Source: Pseudomonadota bacterium
GTDB lineage: Bacteria; Pseudomonadota; Gammaproteobacteria; Xanthomonadales; Xanthomonadaceae
Length of the DNA stretch: 59,679 nt
Assembly: GCA_018240435.1 (NCBI GenBank)
Contig: JAFEFT010000024.1
Location: 1 to 59,679 of the forward strand
Reading direction: 5' to 3'
A program made the translations under genes and the position numbers. Of this stretch, positions 1 to 59,679 are shown in pieces. The notes under the pieces are model-generated. The model ran no database searches, was not told the DNA's origin, and worked only from the letters and a program-made list of their open reading frames with translations. How positions within the stretch are numbered: position 1 is the stretch's first letter; every line of letters starts with the position of its first letter.

Positions 1-163
1 TCCTGCGCACACTGTCAAAGATCACGAGGCCTCAACCCCTGCCTCTACCCCTGTGCGCATCTCGCGCCGGGGAGCCGCACACTATACAGCCTTCTCGACA
101 AACGTCAACACCTTAGGCAGGAAAAGTTCGCCCGGACGCAGCAAGCGTTCGCCACCGGCGCGA

Positions 164-2143
164 TCAGGTACCTCGCAACAACGCTCCGATGGCGTCCAGA
201 TGGGCGCGCGCGCGTTCCCGTCGGGCCTGCCCGTCGCGCGCCGGGTCGTCGCCATCGCGATGCAGGTCGGCCGCCGGCAGTTCATCGAAAAACCGGCTCG
301 GACGGCGCGCCTCGATCGCGCCGAAGCGTTTGCTCTGGCGGCTGTGCGACAGGTACAGCGCCTGCTTGGCACGGGTGACGCCGACGTAGAACAGGCGTCG
401 CTCTTCGTCCAGCCGGCCCTCGTCCAGGCTGGCTTCGTGTGGCAGCGTGCCGTCTTCGCAGCCGACGATGAACACGCAGGCGAATTCGAGCCCCTTGGCC
501 GCATGCAGGCTCATCAGCCGCACGGCGTTGCCGGGCTCGCCACGATCGGCGTGCGCCAGCAATGCCAGTTGCGCGGCCAGCGAACCCGATGATGGCGAGG
601 CGCCCTCGAACCACTCGGCCAATTCGTCCAGATGCCCCTTGCGCCGCGCAAACTCGGCCTCGCCCTTGCATTGCGACCGCAACGCCGCGAGCAGACCGCT
701 GGCCTCGGCGGTACGTCGGCACAGCTCCGCCGGCGACAGTCGCTCGGCCTGTTCACGCAAGCGGGCAATGATGTCGGCGAATTCGGCCAGCCCGGCCGCT
801 GCGCGCGCCGGCAGCGCCTTGAGCAAGCCGATCTGCATCGCCGCCCGCGCCAACGGCAGATCGGCGTGCCGCGCCAGTTCGGCCAACTTGGCCAGGGTGC
901 CGGCACCGACTTCGCGTCTGGGCGATGCCACGGCGCGCAGGAAGGCGGCATCGTCATCGGGATTGGCCAGCACCCGCAACCACGCCAGCAGATCCTTGAC
1001 CTCGCCACGATCGAGGAAGGCGGTGCCGCCGGTGAGGTGATAGGGAAGACGCAGCAACTGCAGGGCCTTTTCCAGCGGCCGCGACTGGTGGTTGCCGCGG
1101 AACAGGATCGCGAAATCGCCCGGCTGCAGTTTGCGCGCGTTGCGCAGATAGTCGATTTCGGCGGCGACACGCTGCGCCTCGGCCTCGGCGCTTTCGCAGG
1201 CCAGCACGCGAATCGGCGCGCCCTCGTCCAGACGGCTCCACAACTGCTTGGGATGCGCGTGCGGGTTGTGCGCGATCAGCGCATTGGCCACGCGCAGGAT
1301 GCGCGCCGAACAGCGATAGTTCTGCTCGAGCTTGATGATGCGCAGGCTTGGATAATCGCGGGCGAGCGCGTCGAGATTTTCCGGATTGGCGCCGCGCCAG
1401 GCGTAGATGCTCTGGTCGTCGTCGCCGACACAGGTGAGCTGCCCACGGCGGCCGGCCAGCACTTTCAGCAAGCGGTATTGGGCGCCGTTGGTATCCTGGC
1501 ATTCGTCGACCAGCAGATGGCGGATGCGTTCGCGCCACGCGGCGGCGAGCCCTTCATCGCCTTCGAGCAGCTGCAGCGGCAGCCGGATCAGGTCGTCGAA
1601 ATCGACCGCATTGAACGCCGTCAGCCGCTCCTGATAGCGTGCGTAAATGCTCGCCGCCTCGCGTTCGCGGCCACTGCGCGCCTGTTCGGCGGCCTGTGCC
1701 GGCGACAGGCCTTCATTTTTCGCTCGCGACACCAGTTGCCGCAGCGCCTCCACCGCGTCCGGGCGCGCGCCCGCACCGGCCAGTTCGCGGATCTGCGCCA
1801 GCGCGTCGTCGGCATCGAACACCGAAAAGCCGCGGCGCAAGCCGGCGCGTTCGTGTTCGATGTGCAACAACCGCAGCCCGAGCGCGTGGAAGGTGCAGAC
1901 CGTCAGGCCCTCGCCGGCATCACCGCGCAGCAATTTGCCGACCCGCTCGCGCATTTCGCGCGCCGCCTTGTTGGTGAACGTGATGGCGGCGATGTGCGTC
2001 GGCGCCACCGCGTGCGCACGCACCAGATGCGCGATCTTCTCGGTGATGACGCGGGTCTTGCCGCTGCCGGCGCCGGCCAGCACCAGCAGCGGGCCATCGA
2101 CGTGGCGCACGGCGGCGAGTTGGTCGGGATTGAGCTCGGGCAT
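164..2143 (-). CDS. rep: ATP-dependent DNA helicase Rep (UvrD/PcrA superfamily I)
   Basis: This is a superfamily I 3'-5' DNA helicase that clears replication forks. It has 659 residues, close to the family's usual length of about 670. Walker A (GAGSGKT) is at residues 24-30, the Q-motif-like LNPDQLAAV is at the N-terminus, and the Walker B LLVDECQDT and the DDDQSIYAWRGA motif follow. The C-terminus carries the helicase motifs SLHAAKGLEF and LFYVGVTRAKQ. The frame stays open upstream to 2812, but homology starts at MPELNPDQ, so the ATG at 2143 is chosen. A second, longer paralogue (uvrD) lies at 43153. The shorter length and early motifs favour Rep here; a PcrA-like name is possible. Confidence 0.9.
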   Translation of the reverse strand: MPELNPDQLAAVRHVDGPLLVLAGAGSGKTRVITEKIAHLVRAHAVAPTHIAAITFTNKAAREMRERVGKLLRGDAGEGLTVCTFHALGLRLLHIEHERAGLRRGFSVFDADDALAQIRELAGAGARPDAVEALRQLVSRAKNEGLSPAQAAEQARSGREREAASIYARYQERLTAFNAVDFDDLIRLPLQLLEGDEGLAAAWRERIRHLLVDECQDTNGAQYRLLKVLAGRRGQLTCVGDDDQSIYAWRGANPENLDALARDYPSLRIIKLEQNYRCSARILRVANALIAHNPHAHPKQLWSRLDEGAPIRVLACESAEAEAQRVAAEIDYLRNARKLQPGDFAILFRGNHQSRPLEKALQLLRLPYHLTGGTAFLDRGEVKDLLAWLRVLANPDDDAAFLRAVASPRREVGAGTLAKLAELARHADLPLARAAMQIGLLKALPARAAAGLAEFADIIARLREQAERLSPAELCRRTAEASGLLAALRSQCKGEAEFARRKGHLDELAEWFEGASPSSGSLAAQLALLAHADRGEPGNAVRLMSLHAAKGLEFACVFIVGCEDGTLPHEASLDEGRLDEERRLFYVGVTRAKQALYLSHSRQSKRFGAIEARRPSRFFDELPAADLHRDGDDPARDGQARRERARAHLDAIGALLRGT

Positions 2144-2241
2144 GGCGTGGCGGACAGGATCGGACGGTACAGTGTAGCCGCCGCCCGCAACGCCGATTCG
2201 CGCACGCGCACGCATCACCGCGCGGCGCACGCGGGCGTGGC

Positions 2242-5046
<2,805 letters not shown>

Positions 5047-5146
5047 GATCAGCCGCCGCCGGCGCGCGGGCACGGCCCGCGCCGCGCAGATGGGGCCTGC
5101 GCGCCATCGCGCCGGGTCGTCGCGGCGAGCGCCGGCATCACCCCAC

Positions 5147-5710
5147 TCACTCCGGCCGCAATTCCGCCAGCAGGAACAAGCGCGCCTTCTGCCAGTCGCG
5201 GCGCACGGTGCGCTCGGAACAACCCAGCAACTCGCCGATCTGGACTTCCGACAACCCGGCGAAGTAACGCAACTCCACCACCTGCGCCAGCCGCTTGTCG
5301 GTCGCGGCCAGTTTCTCCAACGCGTTGTCCAGGTGCAGCATCTCCTCGCCCAGCTCGATGCCGGCGGTGATGTCCTCGGGCAGGTCGGTGACCCGCTGCT
5401 GGTCGCCGCCGCGCTTCTGGCTCAGGCGCTGGCGGGCGTAGTCGACCACCACGCTGCGCATGGCGGTGGCGGCATAGGCGAAAAAATGCGCGCGGTCGGC
5501 GAACTGCGCGTGCTGGTTGCGGATCAGCTTGAAATACGACTCGTGCACCAGCGCCGTGGTGTCGAGCGTGCCGCCACGCTGCCCATGCAGTTGCCGGCGC
5601 GCCATCGCGTGCAATTCGCGATACAGCGCGGCCAGCACGGTGTCGAGCGCCGCGCGGTCGCCGCCGCGCGCCGATTCGAGCAAGGTGGTGATGTCCGCGT
5701 CCGCCGCCAT
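5147..5710 (-). CDS. ECF-type RNA polymerase sigma factor (TIGR02999-like, kinase-associated)
   Basis: This 187-residue sigma-70-family factor has regions 2 and 4 only. Region 2 includes TTALVHESYFKL and YAATAMRSVVVDYAR. Region 4 ends with an HTH (LSEVQIGELLGCSERTVRRDW). The ATG at 5710 has a near-perfect Shine-Dalgarno (AGGAGGGATC), which outweighs the longer open frame upstream to 5926. No anti-sigma factor gene is adjacent. The neighbour is a Ser/Thr kinase, as in the ECF43/kinase pairs (EcfP/PknT of Vibrio), where threonine phosphorylation activates the factor. Thr51/Thr52 in the TTALVHE motif are candidate sites (inference). Confidence 0.88.
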   Translation of the reverse strand: MAADADITTLLESARGGDRAALDTVLAALYRELHAMARRQLHGQRGGTLDTTALVHESYFKLIRNQHAQFADRAHFFAYAATAMRSVVVDYARQRLSQKRGGDQQRVTDLPEDITAGIELGEEMLHLDNALEKLAATDKRLAQVVELRYFAGLSEVQIGELLGCSERTVRRDWQKARLFLLAELRPE

Positions 5711-5729
5711 GATCCCTCCTGAGAAGGCG

Positions 5730-5735
5730 ACTATA
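5730..5735 (-). promoter_or_regulatory. Candidate -10 element for the ECF sigma gene
   Basis: On the minus strand TATAGT sits about 20 bp upstream of the sigma factor ATG, with the AGGAGG ribosome site between. No convincing -35 is visible in the GC-rich DNA upstream. It may be housekeeping or autoregulated. Confidence 0.35.
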
Positions 5736-5940
5736 CCGCCCCGGAGCCACCGCTTCCCGTCTGCCGTGGCAAGCGCAAGCCGACGCGACTGCGATCCGTG
5801 ATGCGAGCTGACGCTGGCACTCGGCGCATCGCCCCTGCGCAAGCGCGATCCCGGTGCGTTCGGGCGACGAGGCGGCGCCGCCGAAGGCAAGTCGCCGCCC
5901 ACGCCATCGTACCCATCTGTCCTCATCCCTCCGAATCAGT

Positions 5941-5946
5941 GATAAT
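5941..5946 (+). promoter_or_regulatory. Candidate -10 element for the cytochrome c gene
   Basis: GATAAT, preceded by GT, stands out in GC-rich DNA about 70 bp upstream of the cytochrome c ATG at 6016. It matches the sigma-70 -10 consensus in five of six bases. The -35 region is poor. Confidence 0.4.
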
Positions 5947-6015
5947 CCGCGCTTGCTGCGCCCCTGCAGGGGCCTCCGGGCAGGGCGGCGGCATCGAAAT
6001 CGACGGGAGTCCTGG

Positions 6016-6807
6016 ATGAGTCTGAAGCGCACCTTGGGCGTCGCCGCCCTGCTTGCCGCCACCGCCGCACTGGCACAATCGCCCACCGGTACGCCGGCGA
6101 CGACCTCGGCCCTGCCGGCCGCGCCGGCACCCGCGCCAGTGGCGCTGGCCGATGCCCACGCCACCGGACACCCCGGCGACGCCCAGGCCGGGCAGGCCAA
6201 GGCCGGCGTCTGCGCCGCCTGCCACGCCATCGACGGCAACTCGACCGACCCGCAGTATCCCAAGCTCGCCGCCCAGCAAGAGCGCTACATCGCCCGCCAG
6301 CTGGCCATGTTCAAGGATGGCGAACGCGACAATCCGATCATGCTGCCAATGGCCAGCGCGCTGTCGCCGCAGGACATGCGCGACATCGGTGCGTATTTCG
6401 CCAGCCAGAAGGTGCTGCCGGGGGTGGCCGACGACACCGTCATCAAGAGCGGCCCCAACGCCGGCAAGAAGTTCTACATGGTCGGCCAGCAGCTCTATCG
6501 CGGTGGCGATGCGGCGCGCGGCATCCCGGCCTGCATGGCCTGCCACGGCCCGACCGGCGCCGGCAATCCCGGCCCGGCCTATCCCACCATCGGCGGCCAG
6601 CACGCCAAGTACGTCGCCGCCCGGCTGACGGCGTTCCATGGCGGGCTGGTGCTGGGCAAGGGCGATTGGGCCAAGCCGGAGATGGCACAGGTCGCCAAGG
6701 GTCTGACCGACGAGGAAATCCAGGCGCTGGCGACCTATGTCGAGGGTCTGCATCCGGCTGCCGACGATGCCGGCAGCAAGGCCGGCAAGACCGCGGCGGC
6801 GCATTGA
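6016..6807 (+). CDS. Diheme cytochrome c (cytochrome c4 type)
   Basis: This exported 263-residue protein has a signal peptide (MSLKRTLGVAALLAATAALAQ) and an Ala/Pro-rich linker. It has two class I cytochrome domains, each with a heme site: CAACH in the first half and CMACH in the second. Conserved PMA and YPTIGGQHAKYV segments fit cytochrome c4, a periplasmic electron donor to terminal oxidases. The start at 6016 places the signal peptide at the N-terminus; the open frame upstream is uninformative. It is followed by two DsbA-like genes on the same strand, an order familiar from Xanthomonadales. Confidence 0.9.
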   Translation: MSLKRTLGVAALLAATAALAQSPTGTPATTSALPAAPAPAPVALADAHATGHPGDAQAGQAKAGVCAACHAIDGNSTDPQYPKLAAQQERYIARQLAMFKDGERDNPIMLPMASALSPQDMRDIGAYFASQKVLPGVADDTVIKSGPNAGKKFYMVGQQLYRGGDAARGIPACMACHGPTGAGNPGPAYPTIGGQHAKYVAARLTAFHGGLVLGKGDWAKPEMAQVAKGLTDEEIQALATYVEGLHPAADDAGSKAGKTAAAH

Positions 6808-6914
6808 ACCTTCGCCGCGCCGGCGTGGTCAGCACGCAGGCGCGACGTACATCGCCGAGGTACGGCGACCGGTTTGCCGGCAGCGCACCGCGAACATTCC
6901 ATGAGGATCCACCC

Positions 6915-7742
6915 ATGACCATCCGCCGCACCCTGGCGCGTACCGCCCTATTGGCCTCGGCGTTGCTGCTGGCCGCCTGCAATTCCGGCAACGACACGAC
7001 CGGCAATGGCGCCGCCTCGGCATCGCCGTCGACCGCCAGCCCGACAGCCGCATCGTCGGCGACGCCCGCCGACGCCAGCACGGGCGCCGCCACCAGCACC
7101 ACGACGGATACCGCCGATGCCAGCCGCCCGCCGCCGCCGGTCGGCTTTCCGCCCGGCCCGACCCCGCAGGAAGGCAAGGACTACGCCCTGATCGACACCC
7201 CCGACCTGCCCACCGGCGACAAGGTGCAGGTCACCGAGGTATTCGGCTACGGCTGCCCGCATTGCAACGCGCTGCAGCCGCACCTGGCGGCGTGGGAGAA
7301 GAAACTGCCCACCGACGTGCAGTTCAATTACATGCCGGCCGCCTTCGGGCCGGGCCCGGCGCATTGCTGGGATGAGTTCGCGCGTGGTTTCTACGCCATG
7401 CAGGCGATGGGCGTGCCGCTCGCGAAGTTCCACGATGGCGTCTACAAGGCGGTCTGGGCCGGCGCCGGCTTCACCGGCGATTGCAGCATCGTGCCCAAGG
7501 CCTTCGCCAGCTTCGGCGTCGACCCGCAGGCATTCAGCGCGACCGCGCAAAGCTTCGCCGTCACCGCCAAGGTCGGGCAGGCGCACGATCAGATCCTGCG
7601 CTGGGGCATCGATTCGACGCCGACGGTGATCGTCGATGGCAAGTACCGCGTGCTCGAACAGGTCGACAGCGGCCCGGACGGCATGCTGCACACCATCGAC
7701 TGGCTGATTGCCAAACAGCGGCCGTTGCACGGCAAACACTGA
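6915..7742 (+). CDS. DsbA-family thiol:disulfide oxidoreductase, predicted lipoprotein
   Basis: This 275-residue protein starts with a lipoprotein signal (LLASALLLAACNS, lipobox LLAAC). A low-complexity Ala/Ser/Thr linker follows. The DsbA thioredoxin domain carries the redox motif GYGCPHC and the cis-Pro segment SFGVD...DSTPTVIVDGKYR. It probably introduces disulfides while anchored to an envelope membrane. The next gene is a paralogue without lipobox and with CPIC in place of CPHC. The CPHC motif matches classical oxidising DsbA. The two are probably co-transcribed with the cytochrome gene. Confidence 0.87.
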   Translation: MTIRRTLARTALLASALLLAACNSGNDTTGNGAASASPSTASPTAASSATPADASTGAATSTTTDTADASRPPPPVGFPPGPTPQEGKDYALIDTPDLPTGDKVQVTEVFGYGCPHCNALQPHLAAWEKKLPTDVQFNYMPAAFGPGPAHCWDEFARGFYAMQAMGVPLAKFHDGVYKAVWAGAGFTGDCSIVPKAFASFGVDPQAFSATAQSFAVTAKVGQAHDQILRWGIDSTPTVIVDGKYRVLEQVDSGPDGMLHTIDWLIAKQRPLHGKH

Positions 7743-7804
7743 CGCCCATGGCCGGCTGACGCCCAGCGGTGCCAGCCCGTCCGGCCCGATTCGACGGAGG
7801 CTGC

Positions 7805-8479
7805 ATGACTTCCCATCGCTCCACCGCATGGATCGCTGCACTGGTGCTGGCGATGCTGGCGGCGCTGCTGCTCGCCGCGCCACCGGCCGATGCCGCCACC
7901 GCCCCGGTCGAAGGCACCGACTACTTCCTGATCGACAACCCGGCGCCCGTCCGCGGGGCCAAGGTCGAGGTGGTCGAGGTGTTCGGCTACGGCTGCCCGA
8001 TCTGCGCCCGCTTCCAGCCATTCCTCGACGCCTGGGAAAAGAAACTGCCGCGCGACGTCGATTTCTCCTACCTGCCGGCGGCCTTCGGCCCCGACCCCGA
8101 TCACTGCTGGGACGATTTCGCACGCGCCTACTACGCCGCCCGCACGATGGGCCTGAAGGGCAACATCCACGATCGCATCTACAAGGCCAAGTTCGAACAA
8201 GGCCGGATCGAAACCTGCGACGCCATCCCGGCCGTCTTTGCCGATTTTGGCGCCGATCCCGGGGATTTCGCTTCCACCATGCGCAGTTTCCCGGTTACCG
8301 CCGCGGTCAGCCGCGCCCACGACCAAGCACTGCGCTGGGGCGTCGACGGCACGCCGTCGATCGTCGTCGATGGCAAGTACCGCGCCGGCATGACTCGCAG
8401 CGGCGGCCCGGAAGGCCTGCTGCGCACGGTCGACTGGCTGATCGCCAAGCAACGCCCGTTGCACCGCGGCAAGCGTTGA
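7805..8479 (+). CDS. dsbA: DsbA-family thiol:disulfide oxidoreductase, soluble periplasmic
   Basis: This 224-residue paralogue of the preceding gene has a cleavable signal peptide ending near ADA. The redox motif is GYGCPIC and the cis-Pro loop is GTPSIVVDGKYR. The start at 7805 follows a clear ribosome site (CGGAGG about 6 bp upstream). The CPIC dipeptide differs from the CPHC of the upstream copy, so redox potential and substrates may differ (inference). Tandem DsbA genes beside cytochrome c4 are typical of this bacterial group. Confidence 0.87.
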   Translation: MTSHRSTAWIAALVLAMLAALLLAAPPADAATAPVEGTDYFLIDNPAPVRGAKVEVVEVFGYGCPICARFQPFLDAWEKKLPRDVDFSYLPAAFGPDPDHCWDDFARAYYAARTMGLKGNIHDRIYKAKFEQGRIETCDAIPAVFADFGADPGDFASTMRSFPVTAAVSRAHDQALRWGVDGTPSIVVDGKYRAGMTRSGGPEGLLRTVDWLIAKQRPLHRGKR

Positions 8480-8522
8480 AGCCGCGATGCGCGACATCGT
8501 TGCCGGCGCGAGGCGGTTGACG

Positions 8523-9320
8523 ATGCCCGGCCAGCGCCTGCGCCTGCTCAGCTGCAACATCCAGGCCGGGTCGAGCACCCAGCGCTACCGCGACTACGTC
8601 GCGCGCAGCTGGTCGCATGTGCTGCCGGCCGGCAAGCGCGACAACATCGCCGCCATCGCCCACCTGTGCAGCGAGTTCGACATCGTCGGCTTGAATGAAA
8701 GCGACGCCGGCAGCCTGCGCTCGGGCTTCACCAACCAGACCCACCGCATCGCCGAGCTGGCCGGGATGCCCTACTGGAGCCACCAGCCCAATCGCCGCGT
8801 CGGCCGCATCGCGCACAGCGCCAACGGCCTGCTCAGCCGCCACCAGCCCGTCGAAGTGCTCGATTACGCCTTGCCAGGGCGGGTCGGTGGTCGTGGCGCG
8901 TTGATCGCCCATTTCGATCACGCCGGGCAGCGGCTGACCATCGCCATCGCCCACCTGTCGCTGGGCGTGCGCTCGCGGCAGTTGCAGATCGACTACCTCG
9001 CCGAACTGCTCGCCGAGGCGCAGCACGTCGTATTGATGGGCGATTTCAACTGCGGCCCGGAAGCGCCGGAGATGCAGCGCCTGTATCGCAACACCCGCCT
9101 GTGCCCGCCATCGAGTTTCGTCGCCACCTTTCCAAGCTGGAAGCCGATGCGCGCACTCGACCACATCCTGTGCAGCGCCGACCTGCTCGCCGACCCGCCG
9201 CGCGTCCATCCCGCCGGCCGCTCGGATCACCTCGGCATTGCGCTGGATATTTCGATACCGAGGCGGGAAGAGGCTGGCGCGCCCGAGCCGAAAGGAGGTG
9301 CGCGTGGCATTGACCAATAA
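8523..9320 (+). CDS. Endonuclease/exonuclease/phosphatase (EEP) family hydrolase
   Basis: This 265-residue metal-dependent phosphodiesterase-fold enzyme shows the EEP signatures: LLSCNIQAG at the N-terminus, IVGLNESDAGS (metal-binding Glu), VLMGDFNC, ALDHILCS and RSDHLGI (catalytic His). The substrate is unknown. No signal peptide is seen, so it is probably cytoplasmic. The ATG at 8523 is preferred to 8487 because the family begins directly with (R)LRLLSCN and a GAGGCGG element precedes it. The last 17 bases overlap the start of the Fic gene, so the two are likely translated together. Confidence 0.82.
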   Translation: MPGQRLRLLSCNIQAGSSTQRYRDYVARSWSHVLPAGKRDNIAAIAHLCSEFDIVGLNESDAGSLRSGFTNQTHRIAELAGMPYWSHQPNRRVGRIAHSANGLLSRHQPVEVLDYALPGRVGGRGALIAHFDHAGQRLTIAIAHLSLGVRSRQLQIDYLAELLAEAQHVVLMGDFNCGPEAPEMQRLYRNTRLCPPSSFVATFPSWKPMRALDHILCSADLLADPPRVHPAGRSDHLGIALDISIPRREEAGAPEPKGGARGIDQ

Positions 9321-9909
9321 GCTCGGCATCACCGATCAGGTTGCGTTGGCGAGGGCGGAAGAAAAGCTCAGCAAGCAGAAGGCCAAGCAGCTGCATGACT
9401 CGGGGGATATCGCCCGGATGGAAGTCGGTACCTTCGCCGGATTGGCCGATATCCACGGCTATCTGTTCGGCGATGTTTACGACTTTGCCGGCAAGGTCCG
9501 CGAGGTGAACATCGCCAAGGGCGGGTTCCGCTTTGCGCCGTTGATGTATCTCGAGCAGGCCTTGCGCCATGTCGATGCGATGCCGCAAGGCAGCTTCGAT
9601 GAAATCATCGAAAAATACGTGGAGATGAACATCGCCCATCCCTTCCGGGAGGGCAATGGGCGTGCCGTGCGCATCTGGCTGGATCTGATGCTGAAAAAGC
9701 AGATCCGGCAGGTCATCGACTGGAACCGCGTCGACAAGGAGGAATACCTGTCGGCCATGCAGCGCAGCGTGGTGAAGGATGTCGAAATCAAGGCCCTGCT
9801 CGGGGGCGCACTCACCGACCGCATCGACGATCGCGCCGTGTTCATGACCGGCATCGATGTCAGCTACCACTACGAAGGCTATGGCAAGTTCAGAACCGAA
9901 GAGCTGTAG
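9304..9909 (+). CDS. Small Fic-domain protein, class III type (AMP transferase)
   Basis: This 201-residue Fic protein probably transfers AMP or another nucleotide monophosphate to a hydroxyl side chain. The active-site motif HPFREGNGR is at 112-120. A C-terminal inhibitory motif (S/T)xxxE(G/N) is present as SYHYEG at 187-192, which defines class III Fic proteins held in check in cis (as in Neisseria NmFic). The GTG at 9304 is chosen because an AAAGGAGGTG ribosome site precedes it. It overlaps the upstream EEP gene by 17 bp. No FicA-like antitoxin is next to it. Target unknown. Confidence 0.88.
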   Translation: MALTNKLGITDQVALARAEEKLSKQKAKQLHDSGDIARMEVGTFAGLADIHGYLFGDVYDFAGKVREVNIAKGGFRFAPLMYLEQALRHVDAMPQGSFDEIIEKYVEMNIAHPFREGNGRAVRIWLDLMLKKQIRQVIDWNRVDKEEYLSAMQRSVVKDVEIKALLGGALTDRIDDRAVFMTGIDVSYHYEGYGKFRTEEL

Positions 9910-10038
9910 CGCCAGGCGGCTTCATGAAATGCATGTGCTGCTTTGCCTGCCGGCATTCGCATGGCGATGCCTGCGTCGATCGCGCAGCCATCGCCGAACG
10001 TAGACCCCCGCTCGGTCCGCACGGCGATGCGGCAAGCC

Positions 10039-11412
10039 TCACTGCCGGAAAAACGGCGGCGCGCTCAGCCCTTGCGCCTGCATGCGGGCGGTGATGGCGG
10101 GCGCCTCGTCGGCGCGCAGCGGGCCGATGTGGACGCGCCACATCGACTGCGTGCCGATCTGCACCGGGATCAGTTGCACGCGCTCGATGCCGGCCTGTTG
10201 CAGGCGCTGCACCATGCGCTGCGCGTTGGCCTGATCGCCGAAGCTGCCCACTTGCAGGAAGCCGATCGTCGCCGGGTCGATGCTCGCCGCGGCCGCAGTC
10301 GGTGGCATTGCGGCGGCGTTTGCCGGGATCGCCATGGGCGATGGCGAGGCCGCCGGTGATGGCGAATTCGCGGCGACCGCGGGCGTCGATGTCGTCAGCG
10401 CCGCGGTCGACGATGTCGACGCCGTGGCAGCGCTCGGCGGGGTCGTCACCAGCGGCCCACGCGCCGCGTCGACGCGCACGCTGGAGGTCGCAATGCCTGA
10501 TGCCGCGGCTTGCGCTGGCGTCGGTGCGGTGACGGCCGGCATCGTTGACGATGTCGTCGCGACGGGCGGCGTGACGGCGTTCGCCGGTGGCGGCGGCAGC
10601 GGCTTGTCGGCGAAGGCGGCGATAGCGTCGGGATACGCGGGCTTCGGCGCCGGCGTCGCGGCGATCGCCGGCGTGGCCGCTTTCATCGCCGCGGACTTGC
10701 TGGCGACAGCGTTCGCCGATGGCGCAACGGTGCGCGGCGGCGATGTGCGCGCGGTGTTCGTCGCATCCGCCGGTAACGGCATTCCGGTGTCGATGCCGCG
10801 CACTTCCACCCGCGCGGTGCCGTGCACGTTGACGCCGAGCTTGATCGCGGCGGCGTAGGACAGATCGATCAGGCGGCCATCGTGGAATGGGCCGCGATCG
10901 TTGATGCGCACGATCACGCTGCGCCCGTTTTCGAGGTTGGTCACGCGCGCATAGCTGGGCAGCGGCAGGGTGCGGTGGGCGGCGGAAAACTGCGCCAGGT
11001 CGTAGGGTTCCAGGCTCGAGGTGACGCGACCGTCGAACTTGGTGCCGTACCACGAGGCGATGCCGACTTCGTCGTAGCCCGCCGCGCTGGGCAGCACGGT
11101 GTAGCTCTTGCCGAGCACGGTGTAGGGCGAGCGGTTGCCGTAGCGCGCGAGCGGTTCGGGATGCGGCACCGGCTCGGGCAGTTTTTCGACATCCGGCGGC
11201 ACCGCCGGCGCGCCATCGGCCACGCCCGGCGCGTACAGGCCACCGGGCGTATACGGCCCGAGCGGGCGCCAGGGCTTCTTCGCGGCCTTGCCGGTCGCCG
11301 CTGGCGGCGATGGCTTTGGCTTTTCACCGGCGCAGCCGACCAGCCACAGCGCCGCCAGTGTCAGCGCGGCCGCACGCAACGCCCGGCCCGGCTGAAGAAC
11401 GCCTGCGCTCAT
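10039..11412 (-). CDS. rlpA: RlpA-family septal lytic transglycosylase, lipoprotein with SPOR domain
   Basis: This 457-residue outer-membrane lipoprotein (lipobox LVGC near residue 26) cleaves glycan strands of peptidoglycan lacking stem peptides. The double-psi beta-barrel RlpA domain spans about 110-205, with GIASWYGTKFDGR and RINDRGPFHDGR containing the catalytic Asp. A long Ala/Thr/Pro-rich linker follows. The C-terminal SPOR domain (about 377-455) targets septal glycan. Its start overlaps the stop of mltB by 4 bp (ATGA), so the two wall hydrolases form one operon with translational coupling. Confidence 0.92.
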   Translation of the reverse strand: MSAGVLQPGRALRAAALTLAALWLVGCAGEKPKPSPPAATGKAAKKPWRPLGPYTPGGLYAPGVADGAPAVPPDVEKLPEPVPHPEPLARYGNRSPYTVLGKSYTVLPSAAGYDEVGIASWYGTKFDGRVTSSLEPYDLAQFSAAHRTLPLPSYARVTNLENGRSVIVRINDRGPFHDGRLIDLSYAAAIKLGVNVHGTARVEVRGIDTGMPLPADATNTARTSPPRTVAPSANAVASKSAAMKAATPAIAATPAPKPAYPDAIAAFADKPLPPPPANAVTPPVATTSSTMPAVTAPTPAQAAASGIATSSVRVDAARGPLVTTPPSAATASTSSTAALTTSTPAVAANSPSPAASPSPMAIPANAAAMPPTAAAASIDPATIGFLQVGSFGDQANAQRMVQRLQQAGIERVQLIPVQIGTQSMWRVHIGPLRADEAPAITARMQAQGLSAPPFFRQ

Positions 11413-12470
11413 GGCGCTGGCGGCGTGTCCGGATCCTTGCCGGCGATCGCCTCGGCGAGCTGGTAGACCGCCATCGCGTACATCGGCGAGCGGTTGTAAC
11501 GGGTGATCGAATAGAAGTTCTGGAAGATGATCCAGTCTTCCATGCCTTGCGCGCCGTCGAGGGTGAGCAAGGACGCCATCAGCGGCTGGCCCAGCGACAC
11601 CTTGGGCCGGTAGCCTTTTTGTTCGAGATCGGCCAGCGTGTATTTGGGCGTGAAATCGTCGGGCGCGAAGGCAATCGTGTCCGGATCGTGGATCGCCCGC
11701 ACCGCCACCGGCTCGCCCTTTTTCCAGCCATTGGCGACGAAGTAATTGGCGACCGAGGCGAACAGGTCGGGCAGCGAGCCGCCGAACAGGTCGATGTGGC
11801 CATCACCATCGCCATCGACGGCGTACTGGCGATAGCTCGATGGCATGAACTGGCCCCAGCCCATCGCACCGGCGTAGCTGCCGGTGAGGTGGGTGATGTC
11901 GAAGTGTTGCTCCTTGGACAGCGCGAACAACTGCGCGAGCTGGTCGCGGAAAAACGCCTGACGGTCGTTCTCGCGCTGCGCCTTGGCCGGATCGCCGCTG
12001 CGCGGATACCAGAAGGCGAGCGTGTACAGCGAATCGAGCACGCGATAGCTGCCGGTATTGCCGCCGTAGCCGGTCTCGACGCCGATGATGGCGCAGATCA
12101 GCTCGGCAGGTACGCCGGTGGCGTCCTGCGCCTTCTGCAATTGCTTGCGGTGGGCGGCGTAGAAGGCGCGGCCGGCGGCGATGCGGCGGGCGGTGACGAA
12201 GATCGGGCGATATTGCTTCCACGTCTTCACCGATTCGGCCGGGCGCGACATCGCATCGACCACGCTCTGCCGGTAATGCGCCTGCGCCAGCGTGGCCAGG
12301 ACGTCGGGCGCGTTCAGGCCGTAGGTCTTGGCGGCCTGCTGGGCGAAGGCGCCCAGATCGGCCGGCGGCGGCGGATCGGCGGCGAAGGCGGAGACGGCGG
12401 AAAGGCTGCACGCAAGGGCGGCGGCGAGTGTCAGGCGGCGCGGCGCGCGCGGCAGGAAAGTGGATTTCAT
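11409..12470 (-). CDS. mltB: Lytic murein transglycosylase B
   Basis: This 353-residue transglycosylase is exported by a signal peptide ending near AFAA. Family features are AIIGVETGYGGNTGSYRVLD (catalytic Glu in GVETGYGG), GSYAGAMGWGQFMPSSYR and DGDGDGHIDL. It makes 1,6-anhydro ends in murein. The N-terminus lacks an obvious lipobox Cys, so it may be soluble periplasmic. It is the first gene of the mltB-rlpA pair and ends in a 4-bp overlap with rlpA. Confidence 0.92.
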   Translation of the reverse strand: MKSTFLPRAPRRLTLAAALACSLSAVSAFAADPPPPADLGAFAQQAAKTYGLNAPDVLATLAQAHYRQSVVDAMSRPAESVKTWKQYRPIFVTARRIAAGRAFYAAHRKQLQKAQDATGVPAELICAIIGVETGYGGNTGSYRVLDSLYTLAFWYPRSGDPAKAQRENDRQAFFRDQLAQLFALSKEQHFDITHLTGSYAGAMGWGQFMPSSYRQYAVDGDGDGHIDLFGGSLPDLFASVANYFVANGWKKGEPVAVRAIHDPDTIAFAPDDFTPKYTLADLEQKGYRPKVSLGQPLMASLLTLDGAQGMEDWIIFQNFYSITRYNRSPMYAMAVYQLAEAIAGKDPDTPPAP

Positions 12471-12619
12471 GGCGTCAATCTAGCATGCGTCGCGGGAGTT
12501 TTTGCGGCCGGCCGCGCTGCCATCGTCGCCCCACAACGGGTACCATGCCGCGTCCCGATGGCTGGTCGCCGTCGGCTGTCCTTGCGCGCCTCGCGCACCC
12601 ATCGCACGGAGTTTTCCCG

Positions 12620-13555
12620 ATGTCGGCACTGATCTGCGGTTCGCTCGCCTACGACACCATCATGGTGTTCCAGGATCGCTTCAAGAATCACATCCTGCCC
12701 GACAAGGTGCACATCCTGAACGTGTCCTTCCTGGTGCCGCGGATGCGCCGCGAGTTCGGCGGCTGCGCCGGCAACATCGCCTACAACCTCAAGCTGCTCG
12801 GCGGCGATCCGTTGCCGATGGCGACCGTCGGCCAGGATTTCGGTCCGTATCGCGAGCACTTCCAGGACTGCGGCATCCGCATGGATCACATCAAGGTGCT
12901 GCCCGATCTGTTCACCGCGCAGGCCTTCATCACCACCGATCTCGACGACAACCAGATCACCGCTTTTCATCCCGGCGCGATGATGCGCTCGCACGAAAAC
13001 CACGTCGGCGATGCGCCCGGGGTGAAGCTGGGCATCGTCGGCCCCGATGGCCGCGAGGCGATGTTGCAGCACGCGCGCGACTTCGCCGCTGCCGGCATCC
13101 CCTTCATTTTCGATCCGGGGCAGGCGCTGCCGCTGTTCTCCGGCGAGGAGTTCCGCCAGTTCATCGAGCTGGCCGATTACGTCACCGTCAACGATTACGA
13201 ATCCAACCTGCTCGGCGAACGCACCGGCTGGAGCGCCGAACAGATCGCGGCGAAGGTGAAGGCCTACATCGTCACCCGTGGCGCGCAGGGTTCGATCATC
13301 CACGCCGGCGGTGCCGATCACGTCATCCCGCCGGCACACGAGCGCCGCGTCAGCGATCCCACCGGCTGCGGCGACGCCTACCGCGCCGGCCTGCTGTTCG
13401 GCATCGAACGCGGTTGCGACTGGCCGACCACCGGCCGCATGGCTTCGCTGATGGGTGCGCTCAAGGTCGAGCACCCGGGCACCCAGAACCAGCGTTTCGA
13501 CTACGCCGAGTTCGCCGAGCAGTTCCGCCAGCAATTCGGTTACGCGCTGGGCTGA
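12620..13555 (+). CDS. PfkB-family carbohydrate kinase, probable adenosine kinase
   Basis: This 311-residue ribokinase-fold kinase has GGCAGNIAYNLKLLGG near the N-terminus and the C-terminal signature DPTGCGDAYRAGLLFG, which contains the catalytic Asp and anion hole. The N-terminus MSALICGSLAYDTIMVF and the segment FHPGAMMRSHENHV resemble proteobacterial adenosine kinases, which salvage adenosine to AMP. The ATG at 12620 is chosen because it opens the ribokinase fold and follows a GGAG element. It is divergent from mltB. Confidence 0.85.
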   Translation: MSALICGSLAYDTIMVFQDRFKNHILPDKVHILNVSFLVPRMRREFGGCAGNIAYNLKLLGGDPLPMATVGQDFGPYREHFQDCGIRMDHIKVLPDLFTAQAFITTDLDDNQITAFHPGAMMRSHENHVGDAPGVKLGIVGPDGREAMLQHARDFAAAGIPFIFDPGQALPLFSGEEFRQFIELADYVTVNDYESNLLGERTGWSAEQIAAKVKAYIVTRGAQGSIIHAGGADHVIPPAHERRVSDPTGCGDAYRAGLLFGIERGCDWPTTGRMASLMGALKVEHPGTQNQRFDYAEFAEQFRQQFGYALG

Positions 13556-13588
13556 GGGCACGCCACCGCTAACCCTCGAATAACGGGC

Positions 13589-13621
13589 GGCCGGCCCCTT
13601 GCGGCGGCGGCCGGGCCGGCC
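13589..13621. terminator. Hairpin between convergent genes
   Basis: GGCCGGCCCC at 13589-13598 can pair with CGGGCCGGCC at 13612-13621, giving a stem of about nine pairs. It lies between the adenosine kinase gene and the convergent lipoprotein gene and touches the latter's stop codon. There is no U-tract, so bidirectional termination is an inference from position. Confidence 0.45.
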
Positions 13622-14373
13622 TATTGCAGGGTGCGTTCGAGTTGGGCGCGGTCGAACCCGCCGACCTCGAAGCTCAGCGTGCGCGGCTGCCCGTCGATGC
13701 TGGTCTTGACGGTGACCACGCGCACCTTGTCGAGGGCATCGCGGATCTTTTCCTCGTCGTCGATGAACAGGCCCTGGCGATTCTGGTCGGACTTCTCGGC
13801 CGCCATCGACATCGGCGGCTGGTCGTCGAACTGCACCGGCACCTGGCATTTGCCGGCGCAATCGAAGGTGCCGTGGTCGACCACGAGGTACAGGCTGCGG
13901 CCCCATTTCGGGTGGCGGCGCAGCACCATCTTCACCGGCACCTGATCGCCGTTGAAGTTGGGATCTTTCTCGGCGAGGATCGATGCGGTGTGGACGACGT
14001 TGCTGTCGCCGCCGCCTTCGAGGAACTCGGTGTTGTAGGTCCACAGCTGGCGCAGGCGATGGCGATCGCGCGCTTCGTCGACCTTGACGTTGGTGTCCTC
14101 GATGGTGGCGCGCACCTCGCGCGCGGCGACCGAATCGGGGGCATCGCGCAGCAACTGGTTGCCGTAGGTTTGCGCCAGCTCGTATTGGCCGGCCTCGCGT
14201 GCCTGCAGGTAGTTGCGGGCCAGCGCATTGGCCGCCGCTTCCTTGTCATCCTGGGCGGCCTGCGCACGCTGCGCCTCGACCTGCTTGGCCGATGGCCCGC
14301 AGGCCACCAGTGCCAACGCCACTACGGGCGCGAGCAACCATGCCGCTCGCGTCGTCTTGCTTGCCGGTTTCAT
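13621..14373 (-). CDS. Predicted lipoprotein of unknown function
   Basis: This 250-residue protein has a clear lipoprotein signal (LAPVVALALVACGPS, lipobox LVAC). A helical, possibly coiled segment rich in Ala, Gln and Glu spans about 30-100. A beta-rich C-terminal half contains HPKWGRSLYLVVDHGTFDCAGKC, with two Cys that could form a disulfide. I do not recognise the family. The ATG at 14373 overlaps the stop of the upstream alpha/beta hydrolase by 4 bp, so the two are one transcription unit. Confidence 0.8.
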   Translation of the reverse strand: MKPASKTTRAAWLLAPVVALALVACGPSAKQVEAQRAQAAQDDKEAAANALARNYLQAREAGQYELAQTYGNQLLRDAPDSVAAREVRATIEDTNVKVDEARDRHRLRQLWTYNTEFLEGGGDSNVVHTASILAEKDPNFNGDQVPVKMVLRRHPKWGRSLYLVVDHGTFDCAGKCQVPVQFDDQPPMSMAAEKSDQNRQGLFIDDEEKIRDALDKVRVVTVKTSIDGQPRTLSFEVGGFDRAQLERTLQ

Positions 14374-15365
14374 TGCAGAAAATCCCTGATTGCGGTGGCG
14401 GTTTCCCGCGTTCGCTCCATCATCGGCATGTGGCCGCATCCATTCAAGAGGGTGGCGCGCGCATCGGCCAGCCCCGCTTCGAAAATCGCGATCGCGCTGG
14501 CGTCGATCACGGCGTCCTCATCGCCCCACAGCAGCAGGGTCGGCGCGCGGATGGCGCCCAGCTCCCGTTGCAACGCGAACGCCGCCGGGCCGCGGCCGAT
14601 GTCGTCGAGCACGCGCTGCTCGAATGGCGCATCCTCGCGCCGGCGCTGCACCAGCGCCTCGCTGAACGGCCACGGCACCGCCGGCGGCTGCCGGAACACC
14701 GTGCCCAGATAACGCCGAAGTTCGGCGCCGTCGCGCACGATGAAGGGGTTCTCGCCGGCCTGGACGCTGATTCCGAAGGCGTTGACGTCGAACTCGACGC
14801 CGGCGGCCGACATCAGCAGCAAGCGCGACACCCGATGCGGATGGCGTGCCGCCAGCAGGCCGGCGATCTGGCCGCCCATCGAATGACCGACCAGCAGATC
14901 CGGCGGCCCGTCGCGGCCGATGATCGCCGGCAGCGCGTCGAGGAAACGGGCGAGCCGCTCGACCTGCGCCTCGACGCCGTAATCGCCGCCGGGCTGGCGC
15001 TCGCTCTCCCCCCATCCGGGCAGATCCGGCGCGATCAGGCGGAATTCGCCGGCCAGTTCGCGCATCACCGGCAGCCAGTTTTCCTTGCTGCCGGTGAAAC
15101 CGTGCACGAGCACGATCACCGGCTTGTGGCGTACTGCCTGCGGCTGGCCGTTACGCAGCCCGCCGCGGCCGCGGCGCGGGCGCCCGGCATCGAGATAGCG
15201 CCAGCGATGGCCGGCGACGCCGATGGCGTAGCGAGTCGCCCCGGCCAGCAGGCGCTGGCGCGCGAATTCGGCGGCCAGCATCGCTTCCGGCGCGACCAAG
15301 GCGACACCGACCGTCGCCGCGGCCAGGCCGAAGGTAGTCCACAGTGCCGCCTTTCTGCGCTGCAT
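14370..15365 (-). CDS. Alpha/beta-hydrolase fold enzyme
   Basis: This 331-residue serine hydrolase has an N-terminal hydrophobic segment (possible signal anchor, residues 8-30). It has an oxyanion loop VLVHGFTGSKENW, a nucleophile elbow GHSMGG, an acid in LWGDEDAVID and a catalytic His in NGCGHMPMMERT. It resembles lipases/esterases of the monoacylglycerol lipase or LipH type found in Pseudomonas and xanthomonads. The substrate is uncertain. It is coupled by a 4-bp overlap to the downstream lipoprotein gene. Confidence 0.85.
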   Translation of the reverse strand: MQRRKAALWTTFGLAAATVGVALVAPEAMLAAEFARQRLLAGATRYAIGVAGHRWRYLDAGRPRRGRGGLRNGQPQAVRHKPVIVLVHGFTGSKENWLPVMRELAGEFRLIAPDLPGWGESERQPGGDYGVEAQVERLARFLDALPAIIGRDGPPDLLVGHSMGGQIAGLLAARHPHRVSRLLLMSAAGVEFDVNAFGISVQAGENPFIVRDGAELRRYLGTVFRQPPAVPWPFSEALVQRRREDAPFEQRVLDDIGRGPAAFALQRELGAIRAPTLLLWGDEDAVIDASAIAIFEAGLADARATLLNGCGHMPMMERTRETATAIRDFLQ

Positions 15366-15417
15366 CGGTTCAGCCCCGTGTGCGATCGATCATCGTGCGA
15401 TTGACGCCAGCCTGCCC

Positions 15418-17466
15418 TCAATGCCCGCTGGCCGCCGCCGGGCTGGCCGCGCCCGACGCGGCCGCCGGGCTGGCCGCCGGAGCGGGGGCCGCCGGCTTGG
15501 CATTGTCGAGGATGCCCTGCACGGCAGCGACGGTGATCGGGTGGTAACCGGCCCTGGCCTTGGCGAACACCGCCTGCGCGAAGGCAAGGCCATCGCTCGT
15601 CCGCGACAGTGCTGCGTATGTCGGCATGATCAGCTTCTGACGGCCGATCGAGGTCAGGAATTGCGCCATCGCCGGCCGCGCTTCCTGATAGCCGCTGCGC
15701 ACCGCCAACGGATACCAGCGCTGGCCGATCTCGTCGTTGGGCGTGCCGGTGAAGTGGTAAGCCTTGTCGAGCGCCGCCATTTGTTCGGCGCTGAGCGTCT
15801 CGGGCATGCCTTCGAGGAAACGCACCCATTCCTGGGTGACCCACTTGCCGGTGACATCGGCGCCAGGCTGGGCGCCGCCGCCCAGCCACGCCTTGCGGGC
15901 AGCATCGACGGCGTCGAAACGGGCCGAATGGGCGGGCGTGGCGAACGACGGGATGCCCGGCTCGTGCAGCCAGGCATGCAGTTCGGCATCGGTCACCGCC
16001 TTGGGGTTTTTCGGCAGCAGATTGGCGCGCAGATACTGCTCGAAGTCATCGCTGGTGATGCTGCGGAAGGCGAAATTGTCGAAATAGCTCTTCAGGAACG
16101 GATCGAACACCGGCCGGCCGAAGCGCTGTTCGAGGAACTGCATGAACCATGCGCCCTTGGTATAGGCGATGTCCGACAACGCGTCGTCGGGGCTGTCGCC
16201 GGGCTTGGGCGGGTCGAGCGCGAGCAGTTGCAACGCCGGCTTGATGGCGCCGTCCTTGAGCTCGTCGGCCAATTCGTGCTGGTCGATCTGGCGCTCCATC
16301 TCGGCCACGTCGGCGCCGTACAAGGCTTCGGTGATGCGCCCTTGCACATAGGTCGTGATGCCCTCGTTGAGCCAGCCATCCTTCCAGCTGGCGTTGGTGA
16401 CGAGGTTGCCCGACCACGAATGCGCCAGTTCATGGGCGATCAACGACACCAGCGACTTGTCGCCGACGATCATGGTCGGGGTGACGAAGGTCAGCTTCGG
16501 ATTCTCCATGCCGCCGATCGGGAACGACGCCGGCAGCACCAGCAAATCGTAGCGGCCCCAGCGATAGGGGCCGTACAGGCTTTCGGCGGTCTGGATCATC
16601 TTCTCGGTATCGGCGAACTCGGCCGCTGCCTTGGCCACCACCTGCGGCTGCGCCCACACGCCGGAGCGATCGGAGATGCGCCGGAACTGCAAATCGCCGA
16701 CGGCGATCGCCAGCAGATACGACGGCACCATCTGCGGCATGTTGAACTGGTAGGTGCTCGCCGGCTGCAGCGCCGCCGGATCGCCGTAATCGGCGCTCAT
16801 CACCGCCACCGTGTTCTTCGGCACATGGATGCTGGCCGACCACGAAAAACGCACGCCGGGAGTGTCCTGCAACGGGATCCACGAGCGCGCATGGACGGTT
16901 TCGGACTGGCTGAACATAAACGGCTGGCTGCTGCCGGCCTGGGTCGGATCGAGCCACTGCAAGCCCGATGCGTGCGGCGAGGTGGCATAGGTGATGCGCA
17001 CCTGGCGCATGTGCCCGGCCTTGCCGGCGCTGGGCATGTGGATGGTGAGCTTGCTGCCCAGCACCGGATCGGCCGGCGCCAGCGTGTAGGTCAGCGGCTT
17101 CCAGTCGCCGGTGCCGTCACCGCCTTCCACCGATTTGATCGCCAGATCGCTGCTGTCGAGCACCAGATCGCTGGCGTTGTCGTCGTACCAGTTGACGTCG
17201 AGGGTGGCGATGCCCTGCAGCTGCTTGTCCTCGAAATCCACGGTCAGATCGAGCGCCAGATGGGTCAACCGCACCCGTTCGGGCTCGGCATAACTGCTCT
17301 CGTCGTGCTTGCGATCGACCGCTGCCACCGCCGCCGGCGCCGTCCTGGCGATCGGGTGGCGGATGCTGGCGGCAGAGTTGACCTCCTCCTTCTGCCCGCA
17401 CGCGGCCAGGGCGAACAGGCACAGCAAGGGCAGGGTCTTGAGCAGCAGGTGGGGCGTGCGACGCAT
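15418..17466 (-). CDS. M1-family zinc aminopeptidase, lipoprotein
   Basis: This 682-residue metallopeptidase is related to leukotriene A4 hydrolase/aminopeptidase N. It has a lipoprotein signal (LFALAACGQK). The exopeptidase motif GGMEN precedes the zinc site HELAH (His345, Glu346, His349), with the third ligand in WLNEG near residue 368 (HExxH-x18-E). A C-terminal helical domain follows. The last 40 residues are a low-complexity Ala/Pro/Ser tail. It probably trims peptides in the envelope. It is a stand-alone gene on the minus strand. Confidence 0.92.
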   Translation of the reverse strand: MRRTPHLLLKTLPLLCLFALAACGQKEEVNSAASIRHPIARTAPAAVAAVDRKHDESSYAEPERVRLTHLALDLTVDFEDKQLQGIATLDVNWYDDNASDLVLDSSDLAIKSVEGGDGTGDWKPLTYTLAPADPVLGSKLTIHMPSAGKAGHMRQVRITYATSPHASGLQWLDPTQAGSSQPFMFSQSETVHARSWIPLQDTPGVRFSWSASIHVPKNTVAVMSADYGDPAALQPASTYQFNMPQMVPSYLLAIAVGDLQFRRISDRSGVWAQPQVVAKAAAEFADTEKMIQTAESLYGPYRWGRYDLLVLPASFPIGGMENPKLTFVTPTMIVGDKSLVSLIAHELAHSWSGNLVTNASWKDGWLNEGITTYVQGRITEALYGADVAEMERQIDQHELADELKDGAIKPALQLLALDPPKPGDSPDDALSDIAYTKGAWFMQFLEQRFGRPVFDPFLKSYFDNFAFRSITSDDFEQYLRANLLPKNPKAVTDAELHAWLHEPGIPSFATPAHSARFDAVDAARKAWLGGGAQPGADVTGKWVTQEWVRFLEGMPETLSAEQMAALDKAYHFTGTPNDEIGQRWYPLAVRSGYQEARPAMAQFLTSIGRQKLIMPTYAALSRTSDGLAFAQAVFAKARAGYHPITVAAVQGILDNAKPAAPAPAASPAAASGAASPAAASGH

Positions 17467-17547
17467 GGCGGAATCCGGATGAAGGCGGGGGAAACTGCAA
17501 AGTGTACTAGCAGGCTGTTGAGAAAATGTTTCCCGCCCGCGGCCGGC

Positions 17548-18318
17548 TCAGACGCGGTAGCCGGCATGGATGGCGACGATCCCTGCCGACAGATTGCGAT
17601 GGGAACAACGCGCAAAGCCGGCCTGCTCCATCATCGCCTGCAACTGCGCCTGCCCCGGATGCTTGCGGATCGACTCGGCCAGATAGCGATAGCTGGCGGC
17701 ATCGTCGGCGATCAACCGCCCCAGCCGCGGCAGCACCTGGAACGAATGAAAGTCGTAGATCGGCGCGAACCATTGCGCTTGCAGCTGCGAGAATTCGAGG
17801 ATCGACGCCCGACCGCCGATCTTGAGCACCCGGTACATCTGTCGCAACGCCGCCGCCTTGTCGGTGACGTTGCGCAGGCCGAAGGCAATGGTGACGCGGT
17901 CGAAACTGCGATCGGGGAACGGCAGCGCCTCGGCGTTGCACTGGACGTAATCGATGCCGGCGACGAGGCCGCGATCGGTCAGGCGATCGCGACCGACGGC
18001 GAGCATGTCGCCGTTGATGTCGCCCAGAACCACCCGCCCTTCCGCACCGACCCGAGGCTGCAACAGCGCGGCGATATCGCCGGTGCCGCCGGCCAGATCG
18101 AGCACGACGTCGCCGCGACGAACCCCGGCGGTGGCGACGAAATGGCGCTTCCACAGCCGATGCAGGCCGAGCGACATCAGGTCGTTCATGCGGTCGTAGT
18201 TGCCAGCGACCGAACTGAACACCTCGCCGACGAGGCGCTGCTTGTCGGTCGCCGCAACCTCGCGGAACCCGAAATGGGTGGTGTCGGCGGCGGCGGGGCG
18301 AGGGTCGGCATCGTTCAT
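17548..18318 (-). CDS. ubiE: Ubiquinone/menaquinone C-methyltransferase UbiE
   Basis: This 256-residue SAM-dependent methyltransferase acts late in ubiquinone and/or menaquinone synthesis. Signatures are TTHFGFREV at the N-terminus, SSVAGNYDRMNDLMS, the SAM motif VLDLAGGTGDIA, RVTIAFGLRNVTD and SYRYLAESIRKHP. The length matches the family (about 250). The ATG at 18318 precedes the conserved N-terminus; the open frame extends further upstream without homology. It is divergent from engB. Confidence 0.95.
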   Translation of the reverse strand: MNDADPRPAAADTTHFGFREVAATDKQRLVGEVFSSVAGNYDRMNDLMSLGLHRLWKRHFVATAGVRRGDVVLDLAGGTGDIAALLQPRVGAEGRVVLGDINGDMLAVGRDRLTDRGLVAGIDYVQCNAEALPFPDRSFDRVTIAFGLRNVTDKAAALRQMYRVLKIGGRASILEFSQLQAQWFAPIYDFHSFQVLPRLGRLIADDAASYRYLAESIRKHPGQAQLQAMMEQAGFARCSHRNLSAGIVAIHAGYRV

Positions 18319-18434
18319 CCGTGCAGTATCGCATCGCCGCCCGCCGCCGTCGCCGATCGGCGCGTCGCCACGGCCACGACGCGGCCGCGGCAACCGTCTA
18401 CCATCGCCATTGTCCTTGCGATTCGGCTGCAACC

Positions 18435-19022
18435 ATGCCCAACCCACTCGCCCGCGCCACGTTCGTCGCCGCCGCCCATACCTTGCGGCAACTGCCAGCC
18501 GATGGCGGCCGCGAGGTCGCCTTCGCCGGCCGCTCCAATGCCGGAAAATCCAGCGCGCTCAATGCCTTGTGCAACCACAAGACCCTGGCGCGCACGTCCA
18601 GGACACCCGGCCGCACCCAGCAGCTGGTGTATTTCCAGGTCGCGCCGGAAAGATACCTCGTCGATCTGCCCGGTTACGGCTACGCCAAGGTACCGCTGGA
18701 TCTGCGCGCGCACTGGGAGCAGTTCATCGAAGATTATTTCCGCACCCGCACCGCGCTGGCCGGGCTGATCGTGGTGATGGACATCCGCCACCCGTTGCGC
18801 GACTACGACCGGCAGATGCTCGCCTTCGCCGCTGCCCGCGGCCTGCCCGCGCACGGCCTGCTGACCAAGGCCGACAAGCTCGGTCGCGGCCAGCAGACGC
18901 AAACGCTGGCGGCGGTGCGCCGCGAGCTGCCCGCCGAAGTGGGCGTGCAGGTTTTTTCGGCCGAAACCAGAACCGGCGTCGAACAGGCTCGCGGCGTGGT
19001 CGCCGGCTGGCTGGGACTGTGA
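18435..19022 (+). CDS. engB: Ribosome biogenesis GTPase EngB (YihA/YsxC)
   Basis: This 195-residue TRAFAC GTPase is needed for 50S subunit maturation. G1 is GRSNAGKSS, G3 is DLPGYGYA and G4 is TKADK. The switch region SRTPGRTQQL is conserved. The length fits the family. The ATG at 18435 gives the typical short N-terminus before G1, although the frame stays open upstream. A potential terminator hairpin follows the stop. Confidence 0.95.
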   Translation: MPNPLARATFVAAAHTLRQLPADGGREVAFAGRSNAGKSSALNALCNHKTLARTSRTPGRTQQLVYFQVAPERYLVDLPGYGYAKVPLDLRAHWEQFIEDYFRTRTALAGLIVVMDIRHPLRDYDRQMLAFAAARGLPAHGLLTKADKLGRGQQTQTLAAVRRELPAEVGVQVFSAETRTGVEQARGVVAGWLGL

Positions 19023-19028
19023 CGCCAC

Positions 19029-19063
19029 GGCGGCGCGGCGGGTACTGGCGGCCGCGCGCCGCC
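19029..19063. terminator. Hairpin between convergent engB and acyltransferase genes
   Basis: GGCGGCGCG at 19029-19037 is perfectly complementary to CGCGCCGCC at 19055-19063, with a 17-nt loop. The 9-bp GC stem fills almost the whole gap between the convergent stops. There is no U-tract; a bidirectional terminator role is inferred from position. Confidence 0.5.
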
Positions 19064-19065
19064 GC

Positions 19066-20244
19066 TCAATCCACGGCCGACGGCAGCGACTCGCGCAAGG
19101 GCACGACGCGATTGGCCAACTGGCGACCGCGTTCGATCAACGGCTTTTCGAACCAGCGCCACGACACCGCGCCGGCCGCGCAGGTCACCGCCACGATCAA
19201 CGCGAACATCCCCCAATACCCCAGCGCGCGCGGCACGAAGGCCAGCGCATGCGTCATCAGCAAGCCGACCACGAACATGTGGAACAGGTAGACGAAATAC
19301 GAAATCCGGCCGATGCCCGCCAGCGCGCGCAACAGCGGATTGCGCAACGGGCCGCGATATCGCGACAACGCGCCGACCAGCAGCGCTGCGCAGATCGCGA
19401 AGACCGAATAACCAACCGATTGCACCCACAGGTTGTGCCGCGTCAGCACCGAAAACCCGATCAGGCTGACGAACACCGCCGCGATCGCCAGCGGCCGCGC
19501 CAACGCACGCGACGTCAACGACGACCCCGCGCCCAACGCGATCAAGCCGCCGAAGGCAATCGAATCAAGCCGCGCCGGCACGAAGAAATACAGCAGCAGC
19601 GGGTCGAATGGTCTTGCCAGCGCGACCCAGGCACGCAAGACCAGCGGCAGCACCACGAGCACCCACAAAAACGGCCGCAGGCGCGCGCCGTGGCGCAGGT
19701 TCGCCAGACAGAACAGGCCCAGCGTCAGATAGGCGAATTCCTCCACCGACACCGACCAGGTGATGTCGTAGGGCACACCCTCGCGGCCGAAATACGGAAT
19801 CAGCCATGCGGTCAGGAAACCCAGATTCACCCAGATGCGCCGCAGCAACTCCATTTCGTGGTGAGCCAGCAGCGACACCACGACGTAAACGATGACCGCG
19901 ACCACGTACAAGGGCACGATCCGGAACAGGCGCTTGATGAAAAAACCCTTCACGCCATCGCCATCCCGGGTCCGGAACAGGATGCTGGTGATCAAGAAAC
20001 CGCTGATGGCGAAGAACAAGTCCACCCCGGCCCAGCCGGCCGTCTTCAGGAAATGGGCCAGGACACCGCCACCGGTGCCGGGAAACTTGATGGCGACGTG
20101 ATGGCCGATGACCAGCAGGATGGCGACGCCACGCAAGGCGTCGAGCAGGTGGAAATGGTTGCGCTCACCCGGCGCCGGCCCGGAGGTCGGCAGTGCGGCG
20201 TCGTTCGCGCTGGGCGTTGCGCGTGCCTCCAGAGTGGTATCCAT
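19066..20244 (-). CDS. Acyltransferase-3 (OafA/YrhL type) membrane protein
   Basis: This 392-residue integral membrane acyltransferase has about ten hydrophobic segments. Typical motifs are FHLLDALRGVAILLVIGHH (catalytic His region), WAGVDLFFAISGFL and WSVSVEEFAYL. Such enzymes transfer acetyl or other acyl groups to cell-surface glycans. The ATG at 20244 is chosen; the frame extends upstream without homology. The acceptor cannot be inferred from the neighbours. Confidence 0.9.
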   Translation of the reverse strand: MDTTLEARATPSANDAALPTSGPAPGERNHFHLLDALRGVAILLVIGHHVAIKFPGTGGGVLAHFLKTAGWAGVDLFFAISGFLITSILFRTRDGDGVKGFFIKRLFRIVPLYVVAVIVYVVVSLLAHHEMELLRRIWVNLGFLTAWLIPYFGREGVPYDITWSVSVEEFAYLTLGLFCLANLRHGARLRPFLWVLVVLPLVLRAWVALARPFDPLLLYFFVPARLDSIAFGGLIALGAGSSLTSRALARPLAIAAVFVSLIGFSVLTRHNLWVQSVGYSVFAICAALLVGALSRYRGPLRNPLLRALAGIGRISYFVYLFHMFVVGLLMTHALAFVPRALGYWGMFALIVAVTCAAGAVSWRWFEKPLIERGRQLANRVVPLRESLPSAVD

Positions 20245-20320
20245 GAGCTGATGCAGTCGAAGGCACCGACGGGGGCAACGGGTGCGGCATGATCGCACAG
20301 CCGCCGCCACCGGCGTTCGC

Positions 20321-21268
20321 TCACGCCGGTCGCAAACGCGGATCGAGCCAGGCCCGCAGCGCATCGGTGATGGCGTTGATCGCCACGATCAGCACCCCGA
20401 CCACCAGCACCACGCCCATCACCAGGGTGTAGTCGCGGTTGAGCGCGCCCTGCACGAAGTAACGGCCCATGCCGGGGATGCCGAACACCTGCTCGACCAC
20501 CGCCGAGCCGCTGACGATGTTGATCAACGCCGGCCCCAGCCATGCCAGCACCGGCAGCAACGCCGGTGCCAGCGCATGCACGAGAATGATGCGTGATGAC
20601 GAAAATCCGCGGCCGCGGGCGGCGCGCACGTAGTCGCTTCCCAGCGCCTCGATGAAGCCGGCGCGGGCGATGCGGGCGCACCAGGCCAGGTTCGGCAGCG
20701 CCAGCGCGATCGCCGGCAGCGTGGCGCTGCGCAATATCGTCCACGCCGTCGAGCGATCCCAGCCACCGCCGGGCAGCCAATGCATGGCCACCGCGAACAC
20801 CAGCACCAGCAGCGGCGCGACGACGAACTTGGGCACCGCCAAGCCGAGCCCGGTCACACCCATCAGCAGGCGATCCATCCGGCTGCCGCGGCGCAGCGCC
20901 GCCATCAACCCGAGCGGGATACCCAGCCCCAGCGCCAGCAGCAGCGCGATGCCGCCGCACAGCGCCGTCACCGGCAACGCCAGCGCGATCAGTTCGGAAA
21001 CGCGGTAATCGGGATACTGGAACGACGGCCCGAGGTTGCCGTGCGCCAGATCGCCCAGCCAGTGCAGGTATTGCGACGGCAGCGGCTGATCGAGGCGGTA
21101 CTGCGCGGCCAGCGCCGCCTGCACTTCCGGCGGCGCGGCCTTCTCGGTGTCGAACGGGCCGCCGGGCGCGGCGTGCAGCAGCACGAAACACAGGCTCGCC
21201 AGCAGCCATAGCGTGAAGGCGGCTTCGAGCAGGGCGCGGGCGAGGCGGCGCGGCAACGATGCGCTCAT
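20321..21268 (-). CDS. Peptide/oligopeptide ABC transporter permease (DppB/OppB type)
   Basis: This 315-residue inner-membrane permease has six membrane segments. It has the binding-protein-dependent transport signature (EALGSDYVRAARGRGFSSS, the EAA loop) and the OppB N-terminal VLLHAAPGGPF. The start overlaps the stop of the upstream substrate-binding protein gene by 4 bp (ATGA). No second permease (DppC) or ATPases (DppD, DppF) are present here; the next gene is unrelated. It would need partners encoded elsewhere. Confidence 0.9.
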   Translation of the reverse strand: MSASLPRRLARALLEAAFTLWLLASLCFVLLHAAPGGPFDTEKAAPPEVQAALAAQYRLDQPLPSQYLHWLGDLAHGNLGPSFQYPDYRVSELIALALPVTALCGGIALLLALGLGIPLGLMAALRRGSRMDRLLMGVTGLGLAVPKFVVAPLLVLVFAVAMHWLPGGGWDRSTAWTILRSATLPAIALALPNLAWCARIARAGFIEALGSDYVRAARGRGFSSSRIILVHALAPALLPVLAWLGPALINIVSGSAVVEQVFGIPGMGRYFVQGALNRDYTLVMGVVLVVGVLIVAINAITDALRAWLDPRLRPA

Positions 21269-22875
21269 CGCCCGCCCCCTTTCGCAGCGATCCAATACAC
21301 GAACCGGCTGGGATGATGATCGAGCGGGTTGGCGAGATAACCGCCGACCCACGGCTTCACCAGATGTTTGGAGGTGTAGAAATACAAGGGAACGAGCGGC
21401 TGCGCCGCCAGCAAGCGCGCCTCGGCTTGCGCCAGCAAGGCATTGCGCTGGGTGTCGTCGGCGGCGGCATCGGCGCGCGCCAGCAGCGCATCGAAGCCGG
21501 CGTCGCGCCAACCGATCCAGTTCAATGGGCCGTCGCTGCTGAAGGCAGCGAGAAAATCGCGTGGATCGGCGACATCGGCAATCCAGCCGCCGCGAAACGC
21601 CTGGGTGATGATTCGCTGCCGGCGATTCTGGATGAACACCTTCCATTCTTCGTTGCGCAGTTCGACCTGCACGCCCAGCGTCTCGCGCCACATCGCCGCT
21701 ACCGCCAGCGCCAGCCGCCGATGCAGCACCGAGGTGTTGAACCGCAGTTCGATGCGCGGCGGATTTTCGCGCGAGTAACCGGCGAGGCGAAAAAGCCGCT
21801 GCGCCTGCGCCTCGCGCTGCGCCTGCGTCCAGCCGGCGGCGGCAACCGGCAGCGGCGCGTAGCCGGGCATCGGCGGCACGATGCGAAAGGCCGGCGTCTC
21901 GCCGAAGCCGGTGAGGTAAGTGGTCAGCTTCTCGCGGTCGATCGCCAGCGACAGCGCCTGGCGCAGGGCGTGCGCATCGTGCCGGCGGTCGCCGTCGGCA
22001 AACGGCGGCCGGGTGACGTTGAAGCCGAACCAGAACGCGCCCAGGTACGGCGCGATCCGCAACTGCGCACCGAAGCGCGCGCGCAGGCTGGCCAGCGGCT
22101 GCGGCGGCAGGGTTTCGGTCAGATCCAGATCGCCGGCGGCGAAGCGCTGGAGCTCGCTGCCGGCATCTTCGGTGACCAGATAACGCACGGCCGCAATCGG
22201 CGCGCGCTCGCGGAAACGCGCGTTGCGAACGAGCGTGATTGCCGCCTGCGGCAGCCAGTCGCGCAGGACATAGGCACCGTTGCTCACCAGATGCCCCGGT
22301 CGGGTGTGCTGCGCGCCGTACTGCGCCACCGCCGGCAGGTACACCGGATCGGCGATCGGCAGCAACAACAGGCGCAGCAGCGGCGCCGGGCGATCGAGAT
22401 GGAACACCACCGTGCGCGCATCGGGCGCATCGATGCCCAGCGCGCGCGGCGGTACCTTGCCGTCCTGCACCGCTTTCGCATTGTGGATGGCGAACAGGCT
22501 CTCGGCGAACGGCGCCGCGGTCATCGGCGCGAAGGCGCGGCGGAAGCTGGCGACGATCTGCGGTGCATCCAGCGCCTGCCCGTTCGACCACGTCAAGCCA
22601 TCACGCAAGTGAAACGTCCAGGTGCGGCCATCGGCGGAGGTTTCCCAGCGTCGGGCCACGCCCGGGATCACCGCCCCGTCCGGCCCTTCCGCAACCAATC
22701 CTTCGTACAGATCACGCAGCACGTTCTCGCACGACACCTCCTGGCATCGGTGCGCATCGAGCGTCGAGGGCTCGGGGCCATTGCCGCGTTCGAGGATGTC
22801 CTGCCGCGGCGACGCGCGCGCCGCGCCCACCAGCACCGCCAGCAGCAGCGCCACGCATGGGACGATACGTTTCAC
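21265..22875 (-). CDS. Peptide ABC transporter substrate-binding protein (OppA/DppA, SBP_bac_5)
   Basis: This 536-residue periplasmic solute-binding protein has the signal peptide [21 protein letters not shown]. Family features are [37 protein letters not shown] and [11 protein letters not shown]. The GTG at 22875 is chosen because it starts the signal peptide directly; the ribosome site is weak. It is divergent from gshA with 98 bp between and coupled to the downstream permease. The substrate is probably a peptide. A link to glutathione or gamma-glutamyl peptides is only suggested by the neighbour. Confidence 0.88.
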
Positions 22876-22973
22876 GTCGGGAGGAGGGCGGCGAGGATTA
22901 CACTGCGCATCCGTGGATTGTAGGGCAGCGCCGACACGGCGCAGGCCGATCCCGCCCATCGCAGGAGCCGCGC

Positions 22974-26337
<3,364 letters not shown>

Positions 26338-26343
26338 GGCGCA

Positions 26344-28107
26344 TCAATGCGGCCGCTGCGCCGCCGCCCACGCCGCCAACTGCTCGCGGCCAATCTTGGC
26401 GTTGTGGCGGATGTCGACCGGGAAACCCGGGTGGAAGCGGAAGCGCTCGATGCGCGCGGTGTGCGCGTGGCGAGCACCGATCGCCTGCAGCTCGGCGACG
26501 ATGCGGGCGTGCTGCGATGCGTCGATGCCCGCGCGCAATTCCACACACAGCACCGGCACGCGATGGCGGGTGCTGATGCCGATCAGCGGCAGTTCCGAAT
26601 ACGGGACATCCTCGCCGCGATCCTGGGCCGGCGCTTTTTCGTCTCCGTCCGTCCGCGGCAACGAAACCGATCCGCCCTCGACCTCGATCCCCACCAGCGC
26701 GGTGCGGCGCACGTCCGGGTGGGTGTTGAACACCGGCTCGACCTGCTCGGTGAACAGCACGCCACCGCGGGCCTCGACGCGGTGGGCCTTGCGGCCGCAG
26801 AACCACAGCCGGCCTTCGGCGTCGAAATAGCCGACGTCGCCCATGCGGTGGACGATGCGGGTGCTGCCATCCGGCAAGGTCTCGCCGATCTTCGCCAGCC
26901 GCGTCGCTGCGGGTCGCCCGAAATAGGCGTCGGTCGCGGTCGGGCCGGCGACGGTGATCTCGCCAACCTCTCCGGATGCAGCGAGAAGATCGTCCGTCCA
27001 GTGCGCAATCGCCGCATCGTCGATGCGGATGATGCGAACCACGTTCCCCGCCACCGGACGCCCGACGCAGGTGCCGGCGCCGGCTTCGGTGGCCGCGCGG
27101 GTGGCTTGCAGTTCGCGACCTTCGATGACGGCCACCGGCAGGCATTCGGTGGCGCCGTAGGGCGTCCACAACTGCGCCTCGTCGGGCAACAGCGTGCGCA
27201 TTTTCGCCACCACCGCCGGCGGCACCGGCGCCCCGGCCGAGAGCACCCGGCGCACGGTCGGCAGCCTGGCACCGTGGCGCGCCAGGACATCGATCAATGC
27301 CGGCGAGCCGAACAGCTGGGTGACGCCGAAGCGGGCGATGGCATCGTGCAGCCGGCGCGGGTCGGCCTTTGCCGGTCGCGTCGGATCCATGTCGGGGATG
27401 ATCGAGGTCAGGCCCAGCGCCGGGTCGAACAGCGCGAACGGCGGGAAGGTCGGCAGATCGACGCCACCGGGTTCGATGGCGAACGCCGCGCCGAGCATGG
27501 CGATCTGCGCGACGAAATGGCGGTGCCGATACACCACGCCCTTCGGGATCCCGGTCGAGCCGGAGGTGAACAAGATCGCGGCGACCTCGTCAGGCTGGGT
27601 GTCGGCGAGCTGCGCGCCCGCACCGGCGCCCATCGCCTCGATCCGTTTGAGCGTCGCCCCGCCCCAGAACCAGCGTCGGCCGACGGTGACGCGGATGCGC
27701 GCCGACTTCGCCCAACCCAGCACGACGCGCGCCGCATGCGCCAGCGGGATGCCGATGAAAGCCTGCGCCTGCGCCTCGTCCAGACATTGCCTGAGCGCGC
27801 TGCGGTCGATGCCCGGATCGACCAGCACCGGCACCGCGCCGAGCTTGAACAGGGCGAACATCAGCAGGAAGAACTCCGGCGATGGCCGCACCATCAGCAC
27901 CGTGCGCACGCCGCGGACGATGCCGATCCTGGCCAGCCCGGCGGCGATGGCATCGGAACGCGCATCGAGCTGGGCATACGTCAGCGAAACGTCGTAGCGC
28001 GGCAAACCGTCGCGCCCGCGCGCGCCCGGGCAGCGCATCGCCACCTGCTCGCCACGTTCGGCGGCCATCCGCGGCAGCACGGCGGCGATGTTGCAGGGCG
28101 AGGTCAT
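26344..28107 (-). CDS. oleC: Olefin beta-lactone synthetase OleC
   Basis: This 587-residue AMP-forming (ANL superfamily) enzyme has the P-loop ILFTSGSTGIPKGVVYRH, YGATECLPV, the adenosine-binding GDVGYFDAEGRLWFCGRK and a C-terminal NAKIGREQL Lys region. In the olefin pathway OleC converts a 2-alkyl-3-hydroxy acid to a cis-beta-lactone. The family call rests on the sequence plus the neighbouring oleB and oleA, both on the same strand. It lies 33 bp downstream of oleB. oleD, often in the same cluster, is absent here. Confidence 0.92.
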   Translation of the reverse strand: MTSPCNIAAVLPRMAAERGEQVAMRCPGARGRDGLPRYDVSLTYAQLDARSDAIAAGLARIGIVRGVRTVLMVRPSPEFFLLMFALFKLGAVPVLVDPGIDRSALRQCLDEAQAQAFIGIPLAHAARVVLGWAKSARIRVTVGRRWFWGGATLKRIEAMGAGAGAQLADTQPDEVAAILFTSGSTGIPKGVVYRHRHFVAQIAMLGAAFAIEPGGVDLPTFPPFALFDPALGLTSIIPDMDPTRPAKADPRRLHDAIARFGVTQLFGSPALIDVLARHGARLPTVRRVLSAGAPVPPAVVAKMRTLLPDEAQLWTPYGATECLPVAVIEGRELQATRAATEAGAGTCVGRPVAGNVVRIIRIDDAAIAHWTDDLLAASGEVGEITVAGPTATDAYFGRPAATRLAKIGETLPDGSTRIVHRMGDVGYFDAEGRLWFCGRKAHRVEARGGVLFTEQVEPVFNTHPDVRRTALVGIEVEGGSVSLPRTDGDEKAPAQDRGEDVPYSELPLIGISTRHRVPVLCVELRAGIDASQHARIVAELQAIGARHAHTARIERFRFHPGFPVDIRHNAKIGREQLAAWAAAQRPH

Positions 28108-28140
28108 GTGCTCGTTGCGCGCCGGGTGCCGGGCGGCATC

Positions 28141-29061
28141 TCAGCGCAAACGGTGGTTGTCGAGAAATGTCCGAATCGCCGGCACCAGCACGGCGCGCTT
28201 GTCTTCGAGCACGTAATGGCTGGCGTCCTCGAACGCCTGCACCTGCGCCTCGGGCAGGGCGCGGTGGAAGCCGTCGAGAAAATGCCAGTCGAACACGAAA
28301 TCGCGCAGCCCCCAGCCGATGAACGCCGGGCGATCGGCGAACTCGTGCAGGCGGCGGCCGGCCTCCTCCACCAGCGGCCAGGCACGATCGCCGGGGCCCA
28401 GCGGGATGTCCTGCACGAAGCGCAAGGTGGCGATGCGGTTGGCCCACGAATCGTAAGGCGCCAGATAGGCGCGACGCACGTCGCGGGGGATGGCCACCTC
28501 GACGCCCTGCTTGGCGGCGCCGGCCGCGAAAGCGTTGAAGCCGCGAATCAGCCCGGCGCCGAGCAGGCTGTCGCGGCCGAGGGTGAGCTGCCACGGCATC
28601 TTCTTGCTCGCCGGCAGCGGGAAGGCGGCGGTGTTGAGGATCACCAGCCGGCGCACGCGCGCGGCGTTGTTCAGCGCCCAGCCGAAGCCGATCATGCCGC
28701 CCCAATCGTGCACGGCGAGGGTGACATCGCCGGTGACGCCGGCATGGTCGAGCAGCGCCTGCAGATCGTCGACTCGCGACTGCAGGGTGTAGTCGTAACG
28801 CGGCGCCGCATCGGCGGCATCGCCGGGCTTGTCCGACAACCCCATGCCGACGTGATCGGGCACGATGCAGCGATACGCCTTGCCTTGCACCGGCTCGCGC
28901 AGCGCCAGCACCAGATGCCGCCAGTAATAGCTCCAGGACGGATTGCCGTGCAGCATGACGACGACCTCGCCATCGCGCGGGCCCTCGTCGAGGTAGCTCA
29001 TCGCGATGCCGGGGCGGACTTCGAAACGCTGTGGATGGAACGGGTAGTCTGGGTAGTTCAT
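28141..29061 (-). CDS. oleB: Beta-lactone decarboxylase OleB (haloalkane-dehalogenase fold)
   Basis: This 306-residue alpha/beta hydrolase is related to haloalkane dehalogenases. It decarboxylates the beta-lactone from OleC to a cis-olefin. The oxyanion segment is LHGNPSWSYYWRHL. The nucleophile Asp119 is in AVHDWGGMIG, followed by the halide-type Trp120. The acid is probably Asp254 and the base His282 (DASHYVLED). The start MNYPDYPFHPQRF is conserved in OleB. The Fic gene lies 91 bp upstream and separates it from oleA. Confidence 0.92.
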   Translation of the reverse strand: MNYPDYPFHPQRFEVRPGIAMSYLDEGPRDGEVVVMLHGNPSWSYYWRHLVLALREPVQGKAYRCIVPDHVGMGLSDKPGDAADAAPRYDYTLQSRVDDLQALLDHAGVTGDVTLAVHDWGGMIGFGWALNNAARVRRLVILNTAAFPLPASKKMPWQLTLGRDSLLGAGLIRGFNAFAAGAAKQGVEVAIPRDVRRAYLAPYDSWANRIATLRFVQDIPLGPGDRAWPLVEEAGRRLHEFADRPAFIGWGLRDFVFDWHFLDGFHRALPEAQVQAFEDASHYVLEDKRAVLVPAIRTFLDNHRLR

Positions 29062-29152
29062 CGATCGGGCGGCAGCGCGCGGCCGGCGCGCGCAAAGGGC
29101 GCTATTGCACCACAGATTGCCGGCGACGCGGCCTTTTCGCGCCGCCGGGCCC

Positions 29153-30244
29153 TCACTCCGCAACCACGGCGTCGGACGCCTCGGCACGCGTCAGCAGATC
29201 GTACAGCGCCCGGTTGACGTAGTAGTTGCTGCGGCCGATCTTGCGCTTGTCGAGGAATCCGCCGGCCACGAGTTCGTCCAGGTACTTGGTCGCGGTGATG
29301 CGTGACACCTTCAGGTCGCGCTGGACGAACTCGATCTTGGTGTAGGGATGGCTGAACAGGTTGTTGATCAGGTCCTGGCTGTAGAACCGGAAGCCGGCAC
29401 GGATCCTCTGCTTGGTGTCCATCAGCAGGGTGCGGATCGCCTGGATGGTGGCGATCGTCTCGCGCGCGGTGTGCTCGACGGCGGTCAGCATGTAGATCAC
29501 CCACTCCTCCCAGGCATCGTGTTCGCGCACGGACTGCAGCAGGCGGTAATAGTCCGGCTTGGTGCGGACGATGTGCCGGCTCAGGTAGAGCGCCGGGATG
29601 TCGAGCAGTCGTTCCTTGACGAGGTAGAGGACGTTGATGATGCGCCCGGTTCGCCCGTTGCCATCGTAGAACGGATGGATGCTCTCGAACTGGTGATGAA
29701 TCAGCGCCATCCGGATCAGCGGGTCGGCATCGAACGGCGGCTCGTCGTGGATGAAGCGCTCCAGGTCGGCCATCAGGGCCGCCACCTGGGTCGCGTCCTG
29801 CGGCGGGGCGTAGACGGTCTGTCCGGCGCCATCACGAAGCACCGTGCCCGGCAGCTTGCGTAATCCGGCCTGGTTGCACTCGAGCTCGGACTGGATGTCG
29901 AGGATGGTATTGAGCGTCAGCAGGCCGTGTGCACGGACGCGCTCGAAGCCGGCGCGCAGCGCCTGCCGGTAGCGCAGCACTTCCTTGGTCGCGACGCTGA
30001 TACCGGCTTCGCCCGCATCGTCTTCGCGGTAAAGCTCGTCATGCGTCGTGACGATGTTCTCGATCGCCGAACTGTCCTTGGCTTCCTGCAAGGACAGTGT
30101 GTTGATCAGGATCCCCTGGTTGGGGATCGAGGCTGCGACACCTTTGAGTTCGGCGAGGTTGCGGCCAGCCGCTCCGAGCCGCTTCAGGATCGGGGTGGTC
30201 TCAAATCGCCGGGGGTCGAGCGTGGACAGCGATCGGAGCGGCAT
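29153..30244 (-). CDS. Fic-domain protein, class II, with C-terminal winged helix (SoFic-like)
   Basis: This 363-residue protein is predicted to AMPylate and de-AMPylate protein hydroxyls. The inhibitory motif (S/T)xxxE(G/N) lies before the Fic core (SSAIEN at 58-63), which makes it class II. The Fic motif HPFYDGNGRTGR is at 190-201. A C-terminal winged helix-turn-helix (about 300-350, KVSRITATKYLDELVAGGFL) suggests DNA or self-regulation. It sits between oleA and oleB with its own AT-rich control region, so it looks inserted into the ole locus. Target unknown. Confidence 0.9.
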   Translation of the reverse strand: MPLRSLSTLDPRRFETTPILKRLGAAGRNLAELKGVAASIPNQGILINTLSLQEAKDSSAIENIVTTHDELYREDDAGEAGISVATKEVLRYRQALRAGFERVRAHGLLTLNTILDIQSELECNQAGLRKLPGTVLRDGAGQTVYAPPQDATQVAALMADLERFIHDEPPFDADPLIRMALIHHQFESIHPFYDGNGRTGRIINVLYLVKERLLDIPALYLSRHIVRTKPDYYRLLQSVREHDAWEEWVIYMLTAVEHTARETIATIQAIRTLLMDTKQRIRAGFRFYSQDLINNLFSHPYTKIEFVQRDLKVSRITATKYLDELVAGGFLDKRKIGRSNYYVNRALYDLLTRAEASDAVVAE

Positions 30245-30264
30245 GGACCTTGAGCCGGATGGAC

Positions 30265-30293
30265 GTGTATAAATTTTCTTGTTTTATATACAC
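30265..30293. promoter_or_regulatory. AT-rich palindromic operator/promoter of the Fic gene
   Basis: GTGTATA at 30265-30271 and TATACAC at 30287-30293 form perfect inverted half-sites separated by 15 AT-rich bases. The block lies 21 bp upstream of the Fic ATG and is the most AT-rich patch of the area. On the minus strand it contains TATATAAA-like promoter sequence. The Fic protein carries a winged helix, so autoregulation through this site is plausible (inference). Confidence 0.6.
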
Positions 30294-30359
30294 ATCTTGG
30301 CGCATCTGTCTAGTATCAGGCCTTCCGCTTGTCACGACAGGGAGGGTCCGGTACTCAAA

Positions 30360-30380
30360 CGCTCGCTTTCGAAACGAGCG
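30360..30380. terminator. Inverted repeat between oleA and the Fic gene
   Basis: CGCTCG(C)TTTC at 30360-30370 and GAAACGAGCG at 30371-30380 are complementary apart from one bulged base. The element lies about 80 bp past the oleA stop and could end oleA transcription. There is no U-tract, so it could also be a protein site. It separates the oleA unit from the Fic promoter. Confidence 0.35.
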
Positions 30381-30459
30381 GCGCCTTGAAAGGATTCGGG
30401 CGTCTTCCTTCGAAGCGCCGTCTCCACGCCGAGGCGGCGCTAGAGCCGGAGCGCCGCGT

Positions 30460-31476
30460 TTACCACACCACCTCGGCCATCGAGCAGTTCAGGCCCGAGC
30501 CGATGCCGAGCAGGGCCACCCGCGAGCCTTTCTTCAGGCGTCCCATCTCCTTGAGCTTGGACAGCACGATCGGCACCGAGGCCGGGCCGATGTTGCCGTG
30601 CTCGGCGAAGATGGTCAGCACTTTCTGCGGGTCGATGCCGAAGGCCTTGATGAAAGCCTGGGTATGCACCTGGCTGACCTGGTGGATGACGAACTCGTCG
30701 AGCTCGTCGACCACCCAGCCCAGCGCCTGGCGAGCGGCGATGAAGGTTTTCTGGGCGAGCTTGAGGCCCTCGATCAGCAGCATCTTGGTGTCGGTGACCA
30801 TGCGGTCGAGGTTGCCGCGGCACAACTTGTTCCACTCGGTGGCGGCGCGGGTGACGCCGCCCTTGTAGCGCGGCGCGTCGGGCGTCAACTCGCGGCGCGA
30901 GAGCACCATCGCGGCGGCGCCGCAGCCGAGGGTGAGCGAGGCCAGCTCGTTGCGGAACTGCTCTTCCCCGATGTCCGGCGACGACAGGCGCTCGAGGGTG
31001 CGCTCGTAGACGAGGTTGGCGGTCTCGCCATCGACGATCAGGGCGTATTCGATTTCGCCGCGCTCGATCATCCGGCTGGCGATGTCCATGCCGTTGAGGA
31101 AGGCCAGGCAGGCATTGGCGACGTCGAAGTTCTGGCAGTTTTCACCCAGGCGCAGGTTGCCGGAGATGATGCTGGCGGTGGATGGCTCCAGATAATCACG
31201 GCTGACCGAGGTATTGACCAGCAGGCCGATCTTCTCGCGTGGCACGCCGGCATCGGCCAGCGCCTTCTCGGCGGCCAGGGTGGCGGCGTCGGAGGCTTCG
31301 ATGCCGGCCTGCCACATGCGCCGGGCATGAATGCCGGCGATGTCGCCGAGCACGTCGGTGCGGATGCCCAGACGCTGCATGGTCGGCCGCAGGCGCTGGT
31401 TGATCGCCTCCGAACTCAGGCGCTCGGGGGCGTCGATGTGCGCCAGTCCGGCGATGGCAACGTGCTCGAAAAGCAT
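30460..31476 (-). CDS. oleA: 2-alkyl-3-ketoalkanoic acid synthase OleA (thiolase superfamily)
   Basis: This 338-residue condensing enzyme joins two long-chain acyl-CoAs head to head as the first step of olefin synthesis. The active-site Cys123 lies in NACLAFLNGM, with Glu97 in DYLEPST, His265 in FVIHQVSQ and Asn295 in EHGNIGPAS. These match the Cys/Glu/His/Asn set of Xanthomonas OleA in order and spacing. The ATG at 31476 is chosen over a TTG two codons upstream. It is separated from oleB and oleC by the Fic gene, so co-transcription with them is doubtful. Confidence 0.93.
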   Translation of the reverse strand: MLFEHVAIAGLAHIDAPERLSSEAINQRLRPTMQRLGIRTDVLGDIAGIHARRMWQAGIEASDAATLAAEKALADAGVPREKIGLLVNTSVSRDYLEPSTASIISGNLRLGENCQNFDVANACLAFLNGMDIASRMIERGEIEYALIVDGETANLVYERTLERLSSPDIGEEQFRNELASLTLGCGAAAMVLSRRELTPDAPRYKGGVTRAATEWNKLCRGNLDRMVTDTKMLLIEGLKLAQKTFIAARQALGWVVDELDEFVIHQVSQVHTQAFIKAFGIDPQKVLTIFAEHGNIGPASVPIVLSKLKEMGRLKKGSRVALLGIGSGLNCSMAEVVW

Positions 31477-31613
31477 GGGCAAACCCTTGAACGTAGCCGG
31501 GTTACGCTACTCGCTTGGCGTTGCCATCGCAACTTTTGCGGCTGCGCGGTGGCGCCGGCGACGCGCGGACGGCGCGCCGCCGGGCACCCTGATGTCGCCG
31601 CTGCGCGGCGCGG

Positions 31614-31937
31614 TCAGACGTTGCTGGCCGGCGCCTGGAACACGCCCAGCACCTGCCAGACGCCGTGGCCCTCGCCGCTGCGATAGCTCGACTTGCCGCT
31701 GTCGAGGGTATAGCAGGTATCGAACTTCAGGCCTTTGCAGAAGGCCAGTTCCTTCTTGCGATCGGGGTCCATCAGGTACAGGCCTTCGGGCGCCTGCGTC
31801 CAGAACCCGTTCTGCGGCCCGAGCCAGCCTTCGCCCGGCGATCGCCATTTGCCGTTGGCCCGGTTGACGTAGACGATTTCCGGTTCGGATTGCCCGTCGC
31901 GGTTGAGCGTCAGCGAGATACTCTGATTCGGCGCCAC
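31614..31937 (-). CDS. Small protein of unknown function upstream of oleA
   Basis: This 107-residue protein starts with GTG at 31937, preceded by GGGGAGAA at suitable spacing. It has no signal peptide or membrane segment. Visible features are a Trp/Gly-rich core (NGKWRSPGEGWLGPQNGFW), a Cys pair (FCKGLKFDTCY) and a GVWQVLGVFQAP end, suggesting a small beta-rich domain. I do not recognise the family. It lies 137 bp upstream of oleA on the same strand, so a link to olefin synthesis is possible but unproven. Confidence 0.65.
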   Translation of the reverse strand: MAPNQSISLTLNRDGQSEPEIVYVNRANGKWRSPGEGWLGPQNGFWTQAPEGLYLMDPDRKKELAFCKGLKFDTCYTLDSGKSSYRSGEGHGVWQVLGVFQAPASNV

Positions 31938-32105
31938 GTCGCTTCTCCCCGGTATCGATGGAAGGTAACGCCGGCCGCGACCTGCACCGGCCTGCCGTCT
32001 GCCCGCGCATGATGATTCGGTTCGCGGCTGCCGGCAAGTCGTGCCGATCGCACCGCCGATGCCAAGGATGTGATCGTCATACCGCCCGGTTAACGCGCGA
32101 GCGAT

Positions 32106-32111
32106 TAAACT
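32106..32111 (+). promoter_or_regulatory. Candidate -10 element for the carboxypeptidase gene
   Basis: TAAACT lies about 50 bp upstream of the dacC ATG in an AT-richer patch. A small inverted repeat (CGACCG/CGGTCG) follows in the leader at about 32120-32137. The rest of the 224-bp gap to the divergent small gene shows nothing recognisable. Confidence 0.3.
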
Positions 32112-32161
32112 TCCCGCCCGCCGACCGGTCGAACGGTCGATTTCCCGGAGTCCAACGCCCC

Positions 32162-33451
32162 ATGCAGACGCGCCGTCTTTCGTCCGTCGTCACCGCTTTG
32201 CTCACCGCCGGCCTGTTCGCCGCCACCGCGCTGGCCGCACCGCAGCCCAAGCCCGCCGTACCGCAACCGCATCCGGTGGTGCCGCAACCCAAACCGGTCG
32301 CCGCCGTGCCCACCCCGGCCGCACCGGGCGCGCCCGCTGACGGCGTCGCCATCCCGCCGGCACCGGACAACACCGGCAAGGCGTGGATCCTGATCGACTA
32401 CGACACCGGCCAGATCCTGGCGTCGAAAAACCCGGACGAGCGCATCGAGCCGGCCAGCCTGACCAAGATCATGACCTCGTATGTGGTTGCCGCCGAACTG
32501 GCGCGCGGCCGCATCGACCCCAACCAGCCGGTGGCGATCAGCCAGCGCGCCTGGAAGGAAGGCGGCGCCGGCACCGATGGCTCGTTCAGCGCCTTCGATC
32601 TCAACTCGCGGGTGCCGCTGAGCGATGTCCAGCGCGGGCTGATCATTCAGTCCGGCAACGATGCCGCGCTGGCGCTGGCCGAGCACGTCGGCGGCAGCGT
32701 CGAGTCGTTCGTCGCGCTGATGAACTCCTACGCGCAAAAGCTGGGGATGAAGAACACCCACTATGCCAATCCGCACGGCCTGTCCAACCCGGACCACTAC
32801 ACCACCGTGCACGACGTGGCGATCCTGGCGCGCGCGCTGATCCACGACTACCCGGCCGAGTACGCGATCTACAAGGAACGCGAGTACACCTACAACAACA
32901 TCCGCCAGTACAACCGCAACGAACTGCTCGGCCGCGACCCGACCGTGGACGGCATCAAGACCGGCCACACCTCGGCCGCCGGTTACTGTCTGGCCGCCTC
33001 GGCCAAGCGTGGCGACCAGCGCCTGATCTCGGTGGTGGTCGGCATCGCCGCCAAGGGCGACAAGGACGGCTTCCGCCTGCGCGAGGATTCCAATCTGGCG
33101 CTGCTCAACTGGGGTTTCCGCTTCTACGAAAACCACGCGCTGTACCAGGCCAACGTGCAGCTGGCCAGCCTCAATGTGTGGAAGGGCGGCTCCGCCAATG
33201 TCGGCCTCGGCCTGACCCAGCCGGTGGAAGTGGTCATCCCGCGTGGCCGCTACAACGATCTCAAGCCGGTGATGGATGTGCCCCGAAACATCGTCGCGCC
33301 GATCGCCAAGGGCCAGCGCATCGGCACCTTGCGGGTGATGCTCGATGGCAAGTCGGTGGTCGAGCGGCCGCTGGTGGCATTGACGGACATCCCGCAAGCC
33401 GGCTTCTTCGGCCGCATGTGGGACGACATGGCGATGTGGTGGGAAGGCTGA
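32162..33451 (+). CDS. dacC: Serine-type D-alanyl-D-alanine carboxypeptidase (DacA/DacC, PBP5/6 type)
   Basis: This 429-residue penicillin-binding protein trims the terminal D-Ala of murein stem peptides. It has a signal peptide and a Pro/Val-rich linker (residues 26-60). The catalytic triad of motifs is SLTK, SGN (IIQSGNDAA) and KTG (GIKTGHTSAA). A beta-rich PBP5 C-terminal domain and an amphipathic C-terminal tail (MWDDMAMWWEG) for membrane binding follow. The ATG at 32162 starts the signal peptide. A hairpin with a GCAA loop follows. Confidence 0.94.
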   Translation: MQTRRLSSVVTALLTAGLFAATALAAPQPKPAVPQPHPVVPQPKPVAAVPTPAAPGAPADGVAIPPAPDNTGKAWILIDYDTGQILASKNPDERIEPASLTKIMTSYVVAAELARGRIDPNQPVAISQRAWKEGGAGTDGSFSAFDLNSRVPLSDVQRGLIIQSGNDAALALAEHVGGSVESFVALMNSYAQKLGMKNTHYANPHGLSNPDHYTTVHDVAILARALIHDYPAEYAIYKEREYTYNNIRQYNRNELLGRDPTVDGIKTGHTSAAGYCLAASAKRGDQRLISVVVGIAAKGDKDGFRLREDSNLALLNWGFRFYENHALYQANVQLASLNVWKGGSANVGLGLTQPVEVVIPRGRYNDLKPVMDVPRNIVAPIAKGQRIGTLRVMLDGKSVVERPLVALTDIPQAGFFGRMWDDMAMWWEG

Positions 33452-33494
33452 GCCGGCCGGCAGGCTGGCTTTTCGCGAGCGGAAACACCGCCCC

Positions 33495-33514
33495 GAGCCG
33501 CCGCAAGGCGGCTC
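33495..33514. terminator. Hairpin with GCAA tetraloop after dacC
   Basis: GAGCCGCC (33495-33502), GCAA, GGCGGCTC (33507-33514) form a perfect 8-bp stem with a stable GNRA loop. It lies 43 bp after the dacC stop and before the convergent small membrane gene. There is no U-tract, but position and stability favour a terminator. Confidence 0.6.
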
Positions 33515-33555
33515 TGCGATGACGACCGAGGTGCCGGCGCCAGGCCGGCCGCGCC

Positions 33556-33732
33556 TCAGCCGCGGTCTTGCTCGCCCTTGCCCGGCGCCGCCTCGCCGCG
33601 CGAACCGGCGTCCTTGCCGGCATCGACATCGTGGTGCGGATGCGGGACATCGTGGCTGCGCATCGACAGATTGAGCGCGATCAGCACGAAGGCGAGCAGG
33701 ACGACCACCAGCACGATCAGGTAGATATTCAA
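33556..33732 (-). CDS. Small single-pass membrane protein
   Basis: This is a predicted 58-residue protein with one N-terminal membrane helix (LNIYLIVLVVVLLAFVLIALNLSM). A short His/Asp/Lys/Gly-rich tail follows. The TTG at 33732 is chosen because GGGAGGG lies 5 bp upstream and because it puts the helix at the N-terminus. The frame is open further upstream. Function unknown. Confidence 0.5.
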   Translation of the reverse strand: MNIYLIVLVVVLLAFVLIALNLSMRSHDVPHPHHDVDAGKDAGSRGEAAPGKGEQDRG

Positions 33733-33926
33733 GACAGCCCTCCCGTCAGGTCGATCCCGGCGGATACGGCGGATGCGAGCAGCCGCCGGCATCGTCGTCA
33801 GCCTACACCCGAAATGCAGGCGCAGGCAAAACGACCGCGGCGGTGTTGCGATCGATTTCAGCAAGCAACCCGCGTCAGCAGGACGGTGCGCGGCGAACGC
33901 GTCGACCGCCTGCCGCTGCGACCGGC

Positions 33927-34697
33927 TCAGGCCAGATAGCCGCCATCGACGACGAGGCTGGCGCCGGTGACATAGGCCGCCGCCGGCGAGCACAGAAACA
34001 GCACCGCTGGCGCGATTTCGGCCGGTTGCGCGGCGCGCGCGAGCGGGATCAAGCGCCGCATCGTCGCCATCAGCGCGGCATCGGCGGTGATGGCACCGGC
34101 GAACTTCGTGTCGGTCAAACCCGGCAACACGGCGTTGACGCGGATGCCGTGCGGCGCCAGCTCACGCGCCATGCCCTGCGTGAGATTGACGATGCCGGCC
34201 TTGGTCAGCGAATACACGCCCTGCCCGGGCGCGGGGCGACGGGCGTTGACCGAGGCGATGTTGACGATCGCGCCGCCGCCGCGATCGCGCATCCGTCGCG
34301 CCGCCTGCACGCAGGTCCAGAAATATCCGCGCAGGTTGACCGCCACCGTCTTGTCGAAGCTGGCCAGATCCATCTCCAGCATCGGCCCGTAGTACGGATT
34401 GGCGGCGGCGTTGTTGACGAGGATGTCGGCGACGATGCCCTCGCCGTCCAGGCGTGCGAACGCCGCCTCGATGGCATCGCTGTCGCCGGCGTGCAGGGCC
34501 AGCGCCCGCGCCCGGCCGCCCGCGGCGAGGATTTCCTCGGCCACCGCGGCACAGGCCTGAACCTTGCGACTGGTGCAGATCACCTGCGCGCCGTGTGCGG
34601 CCAGCAAGCGCGCGATCGCCGCACCGATGCCGCGCGAGGCACCGGTGACCAGGGCGGTGCGCGCGGACAGATCGAACGGATCGACAACGACGGTCAT
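33927..34697 (-). CDS. Short-chain dehydrogenase/reductase (classical SDR)
   Basis: This 256-residue NAD(P)-dependent oxidoreductase has the cofactor motif TGASRGIG, NNAA, the catalytic Ser in NIASVNA, the YSLTK Tyr/Lys pair, and a C-terminal VTGASLVVDGGYLA end. It is typical of FabG-like and gluconate/glucose dehydrogenase-like SDRs. The substrate is unknown. It is divergent from another SDR gene with 65 bp between. It is not OleD, which is an extended SDR with a different layout. Confidence 0.88.
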   Translation of the reverse strand: MTVVVDPFDLSARTALVTGASRGIGAAIARLLAAHGAQVICTSRKVQACAAVAEEILAAGGRARALALHAGDSDAIEAAFARLDGEGIVADILVNNAAANPYYGPMLEMDLASFDKTVAVNLRGYFWTCVQAARRMRDRGGGAIVNIASVNARRPAPGQGVYSLTKAGIVNLTQGMARELAPHGIRVNAVLPGLTDTKFAGAITADAALMATMRRLIPLARAAQPAEIAPAVLFLCSPAAAYVTGASLVVDGGYLA

Positions 34698-34727
34698 GGG
34701 CGGTGCTTCGCGCGGGTCACGGGCTGC

Positions 34728-34733
34728 TATATT
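34728..34733 (+). promoter_or_regulatory. Candidate -10 element for the SDR/saccharopine pair
   Basis: TATATT stands out in the 65-bp GC-rich gap between divergent SDR genes, 30 bp upstream of the ATG at 34763. The -35 position is poor. Confidence 0.35.
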
Positions 34734-34762
34734 CCAACCCTAGCACGGGCGGAACCACGGCC

Positions 34763-35632
34763 ATGACAGGTGAACGACGCAAGGTCCTGATCACCGGCGC
34801 CGGCAGCGGCCTGGGCCGGGCGCTGGCACAACGTTATGCCACCGAGGGCTGCGCGGTGGCCTGCGCCGACATCATCCCCGAACGGGCGCTGGAAACGGCG
34901 ACCACGCTGCCGGGCATGGACCATACCGCCTTCGTCGTCGACGTCGGCAGCGACAGCGGCTTCAACGCCCTGTATCTGGCAGTCGAACAGCACTTTGGCA
35001 TGCCCGACGTGGTGGTCAACAACGCCGGCATCGCCAGCGGCGGGCCGATGGCGGAAACGACGATGACCGAATGGCACGATGTCATCGACATCAACCTGCT
35101 CGGCGTGGTGCGCGGCTGCCGCGCCTTCCTGCCGGCGATGCTCGCCCGCGGCAGCGGTGCGATCGTCAACATCGCCTCTTTCGCCGGGCTTGCCGGCGCG
35201 CCGTGGATGATGAGCTACGGCGTCGCCAAGGCCGGCGTGGTCGCGCTCTCCGAGCAGTTGCGCGCCGAATTGCACGGCACCGGCGTGCGCGTTTCGGTGG
35301 CCTGCCCGTCGTTCTTCCAGACCAACCTGCTGCAAGGTTTTCTCGGCAGCGAACGCGTCAGGGAGGGCGCCGAGCGGATGATGGCGCGCAGCCCCGACAG
35401 CCTCGATCAGATCGCCGATCGCATCTTTGCCGCCGCCGAGCGCGGCCAGTTCATGATCCTGCCCTCGCGCGGCGATGGCGCCCGCTGGCGCTACAAGCGC
35501 TGGTTCCCCGAAGGCTACTTCCGCAAGCTGCTCAAGGCGACGACCACGCTGCGCCGCACGCCACCGGCCGCGATCGAGCCGGCCGCGCAGGAGCAAGCGC
35601 CGGCTGACGCACCACCCAAGCAGGTCGAATGA
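34763..35632 (+). CDS. Short-chain dehydrogenase/reductase
   Basis: This 289-residue SDR has TGAGSGLG near the N-terminus, NNAGIASGG, the catalytic Ser in NIASFAG and SYGVAKAG (Tyr/Lys). A C-terminal extension of about 50 residues (ARWRYKRWFPEGYFRKLL, then Pro/Ala-rich) goes beyond the Rossmann core and could contact membrane. The substrate is unknown. It overlaps the next gene by 4 bp, so the two work in one unit. Confidence 0.87.
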   Translation: MTGERRKVLITGAGSGLGRALAQRYATEGCAVACADIIPERALETATTLPGMDHTAFVVDVGSDSGFNALYLAVEQHFGMPDVVVNNAGIASGGPMAETTMTEWHDVIDINLLGVVRGCRAFLPAMLARGSGAIVNIASFAGLAGAPWMMSYGVAKAGVVALSEQLRAELHGTGVRVSVACPSFFQTNLLQGFLGSERVREGAERMMARSPDSLDQIADRIFAAAERGQFMILPSRGDGARWRYKRWFPEGYFRKLLKATTTLRRTPPAAIEPAAQEQAPADAPPKQVE

Positions 35633-36690
35633 GCGCCACCGCCGTGGCGCGCTGGATGATCTACGGCGCCAACGGCTACAGCGGCCGGCTGATCGCCGCC
35701 GAAGCCGTGCGCCGTGGAATGCGGCCGGTGCTGGCCGGACGCGGGTCGGCGGTGGCGGCGCTGGCCGACGAACTCGGGCTGGAGCACCGCCGGTTCGATC
35801 TGGCCGATGCCGCCGCGGTGCGCGCCGGGCTGGATGGCATGACGCTGGTGCTGCACTGCGCCGGGCCATTCTCGGCGACCTGCGCACCGATGCTGGAAGG
35901 TTGCCTGGCGACCGCCGCGCACTATCTGGACATCACCGGCGAGATCGGCGTGTTCGAACATTGCCACCGGCAGCACGAGCGCGCCTGCGCGCGCGGCATC
36001 CTGGTGCTGCCCGGGGTCGGCTTCGACGTGGTACCGACCGACTGCCTCGCCGCCCAACTCAAGCGCGAGCTGCCCGATGCCAGCCACCTCGTGCTCGCCT
36101 TCGAGGCCGGCGGCGGCCCCAGCCCGGGCACCGCCAAAACCAGCGTCGAAGGGCTGGGCATGGGCGGCCGCGCGCGTATCGGTGGAAAATTGGTGCGGGT
36201 GCCGTTGGCGTGGAAATCGCGCACGTTCACGCGCGACGGGCAAAAGCGCAGCGCGATGACGATCCCGTGGGGGGATGTCTGCACCGCCTTCGTCTCCACC
36301 GGTATTCCCGACATCGAGGTCTACATGGTGGTGTCACCGCGAACCATCACCCGCCTGCGCCGGCTGCGCCTGTTCGCGCCGCTGCTGCGCCTGCGCCTGC
36401 TGCAGCGCTGGCTGCAAGCACGTGTCGATCGGCGCGTGCACGGGCCTTCCGACGCGCAGCGCCAGCGCAGCTTCACCCATGTCTGGGGCGAGGCGCGCAA
36501 CGCCTGCGGCGGCGAAGCAAGGCGCCACCTGCAGGTGCCCAACGGCTATACGTTGACGGTCGACGCCTCGCTCGCGATCGTCGACCACCTGTTGCAGCAG
36601 CCGCCGCCGGCGGGCTTCCACACCCCTTCGCAGGTGATGGGCGCCGATTTCGTCATGGCCTTGGCTGGCGTGAGCGAACGTTTCGAGTAA
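35629..36690 (+). CDS. Saccharopine dehydrogenase-like NAD(P)-binding oxidoreductase
   Basis: This 353-residue protein has an N-terminal Rossmann motif (YGANGYSGRLIA) and the trans-acting enoyl reductase/saccharopine-dehydrogenase-like layout (CAGPFS, YLDITGE, PGVGFDVVPTDCLA). True lysine metabolism is unlikely. Relatives are often of unknown function or act in lipid modification. The ATGA overlap with the upstream SDR gene suggests a joint oxidoreduction step (inference). Confidence 0.83.
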   Translation: MSATAVARWMIYGANGYSGRLIAAEAVRRGMRPVLAGRGSAVAALADELGLEHRRFDLADAAAVRAGLDGMTLVLHCAGPFSATCAPMLEGCLATAAHYLDITGEIGVFEHCHRQHERACARGILVLPGVGFDVVPTDCLAAQLKRELPDASHLVLAFEAGGGPSPGTAKTSVEGLGMGGRARIGGKLVRVPLAWKSRTFTRDGQKRSAMTIPWGDVCTAFVSTGIPDIEVYMVVSPRTITRLRRLRLFAPLLRLRLLQRWLQARVDRRVHGPSDAQRQRSFTHVWGEARNACGGEARRHLQVPNGYTLTVDASLAIVDHLLQQPPPAGFHTPSQVMGADFVMALAGVSERFE

Positions 36691-36787
36691 TGTAGGGTCG
36701 GCGCGCGTCGGCGGCCGGCGCGCGGGGAGCCGTCGCTCGCCACCCGCGGCGAACTCGGCTTGACTTGTCGCATCGGAGGCGCCGGCG

Positions 36788-36826
36788 ATGTTGCAGATCC
36801 TGGTTGGCAGGGCGACACCGGAATGA
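36788..36826 (+). CDS. 12-codon leader ORF coupled to the GGDEF/EAL gene
   Basis: The ORF encodes MLQILVGRATPE. Its ATG follows GGAGG with an 8-bp spacing. Its TGA overlaps the ATG of the large signalling gene (ATGA at 36823-36826), which itself lacks a ribosome site. The layout fits translational coupling through a leader peptide. It could also be an accident, since the peptide is too short for homology. Confidence 0.5.
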   Translation: MLQILVGRATPE

Positions 36827-39800
36827 CACCGCCGGCGGCCGGCTGGAGTGACTTTCTTGCGCGCCCGCGCGGCATGCTGGTCGCCGGGCTGTGCCTGTCG
36901 TTGCTGTTGCCGGCCTGCTTTGCGGTAATGCTCTGGTTCGATCTGTGGCACGACAACGACCTCGCCGCCGAACGCGCCACCGTCGCCGAGCAGGCGGTGC
37001 AGCGCCATCTCGGCGAACGCCTGCTGCGCCTGGGCCACCGCCTGCAGGTGGTGTCGCTGCGTGCCGACATGCGCGCCGCCGGGACGACATTGGCCGATGT
37101 CCCCGGCGATTGGGCGAACGCCGAATTGGCGCAGATCGTGCTGCTGCCAGCCGGTGGCGGCGCCGCGGGCCACGACGTCGAAGGCCGGCCAGCGACGGCG
37201 CCGTGGCTGCCGCCGGCGCAGCCTGCGACGCGCCCGGCCGGTTTGGCCATCGGCGCGCCGATCCGCATCGGCGGGCAGGCGCGCTGGTGGGTTCCGGTGG
37301 CGTGGTACGGCGATCCGGGCCGCCGCGTCGGCGCGCTGGTGGCCGCCGACTGGTTTGCCGAGGTTTTGGCCGACTACCCGCTGGGCGATGGCAGCGTGCT
37401 CGACATCATCCACGTCGACGGCATCCTGGTGGCGCGTTCCAAGGGCAACCAGACGGAAACCGGCGTGCTGCGCGAACACGCCCGCGTGTTCGCCGCCACC
37501 TTCGCGCGCAATGCCTCCGGGCGCTTCGACGCCACCAGCCCGGTCGACCATGTGCGCCGGCAGTTCGTCTATGCGCGGATGGCGCATGCGCCGCTGGTGA
37601 TCGTCGCCGGCGTCACCAAGGCGCAGATCTTCGCCGCATGGTGGCCGTTGGCGGTCGGCAGTTTCGCCGGCGCGCTGGTGTTTTCCGGGTTGTGGCTGTG
37701 GCTGAATCTCCGATTCGCGCGCAGCCATGCCGCGCAGGGGCGGCTGGTCGCGGAACTGCGCCGGCAGACCGAGCGCGGCGAGGAAGCACGGCGCATCGCC
37801 CACCTCGGCGACTGGACGTGGCACGTCGACGACGGCCGCGTGTTCTGGTCGCCGGAGGTGTATGCGATCTGGGGGCTGCCGGTGCGCGAGGGCCCGCTGC
37901 CGATCGACGAGATTCCGCTGCACGTGCACGCGGACGATCGGCAACGGCTGGACGCCCACCTCGGCGCCGCAATGGCCGATGGCGCGATCACCGGCGAGGT
38001 GGAGTTCCGCATCCTGCGCGCCAGCGATGGCGCCGTGCGCACGATCTACTCGCGGGCCGAGTGGATCGAGCGCACGCCGGGCCGGCGCGTGCTGCGCGGC
38101 ATCCAGCAGGATGTCACCGAACTGGCGCAGGCGCGCGAACGCCAGGGCGAAGCCGAGCGGCAATACCGCTATCTGTTCGAGCACAACCCGCTGCCGATGT
38201 GGGTCTACGATTGCGACAGCCTGGCCTTCATCGCCGTCAACGACGCGATGCTCGCCGCCTACGGCTACGCGCGCGAGGAGTTGCTGCAGACGAACGTGCT
38301 CGCCATCCGGCCGGGCGAGGAACACGACGCCTTGCGCGCCGCCGCGCGCGGCGATGCCGATGCCCGCCAGCAAGGCAGCGTCTGGACCCACCTGCGCCGC
38401 GACGGCAGCCGTCTGCGCGCCGAAGTCTATGCCCGCCGAACCCGCTTCGAAGGGCGCGATGCCTGGCTGGTGATGGCACTGGACGTCACCGAACGCGAAC
38501 GCCACCAGCAGCGCTTCCAGCTGATCGCGCGCGCCACCAGCGACGCCATCTGGGACTGGGATGCCGCCACCGGTGCCACCTGGCGCAGCGACAGCTTCTT
38601 CAGCCTGTTCGGATACCAGCGCGCCGACATCGCCCCCGATCAGGCGGCATGGGCCGAGCGGGTGCATCCGGACGACCGTGAACGTGCCGTCGCCAGTGTC
38701 GCCCGCAGCCTGCTCGACGGCAGCGAGATCTGGGAGGAACGCTACCGGTTCGCATGCAAGGATGGCCGCTGGGCCGACGTGCTCGATCGCTGCATCCTGC
38801 TGCGCGACGAGCGCGGCCGCGTCGTGCGCGCGGTCGGCGGCATGCTCGACATCACCCAGCGCAATCGCGACGAACAATCCCTGCGCCTGCTGCGGCGCGC
38901 GGTCGAGGCGACCGACAACGGCATCGTGATCGCCGATGCCCGCGCTGCCGCATTGCCCACCGTGTACGCCAATCGCGCCTTCCGGCGCATGCTCGGGCAA
39001 GGCGATGGCGATGGCGGCGATATCGGTTTCCATCTGCTCGATGCCACCGTCGACGCCGATACCCACGAGGTGGCGGCACTGCGCCACGCCATCGCCGAGC
39101 AGCGCGAGATCCGCGTGCTGCTGCGCGGACGGCGCAAGGACGGGCAGCCGTTCTGGACCGAAGTCCACCTGGCGCCGGTGCGCGACGAAACCGGCACGGT
39201 GAGCCATTTCGTCAGCATCCATACCGACGTCACCGATCGCCAGCGCGCCCAGGAACAGCTCGCCTTCCACGCCACCCACGACGAACTGACCGGGCTGCCG
39301 AACCGGAGCCTGCTGGTCGACCGCCTGCAACAGGCCCTGCTCAATGCCGAGCGCCACCACCGCTCGATCGCGGTGCTGTTCATCGACCTGGACGATTTCA
39401 AGCTGATCAATGACAGCCTCGGCCACAGCGCCGGCGACGATGCCCTGCGGCAAGTCGCCGTTCGCCTGCTCGATGCCGTCGACGCCGCCGATACGGTGGC
39501 GCGGTTCGGCGGCGACGAATTCGTGGTGATGCTCTGCGAGCAGGTCGACGAGGCCAGCGTGCAGCAGGCGATCATGCGCCTGCATGCAGCGCTGGCGACG
39601 CCGCTGGCGATCGCCGACACCTCCCATTACCTCGGCGCCAGCATCGGCTGGTGCCGATCGCCCGATGCCGGCAGCGACGCCGAGGTGCTGCTGATGCGCG
39701 CCGAACTGGCCATGTACAAGGCCAAGCAAGGCGGTCGCAATCGCGCGATCGCCTACGAGCAGGCGTTCGCCAGCCAGGTGTCGGCGCGCCTGCGCCTGGT

Positions 39801-40560
39801 CGGCGAGCTGCGCGTGGCGCTGGAGCAATCGCAATTCGAAGTGTTCTTCCAGCCGCTGTTCGGCCCGGCCGGTACGCCGACCGCGCTGGAGGCGCTGGTG
39901 CGCTGGCGCCATCCCGAGCGCGGCCTTCTGTTGCCGGATCGCTTCATCGGCATGTGCGAGGAATCGGGCCTGGTGGTGCCGCTGGGCCGCTGGGTGCTGC
40001 GCGAAGCGGCCCGGCATCATCGCCTGCTGGCACAAGCCGGGCTGGGCGGCCTGCGGATCGCGGTCAATGTCTCGGCGCTGCATTTCCAGCAGGACTTGTT
40101 CGCCGACGTGCAGGCGGCGATGCGCGAATATTCGCTGCCGGCCGGCGTGCTCGAACTGGAGCTGACCGAGAGCGTGATCATGGGCAACCCCGATTCGGCC
40201 ATCGACGTGATGCGCCGTCTCGACGACCTCGGCGTGGCGCTGTCGGTGGACGACTTCGGCACCGGTTATTCGAGCCTGTCCTACCTCAAGCGCCTGCCGA
40301 TCGACCGCCTGAAGATCGATCGCAGCTTCGTGCGCGATCTGGGCGAGGATGCCGACGATGCCGCGATCTGCGCCACCATCATCGCGCTGGCGCGCAGCCT
40401 GGGCCTGCGCACGGTCGCCGAAGGCGTCGAGACGCAGGCCCAGCACGACTGGCTGCGCGAGCGCGGCTGCGACGAACTGCAAGGCTTCCTGCTCGGCCAG
40501 CCGCTGCCGTTCGCGCAGGCGCTGGCGGAACTGGGGCGCGTTGCAACGCCGTCACCGTAG
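36823..40560 (+). CDS. Membrane-bound PAS-GGDEF-EAL cyclic-di-GMP protein
   Basis: This 1245-residue sensor has two membrane helices (near residues 20-40 and 265-290) that flank a periplasmic sensory domain. Several PAS/PAC domains follow (about 310-770). The GGDEF domain has an intact GGDEF motif at 896-900 for di-GMP synthesis. The EAL domain has EAL at 1023-1025, with LELTESV, DDFGTGYSS, KIDRSFV and AEGVET for hydrolysis. Both catalytic domains look active. The ATG at 36823 lacks a ribosome site and overlaps a 12-codon leader ORF. It ends 18 bp from a convergent histidine kinase gene. Confidence 0.92.
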   Translation: MTPPAAGWSDFLARPRGMLVAGLCLSLLLPACFAVMLWFDLWHDNDLAAERATVAEQAVQRHLGERLLRLGHRLQVVSLRADMRAAGTTLADVPGDWANAELAQIVLLPAGGGAAGHDVEGRPATAPWLPPAQPATRPAGLAIGAPIRIGGQARWWVPVAWYGDPGRRVGALVAADWFAEVLADYPLGDGSVLDIIHVDGILVARSKGNQTETGVLREHARVFAATFARNASGRFDATSPVDHVRRQFVYARMAHAPLVIVAGVTKAQIFAAWWPLAVGSFAGALVFSGLWLWLNLRFARSHAAQGRLVAELRRQTERGEEARRIAHLGDWTWHVDDGRVFWSPEVYAIWGLPVREGPLPIDEIPLHVHADDRQRLDAHLGAAMADGAITGEVEFRILRASDGAVRTIYSRAEWIERTPGRRVLRGIQQDVTELAQARERQGEAERQYRYLFEHNPLPMWVYDCDSLAFIAVNDAMLAAYGYAREELLQTNVLAIRPGEEHDALRAAARGDADARQQGSVWTHLRRDGSRLRAEVYARRTRFEGRDAWLVMALDVTERERHQQRFQLIARATSDAIWDWDAATGATWRSDSFFSLFGYQRADIAPDQAAWAERVHPDDRERAVASVARSLLDGSEIWEERYRFACKDGRWADVLDRCILLRDERGRVVRAVGGMLDITQRNRDEQSLRLLRRAVEATDNGIVIADARAAALPTVYANRAFRRMLGQGDGDGGDIGFHLLDATVDADTHEVAALRHAIAEQREIRVLLRGRRKDGQPFWTEVHLAPVRDETGTVSHFVSIHTDVTDRQRAQEQLAFHATHDELTGLPNRSLLVDRLQQALLNAERHHRSIAVLFIDLDDFKLINDSLGHSAGDDALRQVAVRLLDAVDAADTVARFGGDEFVVMLCEQVDEASVQQAIMRLHAALATPLAIADTSHYLGASIGWCRSPDAGSDAEVLLMRAELAMYKAKQGGRNRAIAYEQAFASQVSARLRLVGELRVALEQSQFEVFFQPLFGPAGTPTALEALVRWRHPERGLLLPDRFIGMCEESGLVVPLGRWVLREAARHHRLLAQAGLGGLRIAVNVSALHFQQDLFADVQAAMREYSLPAGVLELELTESVIMGNPDSAIDVMRRLDDLGVALSVDDFGTGYSSLSYLKRLPIDRLKIDRSFVRDLGEDADDAAICATIIALARSLGLRTVAEGVETQAQHDWLRERGCDELQGFLLGQPLPFAQALAELGRVATPSP

Positions 40561-40578
40561 CCCCGACAGCGCCGACCG

Positions 40579-42975
<2,397 letters not shown>

Positions 42976-43139
42976 GGGCAGGAAACGTCGGCCGGGCCGG
43001 CCAGCGCCGATTATCGTCCTTTGCCCGGTCGCTTGCGCGTGGCCGTTGCCGTTTGGGCCGGCGTTGCCATTCGCGCGCTGCGTCCCTGGCGCCCGCTGTC
43101 TGCTCCATCGTTGCGCCTGCTTCCGGCCTCTGCCTCGCG

Positions 43140-43145
43140 TAAAAT
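43140..43145 (+). promoter_or_regulatory. -10 element directly upstream of uvrD
   Basis: TAAAAT lies only 7 bp before the uvrD ATG at 43153. If it is the -10 box, transcription would start at or next to the ATG, giving a leaderless mRNA. No ribosome site precedes the ATG, which agrees. No LexA-type box is recognised in this gap. Confidence 0.5.
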
Positions 43146-43152
43146 CCCGCGC

Positions 43153-45354
43153 ATGGATGTTTCGCATTTGCTCGATGGTCTCAACCCGGCGCAGCGACAG
43201 GCCGTCAGCGCGCCTCCCGGCCACCATCTGATCCTCGCCGGCGCCGGCTCGGGCAAGACCCGCGTGCTGGTGCACCGCATCGTCTGGTTGCACGAGGTGT
43301 TCGCCACGCCGGCGCACGGCATCCTCGCGGTGACCTTCACCAACAAGGCCGCCGGCGAGATGCGCCAGCGCGCCAATGCGCTGTTGCCGTCGGGCACGCG
43401 CGGGATGTGGATCGGCACCTTCCACGGCCTCGCCCATCGCCTGCTGCGTCTGCACTGGCAGGAGGCGAAGCTGCCCGAGGCCTTCCAGGTGCTCGATGGC
43501 GACGACCAGTTGCGGCTGGTCAAGCGCATCGCCGGCGAGCTCGAACTCGACGAAGGCCGCTTCAGCCCGCGCCAGCTGGTCGGCTGGATCAACGCGCAAA
43601 AAGACGAAGGCCGGCGGCCGCGCCACATCCAGCCGGCGCACGGCGATCCCTACGCGCAGACGCTGTTGCGCGTCTACGAGGCTTATCAGGCGCGTTGCGA
43701 CATCGCCGGGCTGGTCGATTTCGCCGAGATCCTGCTGCGCGCGCACGAGCTTTGGTTGCAGCATCCGGCGCTGCTGGCGCATTACCGGCAGCGCTTTTCG
43801 CAGTTGCTGGTCGACGAATTCCAGGACACCAACGCCATCCAGTACGCCTTCGTGCGCTTGCTCGCCGGCGATACCGGGCAGGTGTTCGTGGTCGGCGACG
43901 ACGACCAGTCGATCTACGGCTGGCGTGGTGCCAAGGTCGAGAACATGCAGCGCTTCCTGCGCGATTTTCCCGGCGCGCAGACGATCCGGCTGGAGCAGAA
44001 CTACCGCTCCACCGCGACCATCCTCGATGCCGCCAATGCCGTCATCGGCCACAACGAGGATCGCCTCGGCAAGCAGTTGTGGACCTCCAGCGACGCCGGC
44101 GAGCCCATTGATCTGTATACCGCATGGAACGAGGTCGACGAGGCGCGTTTCGTCACCGAGCGCATCGTGCGCTGGCATCGCGATTGCGGACGCTGGTCGG
44201 ACGTGGCGATCCTGTATCGCTCGAACGCGCAATCGCGCGCCTTCGAAGAACAACTCGCCGCCGAGAACATCGCCTACCGCGTCTACGGCGGCATGCGCTT
44301 TTTCGAGCGCGCCGAAATCAAGGACACCCTGGCCTACCTGCGCCTGATCGCCAATCGTCACGACGATGCCGCCTTCGAGCGCGCCGTCAATACGCCGACG
44401 CGCGGCATCGGTGGGCGCACGCTCGATGAGCTGCGGCAGATCGCGCGCACGCGCAGCGTGTCGCTGTGGGACGCCACCTTGCTGGCGATGACCGGCACCG
44501 CACTCGCCGGCCGCGCCCGCAATGCGTTGCGCGCCTTCGTCGAGTTGCTCGACACCCTCGCCGGCAACGTGCAAGGCATGGTCCTGCACGAACAGGTCGA
44601 TGCCGTGCTGGTGCGCAGCGGCTTGCGCGAACACCATGCAGCGGAATCGCGCGGCGCCGTCGATTCGCGGCTGGACAACCTCGACGAACTGGTGTCGGTC
44701 GCCTCGCGCTTCGTCGTCCCCGAGGGCGACGAAGGACAGGCGCCATTGCCCGCGCTGGTCGCCTTCCTCGCCTACGCCTCGCTGGAAGCCGGCGAAGGCC
44801 AGGCCCAGGACGACGACGACGCGGTGCAGATGATGACCCTGCACAGCGCCAAGGGTCTGGAGTTTCCGCTGGTGTTTCTGGTCGGGCTGGAAGAAGGCCT
44901 GTTCCCGTCCAGCCGCTCGCTGGAGGACGGCAATCGCCTCGCCGAAGAACGCCGCCTGGCGTACGTCGGCATCACTCGCGCCCGCCAGCAACTGGTCGTC
45001 AGCCACGCCGAGGCACGCCGCCTGCACGGGCAGGATCATTACGGCCAGCCGTCGCGCTTCCTGCGCGAAATCCCGGCGGCGCTGCTGCGCGAGGTGCGGC
45101 CGAAAATCCAGGTCAGTCGCCCGGCATGGAACGGCAATCGCAGCTACGAGGCACGTCCATCGGCACCGTCGGCGGCGCTCGTCCCGGCGCTCGCCGGCAT
45201 CCGTCTTGGCCAGCGCGTGCGCCATCCCAGCTTCGGCGTCGGGGTGGTGATGGATAGCGAAGGCGCGGGCGCGCACGCACGCGTGCAGGTCAACTTCGAA
45301 CAGGCCGGGATGAAGTGGCTGGTGACGGCGTACGCGAATTTGCAGGCGGTATGA
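43153..45354 (+). CDS. uvrD: DNA helicase II UvrD
   Basis: This 733-residue superfamily I helicase serves nucleotide excision and mismatch repair. Walker A is AGAGSGKTR, and the N-terminal LLDGLNPAQRQAVSAP is typical of UvrD. Further motifs are LLVDEFQDTNAIQ, GDDDQSIYGWRGA, EQNYRST, MTLHSAKGLEFP and AYVGITRARQQL. The C-terminal segment (FGVGVVMDSEGAG) matches the UvrD tail. E. coli UvrD has about 720 residues. It is divergent from a histidine kinase and convergent with a PUA-like gene. Confidence 0.95.
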   Translation: MDVSHLLDGLNPAQRQAVSAPPGHHLILAGAGSGKTRVLVHRIVWLHEVFATPAHGILAVTFTNKAAGEMRQRANALLPSGTRGMWIGTFHGLAHRLLRLHWQEAKLPEAFQVLDGDDQLRLVKRIAGELELDEGRFSPRQLVGWINAQKDEGRRPRHIQPAHGDPYAQTLLRVYEAYQARCDIAGLVDFAEILLRAHELWLQHPALLAHYRQRFSQLLVDEFQDTNAIQYAFVRLLAGDTGQVFVVGDDDQSIYGWRGAKVENMQRFLRDFPGAQTIRLEQNYRSTATILDAANAVIGHNEDRLGKQLWTSSDAGEPIDLYTAWNEVDEARFVTERIVRWHRDCGRWSDVAILYRSNAQSRAFEEQLAAENIAYRVYGGMRFFERAEIKDTLAYLRLIANRHDDAAFERAVNTPTRGIGGRTLDELRQIARTRSVSLWDATLLAMTGTALAGRARNALRAFVELLDTLAGNVQGMVLHEQVDAVLVRSGLREHHAAESRGAVDSRLDNLDELVSVASRFVVPEGDEGQAPLPALVAFLAYASLEAGEGQAQDDDDAVQMMTLHSAKGLEFPLVFLVGLEEGLFPSSRSLEDGNRLAEERRLAYVGITRARQQLVVSHAEARRLHGQDHYGQPSRFLREIPAALLREVRPKIQVSRPAWNGNRSYEARPSAPSAALVPALAGIRLGQRVRHPSFGVGVVMDSEGAGAHARVQVNFEQAGMKWLVTAYANLQAV

Positions 45355-45379
45355 CGGCGCGTCGAGCCCAACCCGCGCC

Positions 45380-45688
45380 TCAACGGCGGTCGTACCAAAG
45401 CACGTCCAGCCCCTGCTCGCGCAGCAGCGGCTGCTGAGCTTCGTCGGCAGGCGCGGCCGGCGCACGCGCGGCGGTGGCGGCGATCGCGCTGATCGCGCGG
45501 GCAACGACGAGCTGGCCGCCGTCGCCACCACGCATCGTCACCCACACCGCATCGCCGGCGGCGAACGGCGTCGAGCAACCGAGCAGATCGCGTCGCAGCG
45601 GCAGGCGACGCTGGAAGCGCAGTGCGCGACCGGCTTCGACGGTGATGACGAGGGTGCCGCGAATCGGCGGCTGGGCTTCTGGGTTCAT
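45380..45688 (-). CDS. Small PUA-like protein of unknown function, coupled to coaX
   Basis: This 102-residue protein has the pattern GTLVITVEAGRALRFQRRLPLRRDLL...FAAGDAVWVTMRGGDGGQLVVARAI. This resembles the PUA domain fused to glutamate 5-kinase, so RNA or protein binding is possible. An Ala-rich segment and an LLREQGLDVLWYDRR end follow. The ATG at 45688 overlaps the coaX stop by 4 bp (ATGA), so it is translated with coaX and birA. Function unknown. Confidence 0.7.
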   Translation of the reverse strand: MNPEAQPPIRGTLVITVEAGRALRFQRRLPLRRDLLGCSTPFAAGDAVWVTMRGGDGGQLVVARAISAIAATAARAPAAPADEAQQPLLREQGLDVLWYDRR

Positions 45689-46458
45689 GGCGCGTCCGGT
45701 GCAAGCGCAGCAGCGTAGCGCGCCAGCCCTTCGAGGACGAGATCGGGCGCGCGCGTGGCCTGCACGCGCCAGCCGGCGAGCAACGCATCGCCGCCGCCGC
45801 CGGCGATCAGCAACGGCGGCGCGACACCGAGCCGCTTGCGCGCGGCGTGGCGGCTGCGCTCGATCAAGGCGCGCGCGGCCAGCAAGGTGCCGCTGGCCAA
45901 CGCGTCGTCGGTGTCACTCGCGAAATCGACGATGCGGCCACCGCCGGACGGCAGATGCGCGGCGCGCTGGGTCAGCGCCTGCCGCATCAACGTCGGCGAC
46001 GGTGCGATCAAGCCGCCGAGGTGATGGCCATCGGCCGCGAGCAGGTCGATCGTCAACGCGGTGCCGACGCCAATCACCAGCCACGGCTGCGGCGCGCGCG
46101 CATGCGCCGCAAGCAGTGCGAGAAAGCGATCCACGCCCAGCCGCTGCGGCTGCGCATAGGCGATGCGCACGCCGGTCAGTTCCGCGCGGGTGGTCGCGCG
46201 CCGCGCGATCGCGCCGCGTCGTGCCAGCGCCGCCAGCAAGGCCTCGGTGACCGCTGGCGACGCGACCGACGCCAGCCACGCGCAGTCGCCGGCATCCACT
46301 TCGGCGCAGACCGTCGCCAGCGTCGCCTCGTCGAGTGTTCCGTCATGCGCCAGCGCCTGCGCACCTCTTGTGGACATGGCCTCGGCACGCCGCCACTTCA
46401 GGCGCGAATTGCCCAGGTCGAACAACCAGACGCGCGCAGGATCGCTGTGCCGATTCAT
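45685..46458 (-). CDS. coaX: Type III pantothenate kinase
   Basis: This 257-residue ASKHA-fold kinase performs the first step of coenzyme A synthesis. The phosphate-1 motif is WLFDLGNSRLKW (Asp14). GVDRFLALLAAH and the GVGTALTIDLL segment hold the catalytic and pantothenate-binding residues, and LIAPSPTLMRQAL follows. It uses pantothenate and ATP, probably with a monovalent cation. It overlaps birA and the PUA-like gene by 4 bp on each side, giving a tightly coupled three-gene unit. Confidence 0.93.
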   Translation of the reverse strand: MNRHSDPARVWLFDLGNSRLKWRRAEAMSTRGAQALAHDGTLDEATLATVCAEVDAGDCAWLASVASPAVTEALLAALARRGAIARRATTRAELTGVRIAYAQPQRLGVDRFLALLAAHARAPQPWLVIGVGTALTIDLLAADGHHLGGLIAPSPTLMRQALTQRAAHLPSGGGRIVDFASDTDDALASGTLLAARALIERSRHAARKRLGVAPPLLIAGGGGDALLAGWRVQATRAPDLVLEGLARYAAALAPDAP

Positions 46459-47417
46459 CGTGCGCGCAGGCTCACTTCGGCGCTGTGATAGCGGCGTTCA
46501 TCGTCGCCGTGACGCACCCGCAGGGCGCCGCTGGCGTCGATGCCCAGCGCGATGCCGGCCTCGCGACGATCGCCGGCGAGCACCTCGACGGGCTTGCCCG
46601 CACAGGCGTCGAGCGCCTGCCAGCGCGGCAGGAAGGGCGTCAGCCCGCCTGCGGCAAACTCGCGCAGCGCCGCCAGTTGCGCGCCGAGCACGGCGCCGGC
46701 GATGGCGTTGCGCGACGGCGGCGATGGCGCGAGCGCGGCCAGATCGATCCACGGCTGGTCGATGCCGGCGGCGGCGACCGCCGGCATGCGCACGTTGATG
46801 CCGATGCCGATCACCACTCGCACCACACCGCCTTCCTCGCCGCCGAATTCGATCAGGATGCCGCCGAGTTTGCGGCCCTGCGCGAGCAGATCGTTGGGCC
46901 ACTTCAAACCGATCTGGGCAAAACCCAGCCCGCGCAGCGCCTCGGCCGCCGCCACCCCGACGGCGATGCTCAGCCCCGCCAGCGCCGCGATGCCGCCCTC
47001 GAAGCGGCGTTGCAGCGACAGGTACAGGTGCGCCGCCAGTGGCGACTCCCAGCGCCGTCCACGGCGACCGCGCCCGGCGCTCTGGCGTTCGGCCAGCAAG
47101 GCCTGCACGCCGGCGCTGGCACCGCGGCGCAACAATTCGGCATTGGTCGAATCGATTTCCCAGACCACCTCGCACGCGGCCAGATCGTCGCGCACGACGG
47201 CCGGCACGGCGGCGGCGATCGCGGTGGCGTCGAGCAGATCCGGCGGGGTCGGCAGCAGGTAGCCGCGCCCGGGGTCGGCGAGGATCGCCACGCCCTGCTC
47301 GCGCAGGCGTTCGATCCGCTTCCACACCGCCGCCCGGGTCAGGCCGGCCGCCTGCGCCAGTGCGTTGCCGCTGCACGGCCCCGGTGCCAGTCGCAGCAGC
47401 AGGTCGCGATCGTTCAT
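46455..47417 (-). CDS. birA: Biotin-[acetyl-CoA-carboxylase] ligase / biotin repressor BirA
   Basis: This 320-residue bifunctional protein has an N-terminal winged helix (NALAQAAGLTRAAVWKRIERL). The ligase core has the biotin motif GRGRRGRRWESP, LKWPNDLL, KLGGILIEF and IGIGINV. A C-terminal SH3-like domain follows. It biotinylates AccB and can repress biotin genes. The ATG at 47417 starts the HTH; the longer open frame upstream is not supported. It leads the birA-coaX-PUA unit. Confidence 0.94.
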   Translation of the reverse strand: MNDRDLLLRLAPGPCSGNALAQAAGLTRAAVWKRIERLREQGVAILADPGRGYLLPTPPDLLDATAIAAAVPAVVRDDLAACEVVWEIDSTNAELLRRGASAGVQALLAERQSAGRGRRGRRWESPLAAHLYLSLQRRFEGGIAALAGLSIAVGVAAAEALRGLGFAQIGLKWPNDLLAQGRKLGGILIEFGGEEGGVVRVVIGIGINVRMPAVAAAGIDQPWIDLAALAPSPPSRNAIAGAVLGAQLAALREFAAGGLTPFLPRWQALDACAGKPVEVLAGDRREAGIALGIDASGALRVRHGDDERRYHSAEVSLRAR

Positions 47418-47500
47418 CGTCGTGCGCAAGGCGGTGCGGGCATGATCGGAGAGTAGCAGGACGCCCGCGCGCCGGCGCGGCAGGCAAGGCGCGATTGCGC

Positions 47501-47506
47501 TATGAT
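47501..47506 (+). promoter_or_regulatory. Candidate -10 element for the small exported protein gene
   Basis: TATGAT lies about 105 bp upstream of the ATG at 47613. A short inverted repeat (CCGGGG/CCCCGG, about 47513-47532) follows in the leader. The -35 region is weak. Confidence 0.3.
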
Positions 47507-47612
47507 GACCGACCGGGGAACGCAACCCCCGGAGCCGTCCGTCACGCCCGCTGCGAGCTGCGCAGGCACCCGCCGGGCCACGCCAACGGCCGCCATTCGA
47601 CAGGAGGACACC

Positions 47613-47909
47613 ATGCGTCATCTCGTCATGCTGTGGGTTCTGGCGCTGCCGTCCGTGCTTTTTTGCAGCAACGCGTTCGCGGCGACTCCGGCCATCACCG
47701 GCAAGCCGGTCTGCGCCCACTACGACGAAACCGCGGCTGCCTCCCGTCGCAACGATACCCCGTCGGCAGCGACTGCGGCCACCTCCACCAAGGTCGATGC
47801 CGGCGCTGCGACGGCGCCGTCGCTGCTGCGCTCCGGTGGCGGTTCGTCGGATCTGCGGCCGCACGATGCGCCGCGCTGGCAGGCCTTCCTGCCCGGCATG
47901 TTCCGCTGA
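47613..47909 (+). CDS. Small exported protein of unknown function
   Basis: This 98-residue protein has a signal peptide ending at NAFAA. The mature part is short, Ala/Ser/Thr-rich and probably disordered, ending in a compact HDAPRWQAFLPGMFR. The ribosome site AGGAGG is near-perfect and placed 6 bp before the ATG, which supports a real gene despite the low complexity. It is convergent with phoQ. A REP-like repeat lies after its stop. Confidence 0.75.
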   Translation: MRHLVMLWVLALPSVLFCSNAFAATPAITGKPVCAHYDETAAASRRNDTPSAATAATSTKVDAGAATAPSLLRSGGGSSDLRPHDAPRWQAFLPGMFR

Positions 47910-47920
47910 GAGGCCGGTTC

Positions 47921-47990
47921 TTTCCAGCCGCGAAGGCCGGCCGCGGAAGCTCGGCACTGGCTCGATCACGCCACCATTGATCCGGCAAGG
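47921..47990. repeat. Dispersed REP-like palindromic repeat, copy C (diverged)
   Basis: The core GGCCGGCCGCGGAAGCTCGGCAC matches copies at 53107-53165 and 55136-55199, followed by the same GCGATCA/CGCCACC-like tail. It fills the gap between convergent genes (small exported protein and phoQ). Confidence 0.5.
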
Positions 47991-48028
47991 CGGCGCCCGG
48001 CGATCGCCGATCGCGGCGGCGGCCGGCC

Positions 48029-49426
48029 TCACAATCCCGGCGGGAAGTGCACGGAAAAGCGCGCCCCGCCCAGCTCTTCCGAGGCATCCACCACCAGTTC
48101 GCCGTGATAGGCGCGCACGATGTTCTGCACGATCGACAGGCCGATGCCGTGGCCTTGCACGCGCTCGTCGCCGCGCACGCCGCGTTGCAGCAGGTGCTCG
48201 ACGCGGTCGGCGGGGATGCCCGGGCCGTTGTCCTCGACGATCAGCCACAGCCCGGGGCGACGGTCAGCGCGGGCCGCTTCGTTGCGCGTGGTCAGCAACA
48301 CCCGCGTGCGCGCCCACTTGAAGGCGTTTTCCAGCAGGTTGCCGAGCAGTTCCATCAAATCGCCGGCATCGCCGTGGAAGCGCGCGGCCGGGTCCAGATC
48401 GAACTCGCACAGCACGCCCTTGGCGGCATAGACCTTTTCCAGGCTGGTGACGATGCCCTCGGCGCGGGAATGGATTTCCAGCGGTGCGGCGAACAGGCGA
48501 TGGCCGGTGCTGGCCCCGCGCGAGAGCTGGTAGGAGACGATCTCGTTCATCCGCTGCACCTGGGCGCGCACCTCCTCGCGCAGGGCGCGAGCGCCGCGGT
48601 CGTCGTCGAGCGCGGTGCGCAGCACCGCCAGCGGCGTCTTCAGGCTGTGCGCCAGATCCGAGAGCGTGTTGCGGTAGCGCTCCAGGTGCTCGCGTTCGCT
48701 GACCACGAAGGCGTTGATGCTCTCGGCCAATGGCGCCAGTTCGCGCGGGTGCGCCCCGGTCAGGCGCTCGGCGCCGCCGCGCTGCACGCGCTGCAACTCG
48801 CGCTGTATCCGCCGCAGCGGTTGCAGGCTCCAGCGCACGGCGACGATCTGCATGATCAGCAACAGCACGCCGGCGGCGCCCAGATATCGCCACAGCGCAC
48901 GGCGGAACACGCCCACCTGGCGGTCGAGGACATCGGTGCTTTCCAGCACGTTGAAGACGAATGGCACCTCGCGCCGGTTCTTGCCGCTGCCGTCCTCCCA
49001 CACCACGCTCATCGCGAAACGGTAGACGTGCTCGTTGGGCTCGCCGCGATCGACGAGGGTCAGCGGCCCGTCCATGCGCGTCTGCCCGACCGCCAGATCG
49101 CTCACCAGCGGCAGCCGGCGGCCGAGCGTGGAGGACGACGACCAACTGACCTTCGGCCCCACCGCGGCGGCATACAGCCCACTGTCGGGCTGCGAGAAGC
49201 GCGGATCGGGCGGCACGTAGGGCGGCTGGAATTCCAGCTTGCGGCTGATCTCGCCACCAGCGTAGTAGGCGCTGGCGTAGCCCTTGAGGCGCTCGCGCAG
49301 GTTGTCGGTGGCAGTCTGGATGAAGGCCTGGTCGAGGGCGTACCCGGTCAGCCCGAGAAAGGCCACCAGGCCGATGGTGGCGGCGAGCAGTTGGCGGATT
49401 TCCAGCGAGGGCGAACGCTCGGCCAT
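48029..49426 (-). CDS. phoQ: Sensor histidine kinase PhoQ
   Basis: This 465-residue inner-membrane kinase has two membrane helices (about 14-35 and 182-202) that flank a periplasmic sensor domain. HAMP follows. The H-box LSDLAHSLKTPLAVL has phosphoacceptor His260. The HATPase domain has NLLENAFKWA, EDNGPGIP and GHGIGLSIVQNIV. The SLKTPL form of the H-box is typical of PhoQ. phoP lies 143 bp upstream on the same strand. Xanthomonad PhoPQ senses cations and envelope conditions. Confidence 0.9.
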   Translation of the reverse strand: MAERSPSLEIRQLLAATIGLVAFLGLTGYALDQAFIQTATDNLRERLKGYASAYYAGGEISRKLEFQPPYVPPDPRFSQPDSGLYAAAVGPKVSWSSSSTLGRRLPLVSDLAVGQTRMDGPLTLVDRGEPNEHVYRFAMSVVWEDGSGKNRREVPFVFNVLESTDVLDRQVGVFRRALWRYLGAAGVLLLIMQIVAVRWSLQPLRRIQRELQRVQRGGAERLTGAHPRELAPLAESINAFVVSEREHLERYRNTLSDLAHSLKTPLAVLRTALDDDRGARALREEVRAQVQRMNEIVSYQLSRGASTGHRLFAAPLEIHSRAEGIVTSLEKVYAAKGVLCEFDLDPAARFHGDAGDLMELLGNLLENAFKWARTRVLLTTRNEAARADRRPGLWLIVEDNGPGIPADRVEHLLQRGVRGDERVQGHGIGLSIVQNIVRAYHGELVVDASEELGGARFSVHFPPGL

Positions 49427-49569
49427 GACCTCAACCCGGGCCTGCGAGCGGGATCGGGCCGGCGATGGTGGCGTTGGCGGGCATGGGCAGAGTCGGGCGA
49501 TCGCGGCGGGCGTCGCCGGCTACCTTCGCACGATCACCGCCACCGACGCCAACGCACCGGCGTGGTGCC

Positions 49570-50250
49570 TCATTCGCTGCGCGCGATCGCGAACCGGTAG
49601 CCGCGGCCACGCACGGTCTCGATCGGCTTGATCGCACCGTCCGGGTCGAGCTTCTTGCGCAGGCGGCCGATGAACACCTCCAGCACGTTCGAGTCGCGGT
49701 CGAAATCCTGCTGATAGATGTGCTCGGTGAGATCGGCCTTGGACACCAGCTCGCCGGCGTGCAGCATCAGGTATTCGAGCACCTTGTACTCGTAACTGGT
49801 CAGATCGACGCCGTGGCCGTCGACCTTGACCGTCTGCGCGGCCAGATCGAGCACGATCGGGCCGCAGTCGAGGGTCGGCTTGCTCCAGCCGGCGGCACGC
49901 CGCATCAGGGCGTTGATGCGCGCCAGCAGTTCCTCGACATGGAAGGGTTTGACGAGGTAATCGTCGGCGCCGGCCTTGAGGCCTTCGACCTTGTCCTGCC
50001 AGCTGGCGCGCGCGGTCAGGATCAGGATCGGAAACTTCTTCTGTTGCTCGCGCAGATCGCGCACCAGATCCATGCCCGACAGCTTGGGCAGGCCCAGATC
50101 GATGATCGCCATGTCGAACGGCACCTCGCGGCCCATGTAGCGGCCTTCTTCACCGTCGCTGGCGGCGTCCACCGCGAACCCTTCGCGCTTCAGGCGGGCG
50201 GCCAGGGTTTCGCGCAACGGGGCTTCGTCCTCGACCAACAAGATGCGCAT
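49570..50250 (-). CDS. phoP: Response regulator PhoP (OmpR family)
   Basis: This 226-residue regulator has a receiver domain with phosphoacceptor Asp51 (MAIIDLGLPKLSG), acidic VEDE at 6-9 and the Lys in YLVKPFH. A C-terminal winged helix (LTSYEYKVLEYLM...VFIGRLRKKL) binds DNA. Near-identity of style to xanthomonad and enterobacterial PhoP, plus the downstream phoQ, supports the name. It follows a PepSY-like protein gene by 42 bp, so the three genes likely form one operon. Confidence 0.93.
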   Translation of the reverse strand: MRILLVEDEAPLRETLAARLKREGFAVDAASDGEEGRYMGREVPFDMAIIDLGLPKLSGMDLVRDLREQQKKFPILILTARASWQDKVEGLKAGADDYLVKPFHVEELLARINALMRRAAGWSKPTLDCGPIVLDLAAQTVKVDGHGVDLTSYEYKVLEYLMLHAGELVSKADLTEHIYQQDFDRDSNVLEVFIGRLRKKLDPDGAIKPIETVRGRGYRFAIARSE

Positions 50251-50292
50251 CGGTGCTCCTTGCGTGATGTGTGCGGAGGCAGGTTTGCCGGG

Positions 50293-50907
50293 TCAGCCGC
50301 CGCGGCGACGGCCCGGCGGCGGCTGATACTGCGGTTGTGGCGGGCGTTGGTAGGCCGCTGCCGGCGGTCGCGACGGCGGCCGCTGGTCGTTCGGTTCGGC
50401 GTCCCGTGGCGGCCGCTGGTAACGCGGCGGCAGCGGCGCCGGCGTGGTCGCGTCGCGGCCGGGATAGGCCGGCGCGCGATCGGTCGGCGGCCCCTGATAC
50501 GGCGCCGGATATTGTGCCTGCGGCGCCCGCGGGTAAGTCGGCGGCGGCGCGTTGCGGGTGGACGGGTCGTCCTCGTAGACGCGAATCCGGCCCTGCGGCG
50601 TGAGCACCTTGACGCGGTACACCTCGCGCCCGTCGCGCTCGTACGGCTGCGCGCGCAACACCTGACCGCCGGTCTGGCGCTGGATGCGGCGCACCGAAGC
50701 CGGCAGGCCGTCATCGCCAGGCCCGGCCGGATCGTTGCCCGGACCATTGCGCGGATCCATCGCCGGCTGGTAGTAGGCACCGCCGTCGGCCGGCGGCATG
50801 TTGCCGCGTCCGCCATCGCCGTGCCGCCCCGCCCACGCGCCCTGCGCGCCGAACGCGCATAGCGCGACGGCGAACAGGGCAAGGCGATGGCGAAGGTTGC
50901 GCGGCAT
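50293..50907 (-). CDS. Exported PepSY-like protein with Pro-rich tail, upstream of phoP
   Basis: This 204-residue protein has a signal peptide ending near AWA. A PepSY-like stretch follows (SVRRIQRQTGGQVLRAQPYERDGREVYRVKVLTPQGRIRVYEDD, about 68-115). The rest is Pro/Tyr/Gln-rich repeats (YQRPP-, YQGPP-like) that are probably unfolded. Genes like this precede phoPQ in other xanthomonads. A modulator of PhoQ or of envelope proteases is a guess from position. The ATG at 50907 starts the signal peptide. Confidence 0.82.
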   Translation of the reverse strand: MPRNLRHRLALFAVALCAFGAQGAWAGRHGDGGRGNMPPADGGAYYQPAMDPRNGPGNDPAGPGDDGLPASVRRIQRQTGGQVLRAQPYERDGREVYRVKVLTPQGRIRVYEDDPSTRNAPPPTYPRAPQAQYPAPYQGPPTDRAPAYPGRDATTPAPLPPRYQRPPRDAEPNDQRPPSRPPAAAYQRPPQPQYQPPPGRRRGG

Positions 50908-51022
50908 GGGGCTAGTAGGCCATCGGGGTGATGATCCCGTGATGAATGGCGGCGCCGGCGCCGGTTTTCGTTCAGCTTGCAGCGCGGGTCGCCATCATCG
51001 GCAACGGGCGATGAATTGCCCC

Positions 51023-51039
51023 TTAACCCAATCGTAACG
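51023..51039 (-). promoter_or_regulatory. Candidate PhoP box upstream of the PepSY-phoP-phoQ operon
   Basis: On the minus strand CGTTAC-N5-GGTTAA forms a direct hexamer repeat with an 11-bp period. The known PhoP box is (G/T)GTTTA-N5-(G/T)GTTTA. It lies about 115 bp before the first ATG of the operon, in an AT-richer patch. It would mean autoregulation. The match is partial. Confidence 0.4.
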
Positions 51040-51098
51040 GAATTCGCGTCGCCGTGCGGCCGCCCGGAGCCTGTGCAGGCTGATGGACGCACCGCTTC

Positions 51099-52046
51099 TC
51101 AGTAGATCTCCCCGACGCAGCAGCGCAGGCTGCCGCCGGCTTTCTCGATCTCGTCCAGTTCCACCGCGCACACCGCGAAGCCAGCGGCCGCGAAGCCGGC
51201 GCGGCTGCCCGGGCGCAGGGCAGCGGCGGCGGTCTGGCTCATCCACACCTTGTCCGGCGTCGGCGCGATGCAGTTGCCGGCGAAGGCGCGTCGTTCGTCG
51301 GTGTCGAGCACGACGGCATGCGGATACAGCGCCGCGATCGCCGCCGCCACCGCCGGATCGGCGAAGCCATCCGGGCAGACCGACAGCGCCCGTCCGGCGA
51401 GCACGCTGAGCACGACATTGCTGTGGTATTCGCCCGGCGCGAGATCGAACAGCAAACTCGCGCGCAGGTCGAATGCCGCATGCATCGCCGCCGCGCCGGC
51501 CTCGTCACAGCGCTCGGACAAGCCGCAAAAACCGATCCGGCGGGCGCGGTCGATCACCAGTGAGCCGGTCAGCTCGCCGACGCCCGGCTGTCCGCGCAGG
51601 TCGTGCCGTTCGTAGCCGAGGGTCGCGGTGAAAAATTCGCGAATGTCGGCGCGTTCGGCCTCGCGCTGGCGAACCGGATGGCGCATGTGCGCGATCAGCA
51701 CCCGCCCCGGCGCGGTCAGCTGCGCACTCCCTGCGGTCGGCTCTGCACTCCCTACGGTCGCGAAAACGTTGTTCGGGAAGACAGCATCGGGCGTGGCCGG
51801 ATCGCCGGCGAAACAGATCGTCGGCATCGTCGCGGCGAGTGCGCGATGCAGCTCGCGGTGCTGGCGCAGGGCGCGCTCGCCATCGACGCGGCGTTGCAAG
51901 TCCATGTAGACGTTGTCGGACGCCGATTCGCTGGCCAGCGCGAAGCCTTCCGGCGCGATCAGAAACACTGCCTTCGGGCAGGGCGGCGCAGCGGCCGGCG
52001 CGGCGTGAAAGGCGTGGGCGAAGGCGGGCAGGTCGCGGGTGATCAT
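51099..52046 (-). CDS. Amidinotransferase/deiminase-fold protein (CtlX/DDAH-like)
   Basis: This 315-residue protein is of the arginine-deiminase/amidinotransferase superfamily. NNVFATV, HMRHPVRQREAERADI, LTGSLVIDR and YHSNVVLSVLAGRAL (His region) are the family segments, and a Cys near the end (FAGNCIAPTP) is the likely nucleophile. It probably acts on a guanidino compound such as a methylated arginine. The ATG at 52046 is chosen over an upstream TTG. It overlaps the dusA stop by 4 bp. An in-frame 21-bp tandem repeat sits in a loop at 51724-51760. Confidence 0.8.
   Translation of the reverse strand: MITRDLPAFAHAFHAAPAAAPPCPKAVFLIAPEGFALASESASDNVYMDLQRRVDGERALRQHRELHRALAATMPTICFAGDPATPDAVFPNNVFATVGSAEPTAGSAQLTAPGRVLIAHMRHPVRQREAERADIREFFTATLGYERHDLRGQPGVGELTGSLVIDRARRIGFCGLSERCDEAGAAAMHAAFDLRASLLFDLAPGEYHSNVVLSVLAGRALSVCPDGFADPAVAAAIAALYPHAVVLDTDERRAFAGNCIAPTPDKVWMSQTAAAALRPGSRAGFAAAGFAVCAVELDEIEKAGGSLRCCVGEIY
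51724..51760. repeat. In-frame 21-bp tandem repeat inside the amidinotransferase gene
   Basis: GCACTCCCTGCGGTCG (51724-51739) recurs as GCACTCCCTACGGTCG (51745-51760), 15 of 16 bases identical with a 21-bp period. In the protein it reads SAEPTAG SAQLTAP, an expansion between NNVFATV and RVLIAHMRHP. The reading frame is kept. Confidence 0.7.
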
Positions 52047-53053
52047 GGGCAATTCGTCGATACGGGCGGTGGTTCGGGGCGGGTTTGCGCGATGGCCTGC
52101 TCGACCAGCGCCCAGTCGGCACCGGGCCGATGCGCGCCCTCGCTGAGAATCTGCCGAAACGCGCGCCCGCCGGGCTGGCCGTGGAACAGGCCAAGCACAT
52201 GGCGGACGATGTGCTTGAGCGCCACACCGGCGGCAAGATGGCGTTCGACATAGGGCTGCATGCGGCGCAACAGCTGCGCGCGCGGAACATCCTGCCGGCC
52301 GGCCAGCGCATTGTCGAGCCGGTGCAGCACGTAGGGTTCGTGGTAGGCGACGCGGCCGAGCATCACCCCGTCGACGTGGTGCAGGTGTTCCAGCGCCGCA
52401 TCGACGGCGACGATGCCGCCGTTGATGAGGATGGTCAGCTCAGGCCGTTCGCGCTTGAGCTGGTAGACCCAGTCGTAACGCAATGGCGGCACCTCGCGGT
52501 TTTCCTTCGGACTGAGCCCTTGCAGCCACGCCTTGCGTGCGTGCACCGCGAACACCGTGCAGCCGGTCGCGGCGATGGTGTCGATGAAATGGCGAAAGGT
52601 CGGATAGTCCTCGACTTCGTCGACACCCAGCCGGCACTTCACCGTCGCCAGCGCCGGCGTGCCTGCCACCGCCTCGCGCATCGCCGCCACGCAGTCGGCG
52701 ACCAGCGCCGGCTCGCGCATCAGGCAGGCGCCGAAGCGCCCGGCCTGGACGCGATCGGACGGGCAACCGACGTTGAGGTTGACCTCGTCGTAACCGCGCG
52801 CGACCGCGATCCGCGTCGCCTGCGCCAGCGCATCGGGTTCGCTGCCGCCCAGTTGCAGCGCCAGCGGTTTCTCGGCTTCGTCGAAATCCAGCAGCCGCTC
52901 ACGGTCGCCGTGCAGCACCGCCTGCGCGTGCACCATTTCGGTATACAGCCGCGCGCTTGGAGCCAGCAGACGATGGAAGTACCGGCAATGGCGTTCGGTC
53001 CAGTCCATCATCGGGGCGACGGACAGGCGATGGCGGCTGGCGGACGGCGACAT
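52043..53053 (-). CDS. dusA: tRNA-dihydrouridine synthase A
   Basis: This 336-residue FMN enzyme reduces U20/U20a in the tRNA D-loop. Signatures are RLSVAPMMDWTERHCR, LQLGGSEP, NLNVGCPSDRVQAGRFGACLM (catalytic Cys in NVGCPS), HARKAWLQGLSPKENR (typical of DusA) and INGGIV...VDGVMLGRVAYHEPY. The ATG at 53053 is chosen; a longer frame upstream lacks homology. It is coupled by ATGA to the amidinotransferase-like gene. Confidence 0.94.
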   Translation of the reverse strand: MSPSASRHRLSVAPMMDWTERHCRYFHRLLAPSARLYTEMVHAQAVLHGDRERLLDFDEAEKPLALQLGGSEPDALAQATRIAVARGYDEVNLNVGCPSDRVQAGRFGACLMREPALVADCVAAMREAVAGTPALATVKCRLGVDEVEDYPTFRHFIDTIAATGCTVFAVHARKAWLQGLSPKENREVPPLRYDWVYQLKRERPELTILINGGIVAVDAALEHLHHVDGVMLGRVAYHEPYVLHRLDNALAGRQDVPRAQLLRRMQPYVERHLAAGVALKHIVRHVLGLFHGQPGGRAFRQILSEGAHRPGADWALVEQAIAQTRPEPPPVSTNCP

Positions 53054-53106
53054 GGCCGCGGATTTTACGCGCCCGCCGGCGGGCGCCGTGGGCACAGCAT
53101 CCGGAG

Positions 53107-53165
53107 CGATCATCGCGTGGTTGCGCCAGTGCCGGCCATCCGCGGCCGGCCGTCAATGCGAAAAC
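53107..53165. repeat. Dispersed REP-like palindromic repeat, copy B (minus orientation)
   Basis: Read on the minus strand, the core GGCCGGCCGCGGATGGCCGGCAC differs from copy A at 55136-55199 by one base in 23. Both are followed by a GCGATGAT-type tail. It lies in the gap between the PKHD gene stop and dusA start. Confidence 0.6.
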
Positions 53166-53177
53166 ACTCGCCGCCTC

Positions 53178-53864
53178 TCACAATTCGGCCCACATCCGTT
53201 GCAGGTTGTAGTAGATCCCGCTCAGGGCGACCAGCGCCGGATCGGCCGCGTGCCGGGCATCCAGCGCCTGGATCGCCTGATCGAGGCGGAACAACAGATC
53301 GCGCCGGGCATCGTCGCGCACCGCGCTTTGCATCCAGAAAAAACAGGCCAGCCGGGTGCCGCGGGTGACCGGCGCGACGTGATGCACGGTGGTCGCCGGG
53401 TAGATCACCATGTGCCCGGCCGGCAGCTTGAGCGAACGCGCCTGGCCGCCGTCGTCGATCAGCAGTTCACCGCCGTCGTAGGATTCGGGCGGCGACAGGA
53501 ACAAGGTCGCCGAGACGTCGGTGCGGATCGTCGTGCGCGCGCCCGGCGGTCGCCGCAAGGCGGCATCGACATGATCGCCATAGTGCATGCCGACATCGTA
53601 ACGATTGAACAGCGGCGGGTAGACCATCCTGGGCAGCACGGCCGAGGCCACCAGCGGATGACGTTCCAGCGCCGCCAGCACTTGCAGGCCCAGCTCGCGG
53701 GCAAGCGGCGAATCCTCGGCGATCTGCAGGTTCTGCTTGGCGCGCGCCGCGCGCGTGCCGGCGGTGGCGCGACCGTCCACCCACGGCGCGTTGGCCGCCT
53801 CCAGCCGGGCGCGCATCGCCTGCGCGGCGTGTTCGGTCAACAGCGAGGGAATCGGCAGGATCAT
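53178..53864 (-). CDS. PKHD-type Fe(II)/2-oxoglutarate hydroxylase (PiuC/YbiX-like)
   Basis: This 228-residue dioxygenase has the iron ligands His and Asp in MHYGDHVDAAL, the distal His in VHHVAPVTRG, and the 2-oxoglutarate Arg in GTRLACFFW. The SPPESYDGGEL and RTDVSATLFL segments are typical of PiuC. PiuC genes usually lie by TonB-dependent iron receptors. Here the GFA gene is 10 bp upstream on the same strand and tonB is divergent. Substrate unknown. Confidence 0.9.
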   Translation of the reverse strand: MILPIPSLLTEHAAQAMRARLEAANAPWVDGRATAGTRAARAKQNLQIAEDSPLARELGLQVLAALERHPLVASAVLPRMVYPPLFNRYDVGMHYGDHVDAALRRPPGARTTIRTDVSATLFLSPPESYDGGELLIDDGGQARSLKLPAGHMVIYPATTVHHVAPVTRGTRLACFFWMQSAVRDDARRDLLFRLDQAIQALDARHAADPALVALSGIYYNLQRMWAEL

Positions 53865-53874
53865 GGCATCTGGG

Positions 53875-54279
53875 TCAGGCCGCGTCGTCGGCCAGATGGG
53901 CGATGGCCGCGGTGGCGGCCGCGCGGTCGTTGTCGTCGAACGAGGCCACCCGCAGTTGCGTGATCGTCACCGGGTCGAGGCAACGCACGTTGACGTCGAT
54001 CCCGTCGGGATGGCTGCGCGGCACATAGAACGCCTTGATGCCGCAGTGCCGGCAAAAACGATGGATGGCGGTGCCGGTGCCGAAGCGGTAGTCGATCAGG
54101 GCATCGTCGCCGCGCAGCAGGCGAAAACGCGAGCGCGGCACGATCAGGTGCAGATAGCCGGTCATCCGGCAGATCGAGCAGTTGCACGCGAGCACGTCCA
54201 GCGCCGCCGGCGCATCCACGCTGAAGGCAACCGCATCGCAATGGCAACGGCCGTGATGGGTGATGTGTTCGGTCGCCAT
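53875..54279 (-). CDS. GFA-family protein (glutathione-dependent formaldehyde-activating fold)
   Basis: This 134-residue zinc-fold protein has GRCHCDAVAF, CNCSICRMTGYLHLIVP and RFCRHCGIKAFY, the Cys sets of the GFA/CENP-V fold. Members have been linked to spontaneous S-hydroxymethylglutathione formation, though most are uncharacterised. The ATG at 54279 is chosen over a longer frame that would run into the tonB leader. It ends 10 bp before the PKHD gene. Confidence 0.87.
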   Translation of the reverse strand: MATEHITHHGRCHCDAVAFSVDAPAALDVLACNCSICRMTGYLHLIVPRSRFRLLRGDDALIDYRFGTGTAIHRFCRHCGIKAFYVPRSHPDGIDVNVRCLDPVTITQLRVASFDDNDRAAATAAIAHLADDAA

Positions 54280-54461
54280 GGGCGCGGTGGCATCGGTGAA
54301 GGTGTCGATGCGGCGAGGGTAACCGATCGCGGCGGCGGCGCGGGCGCGACGGTTGCCGACGAACGGCGCGTCATGTCGGCGCGACAGGTGCAAGATCGGT
54401 TCGACCCCATTCGCACAGCTTCGACGTTACCGCACTCACCCGCACCGACAGGAGGTGGATC

Positions 54462-55124
54462 ATGGTACGCAGCGCCCTGTTTTCGCCGCACGCCTCGCCG
54501 CGCCCCGACCCTGCGCGCATCGCCGCGATCTGCGCGGCCATCCTCGGCAACGTGGCGATTTTCGCCCTGCTGATGCGGCCGATCGACCTGCCGACGCCGT
54601 CGTCCGCGCACGAGCGGGTAATCCCGGTGCGTTTCGTTGCACCGCCGCCACCGCCGCCGACGCCGCCGGTGGTGCAGGTCCGCCACGACCTGCCAGCGCC
54701 GGCCGCGACGCCGGCGCCGGTCACGCCGGTGGCCTTGCCGCCGGTTGCGATCCGCCAGCAAACCACGCCGATGACCATCCCGGTCGTGGCGACGCCACCG
54801 GTTTCGATGCCGGCCGACGGCGGCCATGACGCCGCGCCGGTGGAGACGGCACTGGTGCCGATCGCCTCGCCGGCGCCGATCTATCCGCGGCAGGCGCTGA
54901 TCGATGGCATCGGCGGCACCGTGGTGCTCGAATTGCTGGTCGACGTCGACGGCCACGTGATCTGGGCGCGCATCGTCCACAGCAGCGGTGATCGCCGGCT
55001 GGATGCGGCCGCGCGCGACACCATCGTCCGTGGCTGGCGGTTCACGCCGGCGCTGCGCGACGGCAAGCCGATCCAGGCCCGCGGGCAGGTGCCGGTGGTG
55101 TTCCGCCTCGACGACGCGCGCTGA
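54462..55124 (+). CDS. TonB-family energy transducer
   Basis: This 220-residue protein has one N-terminal membrane anchor (about 20-38). A Pro-rich stretch follows (61-110, PPPPPPTPP). The C-terminal TonB domain (about 135-218) has PIYPRQALIDGIGGTVVLEL and a GWRFTPALRDGKP end. It couples proton motive force from ExbBD to outer-membrane receptors. The ribosome site AGGAGGTGG is near-perfect. No exbB/exbD or receptor is adjacent. It is divergent from the GFA-PKHD pair. Confidence 0.9.
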   Translation: MVRSALFSPHASPRPDPARIAAICAAILGNVAIFALLMRPIDLPTPSSAHERVIPVRFVAPPPPPPTPPVVQVRHDLPAPAATPAPVTPVALPPVAIRQQTTPMTIPVVATPPVSMPADGGHDAAPVETALVPIASPAPIYPRQALIDGIGGTVVLELLVDVDGHVIWARIVHSSGDRRLDAAARDTIVRGWRFTPALRDGKPIQARGQVPVVFRLDDAR

Positions 55125-55135
55125 GCGGCGGTGAG

Positions 55136-55199
55136 TTTTTCCGCCGCGAAGGCCGGCCACGGATGGCCGGCACGGAGTCACTCGGGCGATGATTGCGCC
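55136..55199. repeat. Dispersed REP-like palindromic repeat, copy A
   Basis: The core GGCCGGCCACGGATGGCCGGCAC contains the inverted pair GCCGGCC...GGCCGGC. It matches copy B in 22 of 23 bases and copy C more loosely. It starts about 12 bp after the tonB stop. Confidence 0.6.
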
Positions 55200-55304
55200 A
55201 GACTCCGGGCGCGCCGGCCGTGCGTCCAAACGGGATTCGTGCCGGGCTCGACGTCGCCGCAAGCGGCGCCAAGGCAATCCCCGACAGCCTGCTAGACTAC
55301 GCCG

Positions 55305-55973
55305 ATGCTGCCGCGCGCCCTCGTCCTGTTGTTGCTGGTGATGAATCTCGGCGCCCTCGCCTGGTGGGGGCTGCACGCCGCTCCGCCATCGTCGCCAGCA
55401 CCCACCACCGACGTCGGGACGCCGACGCTGGTGCTGCTGAGCGAATCGGAAAAGGTTCAGCGCAAGGGTTCGTCGGACGAAATGGCGGCCGCGCCGGTGC
55501 CCGACGCGGCCACGCCACGCTGCCAGACCGTCGGCCCGTTCGCGGCACCGGCCGATGTCCGCCGCGCCACCGACATCCTCGCCCCGCTGGTCGGCCGCAT
55601 CCGCCAGCGCGATGCCACCGGCACCGCCGCCACCGGCTACCGCGTCTACGTCGCCGCCCTGGCCAGCCGCGATGCGGCGCTGGAGGCCGCCAGGCAACTG
55701 GCTGCCAAGGGCATCAACGACTATTACGTGGTCACCACCGGCGACCAGCAGAACACCATTTCGCTGGGCCTGTTCCAGGATCTGGGCAATGCCACCAAAC
55801 GCCGCGACGACGTGCGCAAGCTCGGCTTCGACGCCCGCCTGGACCCGAAGATCGGCCCGGTGCAGCAGTACTGGCTGGACATCACCGTCGCACCGGACTT
55901 CGACTGGCATGCCCACCTGACCGATTTCCCCGGTATCGCCGCCCAGGACACGCCCTGCCCGTCGCTGCACTGA
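55305..55973 (+). CDS. SPOR-domain membrane protein
   Basis: This 222-residue protein has an N-terminal signal/anchor (LVLLLLVMNLGALAWWG) and a linker. A C-terminal SPOR region (about 108-185) has YRVYVAALASRDAALEAARQL and ISLGLFQDLGNATKRR. SPOR domains bind denuded septal glycan. Cys at RCQTVGPF is isolated. A TAGACT element (55293-55298) lies 6 bp before the ATG, which suggests a leaderless transcript. The function is unclear beyond wall binding. Confidence 0.85.
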   Translation: MLPRALVLLLLVMNLGALAWWGLHAAPPSSPAPTTDVGTPTLVLLSESEKVQRKGSSDEMAAAPVPDAATPRCQTVGPFAAPADVRRATDILAPLVGRIRQRDATGTAATGYRVYVAALASRDAALEAARQLAAKGINDYYVVTTGDQQNTISLGLFQDLGNATKRRDDVRKLGFDARLDPKIGPVQQYWLDITVAPDFDWHAHLTDFPGIAAQDTPCPSLH

Positions 55974-56014
55974 TCCTCGCCGCAGGCGCGTTCGCGCCAG
56001 CGCGGGTGGATCGC

Positions 56015-56020
56015 TAGAAT
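56015..56020 (+). promoter_or_regulatory. -10 element of the tRNA-Thr gene
   Basis: TAGAAT lies 8 bp before the mature 5' end of the tRNA, a normal distance. The -35 (TTCGCG region) is weak. Confidence 0.45.
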
Positions 56021-56028
56021 GAAACCAT

Positions 56029-56104
56029 GCCGGCATAGCTCAGCAGGTAGAGCACCTGATTTGTAATCAGGCGGTCGCCCGTTCGATTCGGGCTGCCGGC
56101 ACCA
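56029..56104 (+). tRNA. tRNA-Thr (anticodon TGT)
   Basis: The 76-nt cloverleaf has acceptor arm GCCGGCA (56029-56035) paired with TGCCGGC (56094-56100). The D-arm is GCTC-AGCAGGTA-GAGC. The anticodon stem is CCTGA/TCAGG with loop TTTGTAA, anticodon TGT at 56062-56064. The T-arm has GTTCGATTC. CCA (56102-56104) is encoded. Confidence 0.97.
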
Positions 56105-56184
56105 AGGCCACCCGCATCCAGGCGACGAGCGGCGGCGGCGCTTGCCATGCCCGCCGCCGCCAGCGGCACGGCCACGTTGCGGCG

Positions 56185-56210
56185 GATCGACGCGGCAGAT
56201 CGACGCGGCA
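56185..56210 (+). repeat. Tandem duplication of a 13-mer
   Basis: GATCGACGCGGCA is repeated exactly twice (56185-56197 and 56198-56210) in the gap between tRNA-Thr and the glutaredoxin gene. A TACAAT -10-like element follows at 56236-56241, upstream of the gene start. The duplication is probably slippage; a role as a regulator site is not excluded. Confidence 0.6.
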
Positions 56211-56235
56211 GAGCATCGGCGGCGCGGGCGCAGGC

Positions 56236-56241
56236 TACAAT
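56236..56241 (+). promoter_or_regulatory. Candidate -10 element for the glutaredoxin-rhodanese gene
   Basis: TACAAT lies 28 bp before the ATG at 56270 in otherwise GC-rich DNA. The -35 region contains part of the 13-bp tandem repeat. Confidence 0.45.
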
Positions 56242-56269
56242 GCGCGTTTCACCCTGCGCGAGTGTTGCC

Positions 56270-57199
56270 ATGTCCCTCGATCCCGCCCTGCGCCAGCGCA
56301 TCGACAGCCTGCTGCAAGCCAATCCCGTCGTCTTGTTCATGAAGGGTCAGCCGAGCGCGCCGCGCTGCGGCTTCTCGGCCAAGGCCGCCGGCATCCTGTC
56401 GTCGCTGCTGCCGTCCTACGCCAGCGTCGACGTGCTCGAAGACGCCGACATCCGCGAAGGCATCAAGCTCTACGGCAGCTGGCCGACGATCCCGCAGCTC
56501 TATGTGCGCGGCGAGCTGGTCGGCGGCAGCGACATCATCGAGGAGCTGCTCGGCAGCGGCGAGCTGCACACGCTGCTGGGGCTGGCGGCGCCCGACCGCA
56601 CGCCGCCGACCATCCATGTCACCCCGGCGGCGCGGGTGCAGATCGACAAGGCGATGGCCGACGTGCCCGCCGGGGTCGGCCTGCACCTGGCGATCGATCC
56701 GCAGTTCAATGCCCAGTTCCAGCTCAAGCCGGTGGCGGGCCGCGAGATCGTCGCCGACGCCGACGGCCTGAAGATCCACCTCGACCCGGTCAGCGCGCCG
56801 CGCGCCAACGGCATCGCGGTCGACTGGGTCGAGGATGTGCGCGGCGCCGGCTTGTCGATCCGCAATCCCAACGCGGCCCCGCCGGTGAAATCGATCAGCG
56901 TGCAGCAGCTGCACGACCGCATCATCACCGGCACCATCGACGTGATCGACGTGCGCCCGGCCGCCGGCCGCGCGATGGCGGCCTTCCCGCAGCCGCACGA
57001 AGTGCTCGACGACGCCTCGCGCGCGCGTCTGGAGGCGCTGCCGAAAGACGTGCCGCTCGCCTTCATCTGCCACCACGGCAGTTCCAGCCGGCGCGCCGCC
57101 GAGCACTTCCGCAGCCTCGGCTTCCATGACGTCTACACCGTTGACGGCGGCATCGACGCCTGGGCGAAGGAAATCGATCCGAAGGTGCCGGTCTACTGA
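56270..57199 (+). CDS. Fusion: monothiol glutaredoxin, degenerate A-type domain, rhodanese
   Basis: This 309-residue protein has three parts. Residues 1-107 are a Grx4-type glutaredoxin with CGFS (Cys33), which binds [2Fe-2S] with glutathione and moves clusters. Residues about 113-205 resemble an IscA/ErpA A-type carrier (IHVTPAARVQIDKAM, GLSIRNPN), but the three cluster Cys are missing. Residues 210-309 are a rhodanese with Cys267 in ICHHGSSS, which handles sulfane sulfur. The fusion puts cluster and sulfur handling in one chain. Related fusions occur in xanthomonads. Confidence 0.9.
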   Translation: MSLDPALRQRIDSLLQANPVVLFMKGQPSAPRCGFSAKAAGILSSLLPSYASVDVLEDADIREGIKLYGSWPTIPQLYVRGELVGGSDIIEELLGSGELHTLLGLAAPDRTPPTIHVTPAARVQIDKAMADVPAGVGLHLAIDPQFNAQFQLKPVAGREIVADADGLKIHLDPVSAPRANGIAVDWVEDVRGAGLSIRNPNAAPPVKSISVQQLHDRIITGTIDVIDVRPAAGRAMAAFPQPHEVLDDASRARLEALPKDVPLAFICHHGSSSRRAAEHFRSLGFHDVYTVDGGIDAWAKEIDPKVPVY

Positions 57200-57228
57200 A
57201 GCCGGCCGCGTCCACCAACGGAGCCAGC

Positions 57229-57603
57229 ATGACCCTGCCCCATGTGCAAGCCAGCGGCTACGCCATCCGCGAGATCGTCGCGCTGGCGCTGGTGCTGGCA
57301 TTGACGGTGTTGCCGGTGTCGCTGGCGGCACGCTTTGCCGACGCCCGGCGGCCGGGGCTGCTGTGGAGCGCGCTGGCGGTGTTCGGTGGCGGCATCGTCG
57401 CGCAGTTCGTGCTGGCCTGGATGGGCGCCAGCCTGGCCGGGCTGGCGCTGTCCTTCCTCGCCCTGTGCGTGGTCTATGCGCTGGTGCTGGAATCCTCGCT
57501 GGTCGGCGCCATCGGCATCACCGTGCTGGCCTTCGTCCTGCAGATCGCGATCGCCTATGGCCTGGCCTGGCTCGGGCTGCACCTGCACGGGCTGGCGCGC
57601 TGA
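57229..57603 (+). CDS. Small integral membrane protein of unknown function
   Basis: This 124-residue protein has about four hydrophobic helices (near 18-35, 45-65, 70-88, 95-115). It has no soluble domain. It follows the fusion gene by 29 bp on the same strand and may be co-transcribed. The family is not recognised. Confidence 0.8.
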   Translation: MTLPHVQASGYAIREIVALALVLALTVLPVSLAARFADARRPGLLWSALAVFGGGIVAQFVLAWMGASLAGLALSFLALCVVYALVLESSLVGAIGITVLAFVLQIAIAYGLAWLGLHLHGLAR

Positions 57604-57638
57604 CCGGACTGCGGGTACCACAGGCGCCATCGCGGCCG

Positions 57639-58190
57639 TCAAAAACCGCCGCCGGCATCCAGCCACTGCTGCTCGGCCGCCGTGTTGACGCGCGCCAGCG
57701 CCGCATTGCGATGCGGAAACCGCCCGAAACGGGCGATGACATCGCGATGGCGATGGGCGTAGTCGAGCAGCAGGGCATCGCCCAGGACGGCGATGCGCGC
57801 CACCGCCTCGTCCTGATCGGCGAGGTCTTCGGAGTGCTCCAGCGGCAGGTACATGAACAAGCGCAACGGCAACTCGATGCGCAGGTCGTGGCCGGCGGCG
57901 AATGCCGCGCGTGCATGCTTGCGCGCCAGCGGGTCGCAGGCGAAGGCATGGGCACTGCCGCGAAAGATGTTGCGCGGAACCTGGTCGAGCAGCAGCAGCA
58001 AGGCCAGCGCCCCCTCGCTGCCATCCATCCAGTCGTCGAACTCGCCGCAGGCGGCACGGTGATGGGCGACGCCGAAGCGCTCGCGCAACTGCGCATCGAA
58101 TCCATCGTCGCGGGCGAACCACAGCCGCGGCCCGGCCAGCCGCCAGCAGGCGATCAGATCGGCGGCGAGCGGTGGCGTGGCAACGGTCAT
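57639..58190 (-). CDS. DUF924-family protein
   Basis: This 183-residue helical protein has the DUF924 pattern: WFARDDGFDAQLRERFG, GALALLLLLDQVPRNIFRG, HDLRIELPLRLFMYLPLEHSED and RFPHRNAALAR. The fold is TPR-like. The function is unknown. The ATG at 58190 is chosen because homology starts near PPLAADLIACW. It is convergent with the small membrane gene and divergent from the next gene. Confidence 0.87.
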   Translation of the reverse strand: MTVATPPLAADLIACWRLAGPRLWFARDDGFDAQLRERFGVAHHRAACGEFDDWMDGSEGALALLLLLDQVPRNIFRGSAHAFACDPLARKHARAAFAAGHDLRIELPLRLFMYLPLEHSEDLADQDEAVARIAVLGDALLLDYAHRHRDVIARFGRFPHRNAALARVNTAAEQQWLDAGGGF

Positions 58191-58345
58191 GGCGGCAGCG
58201 GGCGAAGGCGACGGCGAGTATTCGCGCAGGATATCGCGATCCAAACCTGGCCCACACGCATTGCCGGTATCGCCGGCTGCCGTTAGAGTCTGGGCATGGT
58301 CGCTGCCGGCGACCGCCGACGGTGCCATCGCCAAGGGAGGCTGCC

Positions 58346-58681
58346 ATGCCGCGCTACTACATCACCCTGCCCGACCCCGCCAGGGCGCGCGGCGGCGACC
58401 CGATGCTGTCGTTCAGCGCCCTCGGCGCCGAGGCCTTCGCCGAGCAACTGCAAGCCGCGCTGACCGGCACCGGCCTGTTCGAACGCTGGAAGGCGCGCCT
58501 GGCCGATCCCGACGAAGCCACCGCGGCGATGGCCGCCACCGACCCGGCGGCAAGGGTGAAGGGCATCCAGCACGAAGCCCATGTCGACCTCGAAGTGGAC
58601 ACCACCATCCCCAGCCAGGTGCTGCGCCAGCGTCTGAGCCTGCTGGCCGGCAACGGCTGGCAGCTGCGCGACGTGACCTGA
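58346..58681 (+). CDS. Small conserved-looking protein of unknown function
   Basis: This 111-residue protein starts MPRYYITLPDPARARGGDP. It has an LSFSALGAEAFAEQLQAAL helix, a FERWKARL segment and a C-terminal IPSQVLRQRLSLLAGNGWQLRDV. It has no signal or membrane part. AGGGAGG lies just before the ATG. I do not recognise the family. The Dph6-like gene follows 16 bp later. Confidence 0.75.
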   Translation: MPRYYITLPDPARARGGDPMLSFSALGAEAFAEQLQAALTGTGLFERWKARLADPDEATAAMAATDPAARVKGIQHEAHVDLEVDTTIPSQVLRQRLSLLAGNGWQLRDVT

Positions 58682-58697
58682 GCGTGCCGGCCGCGGC

Positions 58698-59477
58698 GTG
58701 ACCGGCCTGCCGCAAACCCGCGGTGAGGGCGCGTCGGCGCCCGTGCCGACCCTGCTGTCGTGGAGTGGCGGCAAGGACTCGGCGTGGGCGCTGCACGAAC
58801 TGCGCCGGCAGCGCCGGTTCACCGTCGTCGCCCTGCTGACCACGCTCACCGACGAATACGATCGGGTGGCGATGCACGGCATCTCCCGAAACGTCCTGCA
58901 CGCGCAGGCCAACGCCGCCGGCCTGCCGTTGATCGAATCACGGCTGCCGCGCGGCGCCGACAACGCCGCCTATGAAAGCGCCTTCGCCGACACCCTCGCC
59001 AGCGCACGCGCGCGCTGGCCCGGCGTGCAGCACATCGCCTTCGGCGACCTGTACCTGGCCGACATCCGCGCCTATCGGCAAACACTGTGCCAACGGCTGG
59101 GCTGGCAGCCACTGTTCCCGATCTGGGGCGACGCCGACGCCACCGCCGCACTGGCACGGCAGATGCTGGCCGCCGGCCTGCGCGCCCGCCTGTGCTGCGT
59201 CGACACCCAGCAGCTCGACGCCCGTTTTGCCGGCCGCGAATTCGCCGCCGACCTGCTCGCCGAGCTGCCAGCGACCATCGACCCCTGCGGCGAGAACGGC
59301 GAGTTCCACACCTGCGTCCACGCCGGCCCGATGTTCACCGCCCCGCTCGTCCTGCGCCCCGGCCCGACACTGCTGCGCGACGACCGCTTCGCCTTCACCG
59401 AACTGTGGCTGCCGGGCCGGGACGACGGCGCCCAGGCCACGCCATCGCCTGCCGAATCGGGAACGCGCCTTGCCTGA
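58698..59477 (+). CDS. Dph6-related ATP pyrophosphatase (PP-loop)
   Basis: This 259-residue N-type ATP pyrophosphatase has the PP-loop SWSGGKDSAWAL near residue 21. FGDLYLADIRAYR, LFPIWG and NGEFHTCVHAGPMF are typical of the diphthine-ammonia-ligase-like family. Bacteria lack diphthamide, so the substrate is some other amidation or thiolation target. It starts with GTG at 58698. It is the last gene before the CRISPR edge, and no CRISPR role is implied. Confidence 0.87.
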   Translation: MTGLPQTRGEGASAPVPTLLSWSGGKDSAWALHELRRQRRFTVVALLTTLTDEYDRVAMHGISRNVLHAQANAAGLPLIESRLPRGADNAAYESAFADTLASARARWPGVQHIAFGDLYLADIRAYRQTLCQRLGWQPLFPIWGDADATAALARQMLAAGLRARLCCVDTQQLDARFAGREFAADLLAELPATIDPCGENGEFHTCVHAGPMFTAPLVLRPGPTLLRDDRFAFTELWLPGRDDGAQATPSPAESGTRLA

Positions 59478-59534
59478 GGCGGCACACCCGGCAGCACGGC
59501 ACCGGCGCCGCGCCCGTTCCGCCCTGCCGCTGGG

Positions 59535-59679
59535 CGCGCCAATGAGGCGGCCATGTAGCCGCGGAAATGCCGGTTGGACTGGCTCGCTTCAATGAGGCCG
59601 CGGCAAATTTGCCGCGGAATACGTCAGAAAAAAAATCACGGTCAAGTTGTACGCCGTCGCTTCAATGAGGCCGCGGCAA
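59535..59679 (-). CRISPR. Edge of a CRISPR array (two matching repeats plus one degenerate repeat), continuing past the window
   Basis: TCGCTTCAATGAGGCCGCGG with the next bases CAA occurs at 59584-59606 and at 59657-59679, a 73-bp period. The full repeat is about 37 bp (59586-59622) and the spacer about 36 bp. The repeat contains a perfect 20-bp self-complementary block (59598-59617). A degenerate unit at 59535-59568 has CAATGAGG and GCCGCGGAAA but a changed left arm. Its gap to the next repeat is only about 15 bp. Read on the minus strand the repeat ends in CATTGAAGC, the usual 3' handle form, so transcription probably runs leftwards and the degenerate unit is the trailer end. The spacer is AT-richer than the host. 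Type unknown; no cas gene is in the window. Confidence 0.8.

Follow-up and report, generated by a model that had tools for sequence, protein, structure and literature searches.

A Fic domain fused to Cas3 in type I-G CRISPR-Cas loci, with a putative antitoxin encoded in a second reading frame

The window, i.e., the whole stretch of 59,679 nucleotides that was analysed, corresponds to C16:1-59679, C16 being a contig of a 3.18-Mb draft genome. Its right edge holds the end of a CRISPR array, which continues on the contig beyond the window:

~59540-59568, minus strand: degenerate CRISPR unit at the trailer end, recognised by identity to the intact repeat and adjoining the last intact repeat
59586-59622, minus strand: intact 37-nt type I-G repeat, minus strand GTATTCCGCGGCAAATTTGCCGCGGCCTCATTGAAGC (repeat search, folding, comparison with other type I-G loci)
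59623-59658, minus strand: spacer, 44% GC, no significant phage match (GC count and phage search)
59659-59679, minus strand: next repeat, first 21 nt (plus strand), cut by the window edge and the N gap
C16:59680-61364, minus strand: remainder of the array, including 57 N at 59680-59736

The sequence-only reading of this DNA had described two like repeats with a period of 73 bp, a degenerate third unit, and a perfect 20-bp palindrome inside the repeat. We found all three: the repeats start at 59586 and 59659, the degenerate unit (~59535-59566) shares 82% identity over 17 nt and 80% over 20 nt with the intact repeat, and the palindrome is CCGCGGCAAATTTGCCGCGG. The handle proposed for the minus strand was correct as well, and reads ATTGAAGC. 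Folding of the minus-strand repeat RNA predicts an 8-bp stem with a 4-nt loop (-15.7 kcal/mol, z -2.9), and three of 200 shuffled sequences folded equally well. Calling the only whole spacer AT-rich was fair, with 44% GC at 59623-59658 against 47-76% in the intact spacers to the right.

The window stops at 59679 because a run of 57 N occupies C16:59680-59736. The end of a repeat, CGGCAAATTTGCCGCGGAATAC, lies directly beyond this gap, and the copy at the window edge is unreadable to its end. When the contig is extended to the right, the array resumes behind the gap and continues with a spacing of 70-77 bp, save one interruption, to C16:61364. The first 21 nt of the repeat gave 22 matches in the 3.18-Mb genome (at most two mismatches), all on one strand and all within C16:59586-61348, whereas the same 21 nt written backwards gave none, so the pattern is not due to chance. 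The full 37-nt repeat occurs in 21 perfect copies. Because the cas operon sits to the right, the array reads from right to left with its leader side beside cas2, which agrees with the earlier placement of the trailer end at the left and of the leader side and cas genes at the right.

The same reading had called the array uncharacterised, a description that does not survive comparison with other type I-G loci, which share the form of the repeat. Arrays were detected in 26 of the 90 stretches scanned in this comparison (L063 and L073 among them being one contig, and L011 the studied genome). Their repeats carry CCTCATTGAA(GC) after a GC palindrome in 16 of the 26 cases, a close variant in three and a differing sequence in three; four were cut before that end by the exact-match consensus. 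The array and its repeat are ordinary for type I-G.

Some other properties of the array are worth recording. Spacers 2 and 4 are identical, as are spacers 7 and 9, with one unit between the copies in each case. One spacer contains a MITE-like element of about 137 bp (C16:59762-59898) with inverted repeats of the ATTCCC type, and a hand count of match rows gave 16 more near-full copies genome-wide. Searched against phages, the array gave three records with a best E-value of 0.5. Against plasmids it gave 31 records at E <= 1; among these, the Azospirillum and Neisseria rows match where the array carries its insert, and one row extends over most of the array. The end of the window had no match among plasmids.

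The sequence-only reading had also suggested looking for cas genes within 20 kb, and a type I-G (formerly I-U) operon is indeed present to the right:

C16:61574-61864, minus strand: cas2g (PADLOC Cas2g, 1.3e-28)
C16:61886-64075, minus strand: cas4g/cas1g ORF (NF049935 over cut-off, family match from aa 176)
C16:63732-64412, plus strand: PIN-like ORF of a VapBC-like pair
C16:63805-64047, plus strand: 80-aa antitoxin-like ORF of the same pair
C16:64598-66778, minus strand: csb2 (over cut-off)
C16:66775-67977, minus strand: csb1 (over cut-off)
C16:67974-68936, minus strand: csb3 (TIGR04106)
C16:68852-72475, minus strand: Fic-Cas3g, one open frame of 1207 aa
C16:~71692-72253, minus strand: Fic domain in the fusion
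C16:72220-72420, minus strand: nested ORF in the +1 frame, candidate antitoxin
C16:73024-73539, minus strand: N-terminal scrap of a csx17-type cas3 (171 aa), upstream of the fusion

The operon to the right of the array thus comprises cas2g, a cas4g/cas1g fusion, csb2, csb1, csb3 and cas3g. Csb1, Csb2 and the Cas4/1 fusion were identified with the families TIGR02570, TIGR02165 and NF049935. Csb3 scored slightly below the cut-off of TIGR04106 (114.1 bits against 125, E 8.8e-33) and matched the PADLOC Cas8g model at 2.3e-33. Cas3g passed the cut-off of TIGR02621 (618.6 bits against 400), and cas2g, in its correct frame, was assessed by PADLOC only, with a model that has no cut-off. By these family matches the locus is a type I-G CRISPR-Cas system. 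A new CRISPR subtype was considered and ruled out, as the cas genes match type I-G and the repeat has the I-G form. The VapBC-like pair, named from its sequence, is embedded in the operon between cas4/1 and csb2 and runs antiparallel to the cas genes.

The right-hand neighbourhood had been singled out as the best place to look for something new. This proved sound, but by way of a fusion of Fic to Cas3 and of an ORF nested within it. The 1207-aa frame matches the Fic family PF02661 at aa 115-213 (39.8 bits, cut-off 24) and cas3_GSU0051 at aa 265-1199 (618.6 bits, cut-off 400), i.e., Fic sits at the N-terminus of Cas3g. Its probable start is the ATG at C16:72436, with GGAGGA in front. No ATG occurs between Fic and Cas3 ahead of aa 278; AGGAGG precedes a TTG at aa 272 by 11 nt, so that Cas3g may be translated separately from inside the ORF. 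The Cas3 family match begins at aa 265, ahead of this TTG. Among 60 related genomes, eight have a cas3g over the cut-off, and only the stretch of the studied genome has a Fic match. One genome of the same genus (G001) has an antitoxin match near cas3 and no Fic in that stretch; this match (67 bits, in a 112-aa frame) lies on the minus strand beside the start of cas3. The N-terminal arrangement on Cas3g is thus a single case, from a draft assembly.

The Fic fold is present, with PF02661 over its gathering score, and the motif in the studied protein, HPFEDFNGRATR, departs from the strict signature HxFx(D/E)GNGRxxR. The first glycine of the canonical GNG is replaced by Phe and the remaining residues of the signature are retained. 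This is the rule among the relatives described below: HPFxDFNGRxxR was found in 85 of 91 rows, an HPV variant in two, DLNGR in one, and no match in three. Because Phe takes the place of the first glycine, the chemistry may be AMP transfer or another. The domain likely catalyses some transfer reaction of the Fic kind, and we do not claim AMP transfer. The nearest named families are mobile mystery protein B (TIGR02613) and the PADLOC candidate PDC-S04. The former is a close Fic family, but the studied protein (25.5 bits) and the Fic of locus L073 (41.7 bits) lie far under its cut-off of 124.4 bits; the studied protein matches PDC-S04 with an E-value of 1.1e-13. The Fic of L073 matched 87 plasmid records, the best 25 of which are annotated as Fic family, cell filamentation or mobile mystery protein B, and a single, unannotated phage record. 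Elsewhere in the window there are two Fic genes with canonical motifs, at 9238-9909 (plus strand, HPFREGNGRAVR) and 29153-30244 (minus strand, HPFYDGNGRTGR).

We searched for relatives with a contig scan based on a Fic alignment, which gave 102 matches; the best 80 of these were kept and correspond to 79 loci, in which L063 and L073, L064 and L093, L065 and L092, and L071 and L074 are pairwise the same contig and are double-counted in the locus, motif and identity tallies. Judged by HMMs made for this study, Cas3 and Fic share one frame, with Fic at the C-terminus of Cas3, in 29 of the 79 loci, and csx17 is in the same stretch in 28 of these. The fused loci include those of the isolates Thiocapsa roseopersicina DSM 217, T. 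marina 5811 and Geminisphaera TAV2. In ten other loci Fic has a frame of its own and cas genes lie nearby (L074, one of the ten, is cut by the contig end), and in two loci Fic is fused to type IIG restriction-modification proteins with Eco57I and TaqI_C domains. No cas genes were found in 22 loci with at least 4 kb on both sides, nor in 16 more that lie nearer a contig end. Since 38 of the 79 loci have no cas genes in the stretch, the antitoxin-Fic module is not tied to CRISPR.

A separate search of 369 genomes of the class for Fic together with the start of Cas3 returned 22 genomes with a match, several of them with both in one frame in the reverse order. Fic ahead of Cas3 was rejected as the general order, the fused Cas3b loci having a C-terminal Fic. 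Fic behind Cas3 and ahead of csx17 is a recurrent arrangement, seen in Pseudomonadota, Verrucomicrobiota, Acidobacteriota and Thermodesulfobacteriota. Two contigs (L093, which is also L064, and L084) encode Cas3, Fic and Csx17 in a single frame of 1885 or 1838 aa, and in L137 and L149 cas3, antitoxin-Fic and csx17 are separate neighbours, an arrangement that looks like an intermediate. The csx17 family was found in two of 398 genomes of the phylum sample, too few for a rate.

The presence of Fic varies among close Cas3 proteins. The class sample has 15 Cas3b-like genes, five with a full or nearly full Fic, two with a truncated one and eight with none in the stretch; the assignment of one of the sample's genomes (G178) was a near tie, at 577 against 456 bits. 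On a 38-row Cas3b tree the Fic label requires seven changes, where of two loci with a truncated Fic L068 was labelled as having it and G353 as lacking it. The Cas3a and Cas3b labels come from HMMs built for this study, and the Cas3a HMM absorbed Cas3b members (39 sequences). It mislabelled the cas3 scraps of the studied genome and of G030, which BLAST places with the csx17-type Cas3. The structure alignment of Cas3b comprised 24 Cas3b rows.

Other contexts of the module were seen among the relatives. Two Nitrospirae MAG type IIG proteins (L132, 1-2480, and L135, 6329-10582) have the same C-terminal Fic with a nested antitoxin in the +1 frame. A Verrucomicrobia locus (L122) has two antitoxin-Fic modules (5009-6076 and 7007-10588), one in Cas3b and one just upstream. 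The neighbours of stand-alone Fic copies were scanned for 67 of 125 ORFs, the longer ones chosen by hand: three of the 67 match DISARM DrmD, three DrmA, and two to three type I methyltransferase models, and many housekeeping families are among the matches listed (25 of 63 Pfam families).

The region between the HD and Fic domains of the fused proteins, referred to as the linker, is unusually conserved (..PQHGLRGGAGG..). The conservation is explained by the other frame, because the +1 frame of the linker encodes a small protein of about 60-70 aa with the form MxWxxxIxxWRxLPPEE..IPRxVAxSMAFEGEPV. In the studied genome this small ORF lies upstream of Fic, as in class I antitoxins, and its SMAFEG agrees with the Fic-inhibitory signature (S/T)xxxE(G/N). 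The signature is strict in 53 of the 86 antitoxin motifs tallied; in the others the glutamate is followed by R, Q, S, K or E. An HMM of the antitoxin matched all 35 Cas3b-Fic rows (32 distinct contigs), with the match in the +1 frame and either overlapping Fic or immediately before it. It matched likewise in both Cas3a-labelled rows, which are the studied genome and a weakly Cas3-like frame of L122, and in 48 of 54 other rows. A Hydrocarboniphaga locus (L110) has antitoxin and Fic in the same frame. Five rows had no detected antitoxin: three at contig edges, the second one of L136 (a weak, unrelated hit), and L142, which has a Fic core. Across 28 aligned antitoxins, taken from 76 reference sequences, W10, P27, V30, S33, M34, E37, E39 and V41 are invariant. 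Four antitoxins searched against Pfam and NCBIfam matched no family at E <= 1, and the antitoxin profile searched against solved structures returned one unrelated chain only (E 0.088). GGAG stands upstream of many of the nested starts, where it falls in conserved Cas3 codons.

The pattern of substitutions indicates which frame is constrained. Within the overlap of fused genes, differences by codon position of the +1 frame are.197/.177/.373 (67 pairs), and in the Fic part differences by codon position of the Cas3/Fic frame are.187/.129/.445 (56 pairs), i.e., the third position is the highest in each. Over 559 pairs, amino acid identity in the overlap reaches 55% when the +1 frame is translated, while the Cas3 frame and the third frame each give 35%. 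Because of this pattern we regard the antitoxin as the constrained product and the linker as its shadow. The linker is disordered in the AlphaFold model (pLDDT 24-31). The possibility that it is a conserved domain in its own right was rejected, since its identity in the Cas3 frame equals that of the control frame and the model is disordered.

The Cas3 frame nevertheless stays open through the antitoxin gene. When codons were redrawn synonymously with the codon usage of each locus and the antitoxin protein was kept, 7.6 of 32 fused copies were expected to be open and all 32 are, in a group that was itself selected by being open and whose rows are related (L063, L064, L065 and L071 were left out). 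Stand-alone copies exceed expectation too, with 29 of 46 open against 6.1, and the module itself therefore accounts for part of the constraint on the frame. Many Verrucomicrobia stand-alone copies read Fic from about the antitoxin's own start. Stops in the frame were found in none of the 35 fused copies and in 18 of the 48 others, a difference that is partly one of composition.

Two other lines of evidence bear on the small protein. In the structural model of the single-frame Hydrocarboniphaga protein (L110), the motif glutamate, E56, coincides with position 234 of FICD, 274 of C. elegans Fic-1 and 73 of SoFic by the offset of range starts; the range for the C. difficile Fic (4x2d), whose title names E35, gives another offset, 28, and the model is of low confidence over the antitoxin (pLDDT 51-62 for residues 31-60). 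By the offset of the aligned ranges, the model places the motif glutamate at the inhibitory glutamates of FICD, Fic-1 and SoFic. In Rhodococcus, a separately annotated 63-aa protein upstream of a Fic gene, which was not among the sequences used to build the antitoxin HMM, matched this HMM at 1.2e-17 in a search of a 16.5-kb stretch. This stand-alone, non-overlapping antitoxin-Fic pair (L152, 7737-8588) is carried by the Rhodococcus plasmid pRaL13f, a conjugative plasmid, in a restriction/helicase island.

The antitoxin is kept beside a truncated Fic in four loci (G353, G324, G266 and G113), and one locus (L142) has Fic with no antitoxin detected, an imbalance such as a toxin-antidote pair would be expected to show. 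The codon-position, frame-openness and model evidence together mark the nested ORF as an antitoxin, and we think it probable, jointly with the guarding role proposed below, that its product neutralises Fic.

How the studied locus acquired its order is suggested by what lies upstream of the fusion. The 171-aa cas3 scrap found there shares 57% identity over 126 aa with the Cas3 of L073, against 38% over 63 aa with the genome's own Cas3g, and 548 bp contain the remnant of a SNF2-like helicase, named from its motif. The studied linker and antitoxin are homologous to those of the C-terminal Cas3-Fic fusions. Another cas3 stands beside truncated cas3-fic remains in G324 (with csb3), G266 and G113, and G030 has kept a csx17-type cas3 scrap (72% to L088) and no Fic. 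The simplest account of these gene remains is a replacement of the effector set. A compact antitoxin-Fic cartridge would have been fused behind the HD domain of Cas3 in a csx17-type I-G system, with Cas3 read through the antitoxin gene into Fic. Downstream of cas3-fic, a csb3-type effector set would then have taken the place of the csx17-type one. Most of the original cas3 would have disappeared, and the remaining antitoxin-Fic piece would have joined the reading frame of the incoming Cas3g at its N-terminus.

We propose that the fusion is a tethered Fic toxin held by a co-encoded antitoxin, acting as a guard of the immune locus. The genes, the fusions, the nested ORF and its pattern of selection are observed, as is the position of the motif glutamate in a model; that Fic is toxic and is neutralised, what it modifies, what triggers it and that it guards the locus are inferred, and we consider this reading a probable one. 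The antitoxin would have an internal start of its own within the shared mRNA, and its SMAFEG helix would enter the active site of Fic and keep the toxin tethered to Cas3 silent. Its supply might fail when the cas operon is lost or shut off, e.g., by a phage, or the antitoxin might be displaced when Cas3 engages target DNA. The freed Fic would then modify an essential protein and the cell would stop. Such an arrangement would make the immune locus hard to lose and add a dead-man's switch to it.

The same module could also be a selfish toxin-antitoxin passenger of defence loci, in an otherwise ordinary type I-G locus where the fusion to Cas3 is neutral and has no immune role. This would fit the 38 of 79 relatives without cas genes in the stretch, the patchy distribution of Fic on the Cas3b tree with its seven changes, the four loci that lost the toxin and retained the rest, and the many housekeeping families among those listed for 67 proteins that neighbour stand-alone copies. 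It sits less well with the Cas3 frame being open in 32 of 32 fused copies against 7.6 expected, although the excess among stand-alone copies (29 of 46 against 6.1) weakens the argument, and with the recurrence of one site, at the Cas3 C-terminus before csx17, in four phyla. Fic was in addition fused independently to two type IIG restriction enzymes, which points to selection for fusion to DNA-cutting defence proteins. On balance we find a neutral passenger doubtful. Those type IIG fusions can be read in yet another way, as both they and Cas3 engage DNA: Fic might be an effector arm of interference that Cas3 delivers to invader DNA, where it would modify gyrase or topoisomerase, phage proteins or Cas3 itself, the antitoxin-like helix setting a threshold. 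Known Fic toxins do modify GyrB or topoisomerase IV, according to the accessible text of PMC13327609 and PMC7479194. Yet eight of the 15 Cas3b-like genes of the class sample are without Fic, and the available parts of the papers on the type I-G system of Thioalkalivibrio sulfidiphilus (PMC9638904, PMC10482374) describe a helicase and an HD domain with no word of Fic, which leaves this reading quite improbable.

For the studied ORF itself there is the further question of whether it is a dead relic of the locus replacement, or whether Fic and Cas3g arise as two products of the one frame. Remnants of a csx17-type cas3 and a SNF2-like helicase lie upstream, the arrangement is known from a single genome (one of eight cas3g with a Fic match, among 60 related genomes), and the TTG at aa 272 follows AGGAGG. 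Against this, the Fic motif, the antitoxin, and the Cas3 helicase and HD domains are all matched within one open frame of 1207 aa with GGAGGA before its ATG, the Cas3 family match starts at aa 265, before the TTG, and the four other loci with a replaced or reduced Fic have kept a truncated Fic only. We therefore judge a relic, or separate products, unlikely.

The guarded, tethered toxin may be an instance of something more general. A mobile antitoxin-Fic cartridge might weld itself to the C-terminus of DNA-cutting defence enzymes, both Cas3g and type IIG, as a general dual-coded dead-man's switch. The same DNA would yield a disordered linker when read in the host frame and the antitoxin when read in the other, and toxin, antidote and weapon would be inseparable by simple recombination, since the host frame passes through the antitoxin gene. 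We put this extension forward tentatively, as a conceivable rather than a probable one.

If the proposed reading is true, a CRISPR nuclease carries its own toxin with the antidote hidden in another frame of the same gene, and adaptive immunity is joined in one polypeptide to programmed dormancy or death. It would account for part of the type I-G Cas3 proteins being about 200 aa longer than the family model, and it would add an antitoxin family that annotation can miss because of the overlap with a larger gene. The Thiocapsa isolates would provide a testable model of the protection of a defence system against being lost or shut off. For genome editing with type I-G systems, a Cas3 with Fic would be unsuitable without the nested antitoxin.

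In its cas genes the studied locus resembles the type I-G system of T. sulfidiphilus, for which the accessible text of PMC9638904 and PMC10482374 describes a Cas3g with a C-terminal HD domain, Csb1/Cas7 and Csb2; the studied locus has in addition the Cas4/1 fusion, Cas2, and a repeat with a GC palindrome ending in ATTGAAGC. The T. sulfidiphilus system uses Csx17 as Cas8g, whereas the studied genome has Csb3 (Cas8g2) and a Fic domain fused to Cas3; the string "fic" has no occurrence in the text of either paper. Fic genes in cas loci have already been reported: the available portion of PMC3936711 lists ten Fic/DOC genes in type I cas loci, eight of them with a slightly different motif, mentions that the Fic gene of Geobacter sulfurreducens adjoins an antitoxin gene, and notes a RhuM domain with some Fic genes. 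Those genes are separate, and neither a fusion to Cas3 nor a nested antitoxin is mentioned in that portion. Within the open-access literature we found no report of a Cas3-Fic fusion or of its nested antitoxin, for which an earlier description elsewhere is possible, and no nested or out-of-frame antitoxin as judged by titles and the beginnings of abstracts. The accessible text of a 2025 review on the coupling of toxin-antitoxin and CRISPR systems (PMC12737573) does not contain the word Fic.

Among toxin-antitoxin systems, the closest are the class I Fic pairs, e.g., VbhT/VbhA (PMC3667792), for which the inhibitory signature (S/T)xxxE(G/N) is given, and EcFicT/EcFicA (PMC5033356). As far as the accessible parts of these papers go, the studied module shares with them the Fic fold, a small upstream inhibitor with an (S/T)xxxE(G/N) helix, and the order of antitoxin before toxin. 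It differs in having DFNGR instead of DGNGR and an antitoxin nested out of frame in a fusion with Cas3 or a restriction enzyme. A functional counterpart is CreTA, which according to the available text of PMC9458426 and PMC10097628 has an RNA as its toxin, kept repressed by Cascade under the direction of a crRNA-like guide. Both it and the system proposed here would make cells depend on their own CRISPR-Cas by means of a toxin; that of CreTA is an RNA, whereas the candidate toxin of the studied locus is a protein domain of Cas3.
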